Assembly (NCBI RefSeq): GCF_007752535.1
Contig: NZ_CP036426.1
Coordinates: 8,494,001 to 8,558,000, forward strand
Origin: Tautonia plasticadhaerens
GTDB taxonomy: Bacteria; Planctomycetota; Planctomycetia; Isosphaerales; Isosphaeraceae
DNA length: 64,000 nucleotides
Reading direction: 5' to 3'
The notes below the pieces were generated by a model that made no database searches, was not told the origin of the DNA, and saw nothing but the letters and a program-made list of their open reading frames with translations. Each line of letters opens with the position of its first letter. The stretch's first letter is position 1. The position numbers and the translations under genes are program-made. This document shows, one piece after another, positions 1 through 64,000 of the stretch.

Positions 1-654
1 CAGGGCATCGACCCTGTAGTGCGTGCGATAGTACAGGGAGCCCGTGAGGGCCCCCTGTGCCGGGGTCGCCAGGCGAAGGCCGAGGACGAGGATCGCCACC
101 GCCGCCCCCACGATCGGCACGCCTCGCATCGCGCTCTCCGGGCGGCCCTTGGAAGTCGCCGTCATGGCCAGTAGCAGCAGAGGTAGCAATAGATAGAAGT
201 GCTCCTCGATGGCAATCGTCCAGCTGTGTGGCCACTGGAGGGGGACGAAGTAATTCTGGACGAAGATGCTATTGACGAGGGTACGCCGCCCGATCCGGGA
301 CAACGCCGAGAGATCCTCTCGGGAGGCGGCGGCCACCACCTCGAGCGCGACGATCGACCCGTAGGCGGCGAAGTACGACGGCCAGATCTTCAAGCCGCGA
401 CGGAGCCAGAATCGGGGGAGGTTGAGCCGCCCGGTGCGGTCGAGTTCCTTGTAGAGCAGGCCGGAGATCAGGAAGCCCGAGAGGACGAAGAAGAGATCGA
501 CCCCGCATCACCCGATCGCATTGAGCAGTCGAACCGGGGCGATCGACCCCCGTCCGCCCGGGAGATGCGTGAACAGGACCAGGAGCATGGCCAGGCCACG
601 CAGCATGTCCAGGGCGAACATCCGCGCCGGGCCGGGCGGGCGGGGAGCCAACAT
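1..654 (-). pseudogene. Acyltransferase family 3 membrane protein, in-frame TGA, C-terminus outside the window
   Basis: Reading the minus strand from an ATG at 654 gives a typical acyltransferase-3 N-terminus: FALDMLRGLAMLLVLFTHLP with the conserved His, then CGVDLFFVLSGFLISGLLY, then a W-P-HSWTIAIEEHFYLLLPLLLL segment. These enzymes sit in the membrane and O-acylate glycans. Codon 49 is TGA (508-510 on the plus strand reads TCA) exactly where the family usually has Trp before C-G-V-D-L-F-F; the frame then stays open to the window edge. A single G to A change in a TGG codon explains it. No good restart codon follows the stop. Either a pseudogene or a base-call error; the family assignment itself is secure. 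Confidence 0.75.
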
Positions 655-845
655 GAAGCGGTCCTCTCGATGATGACGGGATGAGCCTGCACGTCAAGCG
701 CCCGTCGCATGTCCTTGACGAACCGCCGAGCGATCAAGGTCAGCATCCTCCGGGTCGAGAGGAATCGGCCGACTTGTGCCGAGTCTGGGTCGGTCGGATC
801 CCCCGAGCGGGATTGTCACGGCGTCACCATAAATGTGTGATTCGG

Positions 846-1943
846 TCACGGATTTCCCAGGGTCGATCGCCCGGGGCCCTCCCGGGCCGGCGAGACGAGT
901 CGGCCGAGGGAGCGGGCGAAGAACAGGGCGGCGATCGCCGTCCCGATCAGGATGACCACGCGGTCGAGGACGATGCTGGACGAGTTCGCCCGGGAGGACC
1001 AGAGCAGCAGCGGCTCGGCCAGCATCATCCAGGCCCCGTACCCGAAGGCCAGCAGGCCGCCGACCCCCAAGGTCGAGGGTCGAGGCGTCCGGGACAGCCA
1101 ACTCGGCGGGACCAGCCGGGACCAGGGCACGAACGCCCCGTAGACGACCACGTTCGAACCGAAGTGGATGTCGAAGAGCAGCCAGTTGCCCAGGTGGAAG
1201 ACCACCGCCAGCCCCAGGCACCAGCGGAACGCCGGCCGCCAGAAGGTGGCGGCCAGGAAGCCAAGCTCCAGCCAGACGGCCGCCCAGTCCCCCAGTTCGT
1301 GCAGCCACTCGGGCCGGGAGGTCAGCACCACCTCGGCCAGAGGACCTGCTTCTCCCCTGACAAATTGGCTAGTCAGGTAGCCGTAGGTGGAATGGGTCGT
1401 TGTATCGAGCCAGCCCGTGGAGAACTTGGCCCAGCCGGCCGTCGCCATCGCGGCGCCGATCATCAGGGCCAGCAGCGAGAGGCACCACCCCCGGGCCGGC
1501 TCCCCCGGCGAGGAGCCCGGCCGACGGGCGTCGAGCGACCACCACCGCCCCCAGCCCGAGGCGGCCATCGCCAGCGGCAGGACGCCGAGCAGGATGTCGT
1601 GATTGATCTTCACCGAGGCGTGGGTCCAGCAGCCCAAAGCGATGAATACGACCCCCGAGACTAGCGACGCGATGGGGGTTCTCCAGCCGATCAGCAGCGC
1701 GACCAGGCCCAGCAAGTACGCCCAGTTGAGCCCGAGGATGACCCCGTCCGCCGGCCAGTCGGTGAACATGGCCGCCGGGCCAGGCGGCGGGGCGAAGAAG
1801 GCGCTCGGGGAGTCGAGGATCCACGTCGCCCTCGGGAATTGGCCGAGGATCATGTACGAGGCGTACATCACCCGGAGGACCGCAAGGTCCCCAACCCGGG
1901 CCGGGTAGCCGTGGAAGATCCAGCGATCGATTCGGTTGAGCAT
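846..1943 (-). CDS. HTTM-like polytopic membrane protein
   Basis: A 365-residue protein with many hydrophobic helices, starting MLNRIDRWIFHGYPARVGDL. It resembles planctomycete HTTM (horizontally transferred transmembrane) domain proteins: an N-terminal arginine-rich stretch, then helices with aromatic and His residues such as WTHASVKINHDILLGVLPLA and VFHLGNWLLFDIHFGSNVV. The biochemical role is unknown; vitamin-K-dependent carboxylase-type domains share the fold. The ATG at 1943 is chosen because it overlaps the stop of the upstream gene by one base (TGATG), suggesting translational coupling, and because upstream sequence in this frame is antisense to nothing but the coding part of that neighbour. 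Confidence is good for the gene, moderate for the family. Confidence 0.7.
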   Translation of the reverse strand: MLNRIDRWIFHGYPARVGDLAVLRVMYASYMILGQFPRATWILDSPSAFFAPPPGPAAMFTDWPADGVILGLNWAYLLGLVALLIGWRTPIASLVSGVVFIALGCWTHASVKINHDILLGVLPLAMAASGWGRWWSLDARRPGSSPGEPARGWCLSLLALMIGAAMATAGWAKFSTGWLDTTTHSTYGYLTSQFVRGEAGPLAEVVLTSRPEWLHELGDWAAVWLELGFLAATFWRPAFRWCLGLAVVFHLGNWLLFDIHFGSNVVVYGAFVPWSRLVPPSWLSRTPRPSTLGVGGLLAFGYGAWMMLAEPLLLWSSRANSSSIVLDRVVILIGTAIAALFFARSLGRLVSPAREGPGRSTLGNP

Positions 1944-2563
1944 CACCCCTTCTTCCCGGGAGTCAACGCGATGACCCAGACCTCGGCCGGCTCCGATTCC
2001 CAGTCGATCTGGTACCCCTCGTCGACTAGGCGGAACGTCCCCCGCTTCCAGCGGATCTCGACCCGATCGACGTCCCGGCCCGGGGCCAGCACCTCGGCGC
2101 GGCGGGCCAGCCACTCCCTCAGGGACTCGAGGTTCTTCGAAGTGAATCGGTTGTGGAGTCCCAGTCGGATGCCCGGCATCAGGCGGTAGCGGAACCCGGG
2201 TCTCGGTTCCGGTTCACCCCCGAGGACCGCCTCCTCCGGGGGCTTGGTAAAGAATCGCCTGGAGAGCACACCCCGCTGGGGCCATTCCACCGGCTCGAGC
2301 AACTCTTGGTAGGAGACTGGGATCGTCGAGCCGTCCGGCGAGATCAGCACGGCCTCCATTATTGAAAGCCTAACCCCGTCTTCCCCGTGGCCCCCGGCCC
2401 CTCGGAAGCCGGGCATGAACAGGGCGGGGTAGGGTTCGTCCCGGAACTTGAGGTAGACGACCGCCTGGGCGAGCAGCGCCAGCACGACGGCCGCGAACAG
2501 GGCCCGGACGGCCCATCGCTCGGCGGGTTGAGGTTCCGGATCGGGCGTCAATTCGTTCTCCAT
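1943..2563 (-). CDS. Single-pass membrane-anchored hypothetical protein
   Basis: A 206-residue protein with a short cytoplasmic N-terminus, one hydrophobic helix near residues 20-40 (ALFAAVVLALLAQAVVYLKF), and a soluble region presumably outside the membrane. No catalytic motif is visible. Its stop overlaps the start of the HTTM-like gene (TGATG), so the two are probably co-transcribed and work together. Genes that accompany HTTM proteins in planctomycetes often look like this, but I cannot give a function. Confidence 0.65.
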   Translation of the reverse strand: MENELTPDPEPQPAERWAVRALFAAVVLALLAQAVVYLKFRDEPYPALFMPGFRGAGGHGEDGVRLSIMEAVLISPDGSTIPVSYQELLEPVEWPQRGVLSRRFFTKPPEEAVLGGEPEPRPGFRYRLMPGIRLGLHNRFTSKNLESLREWLARRAEVLAPGRDVDRVEIRWKRGTFRLVDEGYQIDWESEPAEVWVIALTPGKKG

Positions 2564-2819
2564 CGCTCATCACCCTGGACCGGGACGACGGGACCGGCCC
2601 CGGCCTGAACATAGGACGCCCCTCGGGGCCCTGTCAACCTGGTGGAGGATGCCCCAGGGACGGTCCCGGGCCCGACTCGTGACGCCTCGGCTGGTCAAGG
2701 CCCGGCGGTTCCGGTACAGTCCCCGGCCGGAGCCGGGCCACGCCCGACGGCCGGGCCGCGCGACGGCACCGGCCCGACCGATCGATCGAATGGAACGACC
2801 CTTCCCGGAGGGACTCGGA

Positions 2820-3824
2820 ATGCGACGGATCGCCCCCCTCTTCGTCGTCGCCCTCGCCGCGCTCGGCCCGATCGCCGCGACGGCCGGGCGGGCCCAGGCC
2901 CCCGACCCGGCCCCCGGCCGGCCGGCGACCTACGACCCCGCCGTGCAACGCGCCTCGGCCCCCGCCCCCGCACCCGCCCGGCAGGGCCAGGACCCGGGAG
3001 GCCCCCCGAGCCCCGGGCAGGCCCCCGCCCCGCTGGCCGGCTCCCCGGCCGGGGCCCAGGCCCCGCAGGCGGCGGCCCCCGCCCCCGCCCCGGCGGCGAA
3101 CGACGAGGAGTTCGACGCGATCCTCGCCCGCTGGGAACAGTCCAGCGGCCGGATCGAGACCCTCTACGCCGAGTTCGAGCAGGTCGACGAGATGGCCATC
3201 GTCGGCGAGAAGAAAGTCTACAAGGGCCGGGCCTACCTCCGCAGGCCGAACCTGGTGGTCCTCCAGCTGGAGAAGCAGGTCAAGGAGGGGGGCCAGGAGC
3301 AGTTCGTCTTCGACCGGAGAATCGTGGCCAACGGCGCCGAGGTGGTCGAGTTCGACGGCGGACTGAGGCAGATCACCATCTACCCGCTCCCCAAGGACGC
3401 CCAGCAACGGGCGATGGAGGAGGGCCCCCTGCCCTTCCTGTTCCGGATGAACGTGGCCGAGTTCAAGAAGCGGTACCGGGCCAACCTGATGCCCCCCACC
3501 CAGGAGGGGACCCACCGGCTCGCCATCTACCCGCTGCACGCGATCGACCGGGACGCCTTCTCGGTCGCCGTCCTGATCCTCGACGCCGCCACCCTCCAGC
3601 CCCGGAGCATCCACACCCTGGCCCCCAACGGCAAGGACAAGCAGAACTACTTCATCAAGGACCTCCGCAAGAACGTCGAGATCCCGCCGGCCACCTTCGC
3701 CTGGGACGCCCAGCGCGCCCAGAAGGCCCAGCAGGACGGCTGGCGGATCGTCCGCAACCCGGAGCCCCAGCAGGTGGGACTGGAGCCGGGAGGGCCCCAG
3801 GACCTGACGCCGATCCCGCGCTGA
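2820..3824 (+). CDS. LolA-like secreted protein, planctomycete family (TIGR03009-like)
   Basis: A 334-residue protein. Residues 1-25 are a signal peptide (MRRIAPLFVVALAALGPIAA), followed by an 80-residue Ala/Pro linker and a LolA-like domain (about residues 95-320) beginning DEEFDAILARWEQSSGRIET and containing YKGRAYLRRPNLVVLQL. LolA folds carry lipoproteins across the periplasm; the planctomycete relatives with this opening are numerous and uncharacterised, so the cargo is unknown. The ATG at 2820 follows a GGAGGGA ribosome site and starts directly at the signal peptide. The gene stands alone, converging with the glutamyltransferase gene 26 bases downstream. Confidence 0.8.
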   Translation: MRRIAPLFVVALAALGPIAATAGRAQAPDPAPGRPATYDPAVQRASAPAPAPARQGQDPGGPPSPGQAPAPLAGSPAGAQAPQAAAPAPAPAANDEEFDAILARWEQSSGRIETLYAEFEQVDEMAIVGEKKVYKGRAYLRRPNLVVLQLEKQVKEGGQEQFVFDRRIVANGAEVVEFDGGLRQITIYPLPKDAQQRAMEEGPLPFLFRMNVAEFKKRYRANLMPPTQEGTHRLAIYPLHAIDRDAFSVAVLILDAATLQPRSIHTLAPNGKDKQNYFIKDLRKNVEIPPATFAWDAQRAQKAQQDGWRIVRNPEPQQVGLEPGGPQDLTPIPR

Positions 3825-3850
3825 CCGGAGGCCCCCTCGCTCCCCCGCCC

Positions 3851-5413
3851 TCAGTCGACGGACCGCACGGCCCCCTCCCTCCTCGGGTCGGCCCGGCCGA
3901 GCAGCGAGCCGTCGGGGGACCGGAGGGCGAGCTTGACGCCGCCGAAGTACATGTCGATGGTCGGGAACGGGACGACCGCGAGGCCGTCGTCGAGCCCGGA
4001 GAGGTCGAACCCCGGTTCGACCCGGGCGACGGGGGGGCCGTCGCCCGACCCGGGCGGGTCGACGTGCAGCCGGGGGGCGGCGATGGCCGCCTCCGGGTCG
4101 AGCCCCTCGAAGGCGAGCCAGGCCCAGGTCTGGGCCAGGGCGGTCGTGATCCGGGAGGCGCCGGGGGAGCCGAAGGCGAGGCGACGGCCGTCGTCCCCCA
4201 GGGCGATGGAGGGGGCCATGTTGGAGACGACCCGGGAGCCGGGAGGCGCGGCCAGGAACCCCCGGGGGTTCAGCTCCGGCTCGCCCAGGGCGTTGTTGCA
4301 GGTGATCCCGGTGCCGGGGATCATGATCCCGGCGTCGTAGCCGTTGCTCATGGCGATCGAGGCGAGGCCGCCGTCGGCGGTGGCCACGCTGATCTGGGTG
4401 GTGCCGGGGCTCGAGAGCCGGGGGAGCCAGGGGAGCAGGCCCGAGTCCTCCAGCAGGGCCCGGGCGATCGAGTCGTCGAAGTCCTCGGCCTCGATCACCC
4501 CGGACCTCAGCTCCAGCAGGGCGAGCTGGGCCTTCGCCAGCAGCCGGGCCCGACGGCCGGGGGCGGGGCCGTCCGGCCAGGCCCGGTCGAGCCAGCCGAT
4601 GAGCACCCCCAGCGCCGCCCCGCCGATCGCCGGCGGGGGGTTCAGGCCCAGGGTCCACCCCCGGGACCGGAGCGTCAACGGCCGCCGGACCTCGGCCCGG
4701 TAGGAGCGGAGGTCCTGCCGGGAGACCAGGCCGCCGTGCGCCCGCATCTCCCGGTCGAAGGCCAGGGCGAGGTCCCCCTCGTAGAGGGCCCGGGTCCCTT
4801 CCCGGGAGAGCTGCTCCATGGTCCGGTCCATGTGGGAGATCCGGAAGGGGGCCCCGGGGTCGGGGGGACGCCTGCCGTCGGGGAAGTAGCAGAAGAGGCA
4901 GTCGTCCTGCCGGGAGTAGGACCCGGGGCCGACCAGGGCGAGGTAGCCGGACATCGTCTTGCTCGCCGGCCAGCCGGACCGGGCCAGCTCGACGGCCGGG
5001 GCTAGCACCTCGGCCCAGGGGAGCCGGCCGTGCCTCCTCCAGGTCTCCTCCAGCATGGCGGGGGCGCCGGGGACGGCCACCGTCCCCCGGCCGATCCGGA
5101 TCCGGATGCCGCCGCCGTAGGGGAGCGGGTACTCGACCACGTCGAGCGCCTCGGGGTCGCGGCGGAGGCCCGGGTCCAGGCCGGGGACGGCGTGGGCGCC
5201 GTCGATCAGCTCGGGGTCCCGGCCGTCGGCGGGGGCGATCAGGGCGAAGCCGGAGCCGCTGAGGGAGCAGAGCAGGGACTCGGCCATCGTGGCCACGAAG
5301 CCGGCCGCCACGGCGATGTCGGCGGCGTTGCCCCCCAGCTCGGCGACCCTCGCCCCGGCGGCGGCGGTCGAGGGGGAGTCGGCGGCGATGACGGCCCGGG
5401 TCGTCGGCGGCAT
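3851..5413 (-). CDS. ggt: Gamma-glutamyltransferase family protein
   Basis: A 520-residue N-terminal-nucleophile hydrolase that transfers or hydrolyses gamma-glutamyl groups, for example of glutathione. Family hallmarks are ADSPSTAAAGARVAELGGNA at the N-terminus, GTVAVPGAPAMLEETW, and the autoprocessing/catalytic Thr in SPGTTQISVATADG (about residue 338), followed by SNGYDAGIMIPGTGITCNN. Unlike secreted relatives it has no signal peptide, which also occurs in planctomycete and actinobacterial homologues. The start (5413) is placed just before the conserved ADSP segment; the frame continues open upstream through repetitive non-coding sequence. FGSPGASRI replaces the classical GSPGG motif. Confidence 0.88.
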   Translation of the reverse strand: MPPTTRAVIAADSPSTAAAGARVAELGGNAADIAVAAGFVATMAESLLCSLSGSGFALIAPADGRDPELIDGAHAVPGLDPGLRRDPEALDVVEYPLPYGGGIRIRIGRGTVAVPGAPAMLEETWRRHGRLPWAEVLAPAVELARSGWPASKTMSGYLALVGPGSYSRQDDCLFCYFPDGRRPPDPGAPFRISHMDRTMEQLSREGTRALYEGDLALAFDREMRAHGGLVSRQDLRSYRAEVRRPLTLRSRGWTLGLNPPPAIGGAALGVLIGWLDRAWPDGPAPGRRARLLAKAQLALLELRSGVIEAEDFDDSIARALLEDSGLLPWLPRLSSPGTTQISVATADGGLASIAMSNGYDAGIMIPGTGITCNNALGEPELNPRGFLAAPPGSRVVSNMAPSIALGDDGRRLAFGSPGASRITTALAQTWAWLAFEGLDPEAAIAAPRLHVDPPGSGDGPPVARVEPGFDLSGLDDGLAVVPFPTIDMYFGGVKLALRSPDGSLLGRADPRREGAVRSVD

Positions 5414-5439
5414 GGGGGAGGGCTCGGGGGGATCGGGGG

Positions 5440-5665
5440 AGACGGTCGGAGTCCGTCCCCCTCTCCCCACGTGCGGGGAGAGGGCCGGGGTGAGGGACCT
5501 TCGACGGATCGCGGTGCGTTGCGAGTCGTCCGAGTCCCCCTCTCCCGGGCTTCGCCCACCCTCTCCCCCGAGGACGGGGGCGAGGGTCGGGGCGGAGTCG
5601 GTCGAACGGACTCCTGCCGGCGGCGGGTCGGTCCATTCTATCGGGGGGGGAAGGCTGGGGTGAGG
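5440..5665. repeat. Clustered CCCTCTCCCC inverted-repeat units upstream of two divergent genes
   Basis: The 409-base gap between the divergent glutamyltransferase and nhaA genes holds at least two copies of a G/C-rich palindromic motif. Copy one pairs CCCTCTCCCC (5458-5467) with GGGGAGAGGG (5475-5484), followed by CCGGGGTGAGGG. Copy two (about 5540-5600) repeats CCCTCTCCC and GGGGGCGAGGGTCGGGG. A third GGGGTGAGGGTCGGGG lies at about 5655. This resembles the intergenic REP-like elements seen in many high-GC bacteria. Promoters for both genes must lie here, but I cannot point to them. Confidence 0.6.
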
Positions 5666-5822
5666 GTCGGGGTCGGGAGGCCGCTCCCTATCGGGAACGC
5701 GGGGGGCGTTGATAGACTGGGAGGCCGATATCCCGACCCGGCCGCCCTCCCCCGGCCCGATCGCCTCCCTGCCCCCCTCACTCCCCCTCCCCGGGGGCCC
5801 GCAGGCCCGGAGCCGGATCCCG

Positions 5823-7154
5823 ATGAGCCAGTCCAGCGGCGGCAGCGGCCCTCGCCCGACCTTCGACGGCGTGGCGGCCAACGGCAAGGCGGCGATCGAC
5901 TTCCTCTTCGAGAACTCGGCCTTCCTGATCCTCGGGGCGGCCTCGGCCCTGCTCTGGGCGAACCTGGACGGCCCGGGGTACCGGGAGCTGGTCTCCGGGT
6001 CGCCCCTGAGCGGCCCGGCCGGCGGGGTGCTGAACCTGCATTTCCTGGTCAACGACGTATTCATGGCGGTCTTCTTCGGGATGGCGGCCAAGGAGGTCTG
6101 GGAGGCCCTGCTGCCCGGCGGGCCCCTGAGCGACCCGAGGAGGGCGGCCACCCCGCTGATGGCGACGCTCGGCGGGGTGGCGATGCCGGCGGCGGTCTAC
6201 CTGGTCGGGGCGGCGACGCTCGGCAGGATGGAGGACCTGGGCCGGGGGTGGGCGGTGCCCTGCGCCACGGACATCGCCTTCAGCTACCTCCTCGCCCGGC
6301 TGATCTTCGGCCCGGGGCACCCGGCGATCGCCTTCCTGCTGCTGCTGGCCATCGCCGACGACGCCGCCGGGCTGGCGATCCTGGCCGTCTTCTACCCCGA
6401 GGAGGCGGTGGCGCCGGCCTGGTTCCTGCTCTCGGCGGCGGCCGTGGGGCTGGGGCTGCTGATGAAGGCCCGGCGCGTCCGCAGCTTCTGGTGGTACCTG
6501 CTCGGGCCGGGGGTGCTCTGCTGGTGGTCGTTCCACGAGGCGGGGATCCACCCGGCGCTGGGGCTGGTGCCGATCATCCCGACGATGCCCCACCTGCCCG
6601 ACGACCGCGGCCTGTTCGCCCACAGCGACCCGAGGAGGCGGTCGACCCTCGACCGGTTCGGCCACTGGTGGGGCCGGCCCGCCGAGCTGATCCTCGGGCT
6701 CTTCGGCCTGGTCAACGCAGGGGTGCCCCTCGGCAGCGTCGGGACGGCGACCTGGCTGGTGCTGCTGGGGCTGGTGGTGGGCAAGCCGCTGGGGATCACC
6801 CTGTTCACGGCCGTCGGCGAGGCGGCCTTCGGCCTGAAGCGGCCCGAGGGGATGGGCTACCGGCACGTCCTGGTGATGGGGATCGTCGCGGGGATCGGCT
6901 TCACCGTGGCCCTGTTCGTCTCCACCGCCGCCTTCCCCGAGCCGGGCCCGCTCCAGGACTCGGCGAAGATGGGGGCGCTCGGCAGCTTCCTCTCGGCGGC
7001 GATCGCCCTGCCGGTGGCGAGGGTGCTCCGGATCCGATCGGGGTCGGCCCCGAGCCCCGGTCAGGACGGGGGGCCGTCGCCCTCGGGTTCGACCCCCTCC
7101 CCGGTCGACTCGGGGGGGATGGCGGCCCAGGGTCGGGAGGCGGCGCGGAGGTAG
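5823..7154 (+). CDS. nhaA: Na+/H+ antiporter NhaA
   Basis: A 443-residue inner-membrane antiporter exchanging sodium for protons, important for pH and salt balance. It has about 11-12 hydrophobic helices, the motif DVFMAVFFGMAAKEV, the PCATDIAFSYLLARLIFG helix, and the paired aspartates of the ion-binding site in AIADDAAGLAILAVFYP (D179, D180, matching D163/D164 of E. coli NhaA). The C-terminal half contains KPLGITLFTAVGEAAFG and the VMGIVAGIGFTVALFVSTAAF helix typical of the family. The ATG at 5823 follows CCCGGAG. The hydrophilic tail overlaps the 3' end of a convergent gene by 94 bases. Confidence 0.93.
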   Translation: MSQSSGGSGPRPTFDGVAANGKAAIDFLFENSAFLILGAASALLWANLDGPGYRELVSGSPLSGPAGGVLNLHFLVNDVFMAVFFGMAAKEVWEALLPGGPLSDPRRAATPLMATLGGVAMPAAVYLVGAATLGRMEDLGRGWAVPCATDIAFSYLLARLIFGPGHPAIAFLLLLAIADDAAGLAILAVFYPEEAVAPAWFLLSAAAVGLGLLMKARRVRSFWWYLLGPGVLCWWSFHEAGIHPALGLVPIIPTMPHLPDDRGLFAHSDPRRRSTLDRFGHWWGRPAELILGLFGLVNAGVPLGSVGTATWLVLLGLVVGKPLGITLFTAVGEAAFGLKRPEGMGYRHVLVMGIVAGIGFTVALFVSTAAFPEPGPLQDSAKMGALGSFLSAAIALPVARVLRIRSGSAPSPGQDGGPSPSGSTPSPVDSGGMAAQGREAARR

Positions 7155-7477
7155 TGGTCGGATCGCCTCCGGTGCCAGGCCGCCCGGTCGGCCCGCCGGC
7201 CGATCAGCTCGAGGCCCGGGCCCCGGGGGGGGCAGCCCATGGGGGCACGCCCGTCGAAGATCATCCGGGTCCGACGTCCCACCTCCTCGCGGTACTCGAC
7301 CAGCCTGCGGACCTCCCGCTCCAGCCGATCCGCCTCGATGCCGTGGCGGTCGGCCCGCTCCAGGCACTCGGCGTGTCGCGTCGCCATGCCGTCGACCCCC
7401 AGGGCGAGGCCGACCAGCAGGGTAATGAGCACCAGCCCCCGGAGGCCGGGCCGGGGGGCGGGGATCTTCGGGATCAT
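7061..7477 (-). CDS. Small membrane protein with coiled-coil segment (planctomycete type)
   Basis: A 138-residue protein: one hydrophobic helix at about residues 8-30 (GLRGLVLITLLVGLALGVDG), then a helical region rich in Arg/Glu, and a tail containing SDHYLRAASRPWAAIPP. The pattern of a helix, a charged coiled coil, then H-x-x-Y-x-x-A-A-x-R-P-W resembles a widespread small planctomycete family of unknown role (recognised by eye, not by search). The last 94 bases overlap the end of nhaA on the other strand. The ATG at 7477 was chosen because it begins just before the membrane helix; the open frame upstream crosses a palindrome. Confidence 0.6.
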   Translation of the reverse strand: MIPKIPAPRPGLRGLVLITLLVGLALGVDGMATRHAECLERADRHGIEADRLEREVRRLVEYREEVGRRTRMIFDGRAPMGCPPRGPGLELIGRRADRAAWHRRRSDHYLRAASRPWAAIPPESTGEGVEPEGDGPPS

Positions 7478-7545
7478 CGAGTCGTCCTCGATCGGGTGCG
7501 TCGGTCCTGATGCGGAATCGCGTGGGAACGTAACCATTCCTGGCC

Positions 7546-7621
7546 GGGGTGGGTGAGGTCGAGCGGCGCGGGCCCGCGGGCCTCGGACCGGGGGCCCGCG
7601 CCGCTCGACCCCACCCACCCC
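7546..7621. repeat. Long, near-perfect inverted repeat
   Basis: The left arm runs GGGGTGGGTGAGGTCGAGCG and on into GCGCGGGCCC; the right arm, ending at 7621, is its near-perfect complement, with arms of about 30 bases around a short loop. It lies in the 504-base gap (7478-7981) between two minus-strand genes and could fold as a very stable hairpin in RNA. No T-run follows, so it is not a classical terminator. The rest of the gap holds a short direct repeat (ATGAGTCGTC twice, about 7649-7668) and no supportable gene. Confidence 0.7.
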
Positions 7622-7981
7622 CATGGTCAGTGAGTGAGGCGATTCGGGATGAGTCGTCATGAGTCGTCGCGCCGTCCCTGCTCGAACGGGACGGCCGGGC
7701 GACTCCCCTTCCCGGGGCGAAGGGAGTGATGGCGAGGGCATTGGGTTCGATTCGTCATGCCAAGGAGCGGGGGTCGGGTCGGCCGGTCGGGGGCTCGGGC
7801 CGGGCCCGGGGGACTCGGGTCCGACGGGGGGAGGCGAACCCGGGGCGCGGACGGGGGACGTGGGGACGAGGCCGGGCGATCGGCGGCCCTCCGGGGGTGG
7901 GGATCGGGCTCGGGGACGGTCGGGGGCGGATCGATCGGCGATCGCCCGGGAGGCGGCTCGGGGCCCGGGGCTCCGGGCCGG

Positions 7982-9100
7982 TCAGGAGCGCCGGGAGGCG
8001 ACGAGCTGGGCCCGGCGGGCCCTCCGATTGATCGGGACCGAGGGGCCCGGGGAGAGCCGGTCCCGGAGCATCGAGGAGAGCGGCCCGGCGGCCGAGACCG
8101 GGGGAGCCGGCCGGGGGGCGGGGGCTTCGGCGACGGGGACCGAGGGGGGGCGGTCGACCGGCCCGGGGGCGGGGTCGGGATGGGTCGAGGGGATCGGCGG
8201 CCGGGGGGCCGGCGCCCGGACGGGCCTCGGGGGCGGGGCCGGGGCCGGGACGGGCCGGGGGGCGTCGGGGGTCGCTCGCGAGGCGGGGGCGGACGAGGCC
8301 TCGCCTTGGAGGCGTCGGAGTTCGAGCAGGTGCCGGGAGACCTGGAGGCGGGCGTCCCGGGCGTAGCGCTCCAGGCGTCGGACCTCGGGGGACTCTTCCG
8401 GGCCGAGGCCGTGCTCGGCGTCGGCCCGGGCCCGGGCGTCCCGGTCGTCGAGGTAGTCGGAGAGGCGGTCTCGGAGGGCCTCGACGCCGCGCCGGACCAG
8501 GTCCAGGCCGGGCCCGGGGCCGGCGTCTTCGGGGTGGAGGTCCCAGGGGCCGGAGCCGACCCGGGCGGCCCTGGAGAGGCCGAGCAGGTCCATGGCCAGG
8601 TCCCAGGTCTCGGGCTTCCAGCCCTTGCAGCGCCTGAGGGAGTCGGCCACCTCGTCCCAGCGCCCGATGAGCCAGAGGACGCCGTGCTTGCTCTGCAAGA
8701 GCCGGGGCTGGACGACCTCGGGACGGACGGCGAGGGCCGCCGCCTGCTCGGCGACGAGGGCGGCCCGGTCGTCGTCCCAGGCTTCGAGGGCCCGATCGGC
8801 CAGCTCGGCGCGGAGGGACCGGATCCACTGCTCGCAGAAGTCCAGCCGGACCGACTCGGCGCAGAGGCGATCGAAGCGCCACTCCTGCGCGTGGCCCTCG
8901 GGCCGGTAGGAGGCCCGCCACCGCTCCTTGCGGTCAGCGATGGCCGAGGCCAGGTCGCCGCCGGGCAGGATCGGCAGGCGGGAGAGCCCGTGCCTCAGGG
9001 CGTTCCGGCTGGACCGGGCCTTCCCCTCGGCGGTCCTCGGCCCGGTGGACTTCAAGGCGTTCAGGCGATTGGCGATCGACTGCGTCAAGGTGGCGGCCAT
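7982..9100 (-). CDS. STGPRTAEGK-motif protein of unknown function
   Basis: A 372-residue protein whose N-terminus contains ALKSTGPRTAEGKARSSRNA followed by LRHGL. This motif marks a large family of uncharacterised bacterial proteins, abundant in Planctomycetes and Acidobacteria, often in many copies per genome. The middle is helical and charged. The last 120 residues are Pro/Ala-rich and basic, ending INRRARRAQLVASRRS. There is no signal peptide or membrane helix. The basic N-terminus suggests nucleic-acid contact, which is only inference. The ATG at 9100 places the motif at the usual distance from the start. Confidence 0.75.
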   Translation of the reverse strand: MAATLTQSIANRLNALKSTGPRTAEGKARSSRNALRHGLSRLPILPGGDLASAIADRKERWRASYRPEGHAQEWRFDRLCAESVRLDFCEQWIRSLRAELADRALEAWDDDRAALVAEQAAALAVRPEVVQPRLLQSKHGVLWLIGRWDEVADSLRRCKGWKPETWDLAMDLLGLSRAARVGSGPWDLHPEDAGPGPGLDLVRRGVEALRDRLSDYLDDRDARARADAEHGLGPEESPEVRRLERYARDARLQVSRHLLELRRLQGEASSAPASRATPDAPRPVPAPAPPPRPVRAPAPRPPIPSTHPDPAPGPVDRPPSVPVAEAPAPRPAPPVSAAGPLSSMLRDRLSPGPSVPINRRARRAQLVASRRS

Positions 9101-9294
9101 CGGGGTCGTTCCCGGGAGTGGAATCGAAAGGTGCTCGTCGAGACCGGCGCGGGGGAAGAAAAGCCCCTCGACCTTACTATCGGAGAACTCGGCGATTTTA
9201 AGCACATTCGGCCAGGAAAGACGGACTCCGGACGGCGACCGGGTCCCAAGGGGGGAGGACGGCGGTCGGGTCGGGTTTCGGGGCGATGGCCCGA

Positions 9295-9597
9295 TCAGAG
9301 GGCGAGGACGACCAGACCGATGCCGATCGAGACGACGACGATCAGCGCGGAGAACCACGCCCAGGAAACCCCGAGCGGCAGCTTCAGCACGGAGGCGACC
9401 AGCCAGAAGACGGGGGCGAGCAGGGCGGCCGGGACGGAGAGGAGCATGAGGAAGAACACCCTCATCCCTCCCTGGCCCGGGGCGACGAGGATCAGGCCGC
9501 CCAGCAGGTTCACGGCGAGGATCACGAGCGGGACGCCGGCGAGGATGCTCAGGAGCCAGCCGGCCCGGGAGGGGGGCGATGGGGTGTTCGTCGGCAT
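9295..9597 (-). CDS. Small integral membrane protein
   Basis: A 100-residue protein with a Pro-rich N-terminus and three hydrophobic segments (about residues 12-34, 45-68, 76-99), the last ending the protein as ALIVVVSIGIGLVVLAL. A GGAG ribosome site lies nine bases before the ATG at 9597. No functional motif is visible. It is divergent from the YkuD-like gene starting at 9808; the 210-base gap between holds a short tandem repeat of GGGCCGGGTC (about 9622-9641). Confidence 0.6.
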   Translation of the reverse strand: MPTNTPSPPSRAGWLLSILAGVPLVILAVNLLGGLILVAPGQGGMRVFFLMLLSVPAALLAPVFWLVASVLKLPLGVSWAWFSALIVVVSIGIGLVVLAL

Positions 9598-9807
9598 GGG
9601 GGGCTCCACTGGTCGGCCCGGGCCGGGTCGGGCCGGGTCGGCCTGGGCCCGTCGGGGGATCCCTGAGACGATGGGCCACCGGCGTGCCGGCCGAAGGGCG
9701 GGCGTGTCGCGGGAGGGGGGCGGTTTGCGACCGGATCGGGGGAGACTTCGGATCGAGGCCGTCCGATCGGACGCCCCGGATCGTCCCTCCGGCCTTGGGG
9801 CCCTGCC

Positions 9808-10551
9808 ATGAAGATCCACCTGACGAGCGAGGTCGTGGGCCAATCGACGTTGAAGGAATATGACAAGACGCTGGGGATCTACGCGGCCCCGCTCTACATC
9901 GTGCCGACGTACAAGATGACGGTGGAGGGGGTGGGGGACTTCGAGGTGATCCGGGCGGGGCTGAAGCGGGCCTACGAGCGGCACCCGAAGGGGACCCGGA
10001 CGTGCGACGTGGGGGTCTTCGGCGCGTACACGATCACCGACCCGACCTGGATCGAGTACACGCCGAGGACGGGGCCGGGGACGGTCTCGGGGGCGGTCCG
10101 GCTCTGGAAGACCAAGGCGTTCCTGATCCACGAGGGGCCGGCCGACCGGAGGTTCGGGATGGGGACCTTCGGCTGCGTGGAGGTGATGGACGCGACCGCC
10201 TGGAAGCGGTTCGTGGACAACGTGAAGGGGCCGACCCGGCGGGGGCAGGTCGAGCTGGTCATCGAATCGCTGACGAAGCCCGAGGCTACGCTGGCCGTGA
10301 CCGACCCGGACGTGAAGCCGCCCTGGTCGGACGCCCTGTATCATCGCTGGACGAACCCGGGCGCCCACCAGCCCGTCGAGCTGCTCGAGTCCGACGTGGA
10401 CGCGATCCTGGCGGGGTCGAGGCCCGGGGGAGTGCCGGTCGAGGAGCTTCGGCAGCTCGCGCTGATCTACCTGAATTACCGGATGACCGACCCCGGCGAG
10501 CAGAAGCTCCGCACGTACGTCGAGCACCATGCGGCCGGGATCGGGCCCTGA
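9808..10551 (+). CDS. Putative YkuD-like (L,D-transpeptidase-fold) protein
   Basis: A 247-residue protein without signal peptide. The centre reads KAFLIHEGPADRRFGMGTFG and then CVEVMDATAWKRFVD: a His, a Gly-rich spacer and a G-C motif in the order seen in YkuD-type cysteine enzymes (H...G.GC). Known members cross-link or cleave peptidoglycan peptides. The C-terminal quarter (EELRQLALIYLNYRMTDPGE) is helical and not part of that fold. The absence of an export signal argues against a normal cell-wall role, so the assignment is tentative; a self-directed or toxin-like amidase is the other option. Confidence 0.45.
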   Translation: MKIHLTSEVVGQSTLKEYDKTLGIYAAPLYIVPTYKMTVEGVGDFEVIRAGLKRAYERHPKGTRTCDVGVFGAYTITDPTWIEYTPRTGPGTVSGAVRLWKTKAFLIHEGPADRRFGMGTFGCVEVMDATAWKRFVDNVKGPTRRGQVELVIESLTKPEATLAVTDPDVKPPWSDALYHRWTNPGAHQPVELLESDVDAILAGSRPGGVPVEELRQLALIYLNYRMTDPGEQKLRTYVEHHAAGIGP

Positions 10552-10596
10552 CCGCGCCGGGGCCTCGGCGGTGCCGGCCGGCCTGACGGCGGGCGT

Positions 10597-11616
10597 TCAG
10601 TAGCTGTGGGGGTCGAGCCGGACGGCGCCGCGGAAGGTCCAGTAGACGAGGCCGGTGTAGGTGAGCACCAGCGGGGCGCCGATGGCGGCGACCACGGCCA
10701 TGTTCCAGAGCGTCTGCTCGGAGCTGGCGGCGTTGTAGAGGGTCAGGCTGCGGGCCTCGGGCTCGACGGAGCTGGTCACCAGGTTCGGGAACAGCGCGAT
10801 CCCGAACAGGAAGACGAAGCCGGCGATGGCGGCGCAGCTGGAGGCGAACGCCCGGGCCGGCCGGTGCAGGAACAGGCTGCGGGGGATGTTGGCGATCGCC
10901 AGGACGTTGGCGAGGACGACCAGCCAGGCCCAGGGATATGCCCCGAAGTTGGCCGTGGCCCGGGGGATGGTGGCCAGGGTCATGATCGTCACCAGCAGGT
11001 AGCAGACCAGGAAGCAGCCGAAGCCGGTCCAGGCACGGTTGTAGAGGCGATGGCGCAGGTCCCCCTCGGTCTTCAGCAGCAGGTAGATCGCCCCGTGCAT
11101 GGCGAACAGGGCGACGGCCAGCATGCCGACGAGGACCGAGTAGGGGGAGATCAGGTCGAGGAAGCCGCCGTCGTAGAGCCCCCGCTCGTCCAGCGGCACC
11201 CCGGCCATCGCGGCGCCGACGGCGACGCCGAACAGCAGGGTCGCCAGCAGGCTGGAGGCGAAGAAGCCGAAGTCGAAGGCCCTCCGCCAGGCCTTCGAGC
11301 CGAGCTTGCTGCGGAACTCGATCGAGACGGCCCGGAAGATCAGCGAGAACAGGACGAGCATGAAGGCGAGGTAGAAGCCGGAGAAGACGGTGGCGTAGGC
11401 CTCGGGGAAGGCGGCGAACATGGCGCCCCCGAAGGTGACGAGCCAGACCTCGTTGCCGTCCCAGATCGGGCCGATCGAGTTGAGCATCACCCGGCGCTCG
11501 GTGTCGTCCCGGGCCGTCAGGTGGAGGATCCCGACGCCAAGGTCGAAGCCGTCGAGCACGGCGTAGCCGGCGAGGAAGACGCCGAGGATGACGAACCAGA
11601 GCAGGTGGAGGTCCAT
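10597..11616 (-). CDS. cydB: Cytochrome bd ubiquinol oxidase subunit II
   Basis: A 339-residue polytopic membrane protein, subunit II of the cytochrome bd oxidase that reduces oxygen to water with quinol. The N-terminus [20 protein letters not shown] with GVGIL and the motif [20 protein letters not shown] are diagnostic of CydB. The internal [15 protein letters not shown] loop and eight to nine helices match the family length. It lies 71 bases downstream of cydA on the same strand, forming a two-gene operon. No cydX-type small subunit or cydCD exporter genes are in the window. Confidence 0.95.
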
Positions 11617-11687
11617 GGCGGGGCCTTTCGGGCGGGTGCGGGATGGCGGGTGTCGGGCGGCGTCCGGCGGTTCGCATCGGGGGTCGG

Positions 11688-13202
11688 CTATCGGTCGCCG
11701 GTCGGCCCGGCCCGGCGGCCGTCGGGGGGCTCGTTGGCCTCGGTGAGGGTGCCGGAGTGGTCGACCCGGCCGGTGGCGGCCTCGAGGAGCCCGGGGCCGG
11801 GCTCGGACTCGGGCCGGGGCCCGGGATCGGTCCCGGGGATGGGGTCGGGGCCGTGCTGGATCTTGTGGTTGAGGATGACGATCCAGAGGACGAACAGCAG
11901 CGCGTAGATCAGGCCGAACATGATGATGGAGGCGAGCACCTGCTCGGCCCGGACGACCTCGGAGAGGGCGTCGCTGGTGCGGAGGCCGCCGGTGGGGGAG
12001 CCGTCGACGATCGTCGGGTAGACGACCCAGGGCTGCCGGCCGACCTCGGCGGTCATCCAGCCGGCCTCGTTGGCGACGAAGGCGAGCAGGACGGCGAAGA
12101 CGAAGTACCAGAGCAGCCAGCGCTTCTCGTACAGGGTGCCCCGCCAGAGGTAGTAGCAGGCCAGCAGGGTCGAGGCGATGAACAGCATGCCGATGCCGAC
12201 CATGAGGTGGTAGGCCTGGAAGACGATCCAGACCGGGGGCATGCCGTAGTCCGCTTCCAGGGCGTCGAAGCCCCGGACCTCGGCGTCGGGGTCGTTGTGG
12301 AGCAGGATGCTGAGCATGCCGGGGATCTCGACCGCGAACCGGAGCTCCCGGGCCTGGCTGTCGGGCCAGCCGAAGAGGGAGAGCCCGGCCCCTCGCTTCG
12401 ACTCGTACAGCCCCTCCATCGCCGCGAGCTTGGCCGGCTGGTGCTCCCCCACCCCCTTCGCCTGCGAGTGCCCCGAGGCGAGCTGGGCCAGCGAGGAGAC
12501 CGTCGCCAGCAGCAACCCGCCGGTGAACGACCGCCGGGCGAATTCGAGGTGCCGCCCCTTCAAGAGGTACCACGCCGAGATGCTCATCACGAAGAAGGCG
12601 CCGAGGATGAACGAGCCGAGCCAGACGTGCACCAGGCGGTCGACGGCGGAGGGGTTGAAGACCATCGCCCAGAAGTCGGTGATCTCGGCCCGCTGGAAGG
12701 TCTGGCCGTTGATGACGTGGTCGCGGATCTCGAAGCCGACGGGGGTCTGCTGCCAGGAGTTGGCGATGACGATCCAGATGGAGGAGAAGATGCCGCCGAC
12801 GGCGACCATGAGGGTGGCGAAGAAGTGCGTCTTCACCCCCACGCGCTCCCAGCCGAAGAGCAGGACGGCCAGGAAGCCGGACTCCAGGAAGAAGGCGAAG
12901 ATCCCCTCGGCCGCCAGGGCGGAGCCGAAGACGTCGCCGACGTACCGGGAGTAGGCCGCCCAGTTCGTGCCGAACTCGAACTCCATGACGATGCCCGTGA
13001 CCACGCCGAGCGCGAAGTTCAGGCCGAAGATCCGGGTCCAGAAGCGGGCGGCCTGCTCGTAGATCGGGTCCTCGGGCCTCCTCAGGCGCATCGCCCCCAG
13101 GTACACCAGCACCATCCCCAGCCCGATCGTCAGGGGCGGGAACAGGTAGTGGAACATGATGGTGAAGGCGAACTGCAATCGGGAGAGCAGCAGGACGTCC
13201 AC
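11688..13202 (-). CDS. cydA: Cytochrome bd ubiquinol oxidase subunit I
   Basis: A 504-residue haem-bearing subunit. From the GTG at 13202 the protein starts [20 protein letters not shown]; the haem-ligand His is residue 18, as in E. coli (His19). Also present are the [19 protein letters not shown] segment, the second His in RLVHVW, the axial Met in YHLMVGIG, and GRQPW. GGAG lies ten bases before the GTG, which fits the family better than the ATG further upstream. The loop between the last haem ligands is short ([18 protein letters not shown]), so this is a short-Q-loop enzyme, unlike E. coli. The tail of about 60 residues is Pro/Gly-rich. Confidence 0.94.
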
Positions 13203-13596
13203 GGGGGTCGGGCTCCGGGCTCGGGCTGGCGGTCGGGCGATCGGTCGGGAGGCTCCCGCCCCTGGCATCATACAAGGCGTGCCGGGCGATTCCAGAGGGG
13301 TGTGCTTATCTCTCCGATCGATCGCGGCGGAGCGTCCGGACGTTCCACGGGTTTCGGAGCGTTCAACGCGGGCGACACGCCCGGGGCCGGGGCCGGGGCG
13401 CCCCGGGGGGGGCGTCGGGGCCACGCCGGCCGAGATTCCCGGGATCGATGTCGCGGGGGCCGGGGCGAGATCGATGATTTGGTTGAGATTCACGAATGAG
13501 GCGGCCTTTGTGGGACGTCTCCCCGGCCCGTCGCCGGGGGGACCGCCACCTTCCCCATCGCCTCCCCCTTATCCGCGATCACGCGGAGCGTGGACC
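13203..13596. other. Divergent intergenic region between cydA and the papain-like gene
   Basis: A 394-base gap between divergent genes, so both promoters should be here. It contains a less G/C-rich patch (TGTGCTTATCTCTCCGATCG at 13301-13320). I cannot assign a promoter box or an operator. The open frames crossing it lack ribosome sites and family support. Confidence 0.4.
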
Positions 13597-14676
13597 ATGG
13601 CGCACTTCCAGCTCGTCGACAACCCGTTCCACCTGAAGCGGAAATGGCTCTTCTCCAAGGGTGCCCGGCTCTTCGTCAAGGGCGACTCGGGGGAGGAGCG
13701 GATCGCGATCCACCTGGGCAACCGGATCGTCCTGGAGCAGAAAGGGGCGATCGGGCCGGGCAATGCCATGCCCCGGATCGTGCCGTCCGTCCCATCGGTC
13801 GTCGACGTGGTGGAGACGAAGGTCCACGCCTCGCTCCAGTCGCAGACGATCACGCTCAAGGGGGCCGGCGCCGGCAGGGCCGTGCTCCGGGGGGTCGACG
13901 AGGCGGGGCGCCTCGTCCCGGGCCTGGAGCTGGTGGTCGTGGTGGGGGACTTCGTGAACCACCCGGGCCTGACGATCGACCTGCTGGCCGACCTCTGCCG
14001 GGGGACCGACCCGGTCAAGAGCCACGCCGTCCACCGGATGCTCCACGACAACCCCGAGAACATCTTCAACGAGAACTGGCAGCCGATCATCGACAAGTGG
14101 GGGGAGCGGGCCTGCGGCACGGTCGCCGACGACGGCGCCTCGGCGCTCTGGGGGGGGAACGCGACGGACCACGTCTTCCGGGGCTATCACATCGCGTTCC
14201 GGCCCGGGTTCAAGGTCACCAGCCGGGACCAGGTGAAGTTCAGCAAGGCGCAGGTCGCCCGGGGGAGGACGTCGATCAAGTCGTGGCTGACCCGGAAGAA
14301 GACCCCCGTCGTGGTCGGGGTCCTGTACGGGCCGACCAGCTCGGGGTCGGGCGCGGCCGCCTCGGTTCGGGGGCCGATCGAGACGAATCGGTTCGGCCAG
14401 CTCGAGCGGACGGGCCGCTTCGGCCACTCGGTCCTGATCGTCGGCTGCAACGAGGCGGCTGACCAGTTCCTCTACGTCGACCCCTGGTACAATGGGTCGA
14501 AGCTCCAGTACAAGGGCGGCTTCACCCACAACGAGTTCCCCGTCAGCCAGTCCATCGGGCTCTTCAAGCTGGTCGACGACTCCAACCGGGGGCCGGTCCT
14601 CCGCCAGGCCCCCGAGGCGGAGGGGACCTTCCGCTTGGCCGACGGGAACATCCTGGAGATCACCTCCGGCCCGTGA
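13597..14676 (+). CDS. Putative papain-like cysteine peptidase with N-terminal Ig-like domain
   Basis: A 359-residue protein without signal peptide. Residues 60-120 look like a bacterial Ig-like strand set (SQTITLKGAGAGRAVLRGVD, then LVPGLELVVVVGD). The C-terminal part has GHSVLIVGCNEAADQFLYVD followed by PWYNG, the His and Asp/Asn arrangement of papain-like and C39-like peptidases. A candidate nucleophile is the Cys in ERACGTVADDGASALW, about 110 residues upstream. The hydrophobic N-terminus is replaced by basic residues, so it acts in the cytoplasm or leaves by a non-classical route. The ATG at 13597 follows GCGGAG. The family call rests on motif order only. Confidence 0.5.
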   Translation: MAHFQLVDNPFHLKRKWLFSKGARLFVKGDSGEERIAIHLGNRIVLEQKGAIGPGNAMPRIVPSVPSVVDVVETKVHASLQSQTITLKGAGAGRAVLRGVDEAGRLVPGLELVVVVGDFVNHPGLTIDLLADLCRGTDPVKSHAVHRMLHDNPENIFNENWQPIIDKWGERACGTVADDGASALWGGNATDHVFRGYHIAFRPGFKVTSRDQVKFSKAQVARGRTSIKSWLTRKKTPVVVGVLYGPTSSGSGAAASVRGPIETNRFGQLERTGRFGHSVLIVGCNEAADQFLYVDPWYNGSKLQYKGGFTHNEFPVSQSIGLFKLVDDSNRGPVLRQAPEAEGTFRLADGNILEITSGP

Positions 14677-14925
14677 CCGCCCCGCGCCCGACCCCGGTGC
14701 CGGCCGCCCCGGCCATCGACCGGCGCCCTCTCCCCTGCCCGACTCCAACCCTCGGCGGGGAGGGCCCTCTTCGTTCCAGGATGGCGGCCGATCGCCCCCG
14801 AGTGGGGGCCGAGGTCGAGCGGAGGCCTGCACGCCCCCGATCGGGAGGTGCGGCCCAATCGGGCGCGGCGGGGTCGTGCAGGATTCGGGAGTTATCCAGC
14901 ACGAATTCGGGGAGGGGGCTCGGAC

Positions 14926-15345
14926 TCAATCCGAGGTGGCCGGGAGTCTCCAACCCTGCCAAAATGGCGAGACACGGTCGAAGTCGACGTGCTTGATGAG
15001 GTGGTGGTTAACCCCCGATTCCTTCGAGCGACGACGGTCCTGCTCCTGACCGTAGCCCGAGCTGGCGATGATGGTCGCGTCCCGGCAGCATCCCTCTCCC
15101 CTTAGCCGAGTGGCGAGTTCATCGCCTTCCATCTCGTGAAAGTTATGGTCCAGGAGGATGGCTTCGGGCCGGAAGCCTTCAGCTACCTCGATGGCCTCCT
15201 GTCCGGTGAAGGCGACCCTCACGTCGTATCCCTGGCCCCGGAGCAGGATCCGAATCATCCGGGCAGTGTCCTGGTGGTCATCGGCCACCAGGACCCGCGT
15301 CCCCGAACGTCGCCGCTCGCCATCTTGAGGCTTCGGACCGTCCAT
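14926..15345 (-). CDS. Single-domain response regulator
   Basis: A 139-residue receiver domain with no output domain. It shows the acidic pair in VLVADDHQDT, the phospho-accepting Asp in EAILLDHNFHEMEGDEL, the Ser/Thr in IIASSGYG, and the conserved Lys in HLIKHVDFD. Lone receivers relay phosphate to or from partner kinases. It begins 17 bases after the hybrid histidine kinase stop and is surely in one operon with it. The 249-base stretch after it (14677-14925) holds a fragment of the CCCTCTCCCC-type repeat and no gene. Confidence 0.88.
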   Translation of the reverse strand: MDGPKPQDGERRRSGTRVLVADDHQDTARMIRILLRGQGYDVRVAFTGQEAIEVAEGFRPEAILLDHNFHEMEGDELATRLRGEGCCRDATIIASSGYGQEQDRRRSKESGVNHHLIKHVDFDRVSPFWQGWRLPATSD

Positions 15346-15362
15346 GTCCTCCCTCCCGCGTG

Positions 15363-17708
15363 TCAGGGCTGTCCCCCAGTCCGCTCGACGAGACTGGCGA
15401 CGACGGCGACCAGCTCCGCCGGGTCTACGGGCTTCGCCACGTGCGTCTGGAACCCGGCGAGCAACGCCCTCCTCCTGTCCTCGGAGCGGGCGAAGGCGGT
15501 GAGGGCCACGGCCGGGAGCGTCTTGGCCGCGACGCGGCTCCGGACCTGACGGATCAAGTCGTAGCCGTCCTGGTCGGGCATGCCCACGTCGCTCACGAGG
15601 ATATCCGGCCGGAGGGCCTTGACGAGCCCCACGGCCTCGGCCGCCGTCTCGGCGACGGCTACCTCCGCCCCGCATTCTGTCAGGACCCGACGGACGAGCT
15701 GCCGGGCGTCTGGATCGTCGTCCACCACAAGCACCCGGATGCCTGCGAGTGGTCTCTCGGAGCAGTCGTATTCGCCGGGCTGCTCCTCCTTCGGCCGGGC
15801 CTTCTCCGGCCGGGCCTCGTGCACGACGGTGATGGGCAAGCTTATGATAAAGGTTGAGCCCTGGCCCTCGCCGGGGCTCTTGGCCCGCACCGTGCCGCCG
15901 TGCAGCTCGGCGAGCTGCTTGACGATGGCCAGGCCGAGCCCCAGCCCGCCGTGGCGGCGAGTCGTCGAGGAGTCGGCCTGGCTGAACCGCTCGAAGATGT
16001 GCGGCAGGAACTCGGGCCGGATGCCGATGCCGGAGTCGATGACGGAAAATTCGACGTGCGAGTTGACCCGCTCCAGGAGCACCTGGACGCGGCCCCCCTT
16101 GGGGGTGAACTTCACGGCGTTCGTGAGCAGATTCCAGATGATTTGCTGGAGCCGGGCCGGGTCGCCCGAGACGGGGCCAGCCAGCGGGTCGAGCACCTTC
16201 GTGATGCGGACGCCCTTGCCCTCGGCGGCCGGGGTCACGGCGGTCATCGCGGCCTCGATGACCTCGGCCACGTTGACCCGCTGGACGTCGAGCCGCATGG
16301 TGCCCGAGATGATGCGGGAGATGTCGAGCAGGTCCTCGATGATCTGGACCTGAATCTTGGCGTTGCGGTCGATGACCGCGAGGCCCTCCTTCAGGTCTTC
16401 GGGGTCCGGCGGGCCGGAGCTCAGGATTCGGGACCAACCGAGGATCGCATTCAGCGGTGTCCTCAACTCGTGCGAGAGGGTGGCGAGGAACTCGTCTTTG
16501 AGGCGATTGGCCGCCTCGGCGTCGGCCTTGGCCTTCTGGGTGGCCCCCAGGAGCTGCTCGCGTTCCTCGCGGGCCCGTTTCTCGGCGGTGATGTCCCGGC
16601 CGATTTTCGAGGCCCCGATGATCTCGCCCTCGGCGTTGCGAATCGGCGAGACGGTGAGCGAGACGTCGATGACGGTCCCGTCCTTCCGCCGCCGCCTCGT
16701 CTGGTAGTGGTCCACCGTCTCGCCGCGGCGGATCTTCTCCAGGATCCGCGGCATGTCCTCGACCAGCTCGGGCGGCATGAGCATCGAGACGTGGCGGCCG
16801 ATGACCTCCGCGGCGGTGTAGCCGAGGACCCGCTCGGCCCCCTTGTTCCAGCTCGTGATGACGCCGTCCAGGTCCTTCGAGGCGATGATGTCGTCGGACG
16901 ACTCGACGATGGCCGCCAGCCGCTCGTTCAGCTCCTGAGCCTTCCTCTGGTCGGTGATGTCTCGGCCGACCTTCGAGGCCCCGATGATCTCGCCCTCGGC
17001 GTTGCGAATCGGCGAGACGGTGAGCGAGACGTCGATGACGGTCCCGTCCTTCCGCCGCCGCCTCGTCTGGTAGTGGTCCACCGTCTCGCCGCGGCGAATG
17101 CGGCCGAGGATCCGCTGCGTGTCCTCGATGACCTCGGGCGGCATGAGCATCGAGACGGGCTTGCCGATGACCTCGGCGGCGGTATAGCCGAGGATGCGTT
17201 CGGCCCCCCTGTTCCAGCTCGTGATGACGCCGTCCAGGTCCTTCGAGGCGATGATGTCGTCGGACGACTCGACGATGGCCACCAGTTGCTCGTTCAGCAG
17301 GTCCGCCCGCCGCTTCTCTGTGATGTCGCGGAAGACGAGGATGACGCCGGCGACCCGGCCGTGCTCGTCCTTGATGGGGGCCGCACTGTCGTCGACCGGG
17401 CACTCTCTCCGGTCGCGGCCGATGAGCACGGTGTGGTTGGCGAGGCCGACGGTCTGGCCGGTCGCGAGGACCTGCTCGACGGGGCTTTCGACCGGCGTCC
17501 GGGTCAGCTCGTTGACGATGGGGAAGATCTCGGCCAGCTCCTTGCCGTGGGCCTCGGCGTCGGGCCAGCCCGTGAGGGCTTCGGCGACGGGGTTCAGGAA
17601 GAGGACCTGCCCCCGGTGGTCCGTGGCGATGACGGCATCGCCGATGCTGGAGAGGGCCGTTGCGAACCACCGCTCGTCGAAGGACAGGCTTCCGCTTGAT
17701 TTAATCAT
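15363..17708 (-). CDS. PAS-domain hybrid sensor histidine kinase
   Basis: A 781-residue soluble kinase: PAS1 (about 10-130), PAS2 (140-258), PAS3 (262-380), a coiled linker, HisKA with the phosphorylated His413 in SHELRTPLNAILGW, an HATPase domain with NLLTNAVKFTPKGG, DSGIGI and GGLGLGLAIVKQLAELHGG, and a C-terminal receiver (about 655-781) with VLVVDDDPDARQ, Asp in ILVSDVGMPDQDGYDL and AKPVDP. PAS2 and PAS3 are near-identical, a recent duplication. No membrane segment is seen, so it senses a cytoplasmic signal. The ATG at 17708 begins just ahead of the first PAS domain; an ATG at 17768 would add 20 unremarkable residues. Confidence 0.92.
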   Translation of the reverse strand: MIKSSGSLSFDERWFATALSSIGDAVIATDHRGQVLFLNPVAEALTGWPDAEAHGKELAEIFPIVNELTRTPVESPVEQVLATGQTVGLANHTVLIGRDRRECPVDDSAAPIKDEHGRVAGVILVFRDITEKRRADLLNEQLVAIVESSDDIIASKDLDGVITSWNRGAERILGYTAAEVIGKPVSMLMPPEVIEDTQRILGRIRRGETVDHYQTRRRRKDGTVIDVSLTVSPIRNAEGEIIGASKVGRDITDQRKAQELNERLAAIVESSDDIIASKDLDGVITSWNKGAERVLGYTAAEVIGRHVSMLMPPELVEDMPRILEKIRRGETVDHYQTRRRRKDGTVIDVSLTVSPIRNAEGEIIGASKIGRDITAEKRAREEREQLLGATQKAKADAEAANRLKDEFLATLSHELRTPLNAILGWSRILSSGPPDPEDLKEGLAVIDRNAKIQVQIIEDLLDISRIISGTMRLDVQRVNVAEVIEAAMTAVTPAAEGKGVRITKVLDPLAGPVSGDPARLQQIIWNLLTNAVKFTPKGGRVQVLLERVNSHVEFSVIDSGIGIRPEFLPHIFERFSQADSSTTRRHGGLGLGLAIVKQLAELHGGTVRAKSPGEGQGSTFIISLPITVVHEARPEKARPKEEQPGEYDCSERPLAGIRVLVVDDDPDARQLVRRVLTECGAEVAVAETAAEAVGLVKALRPDILVSDVGMPDQDGYDLIRQVRSRVAAKTLPAVALTAFARSEDRRRALLAGFQTHVAKPVDPAELVAVVASLVERTGGQP

Positions 17709-17789
17709 AGGGCTTCTGTGTCCATCCGCCTCCCTCGCGACGGCGGGGCTTCTGCCGGGCGGTGGCATGGCCCGTCGGTGCCGTCCTTA

Positions 17790-17965
17790 GAGTCGTTATT
17801 GCGCCCTGCGAATATAGCAAACTCCTCGCGTCTTCGCCGCCCAATACGGCTGGTCGAGGGGCGGTCGTTCATCGCTGTGGGACTGGCCAACATCTCGAAA
17901 TTCGCCACGATATACTTATTGATATTTGACATCTATTTATTAAGTTTGTATAAAAAGGGTCCTGG
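17790..17965. promoter_or_regulatory. AT-rich putative promoter region upstream of the histidine kinase
   Basis: Amid 72% G+C DNA, 17895-17960 is mostly A and T (for example TATACTTATTGATATTTGAC at 17911-17930, and TTTGTATAAAAAGG). It lies in the 271-base gap between the kinase start (17708) and the end of the GntP-type gene (17980), both on the minus strand, so it most likely drives the kinase operon. No clear -35/-10 pair at standard spacing stands out. A 75-codon minus-strand frame starts here but runs into the kinase gene and is not called. Confidence 0.4.
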
Positions 17966-17979
17966 GTGGCGACCCGGCC

Positions 17980-19440
17980 TCAGGCCATCGGCAGGAGCCA
18001 GGCGCCGAGCATCGTCACGGCGAGGCCGGCCACGCCCATGATGGCGGTCATGGGGGTGACGGTCTTCAGGCCCTCGGCCTCGGTGAGGCCGGACATCTGG
18101 CAGATGACCCAGAAGCCGCTGTCGGCCATCCAGGCGACGGGCTTGGAGCCGCAGCCGATCGCCATCGCCAGGTAGACCGGGTGGCAGCCGAGGGCGCCGG
18201 ACTCGGCCAGGGGGGCGAGCACGCCGACGGCGGTGATCATCGCCACGGTGGCCGAGCCCTGCGCCGTGCGGACCAGGGCCGAGACGAGGAAGGCCAGCGG
18301 CAGGACGGCCATCGCCGAGCCCCCCCCGGCGAGCCGCTCGATCGTCTCGGCCACGCCCCCCTGGCGGATGGCGGCGCCGAAGGCGCCCCCGGCGGAGGTG
18401 ATGAGGATGATCACCCCGCCCCCGGCCAGGGCCGATCGGACGGCCTCGGCCAGCGAGGATCGCCCCATGCCGGGGCGGGCGGCGAGCGTGGCCAGGGCCA
18501 CGGCGGCGGCCAGGGAGAGGGCGACGTTCTTGTCCCCCAGGGTCCGGAAGGCCGGGGAGAGGGTTGAGGCCCAGGAGGGGACCGGGGCCCCCTCGCCGAG
18601 ACGATCGAGGTGGGTGGTGAGGGCGGCGTCGGCGGCGATCAGCAGAAAGGGGAGGACGATCGGGGCCAGGGAGAGCCAGAGGGGGGGGAGTTCCGAGTCG
18701 GGGCGGCGGATGACGGATTCGAGATCCTTGATCGAGAGGTCGGCCGACTCCCGAAGGGGGATGTCCATGCGTCGGTTCAGCCACCGGGCGAAGGCGTAGC
18801 CGGTCAGCGAGGCCGCCGAGCCGACGACGATCCCGGCCAGGCCCATCGTCAGCAGGTCGACCCCGAGTTCCCCGGCCACCAGCAGCGGGCCCGGCGTGGG
18901 GGGCACGAGCGAGTGCGCCATGGTGGCCCCGGCGACGATGGAGAGGACGTAGAGCAGGTAGTCCTTGCCGGTCCTCATCCACATGGCCTTGCCCAGGGGC
19001 ATGATCAAATAGAAGACCGTGTCGAAGAAGACGGGGATGGCCAGCACGAACCCGCTGGCCAGGAAGGCCAGGGCCGCCCTCCCCTGCCCCACCAGCAGGA
19101 CGGCCGAGCGGACGATCCGGTCGGCGGCGCCGCTGTCGAGCAGGCACTTGCCAACGATAGCGGCCATCGCGATCAGGATGCCGATGCCCGTGGCGGTGGA
19201 GCCGAACCCCTCGGCCACGCGGTCGGCCGGGGACGAGGAGGCGAACGACTCGGCCTGTTCGGCGGTCCAGTCCCCGGCGCCGAGCTTGGCCTCGGCCTGG
19301 GCCCGGAGGGTGGATTGCGGCGTCAACGCCGCCACGGTGAAGGCGGCCAACAGCAGCGCGAGGAAGGCGTGCAGGCGGAGCCAGAGGATCCCCAGCAGCA
19401 CGATGCCGACGGCCAGCAGGAGCGTCGAGACGGGATGCAT
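17980..19440 (-). CDS. GntP family gluconate/organic-acid permease
   Basis: A 486-residue inner-membrane permease with about twelve helices. Family motifs are SGFVLAIPVFFDTVFYLIMP, AHSLVPPTPGPLLVAGELGV, GGGVIILITSAGGAFGAAIR, RTAQGSATVAMITAVGVLAP and DSGFWVICQMSGLTEAEGLK. Known members import gluconate, idonate or D-serine with protons. No sugar-acid catabolic gene is nearby, so the substrate cannot be told. A second GntP gene lies directly upstream on the same strand, separated by a 183-base spacer with an inverted repeat. Confidence 0.9.
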   Translation of the reverse strand: MHPVSTLLLAVGIVLLGILWLRLHAFLALLLAAFTVAALTPQSTLRAQAEAKLGAGDWTAEQAESFASSSPADRVAEGFGSTATGIGILIAMAAIVGKCLLDSGAADRIVRSAVLLVGQGRAALAFLASGFVLAIPVFFDTVFYLIMPLGKAMWMRTGKDYLLYVLSIVAGATMAHSLVPPTPGPLLVAGELGVDLLTMGLAGIVVGSAASLTGYAFARWLNRRMDIPLRESADLSIKDLESVIRRPDSELPPLWLSLAPIVLPFLLIAADAALTTHLDRLGEGAPVPSWASTLSPAFRTLGDKNVALSLAAAVALATLAARPGMGRSSLAEAVRSALAGGGVIILITSAGGAFGAAIRQGGVAETIERLAGGGSAMAVLPLAFLVSALVRTAQGSATVAMITAVGVLAPLAESGALGCHPVYLAMAIGCGSKPVAWMADSGFWVICQMSGLTEAEGLKTVTPMTAIMGVAGLAVTMLGAWLLPMA

Positions 19441-19465
19441 GGGGGGCTCCGGGGGGAAACCGGGG

Positions 19466-19610
19466 GGATCTCACGCAGAGGCGCGGAGGCGCGGAGAAGA
19501 GAGGGGGAGGAGGGAAGCGGGAGACGGTTCGGTCATTGTTGATCCATGTCCCTGCCCCGGTTCGTCCTCCGCGCTCCTCCTCGTCGTCTCTGCGCCTCCG
19601 CGTGAGATCC
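19466..19610. repeat. Inverted repeat with CTCACGCAGAGGCG arms between GntP genes
   Basis: The left arm at 19466-19488 (GGATCTCACGCAGAGGCGCG...) is complementary, with two mismatches, to the right arm at 19588-19610 (CTCTGCGCCTCCGCGTGAGA...). The 99 bases between carry short purine-rich runs. The arm sequence is like the CGCAGAGACGCAGAG intergenic repeats scattered through many bacterial genomes. It fills the spacer between the two permease genes, so it may separate their transcripts. Confidence 0.65.
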
Positions 19611-19623
19611 CCGCTCCGCTCGA

Positions 19624-21333
19624 TCAGCCCAGCGAGGTGAGCGGCAGGGCCAGGGCCAGGAGCAGGCTGACGACTAGTCCGACGGTGCCGAGGACCAGCA
19701 GCAGCGGGGTCCAGCTCTTGAGGGCCTCGGCCTCGGTCAGGCCGCTCATCTTGGCGAAGACCCAGAAGCCGCTGTCGTTCATCCAGGAGCCGATCAGCGA
19801 GCCGCTGCCGATGGCGGTGGCGAGGTACGCCATGTTGTAGCCGAGGGCCGAGGAGCCCCCGGGGGGCAGCAGCGCGGCCATGATGCCGGTGGCGGTGATC
19901 ATCGCCACGGTGCTCGACCCCTGCGCCACCTTCAACACGGCCGAGACGCCGAAGCCGACGAGCATGAGGACCAGGCCCGTCGAGGCACCCCCCCCCGAGC
20001 CGTCGTCGCCGAAGGCCCCCTGGATCACGTCGCCGATGCCGGCCTCGCGGAGCATGGCGCCGAAGGCCCCGCCGGCGGAGGTGATGAGGATGATCACCCC
20101 GGCGCTCATCAGGGCGTGCTCGACCAGCTTCGCCAGGTCTTCGAGGCCGGTGCCGCGCTGGCGGACGACCAGCATCAGGGAGACCGCGGCGGCCAGCAGC
20201 AGGGCGAAGTTGGTGTCGCCGACGATCGAGGCGAAGTCGGAGGCCCGGCGCCGGGCGGTCTCCCAGTCGTGGCGTTCCAGGGCCGACTCGGGGACGAGGC
20301 CCTCCAGGACCAGGCGGTTGAGGTGCTCGACCTGGGCCTCGCTCTTGCGCGAGAGGTCCCCCTCGGCCAGGGCGGCCCCGGGGCCTCGGGGTGCGAGGAC
20401 CCGGGCGTTGAGCAGCTCGGCGACCGCCTCGGGATCGGACTCGGCCAGCCTCAGCTCGGGGACCAGCGGCGCGAGGCGGGAGGCGGGGGAGCCCTCGGGG
20501 GCGTCGGCGTCCAGGGCGGCGGCGATCGCGGCGGGGTCCCGGACCTGCGAGGCGGTGACGAGGGCGGCCCGCTCGGCGTCGGCGTAGGTGGAGAGGGCGG
20601 TGTTGATCGAGATCAGCAGGACCGGCAGCAGGACCGGCAGGGCGGAGAGGCCCAGCGGGGGCAGGGCGTCGTCGGGGGGTGGGGTGGGCTCCTCCATGCC
20701 CGAGATCGGCCGCATGGGGGTGGGCATCCTCCGGTCGGCCCAGCCGCAGAAGGCCAGCCCGGCGATCGCCGCCGGCAGGGCCACGGCGGTGCCGACGAGG
20801 ATCATCATCCCCTTGTCGATCCCCAGCAGGTCGGCCATCAGCAGCGGCCCCGGCGTGGGGGGGACCAGCGTGTGGGTGATCGCCCCGCCGCAGCCGATCG
20901 CCAGGACGTACTTCAAGTAATGCGTCCCCGTCCGTCGGTAGAGGGAGCGGCCCAGGGGCACCAGCAGGTAGAAGACGGTGTCGAAGAAGACGGGGATGGC
21001 CAGCACGAACCCGCTGCCCATCAGGGCGGTCGAGGCCCGCTTCTCCCCCAGGACCCGGAGGAAGGCGCGGACGATCCGGTCGGCGGCGCCGCTCTCCATC
21101 AGGCAGGCGCCGATGACCGCCGCCAGGGCGATGACGATGCCGATGCCGCCGGCCGTCTTGCCGAACTCCTCGGCCACCCGGGCGATCTTCGAGGCGACCG
21201 GCCCGGGGGACATCAGGCTGACGAGCATCGCCGAGGTGATCAGGGCGATGAACGCATTGAGGCGCAAGACCAGGATCATCCCGATGACCGTGGCGATGCC
21301 CACGGCCAGGATGATCAGCGGGTGGATCTCCAT
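19624..21333 (-). CDS. GntP family permease with a large internal insertion
   Basis: A 569-residue GntP-type permease with the same motifs as its neighbour: SGFVLAIPVFFDTVFYLLVP, THTLVPPTPGPLLMADLLGI, SAGVIILITSAGGAFGAMLR, KVAQGSSTVAMITATGIMAA, and NDSGFWVFAKMSGLTEAEAL. It is longer because a hydrophilic segment of about 120 residues, rich in Glu, Arg and Ala (from STYADAERAALVTASQ to RRRASDFASIVGD), splits the protein between the two helix bundles. That loop is short in ordinary GntP proteins. The ATG at 21333 begins the first helix directly (MEIHPLIILAVGIATVIGMI). Confidence 0.88.
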   Translation of the reverse strand: MEIHPLIILAVGIATVIGMILVLRLNAFIALITSAMLVSLMSPGPVASKIARVAEEFGKTAGGIGIVIALAAVIGACLMESGAADRIVRAFLRVLGEKRASTALMGSGFVLAIPVFFDTVFYLLVPLGRSLYRRTGTHYLKYVLAIGCGGAITHTLVPPTPGPLLMADLLGIDKGMMILVGTAVALPAAIAGLAFCGWADRRMPTPMRPISGMEEPTPPPDDALPPLGLSALPVLLPVLLISINTALSTYADAERAALVTASQVRDPAAIAAALDADAPEGSPASRLAPLVPELRLAESDPEAVAELLNARVLAPRGPGAALAEGDLSRKSEAQVEHLNRLVLEGLVPESALERHDWETARRRASDFASIVGDTNFALLLAAAVSLMLVVRQRGTGLEDLAKLVEHALMSAGVIILITSAGGAFGAMLREAGIGDVIQGAFGDDGSGGGASTGLVLMLVGFGVSAVLKVAQGSSTVAMITATGIMAALLPPGGSSALGYNMAYLATAIGSGSLIGSWMNDSGFWVFAKMSGLTEAEALKSWTPLLLVLGTVGLVVSLLLALALPLTSLG

Positions 21334-21670
21334 CGGCGTGCTTGCCTCCGACGGGCCCTCGCTCGCGGCGCCTGCGGTGCGCGCCGAGCCTCGCTCGGGC
21401 CTCCGTTCGATTCGACTGGATTGCCCCGGATCGGTTCGCTTCGGTCGACGGCCCGGACGGATGGAGACGGGCGCCGATCCCCCCCGGCCCGACCCGGCCG
21501 GGGGGCGGCGGATCGGGACCGACACTATCACGCCGGTCGGCCGGTCGCAAACACCCAGCGGCCCCGGCCCCGGGCCGGCCTTGGCGGTCGGCGGGGGGGC
21601 CTCGTAGAGTGGGAGTGCCGGGGCGGACCATCGGGGAATGGATCGGATCGGAGTGAGGGCACGACCAATC
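21334..21670. other. Divergent intergenic region before the DUF6702 gene
   Basis: A 337-base gap between the divergent GntP-type and DUF6702 genes. Expected to carry both promoters. It contains a short GC-rich hairpin-like stretch near 21370-21395 (GCGGCGCCTGCGGTGCGCGC) but no gene and no assignable promoter box. Confidence 0.4.
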
Positions 21671-22228
21671 ATGAGCCGACGTCAATTCATCGGGGCGCTT
21701 GCGGTTTCGGGGGCGTTTGCGGCCCTCGCGGGAGCCGGCCCGGGATCCGGGGCGTCCGCCGCGCACCCGTTCCACGTCACGATCGCCGAGGCGGATTACG
21801 ACGCCGAGTCCGGCATGCTGGAGGTCGCGCTGCGGATCTACAATCCCGGCGACCTGGAGGAGGCCCTCGGCCGGCGGCTGGGGGAGCGGGTCGACCTGGA
21901 GCGGACCGAGGACGTCGACGAGGCGATCCTGGCCTATTTGGAGGATTCGCTCGTCGTCGAGCGGCCCGACGGCGAGCGGGCGGCCCTGGCCTGGGTCGGC
22001 AAGGAGGTGACCGTCAAGACCGCCTGGCTGTACCTGGAGATTCCCCTGCCCGACGGCCCCGAGGGGGCGACCTTCACCAATTCCCTGCTCTTCGAGGTCG
22101 AGCCCGACCAGGTGAACACGATGGTCTTCGGCCGGGGCAAGGACCGCGCCTCGCTCCGGTTCACCCGGGACGACCCCACGCACACGCTCCGGAGACGGCC
22201 GGCGCCGGGGCCCGACGACGGGCGATGA
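21671..22228 (+). CDS. DUF6702 family protein with Tat-type signal
   Basis: A 185-residue protein. The N-terminus MSRRQFIGALAVSGAFAALA is a twin-arginine signal peptide. The mature part opens AHPFHVTIAEADYDAESGML and contains RLGERVDLERTEDVDEAILA, WVGKEVTVKTAWLYLEIPL and FEVEPDQVNTMVF, the pattern of DUF6702, a small exported beta-rich family of unknown role found in Bacteroidetes and Planctomycetes. The ATG at 21671 is preferred to one at 21638 because it begins the signal peptide and follows GAGTGAGGG. Confidence 0.78.
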   Translation: MSRRQFIGALAVSGAFAALAGAGPGSGASAAHPFHVTIAEADYDAESGMLEVALRIYNPGDLEEALGRRLGERVDLERTEDVDEAILAYLEDSLVVERPDGERAALAWVGKEVTVKTAWLYLEIPLPDGPEGATFTNSLLFEVEPDQVNTMVFGRGKDRASLRFTRDDPTHTLRRRPAPGPDDGR

Positions 22229-22405
22229 GGCGGGAGCCGGAACCCGCGATCGATCCTGGAGATCCGGAATCGGCAGGCTGGAACCCGGGGGGACCGGGCC
22301 GATACGATGGACCGGGCCGGAAGGCCCCGGCGGGCGTCGCCGGGTGCGGAGACGGGCCGGGCGATCGATCGAGGCCGGGGCGGGCGTCGGCAAGGGGGCG
22401 AGACG

Positions 22406-23767
22406 ATGGGCAGCGATCGGTGGGCGGTTTCGGGCGAGTCGCGGAGGGGATGGGGCCCGGCCCCCGCCGGGGCGGCGATGCTGGGGATCGCCCTGGCGAC
22501 GGCGACGGCCGGGGCGGCCTGGGGGACGGCGACCCGCCCCCAGGAGGAGCCCCCGGCCCCGGCCCCGGCCCGGCAGGAGCCGCCCGCGCCGCCCCAGGAG
22601 CCCGCCAGGCGCCCCCGGAGCGTCCCGAGGACCGTCCCGGAGAAGGCCGAGGGGGGCGGCCTCCGGCTGCCCCCGGCCGGGGAGACCCCCGAGGACCTGG
22701 CCGATCGTCCCGGGGCCGACCCGCTGGCCCCGGCCGGGGGGGGGGCGATGCGGGCCGGGGCCGACGGGGCCCGGCCCGACGTCCCGCCCCCGGCCCGGCC
22801 CCCGGCGGCGGCGACCGTCATCCCGGAGTGGCCGTTCCACTATGAGCTTACGCTGGCCGGGGTCGACGGCTCCCCCCTGGCGGCCCGGTATTACCCCTCG
22901 GAGCAGGGGGCGACGGCGGCGGTGGTGATGCTGGTCCACGACCTGGGCGCCGGCCGGTCGGCCAAGGACTTCGACGACCCGATCGCCGAGCTGGCGGGCC
23001 AGGGCCTCGCCGGGCACCTCCAGGAGCTGGGCTACGCCGTCGTCGCCGTCGACCTCAGGGGCCACGGCCAGAGCCCCTCGCGGGCCAGCCGGGGGGAGGA
23101 GGGGGCCAGCCCGAGGATGGTCGGCGACCTCCAGGCGGTCTACCGGTTCCTGCTCGACCGTCACAACCGCCGGGAGCTGAACCTGGCGAAGTTCGGCGTC
23201 GTCGGCCTGGGGACCGGGGCCAACCTGGCGGCGATCTGGGCGGCCACCCCCGGGGCCGCCGTCTCGATCGAGGGCCGCACCAGCGACCTCGCCGGGCTGG
23301 CGTTGATCTCCCCGAAGCCCGAGGCCGGCGGGCGGCCGATCGGCCCGGTCGTCTCCGGCCTGGCCCCCCGGGTGCCGATGCTGCTGGAGGCCGGGTCCAA
23401 GGACGCCGAGTCGGCCGACGCCGTCCGGGAGCTGGAGCCGGTGGTCGCCCGACAGCGGCTCAGCCGGGTCGACTTCATCGAGACGAGGCAGCCGGCCACC
23501 AACCTGCTCCGCTTCGCCCCCGACGCCACCAGGCCGCTGTTGAGCTTCCTCGACAACGTGGTGAAGATCCGGGCCGACGAGTGGGAGCCGCGCTACAACC
23601 TGGAGCCCGTCCTCTTCGCCAACGTCCGGGTCGTCAACCGGGGCGAGGAGCCCGCGGACGCGGCGCCCGCGGACGCGGCCGGGGAGCCGGTCGAACCCGA
23701 CCCGGCCCCGGCCCCGGTCGACCGGGACGCCCCGGCCGCAGCCCCGGGCGGAGGCCGGGATTCGTGA
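22406..23767 (+). CDS. Alpha/beta-hydrolase-fold protein lacking the nucleophile serine
   Basis: A 453-residue protein: an N-terminal hydrophobic anchor (AAMLGIALATATAGAAWG), a Pro/Ala-rich linker to about residue 130, then an alpha/beta-hydrolase fold with oxyanion segment VVMLVHDLGAG and VDLRGHGQSPSR. At the nucleophile elbow the sequence is FGVVGLGTGANLAAIWA, so the usual G-x-S-x-G is G-L-G-T-G with no Ser, Cys or Asp at the elbow. The His expected near the end is not evident either. Probably a non-catalytic scaffold or binding protein at the membrane. The tail has a tandem PADAA repeat. GGGGGCG precedes the ATG. The VOC gene starts 26 bases after its stop. Confidence 0.72.
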   Translation: MGSDRWAVSGESRRGWGPAPAGAAMLGIALATATAGAAWGTATRPQEEPPAPAPARQEPPAPPQEPARRPRSVPRTVPEKAEGGGLRLPPAGETPEDLADRPGADPLAPAGGGAMRAGADGARPDVPPPARPPAAATVIPEWPFHYELTLAGVDGSPLAARYYPSEQGATAAVVMLVHDLGAGRSAKDFDDPIAELAGQGLAGHLQELGYAVVAVDLRGHGQSPSRASRGEEGASPRMVGDLQAVYRFLLDRHNRRELNLAKFGVVGLGTGANLAAIWAATPGAAVSIEGRTSDLAGLALISPKPEAGGRPIGPVVSGLAPRVPMLLEAGSKDAESADAVRELEPVVARQRLSRVDFIETRQPATNLLRFAPDATRPLLSFLDNVVKIRADEWEPRYNLEPVLFANVRVVNRGEEPADAAPADAAGEPVEPDPAPAPVDRDAPAAAPGGGRDS

Positions 23768-23793
23768 GCCGGTCGCAGGGGGAGGCCCGTCCC

Positions 23794-24186
23794 GTGCCCG
23801 AGATCCTCGGCTCGACGTCGGTGCTGGCGGTCAACGACCTGGACGCCTCCCGGCGGTACTACGTCGAGGTGCTCGGCTTCGAGGAGACGAGGGCCGTCGA
23901 GGGGTGGTCATTCCTGCGCCGGGGGGCCTGCCGGCTGAGGCTCGGCCACTGCCCCGAGGCCAGGCCGATGTCGGACCCGTCGTGCATCGACCACTCCTGG
24001 TTCCTGTACCTCCCGGTCGACGACGCCGAAGGGCTGTTCGAGGAGTACCGGGCCCGGGGGGCGTCGATCTGGCACCCGATCGGCGACAGGCCCTGGGGGA
24101 TGCGCGAGTTCGCCGTCGTCACGCCCGACGGGCACCGGATCGTCTTCGGGCAGGACCTCGGGCGAGGCGGGCCGGACCCGGCCTGA
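23794..24186 (+). CDS. VOC (glyoxalase/bleomycin-resistance) family protein
   Basis: A 130-residue protein of the vicinal-oxygen-chelate superfamily: two beta-alpha-beta-beta-beta units, first STSVLAVNDLDASRRYYVEV with LGFEE, second with DHSWFLYLPVDDAEGLFEEY and DGHRIVFGQDL. Members bind metals or small molecules for isomerase, lyase, dioxygenase or drug-sequestering roles; the specific one cannot be read. There is no suitable ATG. The GTG at 23794 follows GGGGGAGG at 23778-23785, better than the GTG at 23764 that overlaps the previous stop. Its 3' half overlaps the tail of a convergent glycosyltransferase frame. Confidence 0.8.
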   Translation: MPEILGSTSVLAVNDLDASRRYYVEVLGFEETRAVEGWSFLRRGACRLRLGHCPEARPMSDPSCIDHSWFLYLPVDDAEGLFEEYRARGASIWHPIGDRPWGMREFAVVTPDGHRIVFGQDLGRGGPDPA

Positions 24187-25797
24187 CGTCGAGCCCCGGG
24201 GGCCGGGGAGGTCGGGGCGTCGGACGTAGATCGACATCGGGGGAAGTCCGGCGGCGGCGGCGGAGGCCGGCTCGACCCGGAGGAAGCGGTCGGGGGGGAG
24301 GGCGTCGGCCGCGGCGTCGAGCGCCCGGTTGAGGCCCGGCGCCGAGGCGAGCAGGCCGGGGGGGAAGGCGTCGGGGGACAGGACGATCAGGGCATCGAAC
24401 CGGGGGGCGAGGCGGGCGAGTTCCTCGGGGGAGAGGCGGGAGAGGTTGTGCGAGACGTCGCAGTCGGCGGGGTCGTCGCGCAGCTCGTTGACCAGGCCGG
24501 TCTTGCAGACGTTCCAGCCGGGGGAGTCTCCCACCTGGCCGATCCGACGGGCGCCGTGCCGGTCGACCAGCTCGTCGATCAGCGCCCCGACCTCCCAGCA
24601 GGTCGTCGTACGGGGCTCCCGGAGGAGCCGCATCCCGGAGATCCCCACGCCGAGCAGCAGCGAGGCCACGACCAGGCCCCCCAGGGCCCGGGGGGCCGGC
24701 GCGATCCCCCGGACCAGCCACCCCGAGGCGCAGACCGCCAGCGCCGGCCAGGCCGGCAGCAGGAACCGGGGGTCGAAGTGGGGTGTGAACAGCAAGACGG
24801 CCCCCCCGCCAGCTAGGCCGAGCAGGGTGATCCGGGAAAGCTCCGAGGCGGCCGGAGGCGAAGGCCCGGGCCGCCCCGACCCCTCCCCGTCCGGTCCTCC
24901 CCGCCTGGCCCGTACGGCCGCCGCCGCCGCGACCACCACCGCCATGCCCGCCAGCACGGCCCAGCCGGCCAGGTCTCCCGCGAGCAGGGATAGCCGGTGG
25001 TCGATGGGGGTCGAGTCCGCCCTCCCCTCGGCGAGGAGATTGTACCGCGCGGCCCGGGCCGAGAACCGCACGGCGTCCCCGGCGTTCTCGGCGTACCAGG
25101 GGCCCGCGATCGCCAGGCAAGGCGCCAGGATCCAGGCCCAGGCCCGGGCCTTGGCCGACCGGGGGAAGTCGCGCCGGGCGAGCGCCACCGCGAAGTACAG
25201 CCCCGGCGCGGGCAGCAGCAGGGCGACGGTCATCTTGGTCATCGCCGCCGCCCCCAGGGCGGCCCCCAGCAGCAGCGCCCGCCCCCGGGTCGGCCGATCC
25301 AGGACGAGGGCGGCCCCGGCGAAGGCCAGCAGGACCCAGAGGGCCATGAACGTCTCGACCATCACCTTCGCCCCGTAGGACAGCGCCAGGGGCGAGGCGG
25401 CCAGCACGAGCAGGGCGACCGGGGCGGCCCTCGGCCCGTGCAGGCGCCGGGCGAGGCCCGCGACGGCGAGCATCAGCAGGACGAAGGGGAGGACGGAGGA
25501 CAGGACGATCACCGTCGTCGGGCGGTGCCGCCCGGCCAGCAGGGCGGCCAACTCGATCCAGGCCACCAGCATCGGCGGCTTCGGCCCCTCCCGGAGCAAC
25601 TCGGCGAGCGCGGGGGGCCCCAGCTCCCGGGCCAGCCGGGCCAGGCGGAGGCCCCGCTGGAGGTAGTCGGCGTCGTCCCAGGCGAGGTTCCCCCGCCGGG
25701 AGGCGACGAATGCGGCCAGGGCCACACCGAGCCCGACGATCAGGGCGGGGGCGAGCAGCCGGGACCCCGGGGGGCCGGAGCGGGTGCCGGATGACAT
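23908..25797 (-). CDS. GT-C type (PMT/ArnT-like) membrane glycosyltransferase
   Basis: A polytopic protein of up to 629 residues with about 10-12 helices. The first outer loop carries NLAWDDADYLQRGLRLARLA, with the acidic pair typical of polyprenyl-phosphate-dependent GT39/GT83 enzymes; LSYGAKVMVETFMALWVLLA and HFDPRFLLPAWPALAVC are also family-like. It probably transfers a sugar from a lipid carrier outside the membrane. Natural-looking sequence ends about residue 533 (PMSIYVRRPDL); the remaining 95 or so residues are antisense to the VOC gene, because no stop occurs in frame until 23908. The protein may end earlier through a missed frameshift. Confidence 0.75.
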   Translation of the reverse strand: MSSGTRSGPPGSRLLAPALIVGLGVALAAFVASRRGNLAWDDADYLQRGLRLARLARELGPPALAELLREGPKPPMLVAWIELAALLAGRHRPTTVIVLSSVLPFVLLMLAVAGLARRLHGPRAAPVALLVLAASPLALSYGAKVMVETFMALWVLLAFAGAALVLDRPTRGRALLLGAALGAAAMTKMTVALLLPAPGLYFAVALARRDFPRSAKARAWAWILAPCLAIAGPWYAENAGDAVRFSARAARYNLLAEGRADSTPIDHRLSLLAGDLAGWAVLAGMAVVVAAAAAVRARRGGPDGEGSGRPGPSPPAASELSRITLLGLAGGGAVLLFTPHFDPRFLLPAWPALAVCASGWLVRGIAPAPRALGGLVVASLLLGVGISGMRLLREPRTTTCWEVGALIDELVDRHGARRIGQVGDSPGWNVCKTGLVNELRDDPADCDVSHNLSRLSPEELARLAPRFDALIVLSPDAFPPGLLASAPGLNRALDAAADALPPDRFLRVEPASAAAAGLPPMSIYVRRPDLPGPRGSTSGRVRPASPEVLPEDDPVPVGRDDGELAHPPGPVADRVPDRRPPGPVLLEQPFGVVDREVQEPGVVDARRVRHRPGLGAVAEPQPAGPPAQE

Positions 25798-26074
25798 ACC
25801 TCGCCTCCCCGCCCTCGATGCCGGGCCGGGGTCCGGGCAGGATCCCGAACGTCGGGCGATCCCCGCCGGGACCCTGGCGTCGGCGTTCTAACGGCATCGG
25901 CCCCCGACCGCAAGGCCAGTCGAGCCACCCCCGCCCGGGGGCCGACTCCGCCCGAGTGGGGGGGCTCTCGAGGCTCGTCCCCGCCGACCCCGGGCCGATC
26001 GCCCTGGACCGATCCGGGGGGATCGGCTAGCGTGCGGCGTCCGGGCTCAATCACCTCGGGGAGGAGGGGCGCTC

Positions 26075-27010
26075 ATGGACGTCATCTGCTGCGGGATGTA
26101 TCGGGCCTGTTCCACCTGGCAGTACGAGGTGGTGGGGCGCCTGATCGAGTGGCGCCGCAAGGGACAGCGGCTGGGGTACGTGGAGGGGCACGGCTACGAC
26201 CCCGCCCCGGGCCGTGGCCGCTTCCGCGTCCTGAAGTGCCACGACCGGCACGCGAATTTTGCCCGGGCCGTGGCCGAGGGGGACGCGCTGGCCGTCTACT
26301 CGTACCGCGACCTGCGGGACGTGGTCGACTCGATGCGGCACAAGCAGGCTCGGACGTTCGAGGCCCTGATGGCCGAGGGCCTGGTCCACCGGATCCTCCA
26401 GAATGACCGCTTCTGGATGGGCCGCCCCGGGGTGCTGGTGCAGCGCTACGAGGACCTGGTGCTCGACCCGGCGGGGGGGGTCCGAGAGCTGGCCCGGTTC
26501 CTCGGCATTGTGATCTCGGGGGACGAGGCCGAGGAGGTCGCCGAGTCGTACTCGCCGGAGGCCAACCGGCGTCGGATCGAGGAGGGCCGCCGGGAGCTGC
26601 TCGACCGGGGGGAAGACCCGGACGACCCCTCCCGGGCGATGCGGCACGACCCGGAGACGCTCCTGCACGGCAACCACCTGAGGACCGGGAAGGTCGGCGG
26701 CTGGCGGGAGGCGCTGGGGCCGGAGCACCTGGCGACGCTGGAGCGGATCGGCGGCGACTGGCTCGTCCGCCGGGGCTATGAGCCGGACCGGTCCTGGGCC
26801 CCGGCCGTGTCGCCGAGGAGGCTCGTGCCGGGCCTGGTCCGCTCCCGATGGCACGCCTGGGTCTACTTCACCGCGAGGAGGCACCCGAGGGTCGCCTCCG
26901 CCCTGAAGCGGGCGCTGGGCCTCGACCGGCTCGGCCGGAGGACGGCCCCGGGTGCCCCCATACGCCCCCGGACTCGGGGCGGCGAGGTGGAGGCCGAGGG
27001 CAGGAGATAG
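26075..27010 (+). CDS. Sulfotransferase family protein
   Basis: A 311-residue protein. The N-terminus MDVICCGMYRACSTWQYEVV matches the 5'-phosphosulfate-binding loop of PAPS-dependent sulfotransferases, and SYRDLRDVVDSMRHK matches the 3'-phosphate-binding segment (R-D-x-R-D-x-x). Such enzymes move sulfate from PAPS to carbohydrates or small molecules; planctomycetes carry many. There is no signal peptide. A GGGGAGGAGGGG ribosome site lies six bases before the ATG at 26075. It sits alone, divergent from the GT-C gene; the 277-base gap before it holds no gene. Confidence 0.82.
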   Translation: MDVICCGMYRACSTWQYEVVGRLIEWRRKGQRLGYVEGHGYDPAPGRGRFRVLKCHDRHANFARAVAEGDALAVYSYRDLRDVVDSMRHKQARTFEALMAEGLVHRILQNDRFWMGRPGVLVQRYEDLVLDPAGGVRELARFLGIVISGDEAEEVAESYSPEANRRRIEEGRRELLDRGEDPDDPSRAMRHDPETLLHGNHLRTGKVGGWREALGPEHLATLERIGGDWLVRRGYEPDRSWAPAVSPRRLVPGLVRSRWHAWVYFTARRHPRVASALKRALGLDRLGRRTAPGAPIRPRTRGGEVEAEGRR

Positions 27011-27573
27011 GGGGGAGGAGGCGGGCCGGATCCGGGCAAGCGGCCCGTCCGCGACCCGACCCGGCGAGTGGTCGCAGGTGGTCCTCCCGAGGCGGCCACC
27101 CGGTGAGTGGCCTCGCGCCGCGGGTCCGACGACCGGCGGAAAAATCGGCCGGGGGGCAAACACGGGGCGGGCGCATGTCGTAGGATGTGGGAGGGGGGAC
27201 CGCCCGAGGAGGCCGGGAGATGTGGCAAGAAGGCATCGGTTTCGCAGGACGGCGAGCACCGGGGACTTGACCTTTTCGGCGCGGCGTGCCAGAGTAAGTT
27301 CGAGGGTGGCGATTCCCTCCCTCACCGAATGTGCGAGCGGGCGGACGATCGGGCTGGCTGCCGACGATCGAGAGATCGATCGGGCGACCGCGATGGTCGG
27401 ACGCATCGAGACAGCCGACTTGAGGATCACGATCTGACCGACGCCTCCCCCGGGTTTCGGGCCCCGGCTCCTGCCGGAAGACGCCCGATCCATTGGGGGG
27501 CCGCATCGATCCCGCCTCGCCGGGCGAACGACCGCACCGGCGGCATGGAACTGGGGTTGCCAGGCGGCCCGAG
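27011..27573. other. Intergenic region without a supportable gene
   Basis: A 563-base stretch. The open frames crossing it have no ribosome site, no hydrophobic or conserved segment, and Arg/Gly/Pro-rich composition as expected of out-of-frame 70% G+C DNA. I see no tRNA cloverleaf, no long inverted repeat and no terminator hairpin. It probably carries the promoter of the following frameshifted gene. Confidence 0.5.
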
Positions 27574-28508
27574 ATGGACACAATCCCCCGTCGGGAATCC
27601 CGGGCCGCCCGGCGCGATCGCCGGGAGGCGTCCCGGGCCCTGCTCTGGTGGGTTGTCGTCGTCGCCTGCGGCCTGGCCGCGGTCGACGGCCCTCTCGGCC
27701 CGCAACATCTCTCCCTGGGCCTCGGCCTGATCGCGTCGGCAGCCGTGCCGGTCGCATGGATCGGCCGGTGGCGGATCCGATCGGACGGCGACGGCCTGCA
27801 TCGCCTCACCCCACTGGGCCGGGATCACCGTGGCCCTGGTCGGCGTTCGAGTCGGGCCTCGTCCGGCACGGGCCGGGCGCGTTCAGCTTCCATTGGCCCG
27901 GTCGTCGGGGAGGACCCCGGTCCCCCCGATTCGGCCGGATGGACGTCTCGGAACGCGAATTGCTCTACGAACTCATTCGAAGTCGGTGGACTCTCCCCCC
28001 CGCCCCCGAAGTGCCGGGTCGGATGGCGTTCGGCACCTCCAGCGGGGCCGTCATGCCGATCGGGCCGTACGGGCAACCTTGCCCGGATCGGGCCCGGGTC
28101 GCCCCTGGGTCCTGCCGGCTGGGTCCTGACGGCGTCTCGATCGGGGTCATCACCTCGCCGATGGCCCGGCTCCGAGCGGCTCCCCCGATCCCCCGGCGAG
28201 CCGTGCGGGCCCTGGAGCTGAACCGGGCCGATTTCGGCCCGCCGACCGACCGCGAGGAGGTCTGCCGCCGGCTCGCCGACCTGGCGTTGACGGTCGAATT
28301 CGTCCCGGCGGTGGTTCGCCGCGTCTTCCCGGCGATGATCCCGCCCTCGCTGCTGTCCGCGATCCCCCCGGCGATGCGAGATGGTCCCTCGGTCGCCGCC
28401 CGACGGGTCCTGATGTTCTGGCTGCTGCTGATCGTGCCGATGGCCCGGCTCCTCCGGCTGTCCGGGGGCCGGCACCGCGACCCCCATCCTCATGGGTCCG
28501 GGACTTGA
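27574..28508 (+). pseudogene. Membrane protein gene split by an apparent frameshift
   Basis: Two overlapping frames read like one protein. The first, from ATG 27574 (MDTIPRRESRAARRDRREAS), has two hydrophobic helices (LLWWVVVVACGLAAV and LGLGLIASAAVPVAWIG) and then WRIRSDGDGLHRLTPLG. Near 27815-27835 sensible sequence jumps to the second frame: PWSAFESGLVRHGPGAFSFH, followed by RMDVSERELLYELIRSRW and a C-terminal helix (FWLLLIVPMARLLRL). The order of helices, a PH-like strand set and a soluble part suggests one product of about 310 residues. One or two bases gained or lost would explain the break. Function unknown. It could be a real mutation, a sequencing error or, least likely, programmed frameshifting. 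Confidence 0.55.
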
Positions 28509-28781
28509 ATTGATCCGGGCCGGGCCGGAGGCCGATGTCGGGCCCGGCCGCACGCCGATCGACTCGACTGATCGCCGACGTTTCCCGTTCCCCACCCCCG
28601 ACCCCGCGAACCGACCGCGACCGACACCCGACGACGCATCGACCCGACCCGGCCGGGCCCTCGGGGCCCCTCCCCGACCGGCCGACGACCAACCGAACCA
28701 GAACCAGGCAACCGGCCCCCCAGGCCGGCCGATCCGGCCCCGATCGATCGAGCGAGCGGGCCGGGATGATTTCGAGGACGA

Positions 28782-32567
<3,786 letters not shown>

Positions 32568-32702
32568 GGCCCGCTCGGGCGGCCGGTCACGCGGCCGGCG
32601 GCCGGTCGTAGCCTCCGGGGACCCGGGGCATCGGCGGGACGTCGGCCCGGGCCCCCCGACTTCGAATCGAATCGACGCGACGCGAGAAGCCCCGAGCAAC
32701 CC

Positions 32703-33884
32703 ATGCCTGCTGAACTCGACACCAAGCCGACCGAGCCGACGGAGAGGCTGGCGGAGATCCGGGTGCGCTCCCCCCTGTCGATCGTCATCCCGACCTACAA
32801 GGAGGCGGAGAACATCCCGCCCCTGCTGGACCGGCTCGAGCGGCTCCGGGTGGAGCACGAGATCGACCTCGAGGTCCTGCTGATGGACGACGACAGCCGG
32901 GACGGCAGCGTCGAGGCGGTCCGGGACTGCGGCTACGACTGGTCGAGGATCGTCGTCAGGACCGCGGACCGGGGGCTCAGCCAGGCGGTGGTCGACGGCC
33001 TGGGGCTGGCCCGGCACCCGGTCGTGGTGGTCATGGACGCCGACCTCAGCCACCCTCCCGAGAAGATCCCCGACCTGATCCTCGCCCTGGAGAGCGGCCA
33101 GGAATTCGCCATCGGCTCGCGGTACGTCCCCGGCGGCTCGACCGACGACGACTGGGGCTTCTTCCGATGGCTCAACAGCCGGGTCGCCACCCTGCTGGCC
33201 CGGCCCCTGACCGACGCGCACGACCCGATGGCCGGCTTCTTCGCCTTCCGGCGGGCCGACCTGGCGCGGGCGAAGTACCTCAACCCTGTCGGCTACAAGA
33301 TCGGCCTGGAGATCATCGTCAAGTGCGGCCTGGAGAACGTCGGCGAGGTGCCGATCCGCTTCACCGACCGCGTGCGGGGCCAGAGCAAGCTGACGTTCCG
33401 GGAGCAGCTGAAGTACCTGAAACACCTCAGGCGGTTGTACATCTACAAGTTCCGCTACCTGAGCAGCTTCGGGCAGTTCGCCGCGGTGGGGCTGCTGGGC
33501 CTGGTGGTCAACCTGGCGATCCTCTCGGCGCTGGTCTGGGTCGGCGTCCCCGAGGCGACGGCGGTGGCCGCGGCGATCGCCGTGAGCATGATGTCCAACT
33601 TCCTGCTGAACCGGCGGTTCACCTTCGGCTACGCCCGGGGAGGCCGGGTGTCGACGCAATTCCTGGGCTTCGTCGGCGCCTGCTCGATCGGGGCGCTGAT
33701 CAACTACGCCGTCACGCTCGGGGTGATCTCGGCCCGGCCGTCCTGGCCGGTCCAGGTGGCCGCGGTGATCGGCGTCGGCTTCGGGACGATCTTCAACTAC
33801 CTGACCAACCAGTTCCTGGTGTTCCGGGACGCGACCCGGCCGCCGGCGGCCTCGGCCGGCGGGCCTCCCCCCCCGCTCACCTGA
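32703..33884 (+). CDS. Polyprenol-phosphate sugar transferase (DPM1-like GT2) fused to GtrA domain
   Basis: A 393-residue protein. Residues 25-245 form a GT2 domain of the dolichol-phosphate-mannose-synthase type: SIVIPTYKEAENIPPLLDRL, LLMDDDSRDGS, VVVMDADLSHPPEKIPDLI, and IGSRYVPGG. Residues 250-385 form a GtrA-like four-helix membrane domain (FGQFAAVGLLGLVVNLAILS, FLLNRRFTFGY, TIFNYLTNQFLVFRD). The fusion makes a sugar-phospho-lipid on the inner leaflet and probably helps flip it, supplying donor for the GT-C transferases here. It opens the glycan locus, 135 bases after the SNF2 gene. Confidence 0.9.
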   Translation: MPAELDTKPTEPTERLAEIRVRSPLSIVIPTYKEAENIPPLLDRLERLRVEHEIDLEVLLMDDDSRDGSVEAVRDCGYDWSRIVVRTADRGLSQAVVDGLGLARHPVVVVMDADLSHPPEKIPDLILALESGQEFAIGSRYVPGGSTDDDWGFFRWLNSRVATLLARPLTDAHDPMAGFFAFRRADLARAKYLNPVGYKIGLEIIVKCGLENVGEVPIRFTDRVRGQSKLTFREQLKYLKHLRRLYIYKFRYLSSFGQFAAVGLLGLVVNLAILSALVWVGVPEATAVAAAIAVSMMSNFLLNRRFTFGYARGGRVSTQFLGFVGACSIGALINYAVTLGVISARPSWPVQVAAVIGVGFGTIFNYLTNQFLVFRDATRPPAASAGGPPPPLT

Positions 33885-33949
33885 GCCCCCCGGCCGCCGG
33901 GAGGGGGTCGGGCGGGCCCTGGCCGGGCGGGGATCGCCCTGGTATCGTT

Positions 33950-33994
33950 CCGACTCCGGGCGCGGCGGGCCGCGGGCCGCGTGCCCGGAGTCGG
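33950..33994. terminator. Hairpin, possible transcription terminator
   Basis: CCGACTCCGGGC (33950-33961) pairs perfectly with GCCCGGAGTCGG (33983-33994) around a 21-base G/C-rich loop that can itself pair. It lies 66 bases after the DPM1-GtrA stop and 84 bases before the next gene. There is no T-run, which is common for high-GC organisms, so termination here is uncertain. Confidence 0.5.
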
Positions 33995-34077
33995 GATGCG
34001 ACCGGGGTGAGGGTGCCGCCGCCCGGGAGGCCCTCGGGGACGCCGGGCCCCGACCCTCCGGGGCGTCCACTGAGGGT

Positions 34078-35577
34078 ATGGGATCGATGCGCAGCAGCCT
34101 GCTCCCGGTGCTCCTGGTCGCCGCGGCGGCCTCGCCGCTCTACCTGGCGTCCGCCTCGAAGATCGTCGACCACGACGTCTTCGTGATGGGGGAGGTCGCC
34201 CAGATGGTCCTCGACGGGGGGACGCTCTACGAGTCGGCCTGGGACAACAAGGCGCCGCTGGCGCTGCTGCCCTACGCCCTGCCGCTGGGGCTGGCGCCGG
34301 GGTCGTACCGGGCGGTGCAGGCGGGGCTGCTGGCGATCGTGACGCTGCAGGCGATCCTGCTCTGGGGGATGCTGCGGGGGGAGGCGGCGTGGTTCCGGGT
34401 CGGGGCCGCGGCGCTGGCGATCCTGATGCCGCTGCATGCGCCGGAGTTCGTCTGGTGGTCGTCGGAGGACGTGGCGAACCTGCTGGTGATCCCGGTGGTC
34501 GTCGGCAGCTACCGGATCGCTTCGCGGGGCGAGCTGGGCCGGGGGGCCTGCCTGGGGATCGGGGCGGGGCTGGTGCTGGGCTTCCACGCCAGGCAGACGG
34601 TCCTGCTGCTGGGCCTGGTGCCGCTGGCGGCGCTGCTCGGCTGCGGGGCCCCGGCGGCGAGGCGGCTGGGGGCGGCGGCCTGGATGGCGGCGGGGGCGGC
34701 CGTGGGCCTGGCGGCGATCGCGGCGCTGATCACCTGGGTGGGGGACTGGGGGGGGTACGTCGAGACCGTGTTCCTGGCCCCCCGGCGGTACAAGGGCCAT
34801 CCCTGGAACATGATCCAGGGGATCTACGGGGCGAAGGACCGCCTGCCGGCGGCGATGATGGTGGCCTCGACGGTCGTGCTCGCGGCCCGGGGCCCGGGCC
34901 GGCCGTTCTACCTGGCGCTGGCGGCGGCATCGGCCGGGGTCGTGCTCTCGCCGATGAAGCCGTTCTACCACTACTACGAGCAGCTCACCCCGGCGCTTTG
35001 CCTGATGGTGCCGGCGGCGATCGGGAGGCTCTGCCCGCCCCGGGAGGCGCCGGTCGCGCTGGGGGCGGTCCTCGCCGCGGTGGGGCTCAACGGCGTCCTG
35101 ACCTGCGGCCACCTCGGGCTGGTCAACACCGAGCTGCCGGGGACCCAGGCCCTGGGCCCGATGGACCGCGTCGTCGAGGCGATCGAGGGGCATGCGGGCG
35201 AGGACGACACGCTCTTCGCGGCGGGAGGGGCCTCGGCCTACCTGTACTTCGCCACCGACATCCCCTCGGCCAACCCCTACTTCTGGGACCTCTTCTTCAC
35301 GACGAACATCCTCGGGCTGGCCCCCGTCGACCCGGAGTCGGTGTACCGGGACTACGAGGCCGACCCCCCGGACCTGCTCGTCCTGGACCGCCGGACGATG
35401 GCCCTCGCCCGGGGGGAGTCCGACCCGGGGGGGCTGGTGCGGTACGCGGCGATGCTCTCCGGCTGGCTGGAGTCGGGACGTTTCCAGGAGGTCGAGCAGG
35501 TCGAAGGCTACACGATCTTCCGGCTCCGGGGGCTCCCGGCGGCGAACGGGCCCGAGGCGGTCCGGGCCGAGCGATGA
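34078..35577 (+). CDS. GT-C (ArnT/PMT-like) membrane glycosyltransferase
   Basis: A 499-residue protein with a hydrophobic start and about ten helices. The first periplasmic loop has ASKIVDHDVFVMGEVAQMVL and TLYESAWDNKAPLALLPYAL, an arrangement seen in planctomycete GT39-like enzymes that use polyprenyl-phosphate sugars. The C-terminal soluble domain (FAAGGASAYLYFATDIPSAN, then PDLLVLDRRTM) is also typical. Its stop overlaps the start of the next gene (ATGA), so the two are translationally coupled. Confidence 0.8.
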   Translation: MGSMRSSLLPVLLVAAAASPLYLASASKIVDHDVFVMGEVAQMVLDGGTLYESAWDNKAPLALLPYALPLGLAPGSYRAVQAGLLAIVTLQAILLWGMLRGEAAWFRVGAAALAILMPLHAPEFVWWSSEDVANLLVIPVVVGSYRIASRGELGRGACLGIGAGLVLGFHARQTVLLLGLVPLAALLGCGAPAARRLGAAAWMAAGAAVGLAAIAALITWVGDWGGYVETVFLAPRRYKGHPWNMIQGIYGAKDRLPAAMMVASTVVLAARGPGRPFYLALAAASAGVVLSPMKPFYHYYEQLTPALCLMVPAAIGRLCPPREAPVALGAVLAAVGLNGVLTCGHLGLVNTELPGTQALGPMDRVVEAIEGHAGEDDTLFAAGGASAYLYFATDIPSANPYFWDLFFTTNILGLAPVDPESVYRDYEADPPDLLVLDRRTMALARGESDPGGLVRYAAMLSGWLESGRFQEVEQVEGYTIFRLRGLPAANGPEAVRAER

Positions 35578-36560
35578 GCGCGGACGGAACCTTGGATCGC
35601 TCGCTGCTGTCGGTCGTCGTGCCGATCCTCGACGAGGAGCAGACGCTGCCGGAGCTGGGCCGGAGGCTGGAGTCGGCCGTCGTGGGTCTGGGGTTCGTCG
35701 GGTACGAATTCATCCTGGTCTCCGACGGCAGCACGGACCGCTCCGAGGCGATCATCCGGGGCCTGGTGGCCCGGGACCCGAGGTACCGGGGGGTCTTCCT
35801 GAGCCGGAACTTCGGGCACCAGGAGGCGATTTCGACGGGACTGTCGCACGCCCGGGGGGCGGTCATCGCGGTGATCGACGGCGACCTGCAGGACCCCCCG
35901 GAGGCGATCGCCGGACTGGTCGGGGCGCTGGAGGGGGGGGCGGACGTGGCCTTCGGCGTGAGGACCGGCCGGAAGGAGTCGCTGCCGGCCCGGATCGCCT
36001 ACGCCGGGTTCTACCGGCTGCTCCGGGCGGTCTCGGCGATCGAGATCCCGCTGGATTCGGGGGACTTCTGCTGCATGAGGAGGCCGGTGGTCGAGGCGAT
36101 CCTCGCCCTGCCGGAGCGTCGCCGGTTCCTCCGGGGGCTGAGGGCCTGGGTGGGGTATCGCCAGGTCGGCGTGGCCTACGAGCGGGCGGCCCGGCACTCG
36201 GGGACGCCGAAGTACACCCTGCGGAAGCTGGTGGCGCTGGCGTATGACGGGCTGTTCTCCTTCACGAGCCTGCCGATCCGGCTGATGCAGGCGGCCGGGT
36301 TCGTGCTCTCGGCCCTGGCGATCGCGGTGGCGGCCGGGTACGTGGCCTGGTCGTTCCTCATGCCGGAGCGGTTCCCCAGCGGGTTCGCCAGCCTGATCGT
36401 CTCGATCTGGTTCTTCGCCGGGGTGCAGCTCTTCTGCCTCGGGATCGTCGGCGAGTACGTGGCCCGGACCTGCGACGAGGCCCGGGGGAGGCCCCCAGCG
36501 GTGGTCCGGGAGGTCGTCTCCCGGGAGGCCGAGGACGACGACGGCCCGGGGGCGGGCTGA
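35574..36560 (+). CDS. GT2 family glycosyltransferase, membrane-anchored (DPM1/GtrB-like)
   Basis: A 328-residue enzyme: a GT2 domain with LLSVVVPILDEEQTLPELGR, LVSDGSTDRSEAIIRGL, FLSRNFGHQEAISTGL, and the metal-binding VIDGDLQDPPEAI, then two C-terminal helices (LMQAAGFVLSALAIAVAAGY and FASLIVSIWFFAGVQLFCLG). This layout is that of GtrB/YfdH-type enzymes that make polyprenyl-phosphate glucose or related donors. The ATG overlaps the previous stop as ATGA; the methyltransferase gene follows two bases after its own stop. Confidence 0.88.
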   Translation: MSADGTLDRSLLSVVVPILDEEQTLPELGRRLESAVVGLGFVGYEFILVSDGSTDRSEAIIRGLVARDPRYRGVFLSRNFGHQEAISTGLSHARGAVIAVIDGDLQDPPEAIAGLVGALEGGADVAFGVRTGRKESLPARIAYAGFYRLLRAVSAIEIPLDSGDFCCMRRPVVEAILALPERRRFLRGLRAWVGYRQVGVAYERAARHSGTPKYTLRKLVALAYDGLFSFTSLPIRLMQAAGFVLSALAIAVAAGYVAWSFLMPERFPSGFASLIVSIWFFAGVQLFCLGIVGEYVARTCDEARGRPPAVVREVVSREAEDDDGPGAG

Positions 36561-36562
36561 CG

Positions 36563-37339
36563 ATGCAATCCGACTACGGCGCCGTCTATTCCCGGCTCTA
36601 CCGGGAGCACTGGTGGTGGCGGGCCCGGGAGCAGATCCTGCTGGACCGGCTCCGGGGGATGGGCCTGGTGGAGGGGGACGGCCTGGAGATCCTCGACGTC
36701 GGCTGCGGCGACGCCCTGTCCTTCGAGGCCCTGGGCCGTTTCGGCCGGGTCCGGGGGATCGAGGTGGACGAACAGTTGCTCGACCCGGGGGGGCCGCACC
36801 GGGCCCGGATCTCGACCCGGCCGCTGGGGGACCCGAGCTACGACGACCCGTCCTGGCGGTTCGACCTGATCACGGCCCTGGACGTGCTGGAGCACCTCGA
36901 CGACGACCGGGCCTCGGCCTCGGCGATGGCGGGGATGCTGAAGCCGGGCGGCCTGCTGGTCGTCACCGTCCCGGCCTTCGAGCTGCTCTGGGACGAGCAC
37001 GACGAGATCAACCACCACCGGAGGCGGTACTCGGCCGGTCGGCTCCGGGGCGTGTTGCAGGACTCGGGACTGGAGCAGATCCGCGTCGGCTACCTGTTCC
37101 GGGGGCTGTTCGCGCCGAAGCTGGCGGTGAGGCTGCTCAACTCGGGCCGGGGCCGCGATCGCAAGGTCCCGCAGCACGGGATCCCCCGGCCGTCGGTCAA
37201 CACGGCGATGCAACGGCTCTGCCGGCTGGAGGACCGTTTGCTGCGCCTCCTGCCCTTGCCGTTCGGGACGTCGGTGCTCGGCTCGGCCCGGGCGCCCTCG
37301 GTCGGCCTGGAAGGGGAAGGACGCCGGGCGGTAAGCTAG
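36563..37339 (+). CDS. Class I SAM-dependent methyltransferase
   Basis: A 258-residue protein with motif I ILDVGCGDALSFEALGRFG, a motif II acidic residue in VRGIEVDEQLLD, FDLITALDVLEHLDDD, and MLKPGGLLVVTVPAFELLWD. The segment DEHDEINHHRRRYSAGRLRG is common in methyltransferases next to GT2 genes in glycan loci. It may methylate a sugar or lipid-linked intermediate. It begins two bases after the upstream GT2 stop. Confidence 0.87.
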   Translation: MQSDYGAVYSRLYREHWWWRAREQILLDRLRGMGLVEGDGLEILDVGCGDALSFEALGRFGRVRGIEVDEQLLDPGGPHRARISTRPLGDPSYDDPSWRFDLITALDVLEHLDDDRASASAMAGMLKPGGLLVVTVPAFELLWDEHDEINHHRRRYSAGRLRGVLQDSGLEQIRVGYLFRGLFAPKLAVRLLNSGRGRDRKVPQHGIPRPSVNTAMQRLCRLEDRLLRLLPLPFGTSVLGSARAPSVGLEGEGRRAVS

Positions 37340-37391
37340 GGTTCTCGCGGGCGGATGGTCGGGGGCCGGGGGCCGAGGGCGGGGGGCGCGG

Positions 37392-38474
37392 ATGGGAGCG
37401 AGGAGCGGATCGCCGAGGGGGACGGCTGTCGGGACCGTCGAGCGGCGATCGACCGGGCCGGGGCCGGATCCGTCCGTCGGGCCGGGTCCGTCCGGGGACT
37501 CGGGGGAATGCCCGCTGCTGGTGGTGGTCGTCAACTACAAGTCGGCCGGGCTGGCGGTCGACTGCCTCGAATCGCTGGGCCCGGAGCTGGAGCAGGTGCC
37601 CGGCTCGAGGGCGTCCCTGGTCGAGAACGACTCGGGGGAGGGGGATCTCCTGGCCCGGGAGGTCGAGGGTCGGGGCTGGGGCGGTTGGGTGTCCCTGGAG
37701 CGGGCCGACCGCAATGGCGGCTTCGCGGCGGGGAACAACCGGGCGATCGTCCCGGCGCTGGCCTCGGCCGACCCGCCGAGGTACGTCCTGCTGCTGAACC
37801 CCGACACGGTCGTCCGGCCGGGGGCCGTCCGGGAGCTGTTGGCGTTCATGGACGCCCGGCCCGACGTGGGGATCGCCGGCAGCCGCCTGGAGTTCCCCGA
37901 CGGCCGGGCGCAGCGGTCGGCCTTCCGGTTCCCCTCGGCCCTGGGGGAGCTGGAGGGGGGCCTCCGGCTCGGCCCGGCCACCCGGCTGCTCTCGAAATGG
38001 GTGGTGGCCCCGCCGGTCCCCGAGGGTCTCGACCCGGTGCCGACGGACTGGGTGGCCGGGGCGAGCATGATCGTCCGCCGGGAGGTGTTCGAGGCCGTCG
38101 GGCCGATGGATGAAGCCTACTTCATGTACTTCGAGGAGGTCGACTTCTGCCGGAGGGCGGCGAAGCTCGGCTGGCCCTGCTGGTACGTGCCGAGGTCGAG
38201 GGTGGTCCACCTGGTGGGCCAGAGTTCCGGCGTCACCGACCGGGCCCGGGCGAGGAGGCGACGGCCGGGCTACTGGTTCGAGTCCCGACGGCGGTACTTC
38301 CGGTCGCACCACGGCCGGGCGGCGACGGCGGTGGCCGACCTGCTCTGGGTCGTCGGCTATTGCTCCTACCGCCTCCGACGCCGGCTGGCCGGCGCACCCG
38401 ACTCGGATCCCGAGCACCTGCTCCGGGACTTCGTCCGCCACTCCCTCCTGCCGACCGGGCCGAACTCGCCATGA
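37392..38474 (+). CDS. GT2 family glycosyltransferase, rhamnosyltransferase-like (WbbL type)
   Basis: A 360-residue cytoplasmic GT2 enzyme. After a 40-residue Gly/Pro-rich leader come PLLVVVVNYKSAGLAVDCLE, RADRNGGFAAGNNRAI, LLLNPDTVVRPGAV, DWVAGASMIVRREVFEAVGP and the acceptor-site motif DEAYFMYFEEVDFCRRAAKL. This is the WbbL/RfbF-like group that adds rhamnose or similar sugars to lipid-linked acceptors. The C-terminal 80 residues are basic. Its stop overlaps the acetyltransferase start (ATGA). Confidence 0.88.
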   Translation: MGARSGSPRGTAVGTVERRSTGPGPDPSVGPGPSGDSGECPLLVVVVNYKSAGLAVDCLESLGPELEQVPGSRASLVENDSGEGDLLAREVEGRGWGGWVSLERADRNGGFAAGNNRAIVPALASADPPRYVLLLNPDTVVRPGAVRELLAFMDARPDVGIAGSRLEFPDGRAQRSAFRFPSALGELEGGLRLGPATRLLSKWVVAPPVPEGLDPVPTDWVAGASMIVRREVFEAVGPMDEAYFMYFEEVDFCRRAAKLGWPCWYVPRSRVVHLVGQSSGVTDRARARRRRPGYWFESRRRYFRSHHGRAATAVADLLWVVGYCSYRLRRRLAGAPDSDPEHLLRDFVRHSLLPTGPNSP

Positions 38475-39142
38475 CGACCACCGGCAGCCATCCGTCACCC
38501 CCCGCCCTCGCCCCCGCCGAGGCCGACCCCCGGGCCCCGGGGGACGACCACCTGCCCCCGCTGCCCCGGGGGGACCGGGACCTGAACCCGCCGGGGATGT
38601 CGCTCTGGGCCCTCTGGCGGGAGGACTTCGAGACGCACGAGCGCCGCTGGCTGGAGCAGGGGTTCTGGGCCGTCGCCCTGCACCGCTTCGGCAACTGGAG
38701 GATGGGGATCCGGGCCAAGATCCTCCGGGCGCCGATGACCTTGATCTATTCGGTCTTGTTCAAGTTCGTCGAGTGCGCCGCCGGGATCACCCTGCCCTAC
38801 ACGGTGGGGCTCGGCCGGAGGGTCCGGATCTGGCACCACGGGGGGATGATCTTGCACGCCCGGTCGATCGGCGACGACGTCCACATCCGCCACAACACCA
38901 CCTTCGGCGTCTCCCGACGGGGGGTGAACCGGGCGATCCCGACGATCGGCAATCGGGTGGACATCGGCTGCGGGGCCTGCGTGCTGGGGGCCGTCCGCGT
39001 GGGGGACGACGCCGTGATCGGCGCCAACGCCGTGGTGCTGCGCGACGTGCCGCCGGGGGCACTGGCCGTGGGGGTCCCGGCCCGGGTGGTGCGCCGCGGG
39101 GCCCCGGGGGACCCCGCCCCTCCCGACGTCGAGGCGCCCTGA
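38471..39142 (+). CDS. Serine O-acetyltransferase-like hexapeptide-repeat protein
   Basis: A 223-residue left-handed beta-helix acyltransferase. The C-terminal half has hexapeptide turns (GVSRRGVNRAIPTIGNRVDI, GCGACVLGAVRVGDDAVIGA) and the catalytic-region His in DVHIRHNTTFGV, resembling CysE and colanic-acid acetyltransferases. The N-terminal part has the ILRAPMTLIYSVLFKFVECA helices also found in planctomycete glycan loci. In this setting it more likely acetylates a sugar than serine. The ATG overlaps the preceding stop. Confidence 0.82.
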   Translation: MTTTGSHPSPPALAPAEADPRAPGDDHLPPLPRGDRDLNPPGMSLWALWREDFETHERRWLEQGFWAVALHRFGNWRMGIRAKILRAPMTLIYSVLFKFVECAAGITLPYTVGLGRRVRIWHHGGMILHARSIGDDVHIRHNTTFGVSRRGVNRAIPTIGNRVDIGCGACVLGAVRVGDDAVIGANAVVLRDVPPGALAVGVPARVVRRGAPGDPAPPDVEAP

Positions 39143-39328
39143 CGCGGCCGATCGCCGATTTGACAGACCGTCGAGATGGCTGCTATGCCTTCCTGTGGGA
39201 CGGCCGATCCGTCGCGGAGTGGCGGGTGATCCCGGCCGGTCCGGCCGCCCCGATCTCCGTGGAATCCCCTCGAACCCCCACCCCGGAGCCGGGCCGGTCG
39301 TCGAAACCGACGGGCCTGGACTGACGCG

Positions 39329-40534
39329 ATGGCCAACCAGGACTTCCCCTACGACGTGTGTATCGTCGGCGGCTGCGGGCATGTGGGCCTGCCGCTGGCG
39401 ATCACGTTCGCCTCGAAGGGGCTGAAGGTCAACGTCTTCGACATCAACGAGAAGGCCGTCGAGACGGTCCGGTCGGGTCGGATGCCCTTCCTGGAGAACG
39501 GCGCCGAGGAGGTGCTCCGCCGGGTCGTCGGCAAGACGCTGGAGGTGGGGACGGACCCGGCCCTGGCCTCGCGGGCCGAGCACGTGGTGGTGGTCATCGG
39601 CACGCCGGTCGACGAGCACCTCAACCCGACCTTCCACACGATGCGGCGGTTCTTCCAGGGGCTGATCCCGCACCTGAGGGCCGGCCAGACGGTGATCCTC
39701 CGCAGCACGGTCTTCCCCGGGACGACGGAGAAGATCCGGGATCTGATCGCCTCGGAGAACCCGGACGTCCACGTCGCCTTCTGCCCCGAGCGGGTGGCCG
39801 AGGGGAAGGCGATGGAGGAGCTGGTGGTGCTGCCCCAGATCGTCTCCGGCTGCGACGAGCACGCCATCGAGGCGGCCTCCAGGCTGTTCGGGACGATCGC
39901 ACACTCGCTGATCCGCCTGACGCCCCAGGAGGCGGAGCTGACGAAGATCTTCGCCAACGTCTGGCGGTACATCCAGTTCGCGGCGGCCAACCAGTTCTTC
40001 ATGATCGCCGCCGACCACGGGCTCGACTTCTACCGGGTCTTCGACGCGCTGACGCGGGACTACCCCCGGATGTCGGGCCTGCCCCGCAGCGGGTTCGCCG
40101 CCGGCCCTTGCCTGTTCAAGGACACGATGCAGCTCTCGGCGGCCTACAACAACAACTTCGCCCTGGGCCACGCGGCGATGCTGGTCAACGAGGGGCTGCC
40201 CAACTTCCTGGTCCGGCATGCCAAGCAGCGGTTCGACCTCTCGAAGATGACCGTCGGGCTGCTGGGCATGGCCTTCAAGGCCGAGAGCGACGACCCCCGG
40301 GAGTCGCTCTCCTACAAGCTCCGCAAGCTGCTGGAGTACGAGGCCGGGGCCGTGCTCTGCAGCGACGAGTACATCAAGGACCCGGGCTTCCTGCCGGCCG
40401 AGGAGGTGGTGAGCCGGGCCGACCTGCTGTTCGTCGGCGTGCCGCACCGGCGGTACCGGGGCCTGGAGATCCCGGCCGAGACGCCCATCGTCGACGTCTG
40501 GAACCTCTACGGCCGGGGTGCGTTTCCGGGCTGA
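39329..40534 (+). CDS. Nucleotide-sugar dehydrogenase (UDP-GlcNAc/ManNAc or UDP-glucose type)
   Basis: A 401-residue NAD-dependent four-electron dehydrogenase that turns a UDP-hexose into a uronic acid. It shows VCIVGGCGHVGLPLAITFAS (Rossmann), STVFPGTTEKI, AFCPERVAEGKAMEEL, TPQEAELTKIFANVWRYIQF with the Lys and Asn of the active site, and SGFAAGPCLFKDTMQLSAAY. The catalytic Cys is present, but the usual G-G-x-C-L-P-K-D is altered to A-G-P-C-L-F-K-D. The family is WecC/TuaD-like; the exact sugar cannot be told. The 186-base gap before it carries no gene. Confidence 0.9.
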   Translation: MANQDFPYDVCIVGGCGHVGLPLAITFASKGLKVNVFDINEKAVETVRSGRMPFLENGAEEVLRRVVGKTLEVGTDPALASRAEHVVVVIGTPVDEHLNPTFHTMRRFFQGLIPHLRAGQTVILRSTVFPGTTEKIRDLIASENPDVHVAFCPERVAEGKAMEELVVLPQIVSGCDEHAIEAASRLFGTIAHSLIRLTPQEAELTKIFANVWRYIQFAAANQFFMIAADHGLDFYRVFDALTRDYPRMSGLPRSGFAAGPCLFKDTMQLSAAYNNNFALGHAAMLVNEGLPNFLVRHAKQRFDLSKMTVGLLGMAFKAESDDPRESLSYKLRKLLEYEAGAVLCSDEYIKDPGFLPAEEVVSRADLLFVGVPHRRYRGLEIPAETPIVDVWNLYGRGAFPG

Positions 40535-40742
40535 ACACCCCGCCCGGCTCGGCTTGCGGCCCCGGGCGATTCCTGGCAGCATCGGGATGCGGTTCGATCG
40601 CTCGGGCGGCCCGGGCGTCGGGCCGACCGTCGAAGTGAGGCCCCCGATCCCCGACCTGCCCCGGGGATCCCCTCCCGATCCGACCGACCCGATCCGACGG
40701 CCGCCCCCGACCCGGCGAACCCCTCCCCGAGGACCCCCTCCG

Positions 40743-41768
40743 ATGAAGATCCTGGTCACCGGCGCCGCCGGTTTCATCGCCGGCTATCTCGTGGAGGAGT
40801 TGCTCGAGGCCGGCCACGAGGTGATCGGCCTGGACAACTATTCCAAGTACGGGCCGATCGAGCACGCCTACGACCACCACGAGCGCTATACCCTGGCCAG
40901 GGGAGACGCGAAGGACGTCGGGCTCCTGAAGGACCTGCTCTCGGGCTGCGACCACTTCGTGGCGGGGGCGGCGATCATCGGCGGCATCTCGCTGTTCCAC
41001 GAGAAGGCGTACGACCTGATCGCCGAGAACGAGCGGATCACCGCCGCGGCCTTCGACGCGGCCATCGCCGCCTTCGACGGCGGCGAGGGGCGGCTGAGGA
41101 AGATCACCGTGGTCAGCTCGTCGATGGTCTTCGAGAGCTGCGACGAGTTCCCCACGCCCGAGGGGGCCGAGCGGCGCTGCCCGCCGCCTGGATCGACCTA
41201 CGGCTTCCAGAAGCTGGCCACCGAGTACTTCGCCCAGGGTGCCCGGGAACAATACAAGCTGCCCTACACGATCGTCCGGCCGTTCAACTGCGTCGGGATC
41301 GGCGAGAAGCGGGCCCTGGGCGATCACGAGATCATGTCGGGCAACGTGAAGCTGGCGATGAGCCACGTGGTGCCGGACATCGTCCAGAAGGTGCTCAAGG
41401 GGCAGGACCCGCTGCACATCCTCGGCGACGGCCGCCAGGTGAGGCACTACACGTATGGCGGCGACCTCGCCCGGGGCATCCGGATCGCCGTCGAGCACCC
41501 GGGCGCGACCAACGAGGATTTCAACCTCTCGACGGCCGAGTCGACCACCGTGCTCGAGCTGGCCGAGCTCGTCTGGAAGAAGATCCGGGGCGACGAGCCG
41601 TTCCGCTACGTCAGCGACGCCCCCTTCCCGCACGACGTTCAACGTCGGGTGCCCGACGTAAGCAAGGCCAGGCGCGTGCTCGGCTTCGAGGCCACCACCA
41701 CCCTCTCGACCTCTCTCGACGAGATCATCCCGTGGATCGATCAGCAAATCAAGGCGGGCGGGATCTGA
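40743..41768 (+). CDS. NAD-dependent sugar epimerase/dehydratase (extended SDR)
   Basis: A 341-residue protein: MKILVTGAAGFIAGYLVEEL with the NAD-binding Gly motif, VVSSSMVFESCDEF, the catalytic Y-x-x-x-K in STYGFQKLATEYFA, and IVRPFNCVGIGE. HYTYGGDLARGIRIAVEHPG resembles the substrate-domain motif of UDP-glucuronate or UDP-galactose epimerases. It follows the nucleotide-sugar dehydrogenase, so the pair may make one unusual sugar donor. The ATG at 40743 sits right at the Rossmann fold. The methyltransferase gene follows within three bases. Confidence 0.88.
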   Translation: MKILVTGAAGFIAGYLVEELLEAGHEVIGLDNYSKYGPIEHAYDHHERYTLARGDAKDVGLLKDLLSGCDHFVAGAAIIGGISLFHEKAYDLIAENERITAAAFDAAIAAFDGGEGRLRKITVVSSSMVFESCDEFPTPEGAERRCPPPGSTYGFQKLATEYFAQGAREQYKLPYTIVRPFNCVGIGEKRALGDHEIMSGNVKLAMSHVVPDIVQKVLKGQDPLHILGDGRQVRHYTYGGDLARGIRIAVEHPGATNEDFNLSTAESTTVLELAELVWKKIRGDEPFRYVSDAPFPHDVQRRVPDVSKARRVLGFEATTTLSTSLDEIIPWIDQQIKAGGI

Positions 41769-41770
41769 CC

Positions 41771-42487
41771 GTGGCCGAGTGGCCGCCCCCCACCCCGCCG
41801 GGCCGCGGCACGCTGGAAGGCGGGCTGGACCGGCTCTATGCCGGCCGATTCAGCGACCGGGACCGTCGGGAGAAGCTCCGGCTCTGGGAGATCCTCTGCC
41901 GGTCGTTCTTCGACCGCTACGTGCCGAGCGAGGGCGCGGTGCTCGACGTGGGTGCCGGCTACTGCGACTTCGTCAACCACATCCGGGCCGCCCGCCGCCT
42001 GGCGGTGGACCTCAACCCCGACACGGCCCGGGCCGCCGCCCCCGGCGTGGAGGTGCACCAGCATCCCCTGGAGCGGCTCGACGAGGTGATCGAGCCCGAC
42101 TCGATCGACCTGGCCTTCGCCAGCAACGTCTTCGAGCACCTGAGGGGGCCCGACGCGCTGCTCCAGGTGCTGGCGGCGTTGAAGGCGGTGCTCAAGCCCG
42201 GCGGCCGGCTGATGATCATGCAGCCCAACGCCCGGCTGGTGGGCGGCTCGTTCTGGGACTTCTTCGACCACACCCTGCCCCTGAGCGAGAAGGGGATGAG
42301 CGAGGCGCTGGGCTTCGCCGGCTATGAGGTCGTCGAGTGCCGGGCCCGGTTCATGCCCTACACCACCAAGAGCCGACTGCCCAAGGCCCCGTCGCTGGTG
42401 AGGCTGTACCTGGCGCTGCCGCCGGCCCAGTGGGCCTTCGGCAAGCAGATGCTCGTCGTCGCCCGCAAGCCGACGTCGGGAGCCTGA
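41771..42487 (+). CDS. Class I SAM-dependent methyltransferase
   Basis: A 238-residue protein starting with GTG at 41771 directly after the epimerase stop (a GTG at 41732 overlapping the epimerase is possible). It contains AVLDVGAGYCDFVNHIRAAR (motif I), LAVDLNPDTARAA, SIDLAFASNVFEHLRGPDAL and LKPGGRLMIMQPNARLVGGS. Its segment WDFFDHTLPLSEKGMSEALG is characteristic of methyltransferases paired with epimerases and GT2 enzymes in planctomycete glycan loci. The substrate is not known. Confidence 0.85.
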   Translation: MAEWPPPTPPGRGTLEGGLDRLYAGRFSDRDRREKLRLWEILCRSFFDRYVPSEGAVLDVGAGYCDFVNHIRAARRLAVDLNPDTARAAAPGVEVHQHPLERLDEVIEPDSIDLAFASNVFEHLRGPDALLQVLAALKAVLKPGGRLMIMQPNARLVGGSFWDFFDHTLPLSEKGMSEALGFAGYEVVECRARFMPYTTKSRLPKAPSLVRLYLALPPAQWAFGKQMLVVARKPTSGA

Positions 42488-42562
42488 GCCGACCGGACGT
42501 CCGCCCGGCAGGAGGGCGGGCGACCGGCCGAGCCCCCCCGGACGAAGCCGAGGCCCCTGCCC

Positions 42563-43327
42563 ATGCCCGACGACCTCCCGCAGCCCGACGCCGAGATCGA
42601 CTTCGTGATGCCGGTCTACAACGAGGGGGCGAACATCGAACGCGCCCTGGAGGAGATCGATCAACAGGTCGAAATCCCCAAGCGTGTGCTGGTCGTGTAT
42701 GATTTCGACGGGGACGACACCCTGCCGGTGCTCCGCCGGCTGGCGCCGAGGTATCCCTGGGTCGAGGCCGTGAAGAACGACCTGGGCAAGGGCGTGCTCA
42801 ACGCGATCCGGGCGGGGATCGCGGCGACGAGGGCCGAGGTGGTGATCATCACCATGGCCGACCTCTCCGACGACCTCCGGGTGGTGCCCCGGATGGTGGA
42901 GCTGATCCGGGACGAGGGGCATGACATCGTCGCCGCCTCGCGCTACATGAAGGGCGGGCGCCAGATCGGCGGGCCGCTCTTGAAGAAGACGATGTCGAGG
43001 GTGGCCGGGGTGAGCCTCTACTGGCTCGGCGCCCTGCCGATCCACGACGCCACCAACGCCTTCCGGGCCTATCGCCGCCGGGTCCTGCTCGACTTCCCGA
43101 TCGAGAGCCGGGGCGGGTTCGCCTACTCCCTGGAGATCACCGCCAAGGCCCACGCCGCCGGCCGGAAGCTGGGGGAGGTCCCCTCGACCTGGCGGGACCG
43201 GTCGGCCGGGGAGTCTCGCTTCCGGCTCCGGGCCTGGCTGCCGCACTACCTCAAGTGGTACGGCTACGCCCTCACCCACCGGCCCCCCCGCCGGGCCCGG
43301 GTCGCCGATCGGGCGGGCTCGACCTGA
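42563..43327 (+). CDS. GT2 family glycosyltransferase (DPM1-like)
   Basis: A 254-residue GT2 enzyme with EIDFVMPVYNEGANIERALE, VVYDFDGDDTLPVLRRLAP, ITMADLSDDLRVVPRMVELI (the D-x-D-like site) and ASRYMKGGRQIGGPLLKKTM. It lacks C-terminal helices, so it is soluble or peripheral. FRAYRRRVLLDFPIESRGGF and STWRDRSAGESRFRLRAWLP are typical of dolichol-phosphate-mannose-synthase relatives. It is the last gene of the glycan run; the next gene is on the opposite strand 19 bases away. Confidence 0.86.
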   Translation: MPDDLPQPDAEIDFVMPVYNEGANIERALEEIDQQVEIPKRVLVVYDFDGDDTLPVLRRLAPRYPWVEAVKNDLGKGVLNAIRAGIAATRAEVVIITMADLSDDLRVVPRMVELIRDEGHDIVAASRYMKGGRQIGGPLLKKTMSRVAGVSLYWLGALPIHDATNAFRAYRRRVLLDFPIESRGGFAYSLEITAKAHAAGRKLGEVPSTWRDRSAGESRFRLRAWLPHYLKWYGYALTHRPPRRARVADRAGST

Positions 43328-43346
43328 TCGTCGGCCGTTCGCCGGG

Positions 43347-43733
43347 TCAAGACGTGAACGAGGGACGGCCCGCCCCGATGTCGTCTCCCGGCCGGGTCTC
43401 GACGAGGCGGCCGAGCGATCGGGCCGAGGCCCTCGTGTTCTCCTCCAGGTGGATCATCAGGCGGATCAGGGCCCCGAGCCCGACGAACTGGAGGCCCCCA
43501 CCGAGCAGGCCGGTGGACCAGACCAGCACCGCCAGCCCCCCGAAGCCGGCCAGCGGGCCGGGCCGCCCCGGCGGCCCTCCCCCCATCATGGCCAACACGG
43601 CGGCGAGGCCGGAGACGAGCAGCAGCACGCCGGCCGCCATTAGCAGCGTGCCGAACAGCGAGGAGACGCCCGCGCAAAGCCGGAGGACCGGGTATCGCCG
43701 GTCGCCCGGGAGGTTCGAGGTGTGCCGATCCAT
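43347..43733 (-). CDS. Small two-helix membrane protein
   Basis: A 128-residue protein starting MDRHTSNLPGDRRYPVLRLC with two hydrophobic segments (about residues 20-48, SLFGTLLMAAGVLLLVSGLA; and 62-88, FGGLAVLVWSTGLLGGGLQF) and a charged tail containing HLEENTRASARSLGRL. It resembles small planctomycete membrane proteins of unknown role. An in-frame ATG at 43826 would add 31 Arg/Pro-rich residues and is less likely. It is convergent with the glycan locus. Confidence 0.55.
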   Translation of the reverse strand: MDRHTSNLPGDRRYPVLRLCAGVSSLFGTLLMAAGVLLLVSGLAAVLAMMGGGPPGRPGPLAGFGGLAVLVWSTGLLGGGLQFVGLGALIRLMIHLEENTRASARSLGRLVETRPGDDIGAGRPSFTS

Positions 43734-43982
43734 GCCGAGGACCTCCGCCCGGAGCAAGGGCGTCCGGGCGACGGCGGGATCTCCAGGTGTCCTGCCGGGC
43801 CCGGACACCCGGGCATTCGTCGGCATCGGGTCGTTGTTGACCGAATCGCCCCCCCGGTTTGATTCGCCGAGGGACGGGGCGATCGGCGCCGGGCGAGCGG
43901 CGGATGACGGGGGGCGTCATGCGTGGCGCGGTCGGGGCATGACCCGACCCCGTCTCCCCTCAAGGGCATCGGCCCGGTCCGA

Positions 43983-44750
43983 TCAGCGGACGATCCGGGC
44001 CTCGGGCTTGGCCTCCTGGAGCTTCGCCACGGCCTCGTCGCTGACCTCGGTGCCGATGAGGTAGAGGGTGCGGAGCTGGGGGAGCTCGGCCAGGGTGGCG
44101 AGCCCGGCGTCGGTGACCTTCGTCCGGCTCAGGGAGAGTTCCTTCAGCTCGGGCAGGTCCTTCAGGCTCGCCAGGCCCTCGTCCCCCACGGCGGTGCCGG
44201 TGAGGAAGAGCATGCCGAGCGACGGGATCTGCTTCAGGTGCTCCAAAGATGCCCCGGTCAGGGCGGGGGACATGATCGTCAGCGAGGAAATCTTCGGGAA
44301 CTCCTTGAGCTTGGCGGCGGCCTCGTCGTTGAACTCGGGGTTGTCCACGTAGACGACGTTCACCTCGGGCAGCGCCTTGAGCTTCTCCAGCGCCTCGGCG
44401 TCGCCGCTCCAGAGCTTCGGCAGGGTGACCCGGGTGGTCTTCGGGCCGTCGTCGGGGCCCTCGACCGCCACCCCGGCGCCGAGCTTCTCCAGGTCCATGA
44501 TCGCCACCTGCAGCTCCAGCTCTGCGACCCGCTTCTGCAGCTCGGCCACCTTCGCCTTGAGGGCCTCGGGCGAGTCGGGATCGGGCGCGGGCTCCTCGGC
44601 CTTTTTCTCCTCCGACCCCTCGCCCTCCTCCTTCTCCTCGTCCTGGGCCGAGGCCGCCGACGGGCCGAACGGTGCGGGGATCGTCACCAGCAGCAGCGCG
44701 GGCACGAGGGCCAGCCACCACGGGGCGAGGGCGGTCGGGGTGCGGTTCAT
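43983..44750 (-). CDS. Secreted leucine-rich-repeat protein
   Basis: A 255-residue protein with a signal peptide (MNRTPTALAPWWLALVPALL), a short Glu/Lys-rich acidic stretch, a coiled coil (EALKAKVAELQKRVAELELQ, about 60-85), and then five to six LRR units of about 24 residues: ALPEVNVVYVDN, FPKISSLTIMSP, IPSLGMLFLTGTAVGDEGLA, LPELKELSLSRTKVTDAGLA, LPQLRTLYLIGTEVSDEAVA. This internalin-like or cysteine-containing-subtype repeat is common in exported planctomycete proteins. Its binding partner is unknown. Confidence 0.85.
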   Translation of the reverse strand: MNRTPTALAPWWLALVPALLLVTIPAPFGPSAASAQDEEKEEGEGSEEKKAEEPAPDPDSPEALKAKVAELQKRVAELELQVAIMDLEKLGAGVAVEGPDDGPKTTRVTLPKLWSGDAEALEKLKALPEVNVVYVDNPEFNDEAAAKLKEFPKISSLTIMSPALTGASLEHLKQIPSLGMLFLTGTAVGDEGLASLKDLPELKELSLSRTKVTDAGLATLAELPQLRTLYLIGTEVSDEAVAKLQEAKPEARIVR

Positions 44751-44880
44751 CGGGTCGGACTCCCTGGAAGCGTCGATCGGCTTGTATTGCGGGGGAAGCG
44801 ATGCGATACGGTGTGACGCCACCGGGCCTCGGACCCGGCGATGGGGCCGGGGCCGGTCGGGGGCGTCGATCGGGTTCAGG

Positions 44881-45666
44881 CTACTGGCCCGGTCTCCCCT
44901 CCGCAAGCGACGGCCGGGCCGGCGTCGAGGTGTCGGAGAGGTCGACCAGGCGGGCTCCCGGCACGGCTCGCTCGACCACGAACGCGGCCAGGGGGAACCA
45001 GGGGCCGCAGTGATCCAGCACCTGGGAGTCGGCCGAGGCGACGACCGCCCCGTCGTCGGGCCCGCCCGGCCGGGCGGCCAGCTCGGCGTCGGGGTCGAAG
45101 GGGAGTTCCGCGGTCCAGTCGAGGCCGGCCTCGGCCGCGAAGTCGAGGAGGATCCCCCGGAGCCGGCCGCTGTTGGAGACCGGGCGGTCGAGCAGCCAGC
45201 AGCAGGGGCCGACCCCCAGCCCGGCCAGGGCCTCGCCGATCCGGGCGATCGCCGGCCGGGTCTCCTCGACGCGTCGATAGGTCCCGTGCATCCCGGCGAT
45301 GTCCCGGAGCGACCCGTCCCGGCCCCGGATCACCACCGCCCCGCCGAGCGCCGCCTCCACGGTCGTCAGCACGTTGAACCCGTCGATCCGCAGGGGCCGG
45401 CCCCGCAGCGTGCCGGGCCCCAGGCGTCGCCGGAGGCGATCGGCGAGCCGGTCGTCGGCGCAGCTCGACCGCATCACGGCCTTCCGCTGACGCTCGGCCA
45501 GCCGGTGGCGATCGCCGACCAGCTTCAGGCTCGACGCCTCGGCATATCCCCTCCCGAGCAGCCAGGAGAGATCCGCCACGGCCCCTCGCATCGGGGGGAT
45601 CGCACCCGGGGCGAAGAGGGCTTCGTCCCGGGGATCGGGCCCTCGGTGGGATCGGGAGTCGGGCAT
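44881..45666 (-). CDS. DUF434/DUF5616 domain protein
   Basis: A 261-residue soluble protein. The N-terminal 75 residues match DUF434 (AVADLSWLLGRGYAEASSLK, LVGDRHRLAERQRKAVMRSS), and the rest fits the associated DUF5616: RPLRIDGFNVLTTVEAALGG, CCWLLDRPVSNSGRLRGILL, and DGAVVASADSQVLDHCGPWF. The acidic residues at strand ends look like a PIN-type nuclease arrangement, which is inference only. Homologues occur in archaea and scattered bacteria without assigned function. Confidence 0.8.
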   Translation of the reverse strand: MPDSRSHRGPDPRDEALFAPGAIPPMRGAVADLSWLLGRGYAEASSLKLVGDRHRLAERQRKAVMRSSCADDRLADRLRRRLGPGTLRGRPLRIDGFNVLTTVEAALGGAVVIRGRDGSLRDIAGMHGTYRRVEETRPAIARIGEALAGLGVGPCCWLLDRPVSNSGRLRGILLDFAAEAGLDWTAELPFDPDAELAARPGGPDDGAVVASADSQVLDHCGPWFPLAAFVVERAVPGARLVDLSDTSTPARPSLAEGRPGQ

Positions 45667-45977
45667 CTCGGCGGCCCTCCGGGCGGCTCATCGGTGGGGA
45701 TGGGGGGAGGCAGTCCGGGGATGGCGGATGGTCGATGGAATCATTGCCGCGATGGCGGTCCCCGGGGCCGCCCGGCGATCCCACCTCGCATTCTAGGCCA
45801 TCCCCGGCCGGGTCCCGCACGGGGCCCCTCCCCCCGGCCTCGGCCCCGGACACCTCGGCACCGGGTCGGCACCGGGATTGCTCGGCGATCGACCCGGCGA
45901 CGCGCCGAAGTCCCCGGTCAATGCCGATCCGACTCCCCCTCCCCGGCCGGTGCGTCGTCCCGGAGGATGCCCCCGTC
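45667..45977. other. Divergent intergenic region
   Basis: A 311-base gap between the divergent DUF434 and methyltransferase genes, expected to contain both promoters. I see a run of Pro/Arg codons in open frames, with no ribosome site that would make a gene, and no strong inverted repeat. Confidence 0.4.
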
Positions 45978-46805
45978 ATGGCCGAATCGGACGAGATCCC
46001 TCCCTATCAAAACGCACTCGGGGCGTTCCACGACGCATTTGCCGACGAGTTGAAGGCGATGGTCGACACCCTGCCGATCCGGGACGGCGACCGGGTGCTC
46101 GACCTGGCCTGCGGCGACGGCCGATTCTCCCGATGGCTGGCCGACCGGGTCGGGCCGGGGGGGTTCGTGGTGGCGCTGGACCTGAGGCCGAGCTACCTGG
46201 AGCTGGCCCGGGGGACGGTCTCCGCGGGCCCGGGGGCCGACCGGGTCGCGTTCGTCTCGGCCGACGCCTTCCGCCCCCCCCTGCCCGACGGGGCGTTCGA
46301 CCTGGCGTGGTGCGCCCAGAGCCTCAGGAGCCTGCCCGACGCCGTCGGCCTGCTCCGGGGCATGGCCCGGCTGGTCCGCCCGGGGGGCAAGGTCGCGGTC
46401 CTGGAGGAGGACGCGATGCACCACCTGATCCTCCCCTGGCCCGAGGACCTGGAGCTGGCCGTCCGGCGCGCCGAGCTGGAGGCGCTGGCCGACTCCATAC
46501 AACTGCCCCGCAGCTACTACGCCGGCCGACGCCTGCCGCGGATCGCCGCCGAGGCCGGGCTGGAGGACGTCTCTGTCTGGACCCGGGCGATCGACCGCAC
46601 CGCCCCGCTGTCCGGGGCCGAGCGGGCCTTCCTCCGCCTGGAGCTGGCCGCCCTCCGGGAGCGGTCGGCCGATCGACTCGACCCCGACGAGCTGGCCGTC
46701 TTCGACCGCCTCGCCCTACCCGATTCCGACGCCTACCTGCCCGACCGCCCCGACTTCGCCCTGACCTGCATCGAACGCCTGGTCGTGGGCACCGTCCCCT
46801 CCTGA
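45978..46805 (+). CDS. Class I SAM-dependent methyltransferase (UbiE-like)
   Basis: A 275-residue enzyme with VLDLACGDGRFSRWLADRVG (motif I), VVALDLRPSYLELARG, DAFRPPLPDGAFDLAWCAQS, LRSLPD, and LVRPGGKVAVLEEDAMHHLI. The order is that of UbiE/COQ5-type and small-molecule methyltransferases. The C-terminal 70 residues form a helical cap (GAERAFLRLELAALRERSAD). The ATG at 45978 follows CCGGAGGATG; an ATG at 45921 is possible but adds Pro-rich residues. It is a lone gene. Confidence 0.83.
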   Translation: MAESDEIPPYQNALGAFHDAFADELKAMVDTLPIRDGDRVLDLACGDGRFSRWLADRVGPGGFVVALDLRPSYLELARGTVSAGPGADRVAFVSADAFRPPLPDGAFDLAWCAQSLRSLPDAVGLLRGMARLVRPGGKVAVLEEDAMHHLILPWPEDLELAVRRAELEALADSIQLPRSYYAGRRLPRIAAEAGLEDVSVWTRAIDRTAPLSGAERAFLRLELAALRERSADRLDPDELAVFDRLALPDSDAYLPDRPDFALTCIERLVVGTVPS

Positions 46806-46981
46806 GGCCGGGTCGGGCCGAGACGGCGGGGGCCGGACCGGGTACAATCGACGAGTCGGGCGATTCCATCTGCGGTCATGCGTGGGTCGTCGCGTGCGAG
46901 GTCTCGATCGGCCCGTGACCTCCCGGCGGTCCGGCCCGACCCGGGACTCATCCCGGCGAGCGATGCCAAGGAGCACCGATC

Positions 46982-48223
46982 ATGAGAGACGGACACCCCT
47001 GCGGCGGGATGAGGCGTCGGCGGTTCCTGGCGGGGGCCGCGGCGGCGGCCTCGGCGATGCCGATGCTGGGGGCGACGCCGGCCCCCTCCTCGAGCCGATC
47101 GGCCCGGCAGGACGACGGCGCGGCCCCCGCCGAGCCCGACGGCCGCCTCGGCGTGCCGGGGCCCTACCCCGGCCGGGTGATCGAGGCCCGCAACCCGGGC
47201 ATGATCCGGGGCGGCGAGAAGGACCGGGACGCCATCCGGGCAACCCTAAGCCGGGGCCTGACCGAGCTGACCGGAGCCGACGACGCCGTGGAGGCCTGGC
47301 GACGCTTCTTCGAGCCCGGCGACGTGGTCGGCATCAAGGTCGTGCCCAACGGCCACCCCCAGCACCCGACCTCCCCCGAGCTGATCCTGGAGGTCATCGA
47401 GGGGCTGGAGGCCGCGGGCGTCAAGCGCAAGGACATGGTCGTCTTCGACCGGTATGAATCCGAGTTCCTCGACGCCGGCTACCAGGACATCCTGCCCGAC
47501 GGCGTCGCCTTCGGCGGCCTGACGGCGAAGGAGGGGGACCCCTCGCAGTTGAAGCTGGAGTTCGAGGGGGGGGAGGGGATCTCGGGGTACGACCCGGACG
47601 AGTTCGTCGAGATGAACCTCGTCAGTTCCGGCCACGACCCGAAGGACGACCGCGCCTATCGGTCCCACCTGGGCCTGCTGGTGACCCGACGGCTGAACAA
47701 GGTGGTCTGCCTGCCCTGCCTGAAGGACCACGGGGCCTCGGGAGTGACCGGCTGCCTGAAGAACATGAGCCACGGCTTCGTGAACAACGTGGAGCGGTCG
47801 CACTCCTCCCCCTGGGCGAACGCGACGAACACGTTCATCCCGTCGATCGTGCGGCACCCGATCATCCGGGAGAAGTGCGTGTTGCAGATCCTGGACGGCA
47901 TCCGGGGCATCTGGCAGGGCGGCCCGTTCGGCCGCAGCCCGGAATACGCCTGGGATTACAACGCGCTGCTCGTCGGCACGGACCCGGTGGCGATCGACCA
48001 CGTGGAGTGGGACATCATCGACGCCAAGCGGCAGGAGAGGGGCGTGCCCGGCGTCGGCGCCGTCGGCCGGCTGGCCGCCGACCCGTTCGACCGCGAGGGG
48101 TTCGACGTCCGGCAGCCGCAGCACATCGCCCTGGCCGGGAACCTGGGCCTGGGGTATTTCGACTACCGCTCCCCGCTGGGGAGGCGGAAGTCGATCGACC
48201 ACCGGGTCGTCCAGGTCGGCTGA
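46982..48223 (+). CDS. DUF362 family protein with Tat signal
   Basis: A 413-residue exported protein. The N-terminus has GMRRRRFLAGAAAAASAMPM, a twin-arginine-like signal. The mature part contains DDAVEAWRRFFEPGDVVGIK, TSPELILEVIEGLEAAGVKR, a Cys-containing CLPCLKDHGASGVTGCLKNM and LVGTDPVAIDHVEWDIIDAK, the pattern of DUF362. Ferredoxin-type relatives carry iron-sulfur clusters, but no such Cys set is complete here. An AAGGAG site precedes the ATG at 46982, so this start is preferred to the ATG at 47009. Confidence 0.83.
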   Translation: MRDGHPCGGMRRRRFLAGAAAAASAMPMLGATPAPSSSRSARQDDGAAPAEPDGRLGVPGPYPGRVIEARNPGMIRGGEKDRDAIRATLSRGLTELTGADDAVEAWRRFFEPGDVVGIKVVPNGHPQHPTSPELILEVIEGLEAAGVKRKDMVVFDRYESEFLDAGYQDILPDGVAFGGLTAKEGDPSQLKLEFEGGEGISGYDPDEFVEMNLVSSGHDPKDDRAYRSHLGLLVTRRLNKVVCLPCLKDHGASGVTGCLKNMSHGFVNNVERSHSSPWANATNTFIPSIVRHPIIREKCVLQILDGIRGIWQGGPFGRSPEYAWDYNALLVGTDPVAIDHVEWDIIDAKRQERGVPGVGAVGRLAADPFDREGFDVRQPQHIALAGNLGLGYFDYRSPLGRRKSIDHRVVQVG

Positions 48224-48237
48224 GCGTCGGGCGACGG

Positions 48238-48269
48238 TCCCGATCGGCCGCCGAGGCGGCCGATCGGGA
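48238..48269. terminator. Perfect hairpin between convergent genes
   Basis: TCCCGATCGGCCGCC (48238-48252) is the exact reverse complement of 48255-48269, giving a 14-base-pair stem with a tight GA-centred loop. It begins 15 bases after the DUF362 stop. On the other strand it lies about 110 bases after the stop of the unknown 400-residue gene, so it may serve both. No T-run is present. Confidence 0.7.
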
Positions 48270-48380
48270 TCCGGGCGGGGGGCGTTCCCCGGCATGATGC
48301 ACGTCACCCGGGGCGTCGCGGCCGGGGCGAGGGCGGCACGCCGGGGCCTCAGGGCGTCAGTCTCGGGCCCTGCCCGCCGA

Positions 48381-49583
48381 TCATTGGGGGGCGGCCTGGA
48401 CGGTGACGCCCCAGATCTGGATCAGCCCCGGATTGAGGTGCAGCGTGACGACCAGGTTCCCGGAGGAGTCCAGCTCGTAGGACGACGTGTGCGTCGCGGA
48501 GGCGCTGGCCGAGAAGAAGGGCCAGACCCCGAACGACGCCTTGGTCTTGATCGTCTGGAGGTCGGACTGGTTATAGCTGGCGTGGCTGGTGATCGTCAGG
48601 TCGTAGCCGCTGACGAGGACCAGCTGCGAGACCCGCCTCGCCAGCGAGCCGTCCGGCTGCCCGAAGAACGAGTCCCACTGGTTCGGGCTGGAGCTCGGGG
48701 CCCAGACCGTGTTGTCGTTCTTGGCGTTGTAGGCGCGGGAGAACTCGCCCGAGGCGAACCAGCTCCCCGCGTTGACGGGCAAGGTCGCGTACTTGTTGAC
48801 CGTGCCGGTGATCGAGAAGGCGCTGGAGGCGGCCTTGGTGTTGAGCTGGTCGAAGCTGCCGCTGACGCCCCCCGAGAAGATGTCGTAGAAGCCGGTCGCG
48901 GACCCCTCGGCGGTGGTCTGCGTGAGGGTCGAGTTCATGGACTCGGTGTCGAAGTCGATCCCCAGGGGGCCGCCGCCGCCGTTGATCGCGGCCGTGGCGG
49001 CCGTGTTGGTGCAGGAATATCGGTAGAGCGAGTAGGAGGTGCCGTCGCTGGCCGAGAACTTCTGCTTGGCGGCCGGGTCGTTGTAGGCGTTGAGGGCGCC
49101 GTTGAGCGGGGTGTTGTCCTGCTCGTCGTATGCCGTCATGGCCGGCCCGACCTGGTTGGGGTCGAGGTTCTGGTTGGCCCACTGGGTGAAGAGCTGCTTC
49201 TGCGTCTTGTCGGAGTCGGGGTTCTTCGCGAAGTAGGACTTCCTGTAGTCGAGCCAGTTGGTGTACATGTCCCCGAGGGCCGTCTGGAGGTTCGCGCCGC
49301 CGGTCTCGGGCAGGAGCGCGAAGAGGAGGCCCCCGTACGCCGAGGAGCGCTTGGAGATGCCGCCGGAGTCGAAGTAGGCGACGCTGGCCGAAGGCGGCAC
49401 GGCGTCGCCCATCAGGAATAGCCCGCTGGAGTCGGCGGTCTGGAGCCCGAGCGTCCCCTGGGCGAGCATGAAGGTCTTCGGGTCGAGGTTCATGGCCTGC
49501 GCGAGGTAGTTGTACCAGCCGGCGTTGTTCTTGACCACGATCTGCTCGACGTCGCTGCCGCTGGTGGTGGTGAGGGTGCTCAT
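48381..49583 (-). CDS. Unrecognised 400-residue protein, last gene of the PatG-like cluster
   Basis: A protein I cannot place in a family. It starts MSTLTTTSGSDVEQIVVKNN and is rich in Ser, Thr, Asn, Ala and Tyr, unlike the Arg/Pro/Gly-rich neighbours. It has one Cys and no signal peptide or membrane helix. The second half looks beta-rich (ASSAFSITGTVNKYATLPVN, LVLVSGYDLTITSHASYNQS), ending with a strand set SGNLVVTLHLNPGLIQIWGV. An AAGGA site precedes the ATG. It follows the two Cys-rich peptide genes by 105 bases on the same strand and is probably in one transcript with them. A structural or pore/lectin-like protein is conceivable, but nothing in the sequence proves it. Confidence 0.8.
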   Translation of the reverse strand: MSTLTTTSGSDVEQIVVKNNAGWYNYLAQAMNLDPKTFMLAQGTLGLQTADSSGLFLMGDAVPPSASVAYFDSGGISKRSSAYGGLLFALLPETGGANLQTALGDMYTNWLDYRKSYFAKNPDSDKTQKQLFTQWANQNLDPNQVGPAMTAYDEQDNTPLNGALNAYNDPAAKQKFSASDGTSYSLYRYSCTNTAATAAINGGGGPLGIDFDTESMNSTLTQTTAEGSATGFYDIFSGGVSGSFDQLNTKAASSAFSITGTVNKYATLPVNAGSWFASGEFSRAYNAKNDNTVWAPSSSPNQWDSFFGQPDGSLARRVSQLVLVSGYDLTITSHASYNQSDLQTIKTKASFGVWPFFSASASATHTSSYELDSSGNLVVTLHLNPGLIQIWGVTVQAAPQ

Positions 49584-49688
49584 CGTCGTCGTCCTTCGTT
49601 CACAGGGTGCAAAGACGCCCGCCCGACGCCCGGGCGGGCCGAGATCGCTACAGGGATGCCGAGGTCGCCCCGCCCTCGGGGCCGGCGG

Positions 49689-49991
49689 TCAGCAGGGGTC
49701 GCCGACGCCGCAAGGGTGGGTCGACTGGGTGATCGCCCCGCCGGCCTGCGTGCACTGGGCGGCGTGGGTGGTGACGGCCTGGTTCTTCGCGGCGGTGCAC
49801 CCGGCATGGGTGTTGGCCACGCAGACGGTATCGTCCGCCGTCCAGAGGACGTTGGCCCCCTTCCTGCAGACCGCCATCCCGGTCACCATGTATCTCCTCG
49901 ATGGGCCGACGTGCCCGCCGGGGGAGGCACGGGCGGAGGGGGGGCGGGCCGAGGCCCGGTCGATCCCGGGGGCCTGGAGAGGGAGTCTCAT
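49689..49991 (-). CDS. Six-cysteine peptide, putative RiPP-like precursor B
   Basis: A 100-residue peptide. Residues 1-34 have no Cys and are Pro/Ala/Arg/Gly-rich (MRLPLQAPGIDRASARPPSA); residues 35-100 contain six Cys (42, 57, 65, 80, 94, 100), many Thr, Ala and Asn, and end with Cys at the last residue (STHPCGVGDPC). The division into a leader-like and a Cys-rich core-like part, and the position between a PatG-type protease and an unknown gene, suggest a matured peptide. Start: ATG 49991 lies eight bases after GGAG; ATG 49997 is too close to it. An alternative ATG at residue 35 would give only the Cys-rich 66 residues. Confidence 0.6.
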   Translation of the reverse strand: MRLPLQAPGIDRASARPPSARASPGGHVGPSRRYMVTGMAVCRKGANVLWTADDTVCVANTHAGCTAAKNQAVTTHAAQCTQAGGAITQSTHPCGVGDPC

Positions 49992-50036
49992 GATCATGCT
50001 CCGGATGGGTTCGGGTGGGCGGGCCCGGGCGGGCCC

Positions 50037-50273
50037 CTAGGATCCGCAGCCGAAGACCGCGCTGCCGCAGTACGGGAAGCCGTCCGCCTCGCGGCAGCAC
50101 ATCTGGCTGCGGGCGTTGCAGGTGATCGAGGCGTTGCTGTGCTGGCCGCTGCCCCAGCAGGTCTCGAACTGGGGCCGCTGCCCGGGGGGGGCCGACGGGG
50201 CGAGCCGCCCGCCGGGCGGCCCCGGGGGGGCACCTTGCCGGGGGACGGGGGGGGATTGGGGTGGGACTCGCAA
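50037..50273 (-). CDS. Six-cysteine peptide, putative RiPP-like precursor A
   Basis: A 78-residue peptide starting with TTG at 50273, five bases after GAGGA, and only 39 bases after the protease stop. Residues 1-36 are Cys-free and Pro/Gly-rich (PPVPRQGAPPGPPGGRLAPS); residues 37-78 hold six Cys at 39, 52, 59, 60, 69 and 76 (ETCWGSGQHSNASITCNARS, QMCCREADGFPYCGS, FGCGS). The core could form three disulfides or carry modified residues. No cyanobactin leader motif is visible. The TTG start is uncertain, but the Cys-rich part is clearly coding, with G/C-rich third positions and TGC codons throughout. Confidence 0.6.
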   Translation of the reverse strand: MRVPPQSPPVPRQGAPPGPPGGRLAPSAPPGQRPQFETCWGSGQHSNASITCNARSQMCCREADGFPYCGSAVFGCGS

Positions 50274-50312
50274 CGGATCCTCCTCGTGGGTTGGGGTCGA
50301 AACGGGCCCGGT

Positions 50313-52424
50313 TCAGTACACTTCCCATCGGCGGACCTTGCCGATCGTCACGGGAAGCACGTCGCTGACGTCGACCGTCAGGCGGTACACCCGCCGCGCC
50401 ACGTCCTGGCGGCGCGTCGGGTGGAAGAACGTCAGGTTGACGTCCCAGCAGTCCGACCCCGGGCGGGACGACGGGCTCCGCTCGACGTCGATGCGGTCGA
50501 GCCTCAGGTCGTCCTTCAGGGAGTCGGAGTAGACGAATCGCAGCTCGAAGGCGTTGGTCGCGGCGTAGTTGATGGCGCGGTCCCTCGGCTGGATGCCGAG
50601 GTTGCGGATCTCGTAATAGACGCGGTCCAGGAAGTTGGCGACCGCCCCGGCCTGGGCCTCGTCGGCCGTCCGTTTCCCCTCGCCCGCCCCGGGGTCGCCC
50701 AGGACCTCCCGGACGAGGGCGGGGGTCGACCAGCTGAACATCCCGCGCAGCTCGGGGGCGATGACCGGGACCTCCTGGCCGTTGAGCAGCCGGGCCGACC
50801 CGGAGAGCACGCCCGGGATCGACACGCGCTCGACGCCCTCCTCGAGCTGCCCCCGGAGGAACTCGACCATCCTCGCGTATCCGTCGGCGGCGAACGCCCC
50901 GGCCGGGCGGAGGGCGTAGGCGGTCGAGCCCTCCAGGCCCAGGGTCCAGGTGATCGCCTCCGCCGCGAAGCGGTCCCGGCCCAGGTAGTCGACCAGGGTC
51001 GTCGGGTCCAGCAGGTTCCGTCCGGACTGCTGGAGCAGGGAGTCGCGGCGGGCCTCCGAGCCGAAGTCGTAGCCGATCTGCCCGAGCGCGTAGACCGGAC
51101 CCGGACCCGGTGCCGGTGCCGGCCCTGTCGAGCAGCCGCAGGCCGAGGGGGAGACGCCGACCGGGGCCGTCGGCCGCATCCCGACCGGCGGCCCCAGGCC
51201 ACCGGCCCCCTCCCAGGCCGGGCCCCGGGGGGCCTCCCCGCCGCCCTCGACGGGAGGGATGATCGACGGCGGGGGATCGGCCGGACTCTCGTCGACCCGG
51301 CCCTCCGAAGCGGCGTGCTGCGCGGACTGGTTCATGTTGCTCTCCGTGTTCGCTGGGAGATCCGGGATGACTTCCGTCCCGAGGGGGACGATGCCGGGGA
51401 GCCCCGAGCCCCCCGGGGGCGTGGCCGACGGCGGCCCGCCCCGGGGCCCCGTCCCCCCGCCTCGGGCGACCGGGGGGCTCGCGATCGCCGGGGGGAGCCG
51501 GGCGGGCCGCCGCCGGGGTGCCAGCCTGGCCAGGGCCGCCCCCAGGTTGAGGTGCCCGCGGAGGGAGGCCCGGCAGCCTCCCGGGGCGGCCGACGGGTCG
51601 CACGGCGTCGACGTCTCCAGGATCACCTGGCGGACCCGCAGCGGGTCGGCCGGCTCCCCCCGGCGGATCAGCAGGCTCAGCAGCAGCGCCGCGACCCCCG
51701 AGACCACCGCGGCCGCGTCGCTGGTCCCCCCGGACCGGGAGACGAGCCCGCCGGGCTCGGCCACCGGCAGCCCCTCCCCGATGGCCAGGATCCCGTTGTG
51801 CAGGTAGCCGTCGCCCCAGTTGCTGAAGGCGAGCGGCCGGCCGTCGAGGGACGACGCCCCCACGGCCAGCACCGAGGGCTCGCCGGCCGGGGTGTGGATG
51901 CAGTCGCAGCCGTCGTTGCCGGCCGCCGCGACGATCAGCACCCCGGCGTCGGCACACCCCCGGACCGACCGGGCCAGCGCGGGGTCCGCCGCCCCGGCCT
52001 CCACCCGCTGGCCGCCGCTGACGTTGATGACCGTCGCCCCGGAGGCCACCGCGAGGTCGAGGGCCCGGGCGAGGTCGCCCTGCGAGCAGGACGCCGGGGC
52101 GGCGGGCCCGGGGCCGTAGATCGGGATGAGGACGCCCCGGCAGCCCGGGGCCAGGCCGCAGGCCGGCCCCCCGTGCCGGCCGAAGATCAGGCTGGCGATC
52201 CGGGTCCCATGCCCCCCGGCCGCATTCCCCACCGCCGGGCGCCCGGGGATCAGCTCGACTTCGCTTAAATACGCGCCGTGCAAACAGGGGTGCGATCGGT
52301 CGACCGGGCCGTCGAGGACGGCCACGCAGACGCCGGGGTCGCCGCGCGTCTCGCACCAGATTTCCCCCAGGGGGGCGAGCGCGGCGAGCAACGCGCCGCA
52401 ATCGTCGGCGGGGAATCTCCTCAT
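50313..52424 (-). CDS. PatA/PatG-type cyanobactin maturation protease (S8 subtilase)
   Basis: A 703-residue protein. The N-terminal 300 residues are a subtilisin domain with catalytic Asp38 (CVAVLDGPVDRSHPCL), His72 (GGHGTRIASLIFG), oxyanion Asn170 (VLIVAAAGNDGCDC) and Ser235 (SGGTSDAAAVVSGVAALLLS). A Pro-rich linker follows (300-440, with SACGCSTG), then the PatG C-terminal domain (444-703): VYALGQIGYDFGSEARRDSL, AYALRPAGAFAADGYARMVE, RVSIPGVLSG, DRVYYEIRNLGI, INYAATNAFELRFVYS, SDCWDVNLTFFHPTRRQDVA and YRLTVDVSDVLPVTIGKVRR. In cyanobactin pathways PatA removes the leader and PatG releases and cyclises the core. No signal peptide is seen. The start at 52424 fits the family; the frame is open 64 codons further. 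Confidence 0.9.
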   Translation of the reverse strand: MRRFPADDCGALLAALAPLGEIWCETRGDPGVCVAVLDGPVDRSHPCLHGAYLSEVELIPGRPAVGNAAGGHGTRIASLIFGRHGGPACGLAPGCRGVLIPIYGPGPAAPASCSQGDLARALDLAVASGATVINVSGGQRVEAGAADPALARSVRGCADAGVLIVAAAGNDGCDCIHTPAGEPSVLAVGASSLDGRPLAFSNWGDGYLHNGILAIGEGLPVAEPGGLVSRSGGTSDAAAVVSGVAALLLSLLIRRGEPADPLRVRQVILETSTPCDPSAAPGGCRASLRGHLNLGAALARLAPRRRPARLPPAIASPPVARGGGTGPRGGPPSATPPGGSGLPGIVPLGTEVIPDLPANTESNMNQSAQHAASEGRVDESPADPPPSIIPPVEGGGEAPRGPAWEGAGGLGPPVGMRPTAPVGVSPSACGCSTGPAPAPGPGPVYALGQIGYDFGSEARRDSLLQQSGRNLLDPTTLVDYLGRDRFAAEAITWTLGLEGSTAYALRPAGAFAADGYARMVEFLRGQLEEGVERVSIPGVLSGSARLLNGQEVPVIAPELRGMFSWSTPALVREVLGDPGAGEGKRTADEAQAGAVANFLDRVYYEIRNLGIQPRDRAINYAATNAFELRFVYSDSLKDDLRLDRIDVERSPSSRPGSDCWDVNLTFFHPTRRQDVARRVYRLTVDVSDVLPVTIGKVRRWEVY

Positions 52425-52569
52425 CAACGCGGCCCCGTCATGCGAGGTTCCGGACGCCGGACGCACCGGAATCCGCCGGCCCGAGTGCGGGGAAGGCCCG
52501 CAACCGGCGGCCGGGCCGGGGCCGGTCGCACACCGCCGGAGGCCGCCAGCGATCCGAGATGCTGGCGCC

Positions 52570-52760
52570 CTAAAATTGCAAAAAAGAAAATCTCTTTGGA
52601 TTGGCGACATGAACATTTTTCAGGTTTGCGCCATATCCGATATCATCTATATCCGCCGCGTTGCGGGGAGGGCAAGCGGAAAAGTACGCCGGGGAAAATG
52701 TTTTTAATGGCGATGACGTTAAATTTTGCCACGGCGTCGTCATTTTATGATTTATTGGGG
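52570..52760. promoter_or_regulatory. AT-rich region upstream of the PatG-like protease
   Basis: A patch with A/T content far above the surroundings (TTGCAAAAAAGAAAATCTCT at 52576-52595, and AATGTTTTTAATGGCGATGA). It lies 150-340 bases upstream of the protease start on the minus strand. It includes two spaced copies of CGGATAT (minus strand) around 52640. Probably the promoter region of the cluster and possibly a mark of acquired DNA; I cannot assign -35 and -10 boxes with confidence. Confidence 0.45.
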
Positions 52761-53200
52761 TTGCATGGGGGTGTCCGTGCCCCGGGGGAGGCGGGGCCCC
52801 GGCACCGAGGGCGCGCGACGGGGGGGAGAGAACGGGCCGGGCCTGCCCCAGGGGGGAGGCCCGGCCGCACGCCGCCGCGGGGGCCGCGAGTCACGTCCTC
52901 TCCGGGGCGACATGAGGGCCGAAGTCCGGGGTCTGCCCATGCCACGGGGCCGGCCGTCGGGGTTGGCCCGGCCCGCACGCGATCGCCGGGATGGGCCCGA
53001 GAACCGGCGGCCCTCGGGCCTCATCCGGCGGGGAGGGCGCTCGGGGTGGCGTCGAGGGGCGACGGCGGATCGGGCCCGCTCCCGGGATCCCCCGGGAGCG
53101 GCCCGACGTGGGCCGCCGGCCCGGGGGGCCGAGGTGCCGAGGCGTCGGGCGTCCCCGAGGCGATGGGGGCCGTCGGGGGCGGCCTCGCGGCCTCGGTGCG
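52761..53200. other. Intergenic stretch with G/C-rich hairpins
   Basis: No gene is supportable here. It holds a 10-base perfect inverted repeat (GGCCGGGCCT at 52835-52844 with AGGCCCGGCC at 52857-52866) and the terminator-like hairpin at 53071-53105. Open frames crossing it have no ribosome site. Confidence 0.5.
53071..53105 (-). terminator. Hairpin downstream of the TPR/FG-GAP gene
   Basis: CGGGCCCGCTCCCGGG pairs with CCCGGGAGCGGCCCG (one bulged base) around a short loop. It is about 95 bases past the minus-strand stop at 53201, a plausible place for termination of that gene before the protease cluster. No T-run. Confidence 0.55.
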
Positions 53201-56149
53201 TCAGCCGCCGGGCCCGGCCCCGTCGGCGTCGCCCGTGGGGGCGAAGCCGGGGAGGGGGAGGGGGGTCGGGCCCCCCTCGCGGAGCAGGTAGCCGGCCCCG
53301 GCGGCGAGGGCCTCGAAGCGGTCGACCCGGCCGGAGGGCCAGCGGACCTCGACGGCGTCGGCCCCGGCCTCGTCGCCGAGGCCCACGTGGATCCGGGGGT
53401 CGCCGCTCGACTGGTAGCTGCCGCCGCCGAGGCGGCGTCGGACGAGGAGACGGCCGCCGGCCTCGACCGCCACACGGGCGCCGACGGCGTCCCGGCCGGA
53501 GGCGGCCGAGCCCTCCAGGCCGATCGTCAGCCATCGCCCGCCATCGGTGACGTTGCGGAGGAAGGCGAGCGGGCCGTCGAGCTGGGTGATCAGCAAATCC
53601 ATGCGCCCGTCGTTGTCCATGTCCCCGGCGGCGAGCCCCCGGGCGAGCCGGGGGACCGCCCAGGCCGGGCCGGCGCCGGCCGAGGCGTCGGCCAGGCGGC
53701 CCCCGCCGAGGTTGGCCATCAGGAGGGCGGGCATGGCGTAGGGGGACTCGGGGCGGAAGTCCTCGACGTGGCCGTTGGCCTGGGCCAGGTCGAGCCGGCC
53801 GTCGTTGTCCACGTCGACCAGGGCGAGGCCGAAGCCCAGCAGCGGCCGGGTGGCGGCCAGTACGCCGGAGGGGCCGGACTGGTCGGCGAAGATGCCCCGG
53901 CCGAGGTTGCGGTAGACCGCGGTCCCCTCGGCGAAGAAGTTCGTGACCGCCAGGTCGGGCAGGCCGTCGCCGTCGAGGTCGCCGCAGGCCACGCCCATCC
54001 CGGCCTGGTAGCCGCCGTGGCCGCCGGCGGCCACCCCGGCCGGTGCGCCGACCTCCTCGAACCGCATCCCGCCGAGGTTGCGGAACAGGAAATTGGCCGT
54101 CTGGTCGTTGGCGACGTAGAGGTCGAGGAGGCCGTCCTCGTCGACGTCGGCGGCGACCACGCCCAGGCCCCGGCCGTCCTCGTCGACGATGCCCGCCCCC
54201 CGAGTCACGTCGACGAATCGGCCGCCGTCGTTGCGGAACAGGTGGTCGGGCCGGCTCTCGACGGCGAGGGGGCTGCACAGGACGTACCCGCCGGCCCCCT
54301 CGTCGGGGCATCGGACCGGGTCGGTCTCGTCCCAGGCGACGTAGTGGCAGACATACAGGTCGAGGTCGCCGTCGCCGTCGAGGTCGGCGAGGGCGGCCGA
54401 GGTCGGCCAGTCCCGATCCCCCCCCAGTCCCCACGCCTCGGTGGCGTCCTCGAAGGTGCCGTCCCCCCGGTTGAGGGCGAGGGCATAGGAGCCGTATCGG
54501 GTGACGAACAGGTCGGGGTCGCCGTCCTCGTCCACGTCGCCGACCGCGACGCCGTGGCCGTAACCCCGGGCGAAGTCGGCGACGCCGGCGGCGTCGGTGA
54601 GGTCCTCGAAGGTGCCGTCGCCGAGGTTTCGGAACAGGCGATCGCCCGCCCCGGGTCCCGGGTCGCCCGGCGTCGGGGGGAAGGGGCCGCCCTGGGTGAG
54701 GTAGACGTCGAGCCACCCGTCGCCGTCGGCGTCGATCAGGCCGACGCCGCTGCCCATCGACTCGGGGAGCTGGCGATCGGGCGTCGACCCGGCCCGGTAC
54801 GCGAAGGAGAGGCCGGCCGGCCCGGCCTCGTCGACGAACCGGGGAGCCGGGCCCCTCGGGGGGACGTCGGCGGGCGTCCTCGTCGGGTCGGTCGCCGGCC
54901 CGAGGTCGGCCAGCAGGCGCGGCAGCGAGTCGGCCGAGGCCCGGTCGTTTTCGCGCCTCGCCAGCCGATCGGACGCCTCGGCGCGATCGGCGGCCAGGCC
55001 CGGGTCCCGGTCGACGGCCAGCTCCCACCAGGCCCGGGCCTCGAAGGTGCGGCCGAGCCGCTCGGCGATCGCGGCCAGCTCGGCGGCGTCCCCGGCCGGG
55101 TCGGGGGCGGACATGAGGCCGACATATCGTCCCATCATCCGGTCCAACTCCGCCTTCCGGGAGCGGAGCCGGGCGGCCTCCTCGTCGTCCCCGGCCTGGC
55201 GGGCGAGGCCGGCGAGGCGTTCGACCGCCGGGATCGAGCCGGGGGAAAGCTCGACCAGCCGGGACAGGGCCGCGCGCTCGGCCGCCGCGTCCCCCGCCCT
55301 GGCGGCGAACCAGGCCCGGAGCGAGAGCACTTCCTGGGGCGGCACGGTCCCTCCCGGCAGGTGCGCCAGGGCCCGTCGGGCCAGCGGGACGTCCTGCGAC
55401 GGTAACGCCCAGTCGAGCCACCCCCGCCAGGCGGCCGGGTCGTCCGACCGTTCGAGGCGGGCGGTCAGCCATCGCCTCGCTTCCTCGACCCTCCCCCTCC
55501 TCATGGCCAGGTGGGCGAGGCCGAGCAGGACCCCCGGGTCGTCCGGGGCGGCCGCCGCGGCCTGCTCGACGGCCCGGGCGTGTTCCCCCAGGGCCATCGG
55601 GTCGCGGGAATCCAGGCGGAACAGCTCCCGGATCATGCCGACCCGGTCGGGGTCGGTGGCCCCGCCGTCGCGGACCAGGCGTCGGGCCTCCTCGTACCGC
55701 CCCTGGAGCTTGTAGAGCCGCAGCAGCATCCCCCGGGCCTGCCGTCCCTGGGCGCCCTTCGCCCCGATCGCCCGGGGGAGTACGCGCTCGGCCTCGGCCA
55801 TCCGGTGGCCTCGCAGGGCGAGGCGGGCCAGCATCAGCGCCGCATTCGGGCCGAACCCCGAGTCGGCCGGGACCCGAGCCCAGGCGTCCCGGGCGGCGTC
55901 GAGACGGCCGAGCGACTGCTCGCAGGCGCCGAGCAGGAACTCGGCCTCCCCCCGGCCCGGCCAGCGGTCGGCCAAATCCTGCAACTTCAGGCGCGCCGAG
56001 GCCACCGAGCCGCCGAGCACGTCCTCCTTGGCGGCGGCGATCCCGGCCTGGTAGCGCGCCTCCGAGCGGGCCTCGGCCCAGCGCCACCCCGCCCAGGACG
56101 CGGCGACGATCGCCAGGACTCCCGCCGGGGCCAGCACGGCTCGGCGCAT
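53201..56149 (-). CDS. TPR and FG-GAP/VCBS repeat protein with C-terminal ASPIC/UnbV domain
   Basis: A 982-residue protein with an N-terminal membrane anchor or signal (MRRAVLAPAGVLAIVAASWA). Residues 30-430 are TPR-like helical pairs (YQAGIAAAKEDVLGGSVASA). From about 500 there are VCBS/FG-GAP repeats with calcium-binding loops (GVGLIDADGDGWLDVYLTQG, VAVGDVDEDGDPDLFVTRYG, SAALADLDGDGDLDLYVCHY, GLALVDVDNDGRLDLAQANG). The end is ASPIC/UnbV (RDAVGARVAVEAGGRLLVRR, RIHVGLGDEAGADAVEVRWP, SGRVDRFE). Such exported beta-propeller proteins bind surface partners or matrix; many planctomycete copies exist. The ATG at 56149 begins the anchor. Confidence 0.88.
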   Translation of the reverse strand: MRRAVLAPAGVLAIVAASWAGWRWAEARSEARYQAGIAAAKEDVLGGSVASARLKLQDLADRWPGRGEAEFLLGACEQSLGRLDAARDAWARVPADSGFGPNAALMLARLALRGHRMAEAERVLPRAIGAKGAQGRQARGMLLRLYKLQGRYEEARRLVRDGGATDPDRVGMIRELFRLDSRDPMALGEHARAVEQAAAAAPDDPGVLLGLAHLAMRRGRVEEARRWLTARLERSDDPAAWRGWLDWALPSQDVPLARRALAHLPGGTVPPQEVLSLRAWFAARAGDAAAERAALSRLVELSPGSIPAVERLAGLARQAGDDEEAARLRSRKAELDRMMGRYVGLMSAPDPAGDAAELAAIAERLGRTFEARAWWELAVDRDPGLAADRAEASDRLARRENDRASADSLPRLLADLGPATDPTRTPADVPPRGPAPRFVDEAGPAGLSFAYRAGSTPDRQLPESMGSGVGLIDADGDGWLDVYLTQGGPFPPTPGDPGPGAGDRLFRNLGDGTFEDLTDAAGVADFARGYGHGVAVGDVDEDGDPDLFVTRYGSYALALNRGDGTFEDATEAWGLGGDRDWPTSAALADLDGDGDLDLYVCHYVAWDETDPVRCPDEGAGGYVLCSPLAVESRPDHLFRNDGGRFVDVTRGAGIVDEDGRGLGVVAADVDEDGLLDLYVANDQTANFLFRNLGGMRFEEVGAPAGVAAGGHGGYQAGMGVACGDLDGDGLPDLAVTNFFAEGTAVYRNLGRGIFADQSGPSGVLAATRPLLGFGLALVDVDNDGRLDLAQANGHVEDFRPESPYAMPALLMANLGGGRLADASAGAGPAWAVPRLARGLAAGDMDNDGRMDLLITQLDGPLAFLRNVTDGGRWLTIGLEGSAASGRDAVGARVAVEAGGRLLVRRRLGGGSYQSSGDPRIHVGLGDEAGADAVEVRWPSGRVDRFEALAAGAGYLLREGGPTPLPLPGFAPTGDADGAGPGG

Positions 56150-56497
56150 GATCCCGCCCCCGATCCGCTGCGATCCGGCCCGGGGCCCGCCGGCGGCGGC
56201 CCCTCCCCGACCCCATTCTGGCCGCCGGGGCGGGGGGTCGGCAACGGCCCGCCCCGTCCTCGGGCGATCCCCCGGCGTCGATGTCGCCATGCCTGGCGTC
56301 ACGGCCGGGGCGGTCGTCCGTACGATATCGGGGACCGTCGCGGGATCGGCGACCCGCCGGCCGGCGAGGAGCCGGGGGCATCGGGCGGGTCGTCGCGTTG
56401 TCCCCCGCATCCATGCGGTCCTAGAATGTCGGGAGGGGGGATCGCCGTGCCCGATCGCGGCCCGAGCCCCGGCCCGGTCGCGTCGAGAGGAGCCCGC

Positions 56498-58393
56498 ATG
56501 AGCAGCGTGCCGAGCAGGATGCGAGCCTGGGCGGCCGACCGGATGGCCGAGTTGCTCGACGCGAGGTCGAAGTACCTGGCGACCGCCTACGGGGTCAGCC
56601 TGGCGGTCCACCTGGCGATCCTGGGGGTGCTCACCGTCGCCGGGGTGCTGATGGGCCGGGAAGTGGCCCGGACGATCGAGGCGGGCGTGGTCGACACCGC
56701 CCTGCCCGAATTCGACCGGCTCGACGCCACCGAACTGCTCGAGACCGACCTGGAGGCGACGCTGGAGCCGGTCCTGGCGAAGTCGGCCCCGAGGTTCTCG
56801 CCCCGGATCGTCGAGGACATCGCCGAGCCGGACCCGGAACTGGAGATCGACCCGCTCTCGATGGCGCCGTCGCTGCTGCTGCCGGCCTCGACGACGCTCA
56901 GCACCCGGATCCAATTGCGAGGGGACGGGGCCGAGCACGTCGAGGGGGTGGAGGGGGCGGTCGACCGCCTGGCCCTGGAGATCCTCCGGTCGCTGGACAA
57001 GGGCCGGACCCTGGTCGTCTGGGTGTTCGACGCCTCGGCCAGCCTCCAGGCGGAGCGGGACCGGCTGGCCGAGCACATCGGCCGGGTCTACGAGAACGTG
57101 CTGGGGCGACCCGAGGGGGCCTCGGCCCGGGAGGGCGGGCTGCTGACGATGGTCGTCGCCTTCGGCTCGGGCCGCAAGGCCATGCTCGACGAGCCGACGG
57201 GCGACACCCCGGCGATCGCCTCGGCGATCCGGTCGGTGCCGCTGGACGAATCCGGCGAGGAGACCACGTTCCAGACCGTGGCCGAGGTCGCCCGCCGCTG
57301 GGGGGGCTACTCGAACGACGGGGATTCGTACCGGACGATGGCGATCGTCGTCACCGACGAGGTCGGCGACGACGAGTCGGCGCTGGAGGGGGCGATCGCC
57401 TCGTCGAGGAAGGCCGACATGCCGGTCTTCGTGCTCGGCTCGTCGGCCCTGTTCGGCCGGGTCGAGGGGTACATGGACTACACCGACCCGAAGACCGGCC
57501 GGTTCTACCGCCGGCTGCCGGTCCGGCAAGGGCCGGAGAGCGCGGCCCTGGAGCAGATCAAGCTGCCGTTCTGGTACGACGGGCCGCAGTACAACGAGCT
57601 GGACTCCGGCTTCGGCCCCTTCGGCCTCAGCCGGCTGGCCGGGGCGACCGGCGGCATCTACTTCGTCACCCGGATGGGCGACGACCGGCCGACCTTCGAC
57701 CCGGGAGGCATGGGGGAATACCGGCCCGACTGGATCGGCGCCGGCCAGTACCGGGCGGCGGCGGCCCGGAGCCCCCTGCGGTCGGCCGTGCTCGCCGCGG
57801 CCCAGATCACCCAGCAGAACCTGCCGGGGCAACCCTCGCTGGTCTTCCCCGCGGCCGGAACCCCGGAGTTCAAGGAGGCGATGGAGCGCAACCAGACCAT
57901 CGCCGCGAGGGTGATGTACACCGTCGACGAGGCCCTCGGGCCGATCCAGGCGGCCGAGGGGCACCGGGACCGGGAGATGTCCCGGCGCTGGCAGGCGCAC
58001 TATGATCTGATCAGGGCCCGGCTGCTGGCGGTGAAGATCCGCTGCTACGAATTCGACTGGGCCTGCGCCCAGATGAAGGTCAATCCCCTGACGTTCAGCA
58101 ACGAGAAGTCCAACGCCTGGCGGCTGGAGCCCGACGGCGAGATCCACTACAGCCCCGCCGCCCGGCGCGCCGGGGAGGAAGCCCGGGAGCTGCTGGAGCG
58201 GGTGATCACCGACCACCGGGGCACCCCCTGGGCCCTGCTCGCCCAGCGGGAGCTGCGAGACCCGTTCGGCTTCCGGTGGGTCGAGACCTTCGTGCCCCCC
58301 CCGGCCCCCCGGCGGGACGACGGCAACGCCGCCGCCCGCAGGAAGGCCGAGGCCCGCCGCGACGGCCCCGATCCCTCGCCGCCGAAGTTGTAA
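56498..58393 (+). CDS. VWA domain protein with TonB-like membrane anchor (paralogue 1)
   Basis: A 631-residue protein. A TonB-like helix lies at about residues 28-52 (YGVSLAVHLAILGVLTVAGV) with the S-x-x-x-H pattern of TonB-type anchors. A VWA domain follows from about 150 with the metal-site motif D-A-S-A-S in LVVWVFDASASLQAERD, and IVVTDEVGDDESALEGAI. The C-terminal 200 residues are helical and shared with the next gene (AHYDLIRARLLAVKIRCYEF, LLERVITDHRGTPWALLAQR). It opens 104 bases upstream with a GAGAGGAG ribosome site. The likely place is the inner membrane with the VWA part outside. Partners are unknown. Confidence 0.85.
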   Translation: MSSVPSRMRAWAADRMAELLDARSKYLATAYGVSLAVHLAILGVLTVAGVLMGREVARTIEAGVVDTALPEFDRLDATELLETDLEATLEPVLAKSAPRFSPRIVEDIAEPDPELEIDPLSMAPSLLLPASTTLSTRIQLRGDGAEHVEGVEGAVDRLALEILRSLDKGRTLVVWVFDASASLQAERDRLAEHIGRVYENVLGRPEGASAREGGLLTMVVAFGSGRKAMLDEPTGDTPAIASAIRSVPLDESGEETTFQTVAEVARRWGGYSNDGDSYRTMAIVVTDEVGDDESALEGAIASSRKADMPVFVLGSSALFGRVEGYMDYTDPKTGRFYRRLPVRQGPESAALEQIKLPFWYDGPQYNELDSGFGPFGLSRLAGATGGIYFVTRMGDDRPTFDPGGMGEYRPDWIGAGQYRAAAARSPLRSAVLAAAQITQQNLPGQPSLVFPAAGTPEFKEAMERNQTIAARVMYTVDEALGPIQAAEGHRDREMSRRWQAHYDLIRARLLAVKIRCYEFDWACAQMKVNPLTFSNEKSNAWRLEPDGEIHYSPAARRAGEEARELLERVITDHRGTPWALLAQRELRDPFGFRWVETFVPPPAPRRDDGNAAARRKAEARRDGPDPSPPKL

Positions 58394-58647
58394 CGGGTCG
58401 GCGTCGCCCGTACACTGGGACCCGATGCCCTCGGGCATCGGCACCGGATCGAATCGGTCGTCCTTCATCGCCCGATCGTGTTTGCCCCCCAGTCGTCCGG
58501 GACGGGCCCGGCCGCCCCGACGCACGTCGCGGCCGGGCCTCGCCGGCCCCCGTGTTGCCGACCCGCCCCGCCCCGACCGAGCCGGAGGCCCGGCCCCCCG
58601 GGGCCGACCCCGGCCGATTCGCCAGGCGCCCGCCCCGGGAGGATCGC

Positions 58648-60777
58648 ATGAGCTCCAATGGCTCCCGCTCCGATGCCGACCTGTTCTCCCTGGCCGAACT
58701 GCCGACGGGCCCGGCCGGTCGGCTGGACGACCCCGCCGCCTCCGGCATCCGCCCCGAGGTCGCCGAGTCGGCGATGACCACCGAGACGGCCGCCGCCCGG
58801 CCGGCATCGGCATCGGCATCGGCATCGGCCCCGACCGAGGGACAGGCGACCGGCGAGCCCGCCCCGAAGGCCGAGGCCCCGAAGGCGAGGCCGAGGAGGA
58901 GGGGCCGCAGGAGCTTCGTCTGGCGATGGGACGCGCCGAGCTGGGGCGTCTCGCTGATGGTCCACGCCGCGGTGCTCGCCTGCCTGGCGTTGATGGCCGC
59001 CGGCGGCGTGCAGCAGGAGCTGCTCGGCTCGATCGACGCCAGCACCGTCGACACGAGCCTCTCGGAGCAGATGGCCGAGGAGCTGATGACGATCCTGGAG
59101 GAGCCGGGCGACGAGCGGAGCGAGCTGGCCGTCGGGGATCCGACCAGCACCCTCTCGCCCGTCGTCGCCCCCTCGGCCACGCCGAGGATCCGGGGCGCCA
59201 CGGCCGAGGTCAGCGAGGCGAAGAGCCTGCGAGGGCTGGTCTCGGTGGCCGTCCCCTCCCCCAACGTGGCGACCCTGCCGGCGATGGAGTTCAACAACGT
59301 CGACTTCAGCGGCGGCAACCGGATCAGCGGCGACACCAGCCGGGAGACGACCGACTACGGCGAGGCGCTCGACCAGCTCGCCCGGGAGATCCTCGCCCAC
59401 CTGAACACCAGCCGGGTCACCGTGCTCTGGATGTTCGACGAGTCGGGCAGCATGAAGGACGACCAGCGGACCATCAGCGACAAGTTCGACCGCGTCGTCG
59501 GCGAGCTGGACCTGCACACCCCCGAGGAGCAAGACCGGGCAGGCGACCTGGAGCACGCGATCATCGGCTTCGGCAAGGCCACCCACTTCGAGAACTCCCC
59601 GCCCCGGGCCGACCTGGAGGGGATCCGCAAGGCCATCGGCTCCCTGCCGGTCGACGAGTCGGGCGAGGAGCGGACGATGAAGGCCGTCGTCGACGCCGTC
59701 GGCCGCTACGGCAAGGCCGTCGAGAAGGACCGCAAGGTCCTCCTCGTGCTGGTCACCGACGAGTCCGGCGACGACGGCGACCTGGTCGAGCAGGCCCGGC
59801 TGGCGCTGGTCAACCGCGGGGCGACGGTGTACGTCCTCGGCCGGCAGTCGATGTTCGGCACCGACCGGGTCCACCTCCGGTACGTCGACCCCGTGACCCA
59901 GGACGTCTACTGGCCCCCCATCCGCCGCGGGCCCGAGGCCGCCGGCCTGGAGCTGCTCCAGTGGGACGGCCTCTGGAACCACCGGCACGACGAGCAGCCC
60001 TCCGGCTTCGCCCCCTACGAGCTGGCCCGCCTGGTGAAGGAGACCGGCGGCATCTACTTCCTGCTGCCCAACGAGGAAGAGCTGCGCGACCGCCCCCGGG
60101 GGGAGAAGGCGTATTCGATCGCCACCCTCAAGGAGTTCCTGCCCGACTACGGCCCCCGCCCCGACTACCTCGCCCGGGTCTCCCAGAGCGACCTGAGGCG
60201 GACGATGGGCGAGATCGTCCAGCTCACCCGGCAGGACTTCGGCTTCCGCCGCCACTTCCCGGTCAACCCGCCCGAGCTGGCCAAGGCGATCGTCGAGGAG
60301 CTGCCCAAGGTCGACGTCCAGCTCCGCGCCCTGGTCGAGTTCGAGAGGAGGCTGAAGGCCCTCGACCCGGCCCGGGACAAGGAGCCCAACCGTCGATGGC
60401 GGGCCAACTACGACCTGATGCTCGCCATGGTCGTCGCCTTCCAGGTGAAGGCCTACGAGTATCGCTCCTGCCTCCGGGAGATGGTGGTGCTGGCCAACCA
60501 GGGGCGGCTCGTCCCGAAGAACCCCCCCATCCCCGACCGCCGCCGGACCGACTGGGTGATCAACCACTCCCCCAAGAAGAAGGCCCCCCCGGCCGAGACC
60601 GAGAAGGGCTACGCCCGGGCCGAGGGGATGCTCACGCAGGTCATCGCCGACCACCCCGGCACCCCCTGGGCCGACCTCGCCCAGACGACCCTCGACCGGG
60701 GCCTCGGCTGCGACTGGGCCGAGTGGAACGTCCACCCCGACTACGACAAGCGGGCCGAGCTGGTGCCGAAGTTCTGA
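58648..60777 (+). CDS. VWA domain protein with TonB-like membrane anchor (paralogue 2)
   Basis: A 709-residue paralogue of the preceding protein. The N-terminus has an ASASASAS tract from a GCATCG tandem repeat (about 58804-58827) and a basic patch (ARPRRRGRRSF), then the helix WGVSLMVHAAVLACLALMAA with S-x-x-x-H. The VWA metal site is complete (VLWMFDESGSMKDDQRTISD) with VLLVLVTDESGDDGDLVEQA. The shared C-terminal domain has NYDLMLAMVVAFQVKAYEYR and LTQVIADHPGTPWADLAQTT. It lies 255 bases after paralogue 1 and is preceded by CGGGAGGATCGC. The pair probably forms a cell-envelope complex. Confidence 0.86.
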   Translation: MSSNGSRSDADLFSLAELPTGPAGRLDDPAASGIRPEVAESAMTTETAAARPASASASASAPTEGQATGEPAPKAEAPKARPRRRGRRSFVWRWDAPSWGVSLMVHAAVLACLALMAAGGVQQELLGSIDASTVDTSLSEQMAEELMTILEEPGDERSELAVGDPTSTLSPVVAPSATPRIRGATAEVSEAKSLRGLVSVAVPSPNVATLPAMEFNNVDFSGGNRISGDTSRETTDYGEALDQLAREILAHLNTSRVTVLWMFDESGSMKDDQRTISDKFDRVVGELDLHTPEEQDRAGDLEHAIIGFGKATHFENSPPRADLEGIRKAIGSLPVDESGEERTMKAVVDAVGRYGKAVEKDRKVLLVLVTDESGDDGDLVEQARLALVNRGATVYVLGRQSMFGTDRVHLRYVDPVTQDVYWPPIRRGPEAAGLELLQWDGLWNHRHDEQPSGFAPYELARLVKETGGIYFLLPNEEELRDRPRGEKAYSIATLKEFLPDYGPRPDYLARVSQSDLRRTMGEIVQLTRQDFGFRRHFPVNPPELAKAIVEELPKVDVQLRALVEFERRLKALDPARDKEPNRRWRANYDLMLAMVVAFQVKAYEYRSCLREMVVLANQGRLVPKNPPIPDRRRTDWVINHSPKKKAPPAETEKGYARAEGMLTQVIADHPGTPWADLAQTTLDRGLGCDWAEWNVHPDYDKRAELVPKF

Positions 60778-60922
60778 GCCGGGTGAGGATGGCCGATGGC
60801 GGATGGCCGGACGAGGTGATTCTTTCGGCCATCTGCCCTCCGCCGTCGAGGAGGATGGGACCGTCGTCGAGTCCTCGGATCAGGGGAGCGTCTTCCGGGG
60901 AAGGCGTGATCGGATCGGGGGA

Positions 60923-61477
60923 TCAGGAGGGGGCAGGGAGGCTTCGCAGCAGGCCGACCACCGTCGCCGCCCCGAGGGCGAGGAGGGCGGAGGCGGCGGT
61001 GACGAACAGGACGGTCACGGCGACCTCGCCGAGCGCCCGCTCGGCCGTCGAGGGGAGCGTCCCCCCCCGCTCGACCCGGGCCAGTCGGGCGACCAGGTAG
61101 CCGACCGCCGGCCCGACCACCACCGACAGGCCGACCAGCATGCCCGACTTGCCGGACCCGACGGCGAGGAGCACCCCCAGCACGCCGATCACGATCATCG
61201 AGGTGGCGAGTCTCACCCTCGGCCTCGGCCAGGCCCGGCGTCCGGGCCGGGGCGTCCCGGGCTCGGCCTCGGCTTCGGGCACGGGAGCCGGGGCGCTCGG
61301 CGAGGTCTCGGGCGTCGTCGGCAGGTCGGCCCCGCAGAGCCAGCACGAGCCCGCCCCGGCCTGGATCGGCGCCCGACACTCGGGGCAGCCGGGGGGCTCG
61401 GGCCAGGCGTCGGGCCCGGGCCAGGCGTCGGGCCCGGGGAGGTCGTCGCTGCTGGGGGGGCGAGGGGGGACGGCCAT
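60923..61477 (-). CDS. Zinc-ribbon membrane protein
   Basis: A 184-residue protein. The N-terminus has a duplicated PGPDAW and a zinc-ribbon knuckle pair (CPECRAPIQAGAGSCWLCGA). A Pro/Glu-rich linker leads to three hydrophobic segments (about 90-112 SMIVIGVLGVLLAVGSG, 112-135, 150-178 VAVTVLFVTAASALLALGAA). There is no known function; zinc-ribbon-plus-helices proteins are common in planctomycetes. It is divergent from nothing nearby and heads a minus-strand run of small membrane genes. Confidence 0.65.
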   Translation of the reverse strand: MAVPPRPPSSDDLPGPDAWPGPDAWPEPPGCPECRAPIQAGAGSCWLCGADLPTTPETSPSAPAPVPEAEAEPGTPRPGRRAWPRPRVRLATSMIVIGVLGVLLAVGSGKSGMLVGLSVVVGPAVGYLVARLARVERGGTLPSTAERALGEVAVTVLFVTAASALLALGAATVVGLLRSLPAPS

Positions 61478-61503
61478 CGGTCGCTCGATCGAGGGTCGCG
61501 GGA

Positions 61504-61869
61504 TCAGGGCCGGAAGGCTCCCATTTCCCGGAGGAGGGCGGCCAGGGCGAGGAGCACCGCCAGCGCCGTCCCGACGACGAGGGCCGAGAACATCGCCGAG
61601 ACGGCGAGCGTGATCACGAAATCGGCCAGGTTGGGCGTCCTGCGGTCCCCCCGCTCGATCTCCCGGAGCAGGCGACGCTGGAACCGGAACGTCGGCCCGG
61701 CCAGGATCGCGACGGCCACCGCCGCGATCGGGGCCGCGCGGAGCAGGCCGAGCCAGGCCGCGATCCCGGCGACCACGACCATCAGCGTCCGGATCCGGAC
61801 CGTCCGGGGGCGTCGGCCCCGGCCTGGCGAGTCGATCGACGTCGGGGTGGCCTGGGCGGGGGAGTTCAT
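61504..61869 (-). CDS. Small membrane protein, RTLM-motif family (paralogue 1)
   Basis: A 121-residue protein: a basic N-terminus with RRPRTVRIRTLMVVVAGIAA, then helices to AAVAVAILAGPTFRFQRRLL and a final pair (FVITLAVSAMFSALVVGTAL). The R-x-R-T-L-M motif before the first helix is widespread in small planctomycete membrane proteins of unknown role. The next gene upstream is its paralogue, and the zinc-ribbon gene lies 26 bases downstream on the same strand. Confidence 0.62.
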   Translation of the reverse strand: MNSPAQATPTSIDSPGRGRRPRTVRIRTLMVVVAGIAAWLGLLRAAPIAAVAVAILAGPTFRFQRRLLREIERGDRRTPNLADFVITLAVSAMFSALVVGTALAVLLALAALLREMGAFRP

Positions 61870-61907
61870 CGGGGCGGCTTCCCGGGGGCGGGCGGGTCGA
61901 TCGGGAT

Positions 61908-62249
61908 TCAGCCGATCGGCCCCCAGATGAGGGTCATGACTGCGTAGGAGAGCAGCAACAGCAGGCCCGAGACGCACGTCGCCGAGGCGACGAGGAGGAG
62001 CATCCGGGTCGGGACGTCGGCCTTCTGGCCGCGCTCCCGCTCGACGATCCGAACGATCGTGCGATGCAAGATCAGGGAGGGCGTGCCGACCACGGCCAGC
62101 AGGACGGTCCCGGCGGGAGACGCCCGCCAGAGGCCCAGCCCGGCCGCGATCCAGGCGATGCCGATCATCAGGGTCCGCACCCGGATCGGCCGACGGCCGG
62201 GGGGCGATCGGTCGTCGTTGGGCGATCGGCCCGAGGTCGGGTCGGACAT
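61908..62249 (-). CDS. Small membrane protein, RTLM-motif family (paralogue 2)
   Basis: A 113-residue protein with PGRRPIRVRTLMIGIAWIAA, then LLAVVGTPSLILHRTIVRIV, a charged loop, and a final hydrophobic pair (MLLLVASATCVSGLLLLLSY). It aligns by eye over its whole length with the gene 38 bases downstream, so the two arose by tandem duplication. The ATG at 62249 is chosen because the Pro/Gly-rich sequence upstream is unlike the family. It is divergent from surE. Confidence 0.62.
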   Translation of the reverse strand: MSDPTSGRSPNDDRSPPGRRPIRVRTLMIGIAWIAAGLGLWRASPAGTVLLAVVGTPSLILHRTIVRIVERERGQKADVPTRMLLLVASATCVSGLLLLLSYAVMTLIWGPIG

Positions 62250-62463
62250 CCCCCCTGCTCCGCTCCGAGGTGGCCGGTTTCCCGGGCTGAGCCCGCCCGT
62301 CATTCCCCGGCCCCGTCGGGGAGGCCGGGGCGATTGACGGGGGTCGGCGGGGGCCGGTACGATCCATCCTTCCGGATCGTACCCGATCGGCCGGGGGGAG
62401 GGAGCCCTCCCGGATCGAGATCGGCCCCCCCTGCCCTCCCCTCCCGAGCCGAGTCCCCCGACC

Positions 62464-63237
62464 GTGCGCATCCTGCTGACCAACGACGACGGGGTCTACG
62501 CCGCCGGATTGCGGGCCCTGCACAAGGAACTGGCGAAGACCGGCGAGGTGACGGTCATCGCCCCGGCGCTGGAGCAGAGCGGCGTCGGCCATTCGATCAC
62601 CCTGCTCGACCCGCTGATCGTCAAGACGGTCGACGACGTGGACGGCACCCAGCTCGGCCTGTCGGTCGAGGGCAGCCCGGCCGACTGCGTGAAGCTGGCC
62701 GTCTACGAGCTGCTCGACCGCCCGCCGGACCTGATCGTCTCGGGGATCAACCACGGGGCGAACGCCGGGATCAACGTGCTCTACTCCGGCACGGTGGCGG
62801 CGGCGATCGAGGGGGCCTTCTTCGAGATCACCAGCATCGCCGTCTCGCTGGAGTTCAGCGAGCACTTCGACTTCCCCTCCGCCGCCCGGCACGCCCGTCG
62901 GGTGATCGAGACGATCCTGGCGAACGCGCCGAAGCCCGGCTCGCTGTTCAACGTGAACATCCCCTCGGCCGCTCGGGGGGAGCCGAGGGGGATCAAGGTG
63001 GTGCCGATGGGCGTCGGCCGCCACGGCGAGGGGTTCGAGCGGCGGCGTGACCCCAGGGGCCGCACCTACTACTGGATGACCTACGCCCCCCCCTACCACC
63101 TGGAAGGGGAGCAGAGCGACGTCATCGCCCTGGCCGAAGGGAACATCACCGTCACCCCCTTGCAGTTCGACATGACCCGGCACGGCCAGCTCGACGAGGT
63201 CCGCGCCTGGGACTGGCCCGCCCCCGATCGCGGCTGA
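62464..63237 (+). CDS. surE: 5'/3'-nucleotidase SurE
   Basis: A 257-residue nucleotidase hydrolysing nucleoside monophosphates, usually in the cytoplasm. From a GTG at 62464 the protein starts MRILLTNDDGVYAAGLRALH with the metal-binding N-D-D motif, then VIAPALEQSGVGHSITLLDP, SVEGSPADCVKLAVYELL and DLIVSGINHGANAGINVLYS, GTVAAAIEGAF, all SurE signatures. The length and the C-terminal segment (DVIALAEGNITVTPLQFDMT) fit the family. No pcm or nlpD homologue, its usual proteobacterial partners, is seen. Confidence 0.94.
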   Translation: MRILLTNDDGVYAAGLRALHKELAKTGEVTVIAPALEQSGVGHSITLLDPLIVKTVDDVDGTQLGLSVEGSPADCVKLAVYELLDRPPDLIVSGINHGANAGINVLYSGTVAAAIEGAFFEITSIAVSLEFSEHFDFPSAARHARRVIETILANAPKPGSLFNVNIPSAARGEPRGIKVVPMGVGRHGEGFERRRDPRGRTYYWMTYAPPYHLEGEQSDVIALAEGNITVTPLQFDMTRHGQLDEVRAWDWPAPDRG

Positions 63238-63349
63238 CGGGCCCCTCGCCCGGCCCCCGAGGGTGGCCGATCCCCCTGCTCGGATCGCCTGGACGGGCGA
63301 CCGAGCCCGGCCATGACGCGGTCGGTGCGCCGATCGTGCGGGCCGCGAT

Positions 63350-63621
63350 TTGAGGGAAAATCCAGGCAGGGATGGCATTTGCGCCGATCGAAATGGGTTC
63401 GCTCCGTCGCGGCGCACCGGGCGGATCGGTTCTCCGGCGGCGGTCGCCCGGCGGGGGTGTTGGGCGGCCACGGGGGAGGTCCCGTGGTCGGCCGAGGGGC
63501 GGGGATCGGAATCGGGTCGGATCGGGCTCGGTGCGCCGCCAATGCACGGGCGGAATTCGGCGATCTTTGTTTGAGGGAAACGGTTTGCGTCGGATGAAAT
63601 GGGTTCGCTCCGTCGCGGCGC
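63350..63621. repeat. Two copies of a dispersed repeat (TTGAGGGAAA ... GAAATGGGTTCGCTCCGTCG)
   Basis: Copy one spans 63350-63415 and copy two 63571-63621. Both begin TTGAGGGAAA, contain a TTTGCG-containing middle, and end in an identical 26-base block (63390-63415 and 63596-63621) starting GAAATGGGTTCGCTCCGTCG. The middles differ in length (30 against 15 bases). Their shape suggests a family of intergenic repeats present elsewhere in the genome. Confidence 0.8.
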
Positions 63622-63978
63622 TCCGGCAGGTCGGGGCCGCTCGGCCGGGCCTCGATCGGGACCGGGGGTGATCCCCCGCCGATCGGCCCCGGGGGGGAGG
63701 CAGGCTCGCCCCCCGGCCCGGACCTCGGCGCAGCGAAGAGACGCAGTCCGAGGGCGGGAGGCACCCTCGGCGGGATCGGGTCGGGGGGAGGCGGATCGAG
63801 TCTCGGACATCGCCGGCGGAGGCCCCCGGGTCGGGTTGGATCGGGACGAGTCGACGGACCGGGTGCCTTCCCGATGCGAGGCCGAGCCTTCCCCTAAATC
63901 ATCGTGACTCGGGCCGATTTCAGTCACACGATCCCGGGGAAAATGGAGGGGCCGTCGGTCGAGTCCCGGGAGGGTCCG

Positions 63979-64000
63979 ATGAGAGGGCTCGGTTGGCGTG
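63979..64000 (+). CDS. Possible start of a gene cut by the window edge
   Basis: An ATG at 63979 lies four bases after CGGGAGGG and opens M-R-G-L-G-W-R. Only seven codons are visible, so the call rests on the ribosome site alone. Confidence 0.25.

Follow-up and report, generated by a model that had tools for sequence, protein, structure and literature searches.

The systems closest to the locus studied here are cyanobactin clusters of the patellamide type, whose features include a PatA-type protease with a C-terminal DUF, a PatG macrocyclase, a YcaO heterocyclase, and precursors that carry an N-terminal PxxxxPVxR-like element, RSI, RSIII and, ahead of the core, a PatA-type site. The YcaO (D protein) is optional in some cyanobactins, and PatF is also optional. 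In unmodified bacteriocins with a leader, a small precursor has its leader removed and the core is left unmodified. Excerpts of PMC10885120 place cleavage by PatA-like enzymes after G(L/V)E(A/P)S. Residues 1 to 15 of PatE, which should contain the leader element termed A below, failed to bind the heterocyclase TruD (PMC3995012); isolated PatG-DUF showed no binding of PatE' by NMR, and the PatA and PatG protease domains were active in isolation (PMC4259220). "Cyanobactin peptidase" genes in other bacteria, e.g., Roseomonas oryzae, are noted in excerpts of PMC8776678. No description of a class pairing a PatA-type protease with peptides and lacking YcaO was found in the literature searched, which was largely open access. 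Here, we describe a locus in Tautonia plasticadhaerens that appears to belong to such a class.

Results

The window, a stretch of 64,000 nucleotides of contig NZ_CP036426.1, contains a run of four minus-strand genes at positions 48381 to 52424, with intergenic gaps of 39, 45 and 105 bases and starts of the last three genes at 50273, 49991 and 49583; the coordinates, strand and gaps given in an earlier note on this DNA were exact on recheck. The run begins with a PatA-type maturation protease of 703 aa (50313 to 52424), consisting of an S8 domain (approximately residues 16 to 301), a linker and a PatA/G C-terminal DUF (approximately residues 441 to 701; PatG_D plus PatG_C, at 50322 to 51104) that is a relative of PDB entry 4uvq. 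Next come the precursor peptides P1 (78 aa, TTG start, 50037 to 50273), preceded by a Shine-Dalgarno-like GAGGAGG at 50279 to 50285, and P2 (100 aa, ATG start at 49991, 49689 to 49991), with GGAG seven bases upstream of its ATG. An internal ATG of P2 at 49889 is likewise preceded by a purine-rich stretch. Each peptide has six Cys, all placed by the earlier note in the C-terminal part, and a count located none of them among the first 30 residues (C-x12-C-x6-CC-x8-C-x6-C in P1; C-x14-C-x7-C-x14-C-x13-C-x5-C in P2). Neither P1 nor the longer reading of P2 had a match in NCBIfam (models such as TIGR04220). Judged by sequence, both look like genuine precursors. The fourth gene, co-directional with the others, encodes a 400-aa protein without a named family (48381 to 49583).

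The protease is a member of family TIGR03895 (577 bits; curated cut-off, 421) and the only one of seven TIGR03895 matches in the genome to exceed the cut-off. Alignment with relatives bore out the intact catalytic triad (Asp38/His72/Ser235) reported earlier, and the full PatG C-terminal domain was recovered by PatG_C (125 bits) and PatG_D (50 bits). The accompanying label of a PatG-type enzyme with cyclisation had to be dropped: because its Asp-His spacing is 34 and the macrocyclase insert is absent, the protease is PatA-like (leader-removing), not PatG-like. Relatives were compared across 82 loci (83 before L105 was treated as the same contig as L034), with membership inside or outside the cyanobactin clade taken from a tree. 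Outside the clade, the triad was kept in 42 of 44 loci, with an Asp-His spacing of 28 to 38 in all 42; inside it, the spacing was 71 to 162 in 14 of the 16 true second copies at the PatG position, a count from which the single-copy loci L118 and L056 were left out. A PDB sequence search matched the protease to 4h6w (6.8e-82), 4h6v (1.1e-70) and the PatG macrocyclase 4h6x (7.8e-40), the N-terminal (PatA-type) cyanobactin proteases thus surpassing the macrocyclase by 31 to 42 E-value orders, and matched the DUF to 4uvq (6.3e-55). In PADLOC, the protease hit nothing beyond a generic subtilase entry and, very weakly, IetS. The window enzyme is a PatA/PatG protease of TIGR03895 with an intact triad, but PatA-like and alone with its peptides.

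Neither YcaO (at an E value of 1e-5) nor LanC was matched in the whole genome, and all 24 radical-SAM matches in the genome lie outside the window, in line with the absences of YcaO, lanthionine synthetase and radical-SAM genes asserted previously. No PatF prenyltransferase occurred among the part of the window's genes that was scanned with Pfam, and no gene for a transporter or for immunity could be recognised. The genome-wide YcaO search took in 56 genomes (6 from the family and 50 from the 77 loci), and the search near proteases, with a profile built from a single cyanobactin YcaO, covered up to 8 kb on each side for 77 loci and less on short contigs. In the flanking DNA examined, the 44 outside loci held no YcaO and no second PatA/G copy. 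With the window included in each count, a second DUF was found in 0 of 52 marker-less loci, and RSI (LAELSEE) and RSIII (AYDG-like) each in 0 of 79 outside peptides. Of the 74 loci in which YcaO was not detected, at most 10 shared any other protein cluster (at least 100 aa, within 5 kb).

P1 and P2 start with a common 10-residue leader element, here called element A, with the consensus (L/V)PxQ(S/A)xPVxR; it spans residues 3 to 12 in both peptides (50238 to 50267 in P1, where it fits LPxQSxPVxR, and 49956 to 49985 in P2). Among 345 small open reading frames (ORFs) in the window, P1 ranked first and P2 second with a matrix of 29 10-mers, which came from cyanobactin-clade loci only and were picked by a regular expression composed after inspection of peptides from both groups. 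The threshold of 11 bits was set after the window scan, between the second (13.5) and third (9.4) scores. At the 44 outside loci, 77 element-A peptides lay downstream on the same strand versus 8 elsewhere. None of 706 small ORFs from 23 control loci of other S8 proteases reached 11 bits (best, 9.7), but a 19-kb control from an unrelated genome (L131) yielded one ORF at 11.6 bits, under P1 and P2. Five distant PatG_C loci (L046 to L050) had no ORF above 11 bits, and the locus L051 peaked at 8.4. A matrix from heterocyclase-type precursors alone (8 10-mers) was rejected as too narrow; it fails to set P1 and P2 apart, ranking P1 fourth, with P2 not among the best six listed. Where the earlier note saw no cyanobactin leader, one is present in part, since element A is common to cyanobactin-type leaders and to P1 and P2.

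A second leader element, B, resembles the PatA site and reads GRLAPS in P1 (50193 to 50210; proposed cut after Ser27) and GHVGPS in P2 (49899 to 49916; proposed cut after Ser31), at distances of 11 and 15 residues from element A, respectively. The fit is loose: LAPS and VGPS satisfy the relaxed pattern [VIL]x[APQ]S and not the strict RSII form G(L/V)E(A/P)S. With the window's two peptides excluded, G[VIL]x[APQ]S occurred in 26 of 77 outside peptides (shuffles: mean, 1.1; maximum, 6) and [VIL]x[APQ]S in 40 of 77 (shuffles: mean, 10.3; maximum, 19). In family relatives, other endings, among them APQ, APR and QPQ, take the place of xxS. Element B is statistically supported across the family but only loosely matched in the window.

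The check proposed earlier, recurrence of the peptides beside such proteases in other genomes, gave a positive result for leader-bearing peptides: a PatA-type protease with a downstream element-A peptide was found in 36 of the 44 outside loci (window included; several phyla), and 8 had no such peptide downstream. Of the six protease relatives from the family, five have a six-Cys peptide starting MRLP downstream. Peptides outside the clade carry 0 to 8 Cys, and their cores are longer than those of cyanobactins, mostly Cys-rich and in some cases Cys-free. A DUF tree rooted with an outgroup places the cyanobactin proteases as a nested branch of the wider family. Nine of the cyanobactin-clade loci lack a marker, probably because of the limited flanking DNA covered. 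PatB-type peptides (PatB/AcyB/McaB, TIGR04220) numbered 19 in cyanobactin-clade loci, and one PatB-like peptide was found at L074, a locus just beyond the clade boundary that is included in the 44. Element A, as in P1 and P2, is also present in the one member scanned, from L070, but PatB-type peptides have a conserved body in place of a variable core; the one PatB-like peptide scanned with Pfam had no match.

The 400-residue protein had no match in Pfam, NCBIfam or PHROG, in keeping with its earlier description as belonging to no recognised family, and none in viral contigs. No relative was found in 44 other genomes of the family or 391 other genomes of the phylum, and the other 82 loci gave no significant match, which leaves the role of partner, target or carrier once suggested for it without a counterpart there. 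Two relatives were found in genomes without a PatG_C match (2 tested; control genomes were likewise matchless). The PDB sequence search gave one weak match, to phytase (0.021), and a predicted structure was discarded (mean pLDDT, 36.6). The protein shows no recurrent link to the protease and probably stands outside the system.

Discussion

Building on the protease type, the absence of the modifying enzymes sought, element A and the recurrence of the protease-peptide pair, all read from the sequences themselves, we propose that the cluster is probably a PatA-matured system for unmodified, likely disulfide-bonded peptides. The PatA-type subtilisin with its cyanobactin DUF would recognise P1 and P2 through a bipartite leader, formed by the N-terminal (L/V)PxQ(S/A)xPVxR and a PatA-type element ending APS or GPS. 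Element A may dock on the protease or its DUF; the reported lack of PatE' binding by the isolated DUF, together with protease domains active alone, argues against simple DUF docking (PMC4259220). Cutting after Ser, presumably in the cytoplasm, would free the six-Cys cores; with no heterocyclase or macrocyclase involved, the products would be unmodified linear chains, which could then become disulfide bonded and act as antimicrobial or signalling peptides. Such a system would differ from unmodified bacteriocins in its PatA-type subtilisin and its leader, and no transporter-peptidase was recognised. The earlier idea of a protease that matures Cys-rich peptides by a route other than the classical cyanobactin one is thus the most likely reading, shorn of cyclisation, of an absent leader and of a 400-residue partner.

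A reduced or decaying cyanobactin cluster, whose ancestor lost the heterocyclase and macrocyclase, would account for the protease family and N-terminal leader element common to cyanobactins and for the PatB-like peptide at L074. We consider it quite improbable, given that the triad is intact, that the reduced form extends over 44 loci in several phyla with the cyanobactin clade nested inside, and that no remnant of RSI or of an RSIII-like site persists in the outside peptides. Peptides can also be modified in trans, and the radical-SAM matches elsewhere in the genome could supply one, which would make the product an undescribed modified RiPP and not a plain disulfide peptide; such modification is unlikely, however, in a genome without a YcaO or LanC match, where no widely shared enzyme adjoins the protease in relatives and the Cys range of the outside peptides suits a protease independent of core chemistry. 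Their common strand and the 105-base gap would fit all four genes forming one functional unit, with the 400-residue protein as target or carrier, but the want of relatives of that protein in the genomes and loci searched, and the occurrence of the two that were found away from any PatG_C match, make this very improbable.

The recurrence of the protease-peptide pair across several phyla suggests a family of systems for peptide maturation that has so far gone unrecognised. An evenly poised further reading is that cyanobactins are one derived branch of an older, wider system, in which a PatA protease with a DUF matures unmodified, often Cys-rich peptides via LPxQxxPVxR; the N-terminal 15 residues of the precursors, the DUF and PatB would be relics of protease-leader recognition, and the heterocyclase and macrocyclase would have been added later. 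This single testable idea would join three puzzles of cyanobactin biology, namely, the DUF kept without a found ligand (PMC4259220), the first 15 precursor residues (PMC3995012) and the role of PatB. It also suggests where precursors for the "cyanobactin peptidase" genes noted in excerpts of PMC8776678 might be sought, and the element-A motif may be used for mining small peptides across several phyla.

On sequence evidence, the cluster is a predicted PatA-type protease with two Cys-rich candidate precursors that carry bipartite leaders. The protease gene (50313 to 52424; TIGR03895, S8 plus the C-terminal PatA/G domain [DUF]) is followed by P1 (50037 to 50273; TTG start, GAGGAGG in front), P2 (49689 to 49991; ATG start, GGAG seven bases before), and a gene for a 400-residue protein (48381 to 49583). 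All four lie on the minus strand with gaps of 39, 45, and 105 bases, reproducing exactly the layout in the earlier note. P2 is possibly shorter than this, starting at an internal ATG (49889) that likewise has a purine-rich stretch ahead. The Cys order of P1 (50037 to 50273), C-C-CC-C-C, which we take to be that of cystine-knot peptides, is also that of a Gemmataceae peptide (L067).

The protease scored 577 bits against NCBIfam TIGR03895 (cut-off, 421), with Pfam domains Peptidase_S8, PatG_D, and PatG_C. Among solved structures, the closest sequence matches for its S8 part were "N-terminal cyanobactin protease" 4h6w (6.8e-82) and 4h6v (1.1e-70), with PatG macrocyclase entries 4h6x and 4aks at ~1e-39; the C-terminal part resembled PatG DUF 4uvq (6.3e-55). 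We take 4h6v and 3zxx/3zxy to be PatA (PDB listing, subtilisin-like protein) and 4h6x/4aks to be the PatG macrocyclase (PDB listing, thiazoline oxidase/subtilisin-like protease). When 82 proteases were placed in a tree, one group of 38 (the clade) comprised the loci of classical cyanobactin type, save L074, which lies just beyond it and has a PatB-like peptide as its sole marker. Within the clade, the catalytic Asp-His distance was 34 to 35 in 30/37 first copies and 71 to 162 in 14/16 true second copies, the latter as expected from the macrocyclization insert, a PatG feature according to a passage in a review (PMC4663559). Outside the clade, the triad was kept in 42/44 loci, window included (L066 is broken and L056 unaligned at that region), with distances of 28 to 38 in 42/42. 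Since the distance in the window enzyme is 34, unlike that of second copies, the enzyme is a PatA-like predicted leader protease and no cyclase; with 4h6w/4h6v also nearest, the "PatG-type" label of the earlier note is replaced here.

Proteases over the TIGR03895 cut-off occurred in 6 of the 45 genomes of the window's family, its own included. Each of the five others has a downstream peptide of 58 to 67 residues that starts MRLP and has six Cys, the adjacency for which a check of planctomycete relatives had been proposed. In a sixth relative (G016), the protease is broken and below the cut-off, and no MRLP six-Cys peptide was observed. PatG_C matched (E, 1e-6) 8/392 planctomycete genomes. One genome-collection scan returned 195 relatives, and the analysis used the top 80 (77 loci). 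Their records name cyanobacteria, proteobacteria, acidobacteria, actinomycetes, Nitrospira, Bacteroidetes, and other groups; metagenome bins with possibly wrong names are frequent among them (one labeled archaeal). In three relatives from the family, a pair of large proteins is encoded ahead of the protease (L032, 2812 to 7143; L034, 4140 to 8401; L037, 4755 to 9213), both with Pfam VWA domains in L032, the pair scanned.

Peptides downstream of the proteases share an N-terminal element A, (L/M/V/T)Px(Q/L)(S/A)xP(V/I)xR. Training on 53 10-mers (42 nonplanctomycete loci) gave a matrix that ranked P1 first (17.3 bits) and P2 second (13.5) among 345 small open reading frames (ORFs) of the 64-kb window (next, 9.4). 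A second matrix (29 10-mers), drawn from clade loci only, again placed them on top (14.9 and 12.9; next, 8.8) and found 77 same-strand downstream peptides in 36/44 outside loci versus 8 elsewhere there, its training pattern having been composed after inspection of peptides of both groups. In 23 control loci of other S8 proteases, 0/706 small ORFs reached 11 bits (best, 9.7); one ORF of a separate, unrelated stretch (L131) scored 11.6. Counting against this reading, a matrix from heterocyclase precursors only (8 10-mers) ranked P1 fourth and left P2 outside the top six rows.

Element B, G(V/I/L)x(A/P/Q)S, typically 9 to 13 residues on, occurred in 26/77 peptides (shuffle mean, 1.1; maximum, 6), and the relaxed (V/I/L)x(A/P/Q)S occurred in 40/77 (mean, 10.3; maximum, 19). 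P1 (GRLAPS, 11 residues past element A) and P2 (GHVGPS, 15 residues) have the relaxed form only, and the last residue varies among family relatives. Cleavage by PatA-like enzymes after G(L/V)E(A/P)S is described in part of one report (PMC10885120).

Among 79 outside peptides, 47 have at least four Cys and 20 have none, some of the latter amphipathic-helix-like by eye. Similar cores, IGxCFxxNGPxPGxFNCxACCAxR..., in L052 (+120 from the protease end), L053 (+469), and L102 (+1879), recorded as two proteobacteria and one Bacteroidetes bin, hint that these peptides spread horizontally or act on a conserved target. Cys-free 49-residue peptides of enterobacterial and Vibrio loci (L116, L120, L121) share a core, GVNPAFW...LKKAG(K/Q)GAL, that looks bacteriocin-like by eye. 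Elsewhere in planctomycetes, S8 protease and DUF are separate genes in two further families (L046, 8431 to 10909; L048, 8142 to 10915; L049, 882 to 3437), followed by peptides (several Cys in L046 and L049) with a different, MxxPGFTAxASLYKT-like leader, probably a second leader class. In another family (L051, 9986 to 10830), three MKLP/MRLP Cys-rich peptides follow a PatA-type protease gene; they carry GIVPS, GVAPQS, and GLSPS, and 0/3 reached the element A threshold.

The cluster is predicted to work in the manner of leader removal during cyanobactin maturation and, by the features tested, is not a cyanobactin cluster. The heterocyclase element LAELSEE and a C-terminal macrocyclase-type tail were each found in 0/79 outside peptides, window included; among 40 clade peptides, they occurred in 13 and 8, and 19 were PatB-like. 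A second DUF occurred in 0/52 loci without cyanobactin markers versus 16/30 with them. YcaO was detected in 9/83 loci (DNA flanking the protease), all nine within the clade. The absence of YcaO, lanthionine synthetase, and radical-SAM genes from the window, noted earlier, was borne out: YcaO (E, 1e-5; absent from 23 of the 56 genomes tested) and LanC had no match in the whole genome, and none of 24 radical-SAM matches fell within the window. Pfam gave methyltransferases, glycosyltransferases, a sulfotransferase, a helicase, an epimerase, unnamed domains, a subthreshold repeat, or no match for ten other window genes. No other neighboring protein cluster was shared by more than 10 of 74 YcaO-less loci.

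The 400-residue protein, once suggested as partner, target, or carrier, is better seen as a neighbor of the protease-peptide genes: relatives were found in 0/44 other family genomes and 0/391 other phylum genomes, with no significant match in other protease loci. Two other classes (229 and 246 genomes) yielded one relative each, and neither genome with a relative had a PatG_C match.

In a DUF tree rooted on two distant planctomycete homologues, all 54 sequences from the clade, whether first or second copy, formed a nested group without intruders (support, 0.66), with 0.95 for clade plus L074, 0.99 for a larger group excluding the window's own branch, and 0.65 to 0.81 nearest the root. Because sampling favored relatives of the window enzyme and the outgroup sits on a long branch, nesting of the clade within a wider protease family is suggestive only. 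A Streptomyces locus basal in the clade (L118) has a cyanobactin-type set beyond cyanobacteria, in which three FADDAE-tailed precursors lie upstream and one PatB-like peptide lies downstream.

In published work, the fold of the PatG DUF is described as novel and without known role; NMR showed no binding of precursor PatE' to the isolated DUF, which is dispensable for protease domain function (PMC4259220); the TruD heterocyclase left NMR peaks of PatE residues 1 to 15 unchanged and was slowed only slightly by loss of the first 25 (PMC3995012). Element A spans residues 7 to 16 in L068 precursors and also begins a PatB protein (TIGR04220). PatB-like peptides with a precursor-type element A occur in L068 (11120) and other clade loci. 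Element A thus tracks the PatA/G protease rather than the heterocyclase, which suggests that it may serve the protease. PatB, instead of being an enzyme, may then act as a ligand or substrate of the protease, and the element A link bears on three cyanobactin puzzles: the role of the PatG DUF, the first PatE residues, and PatB.
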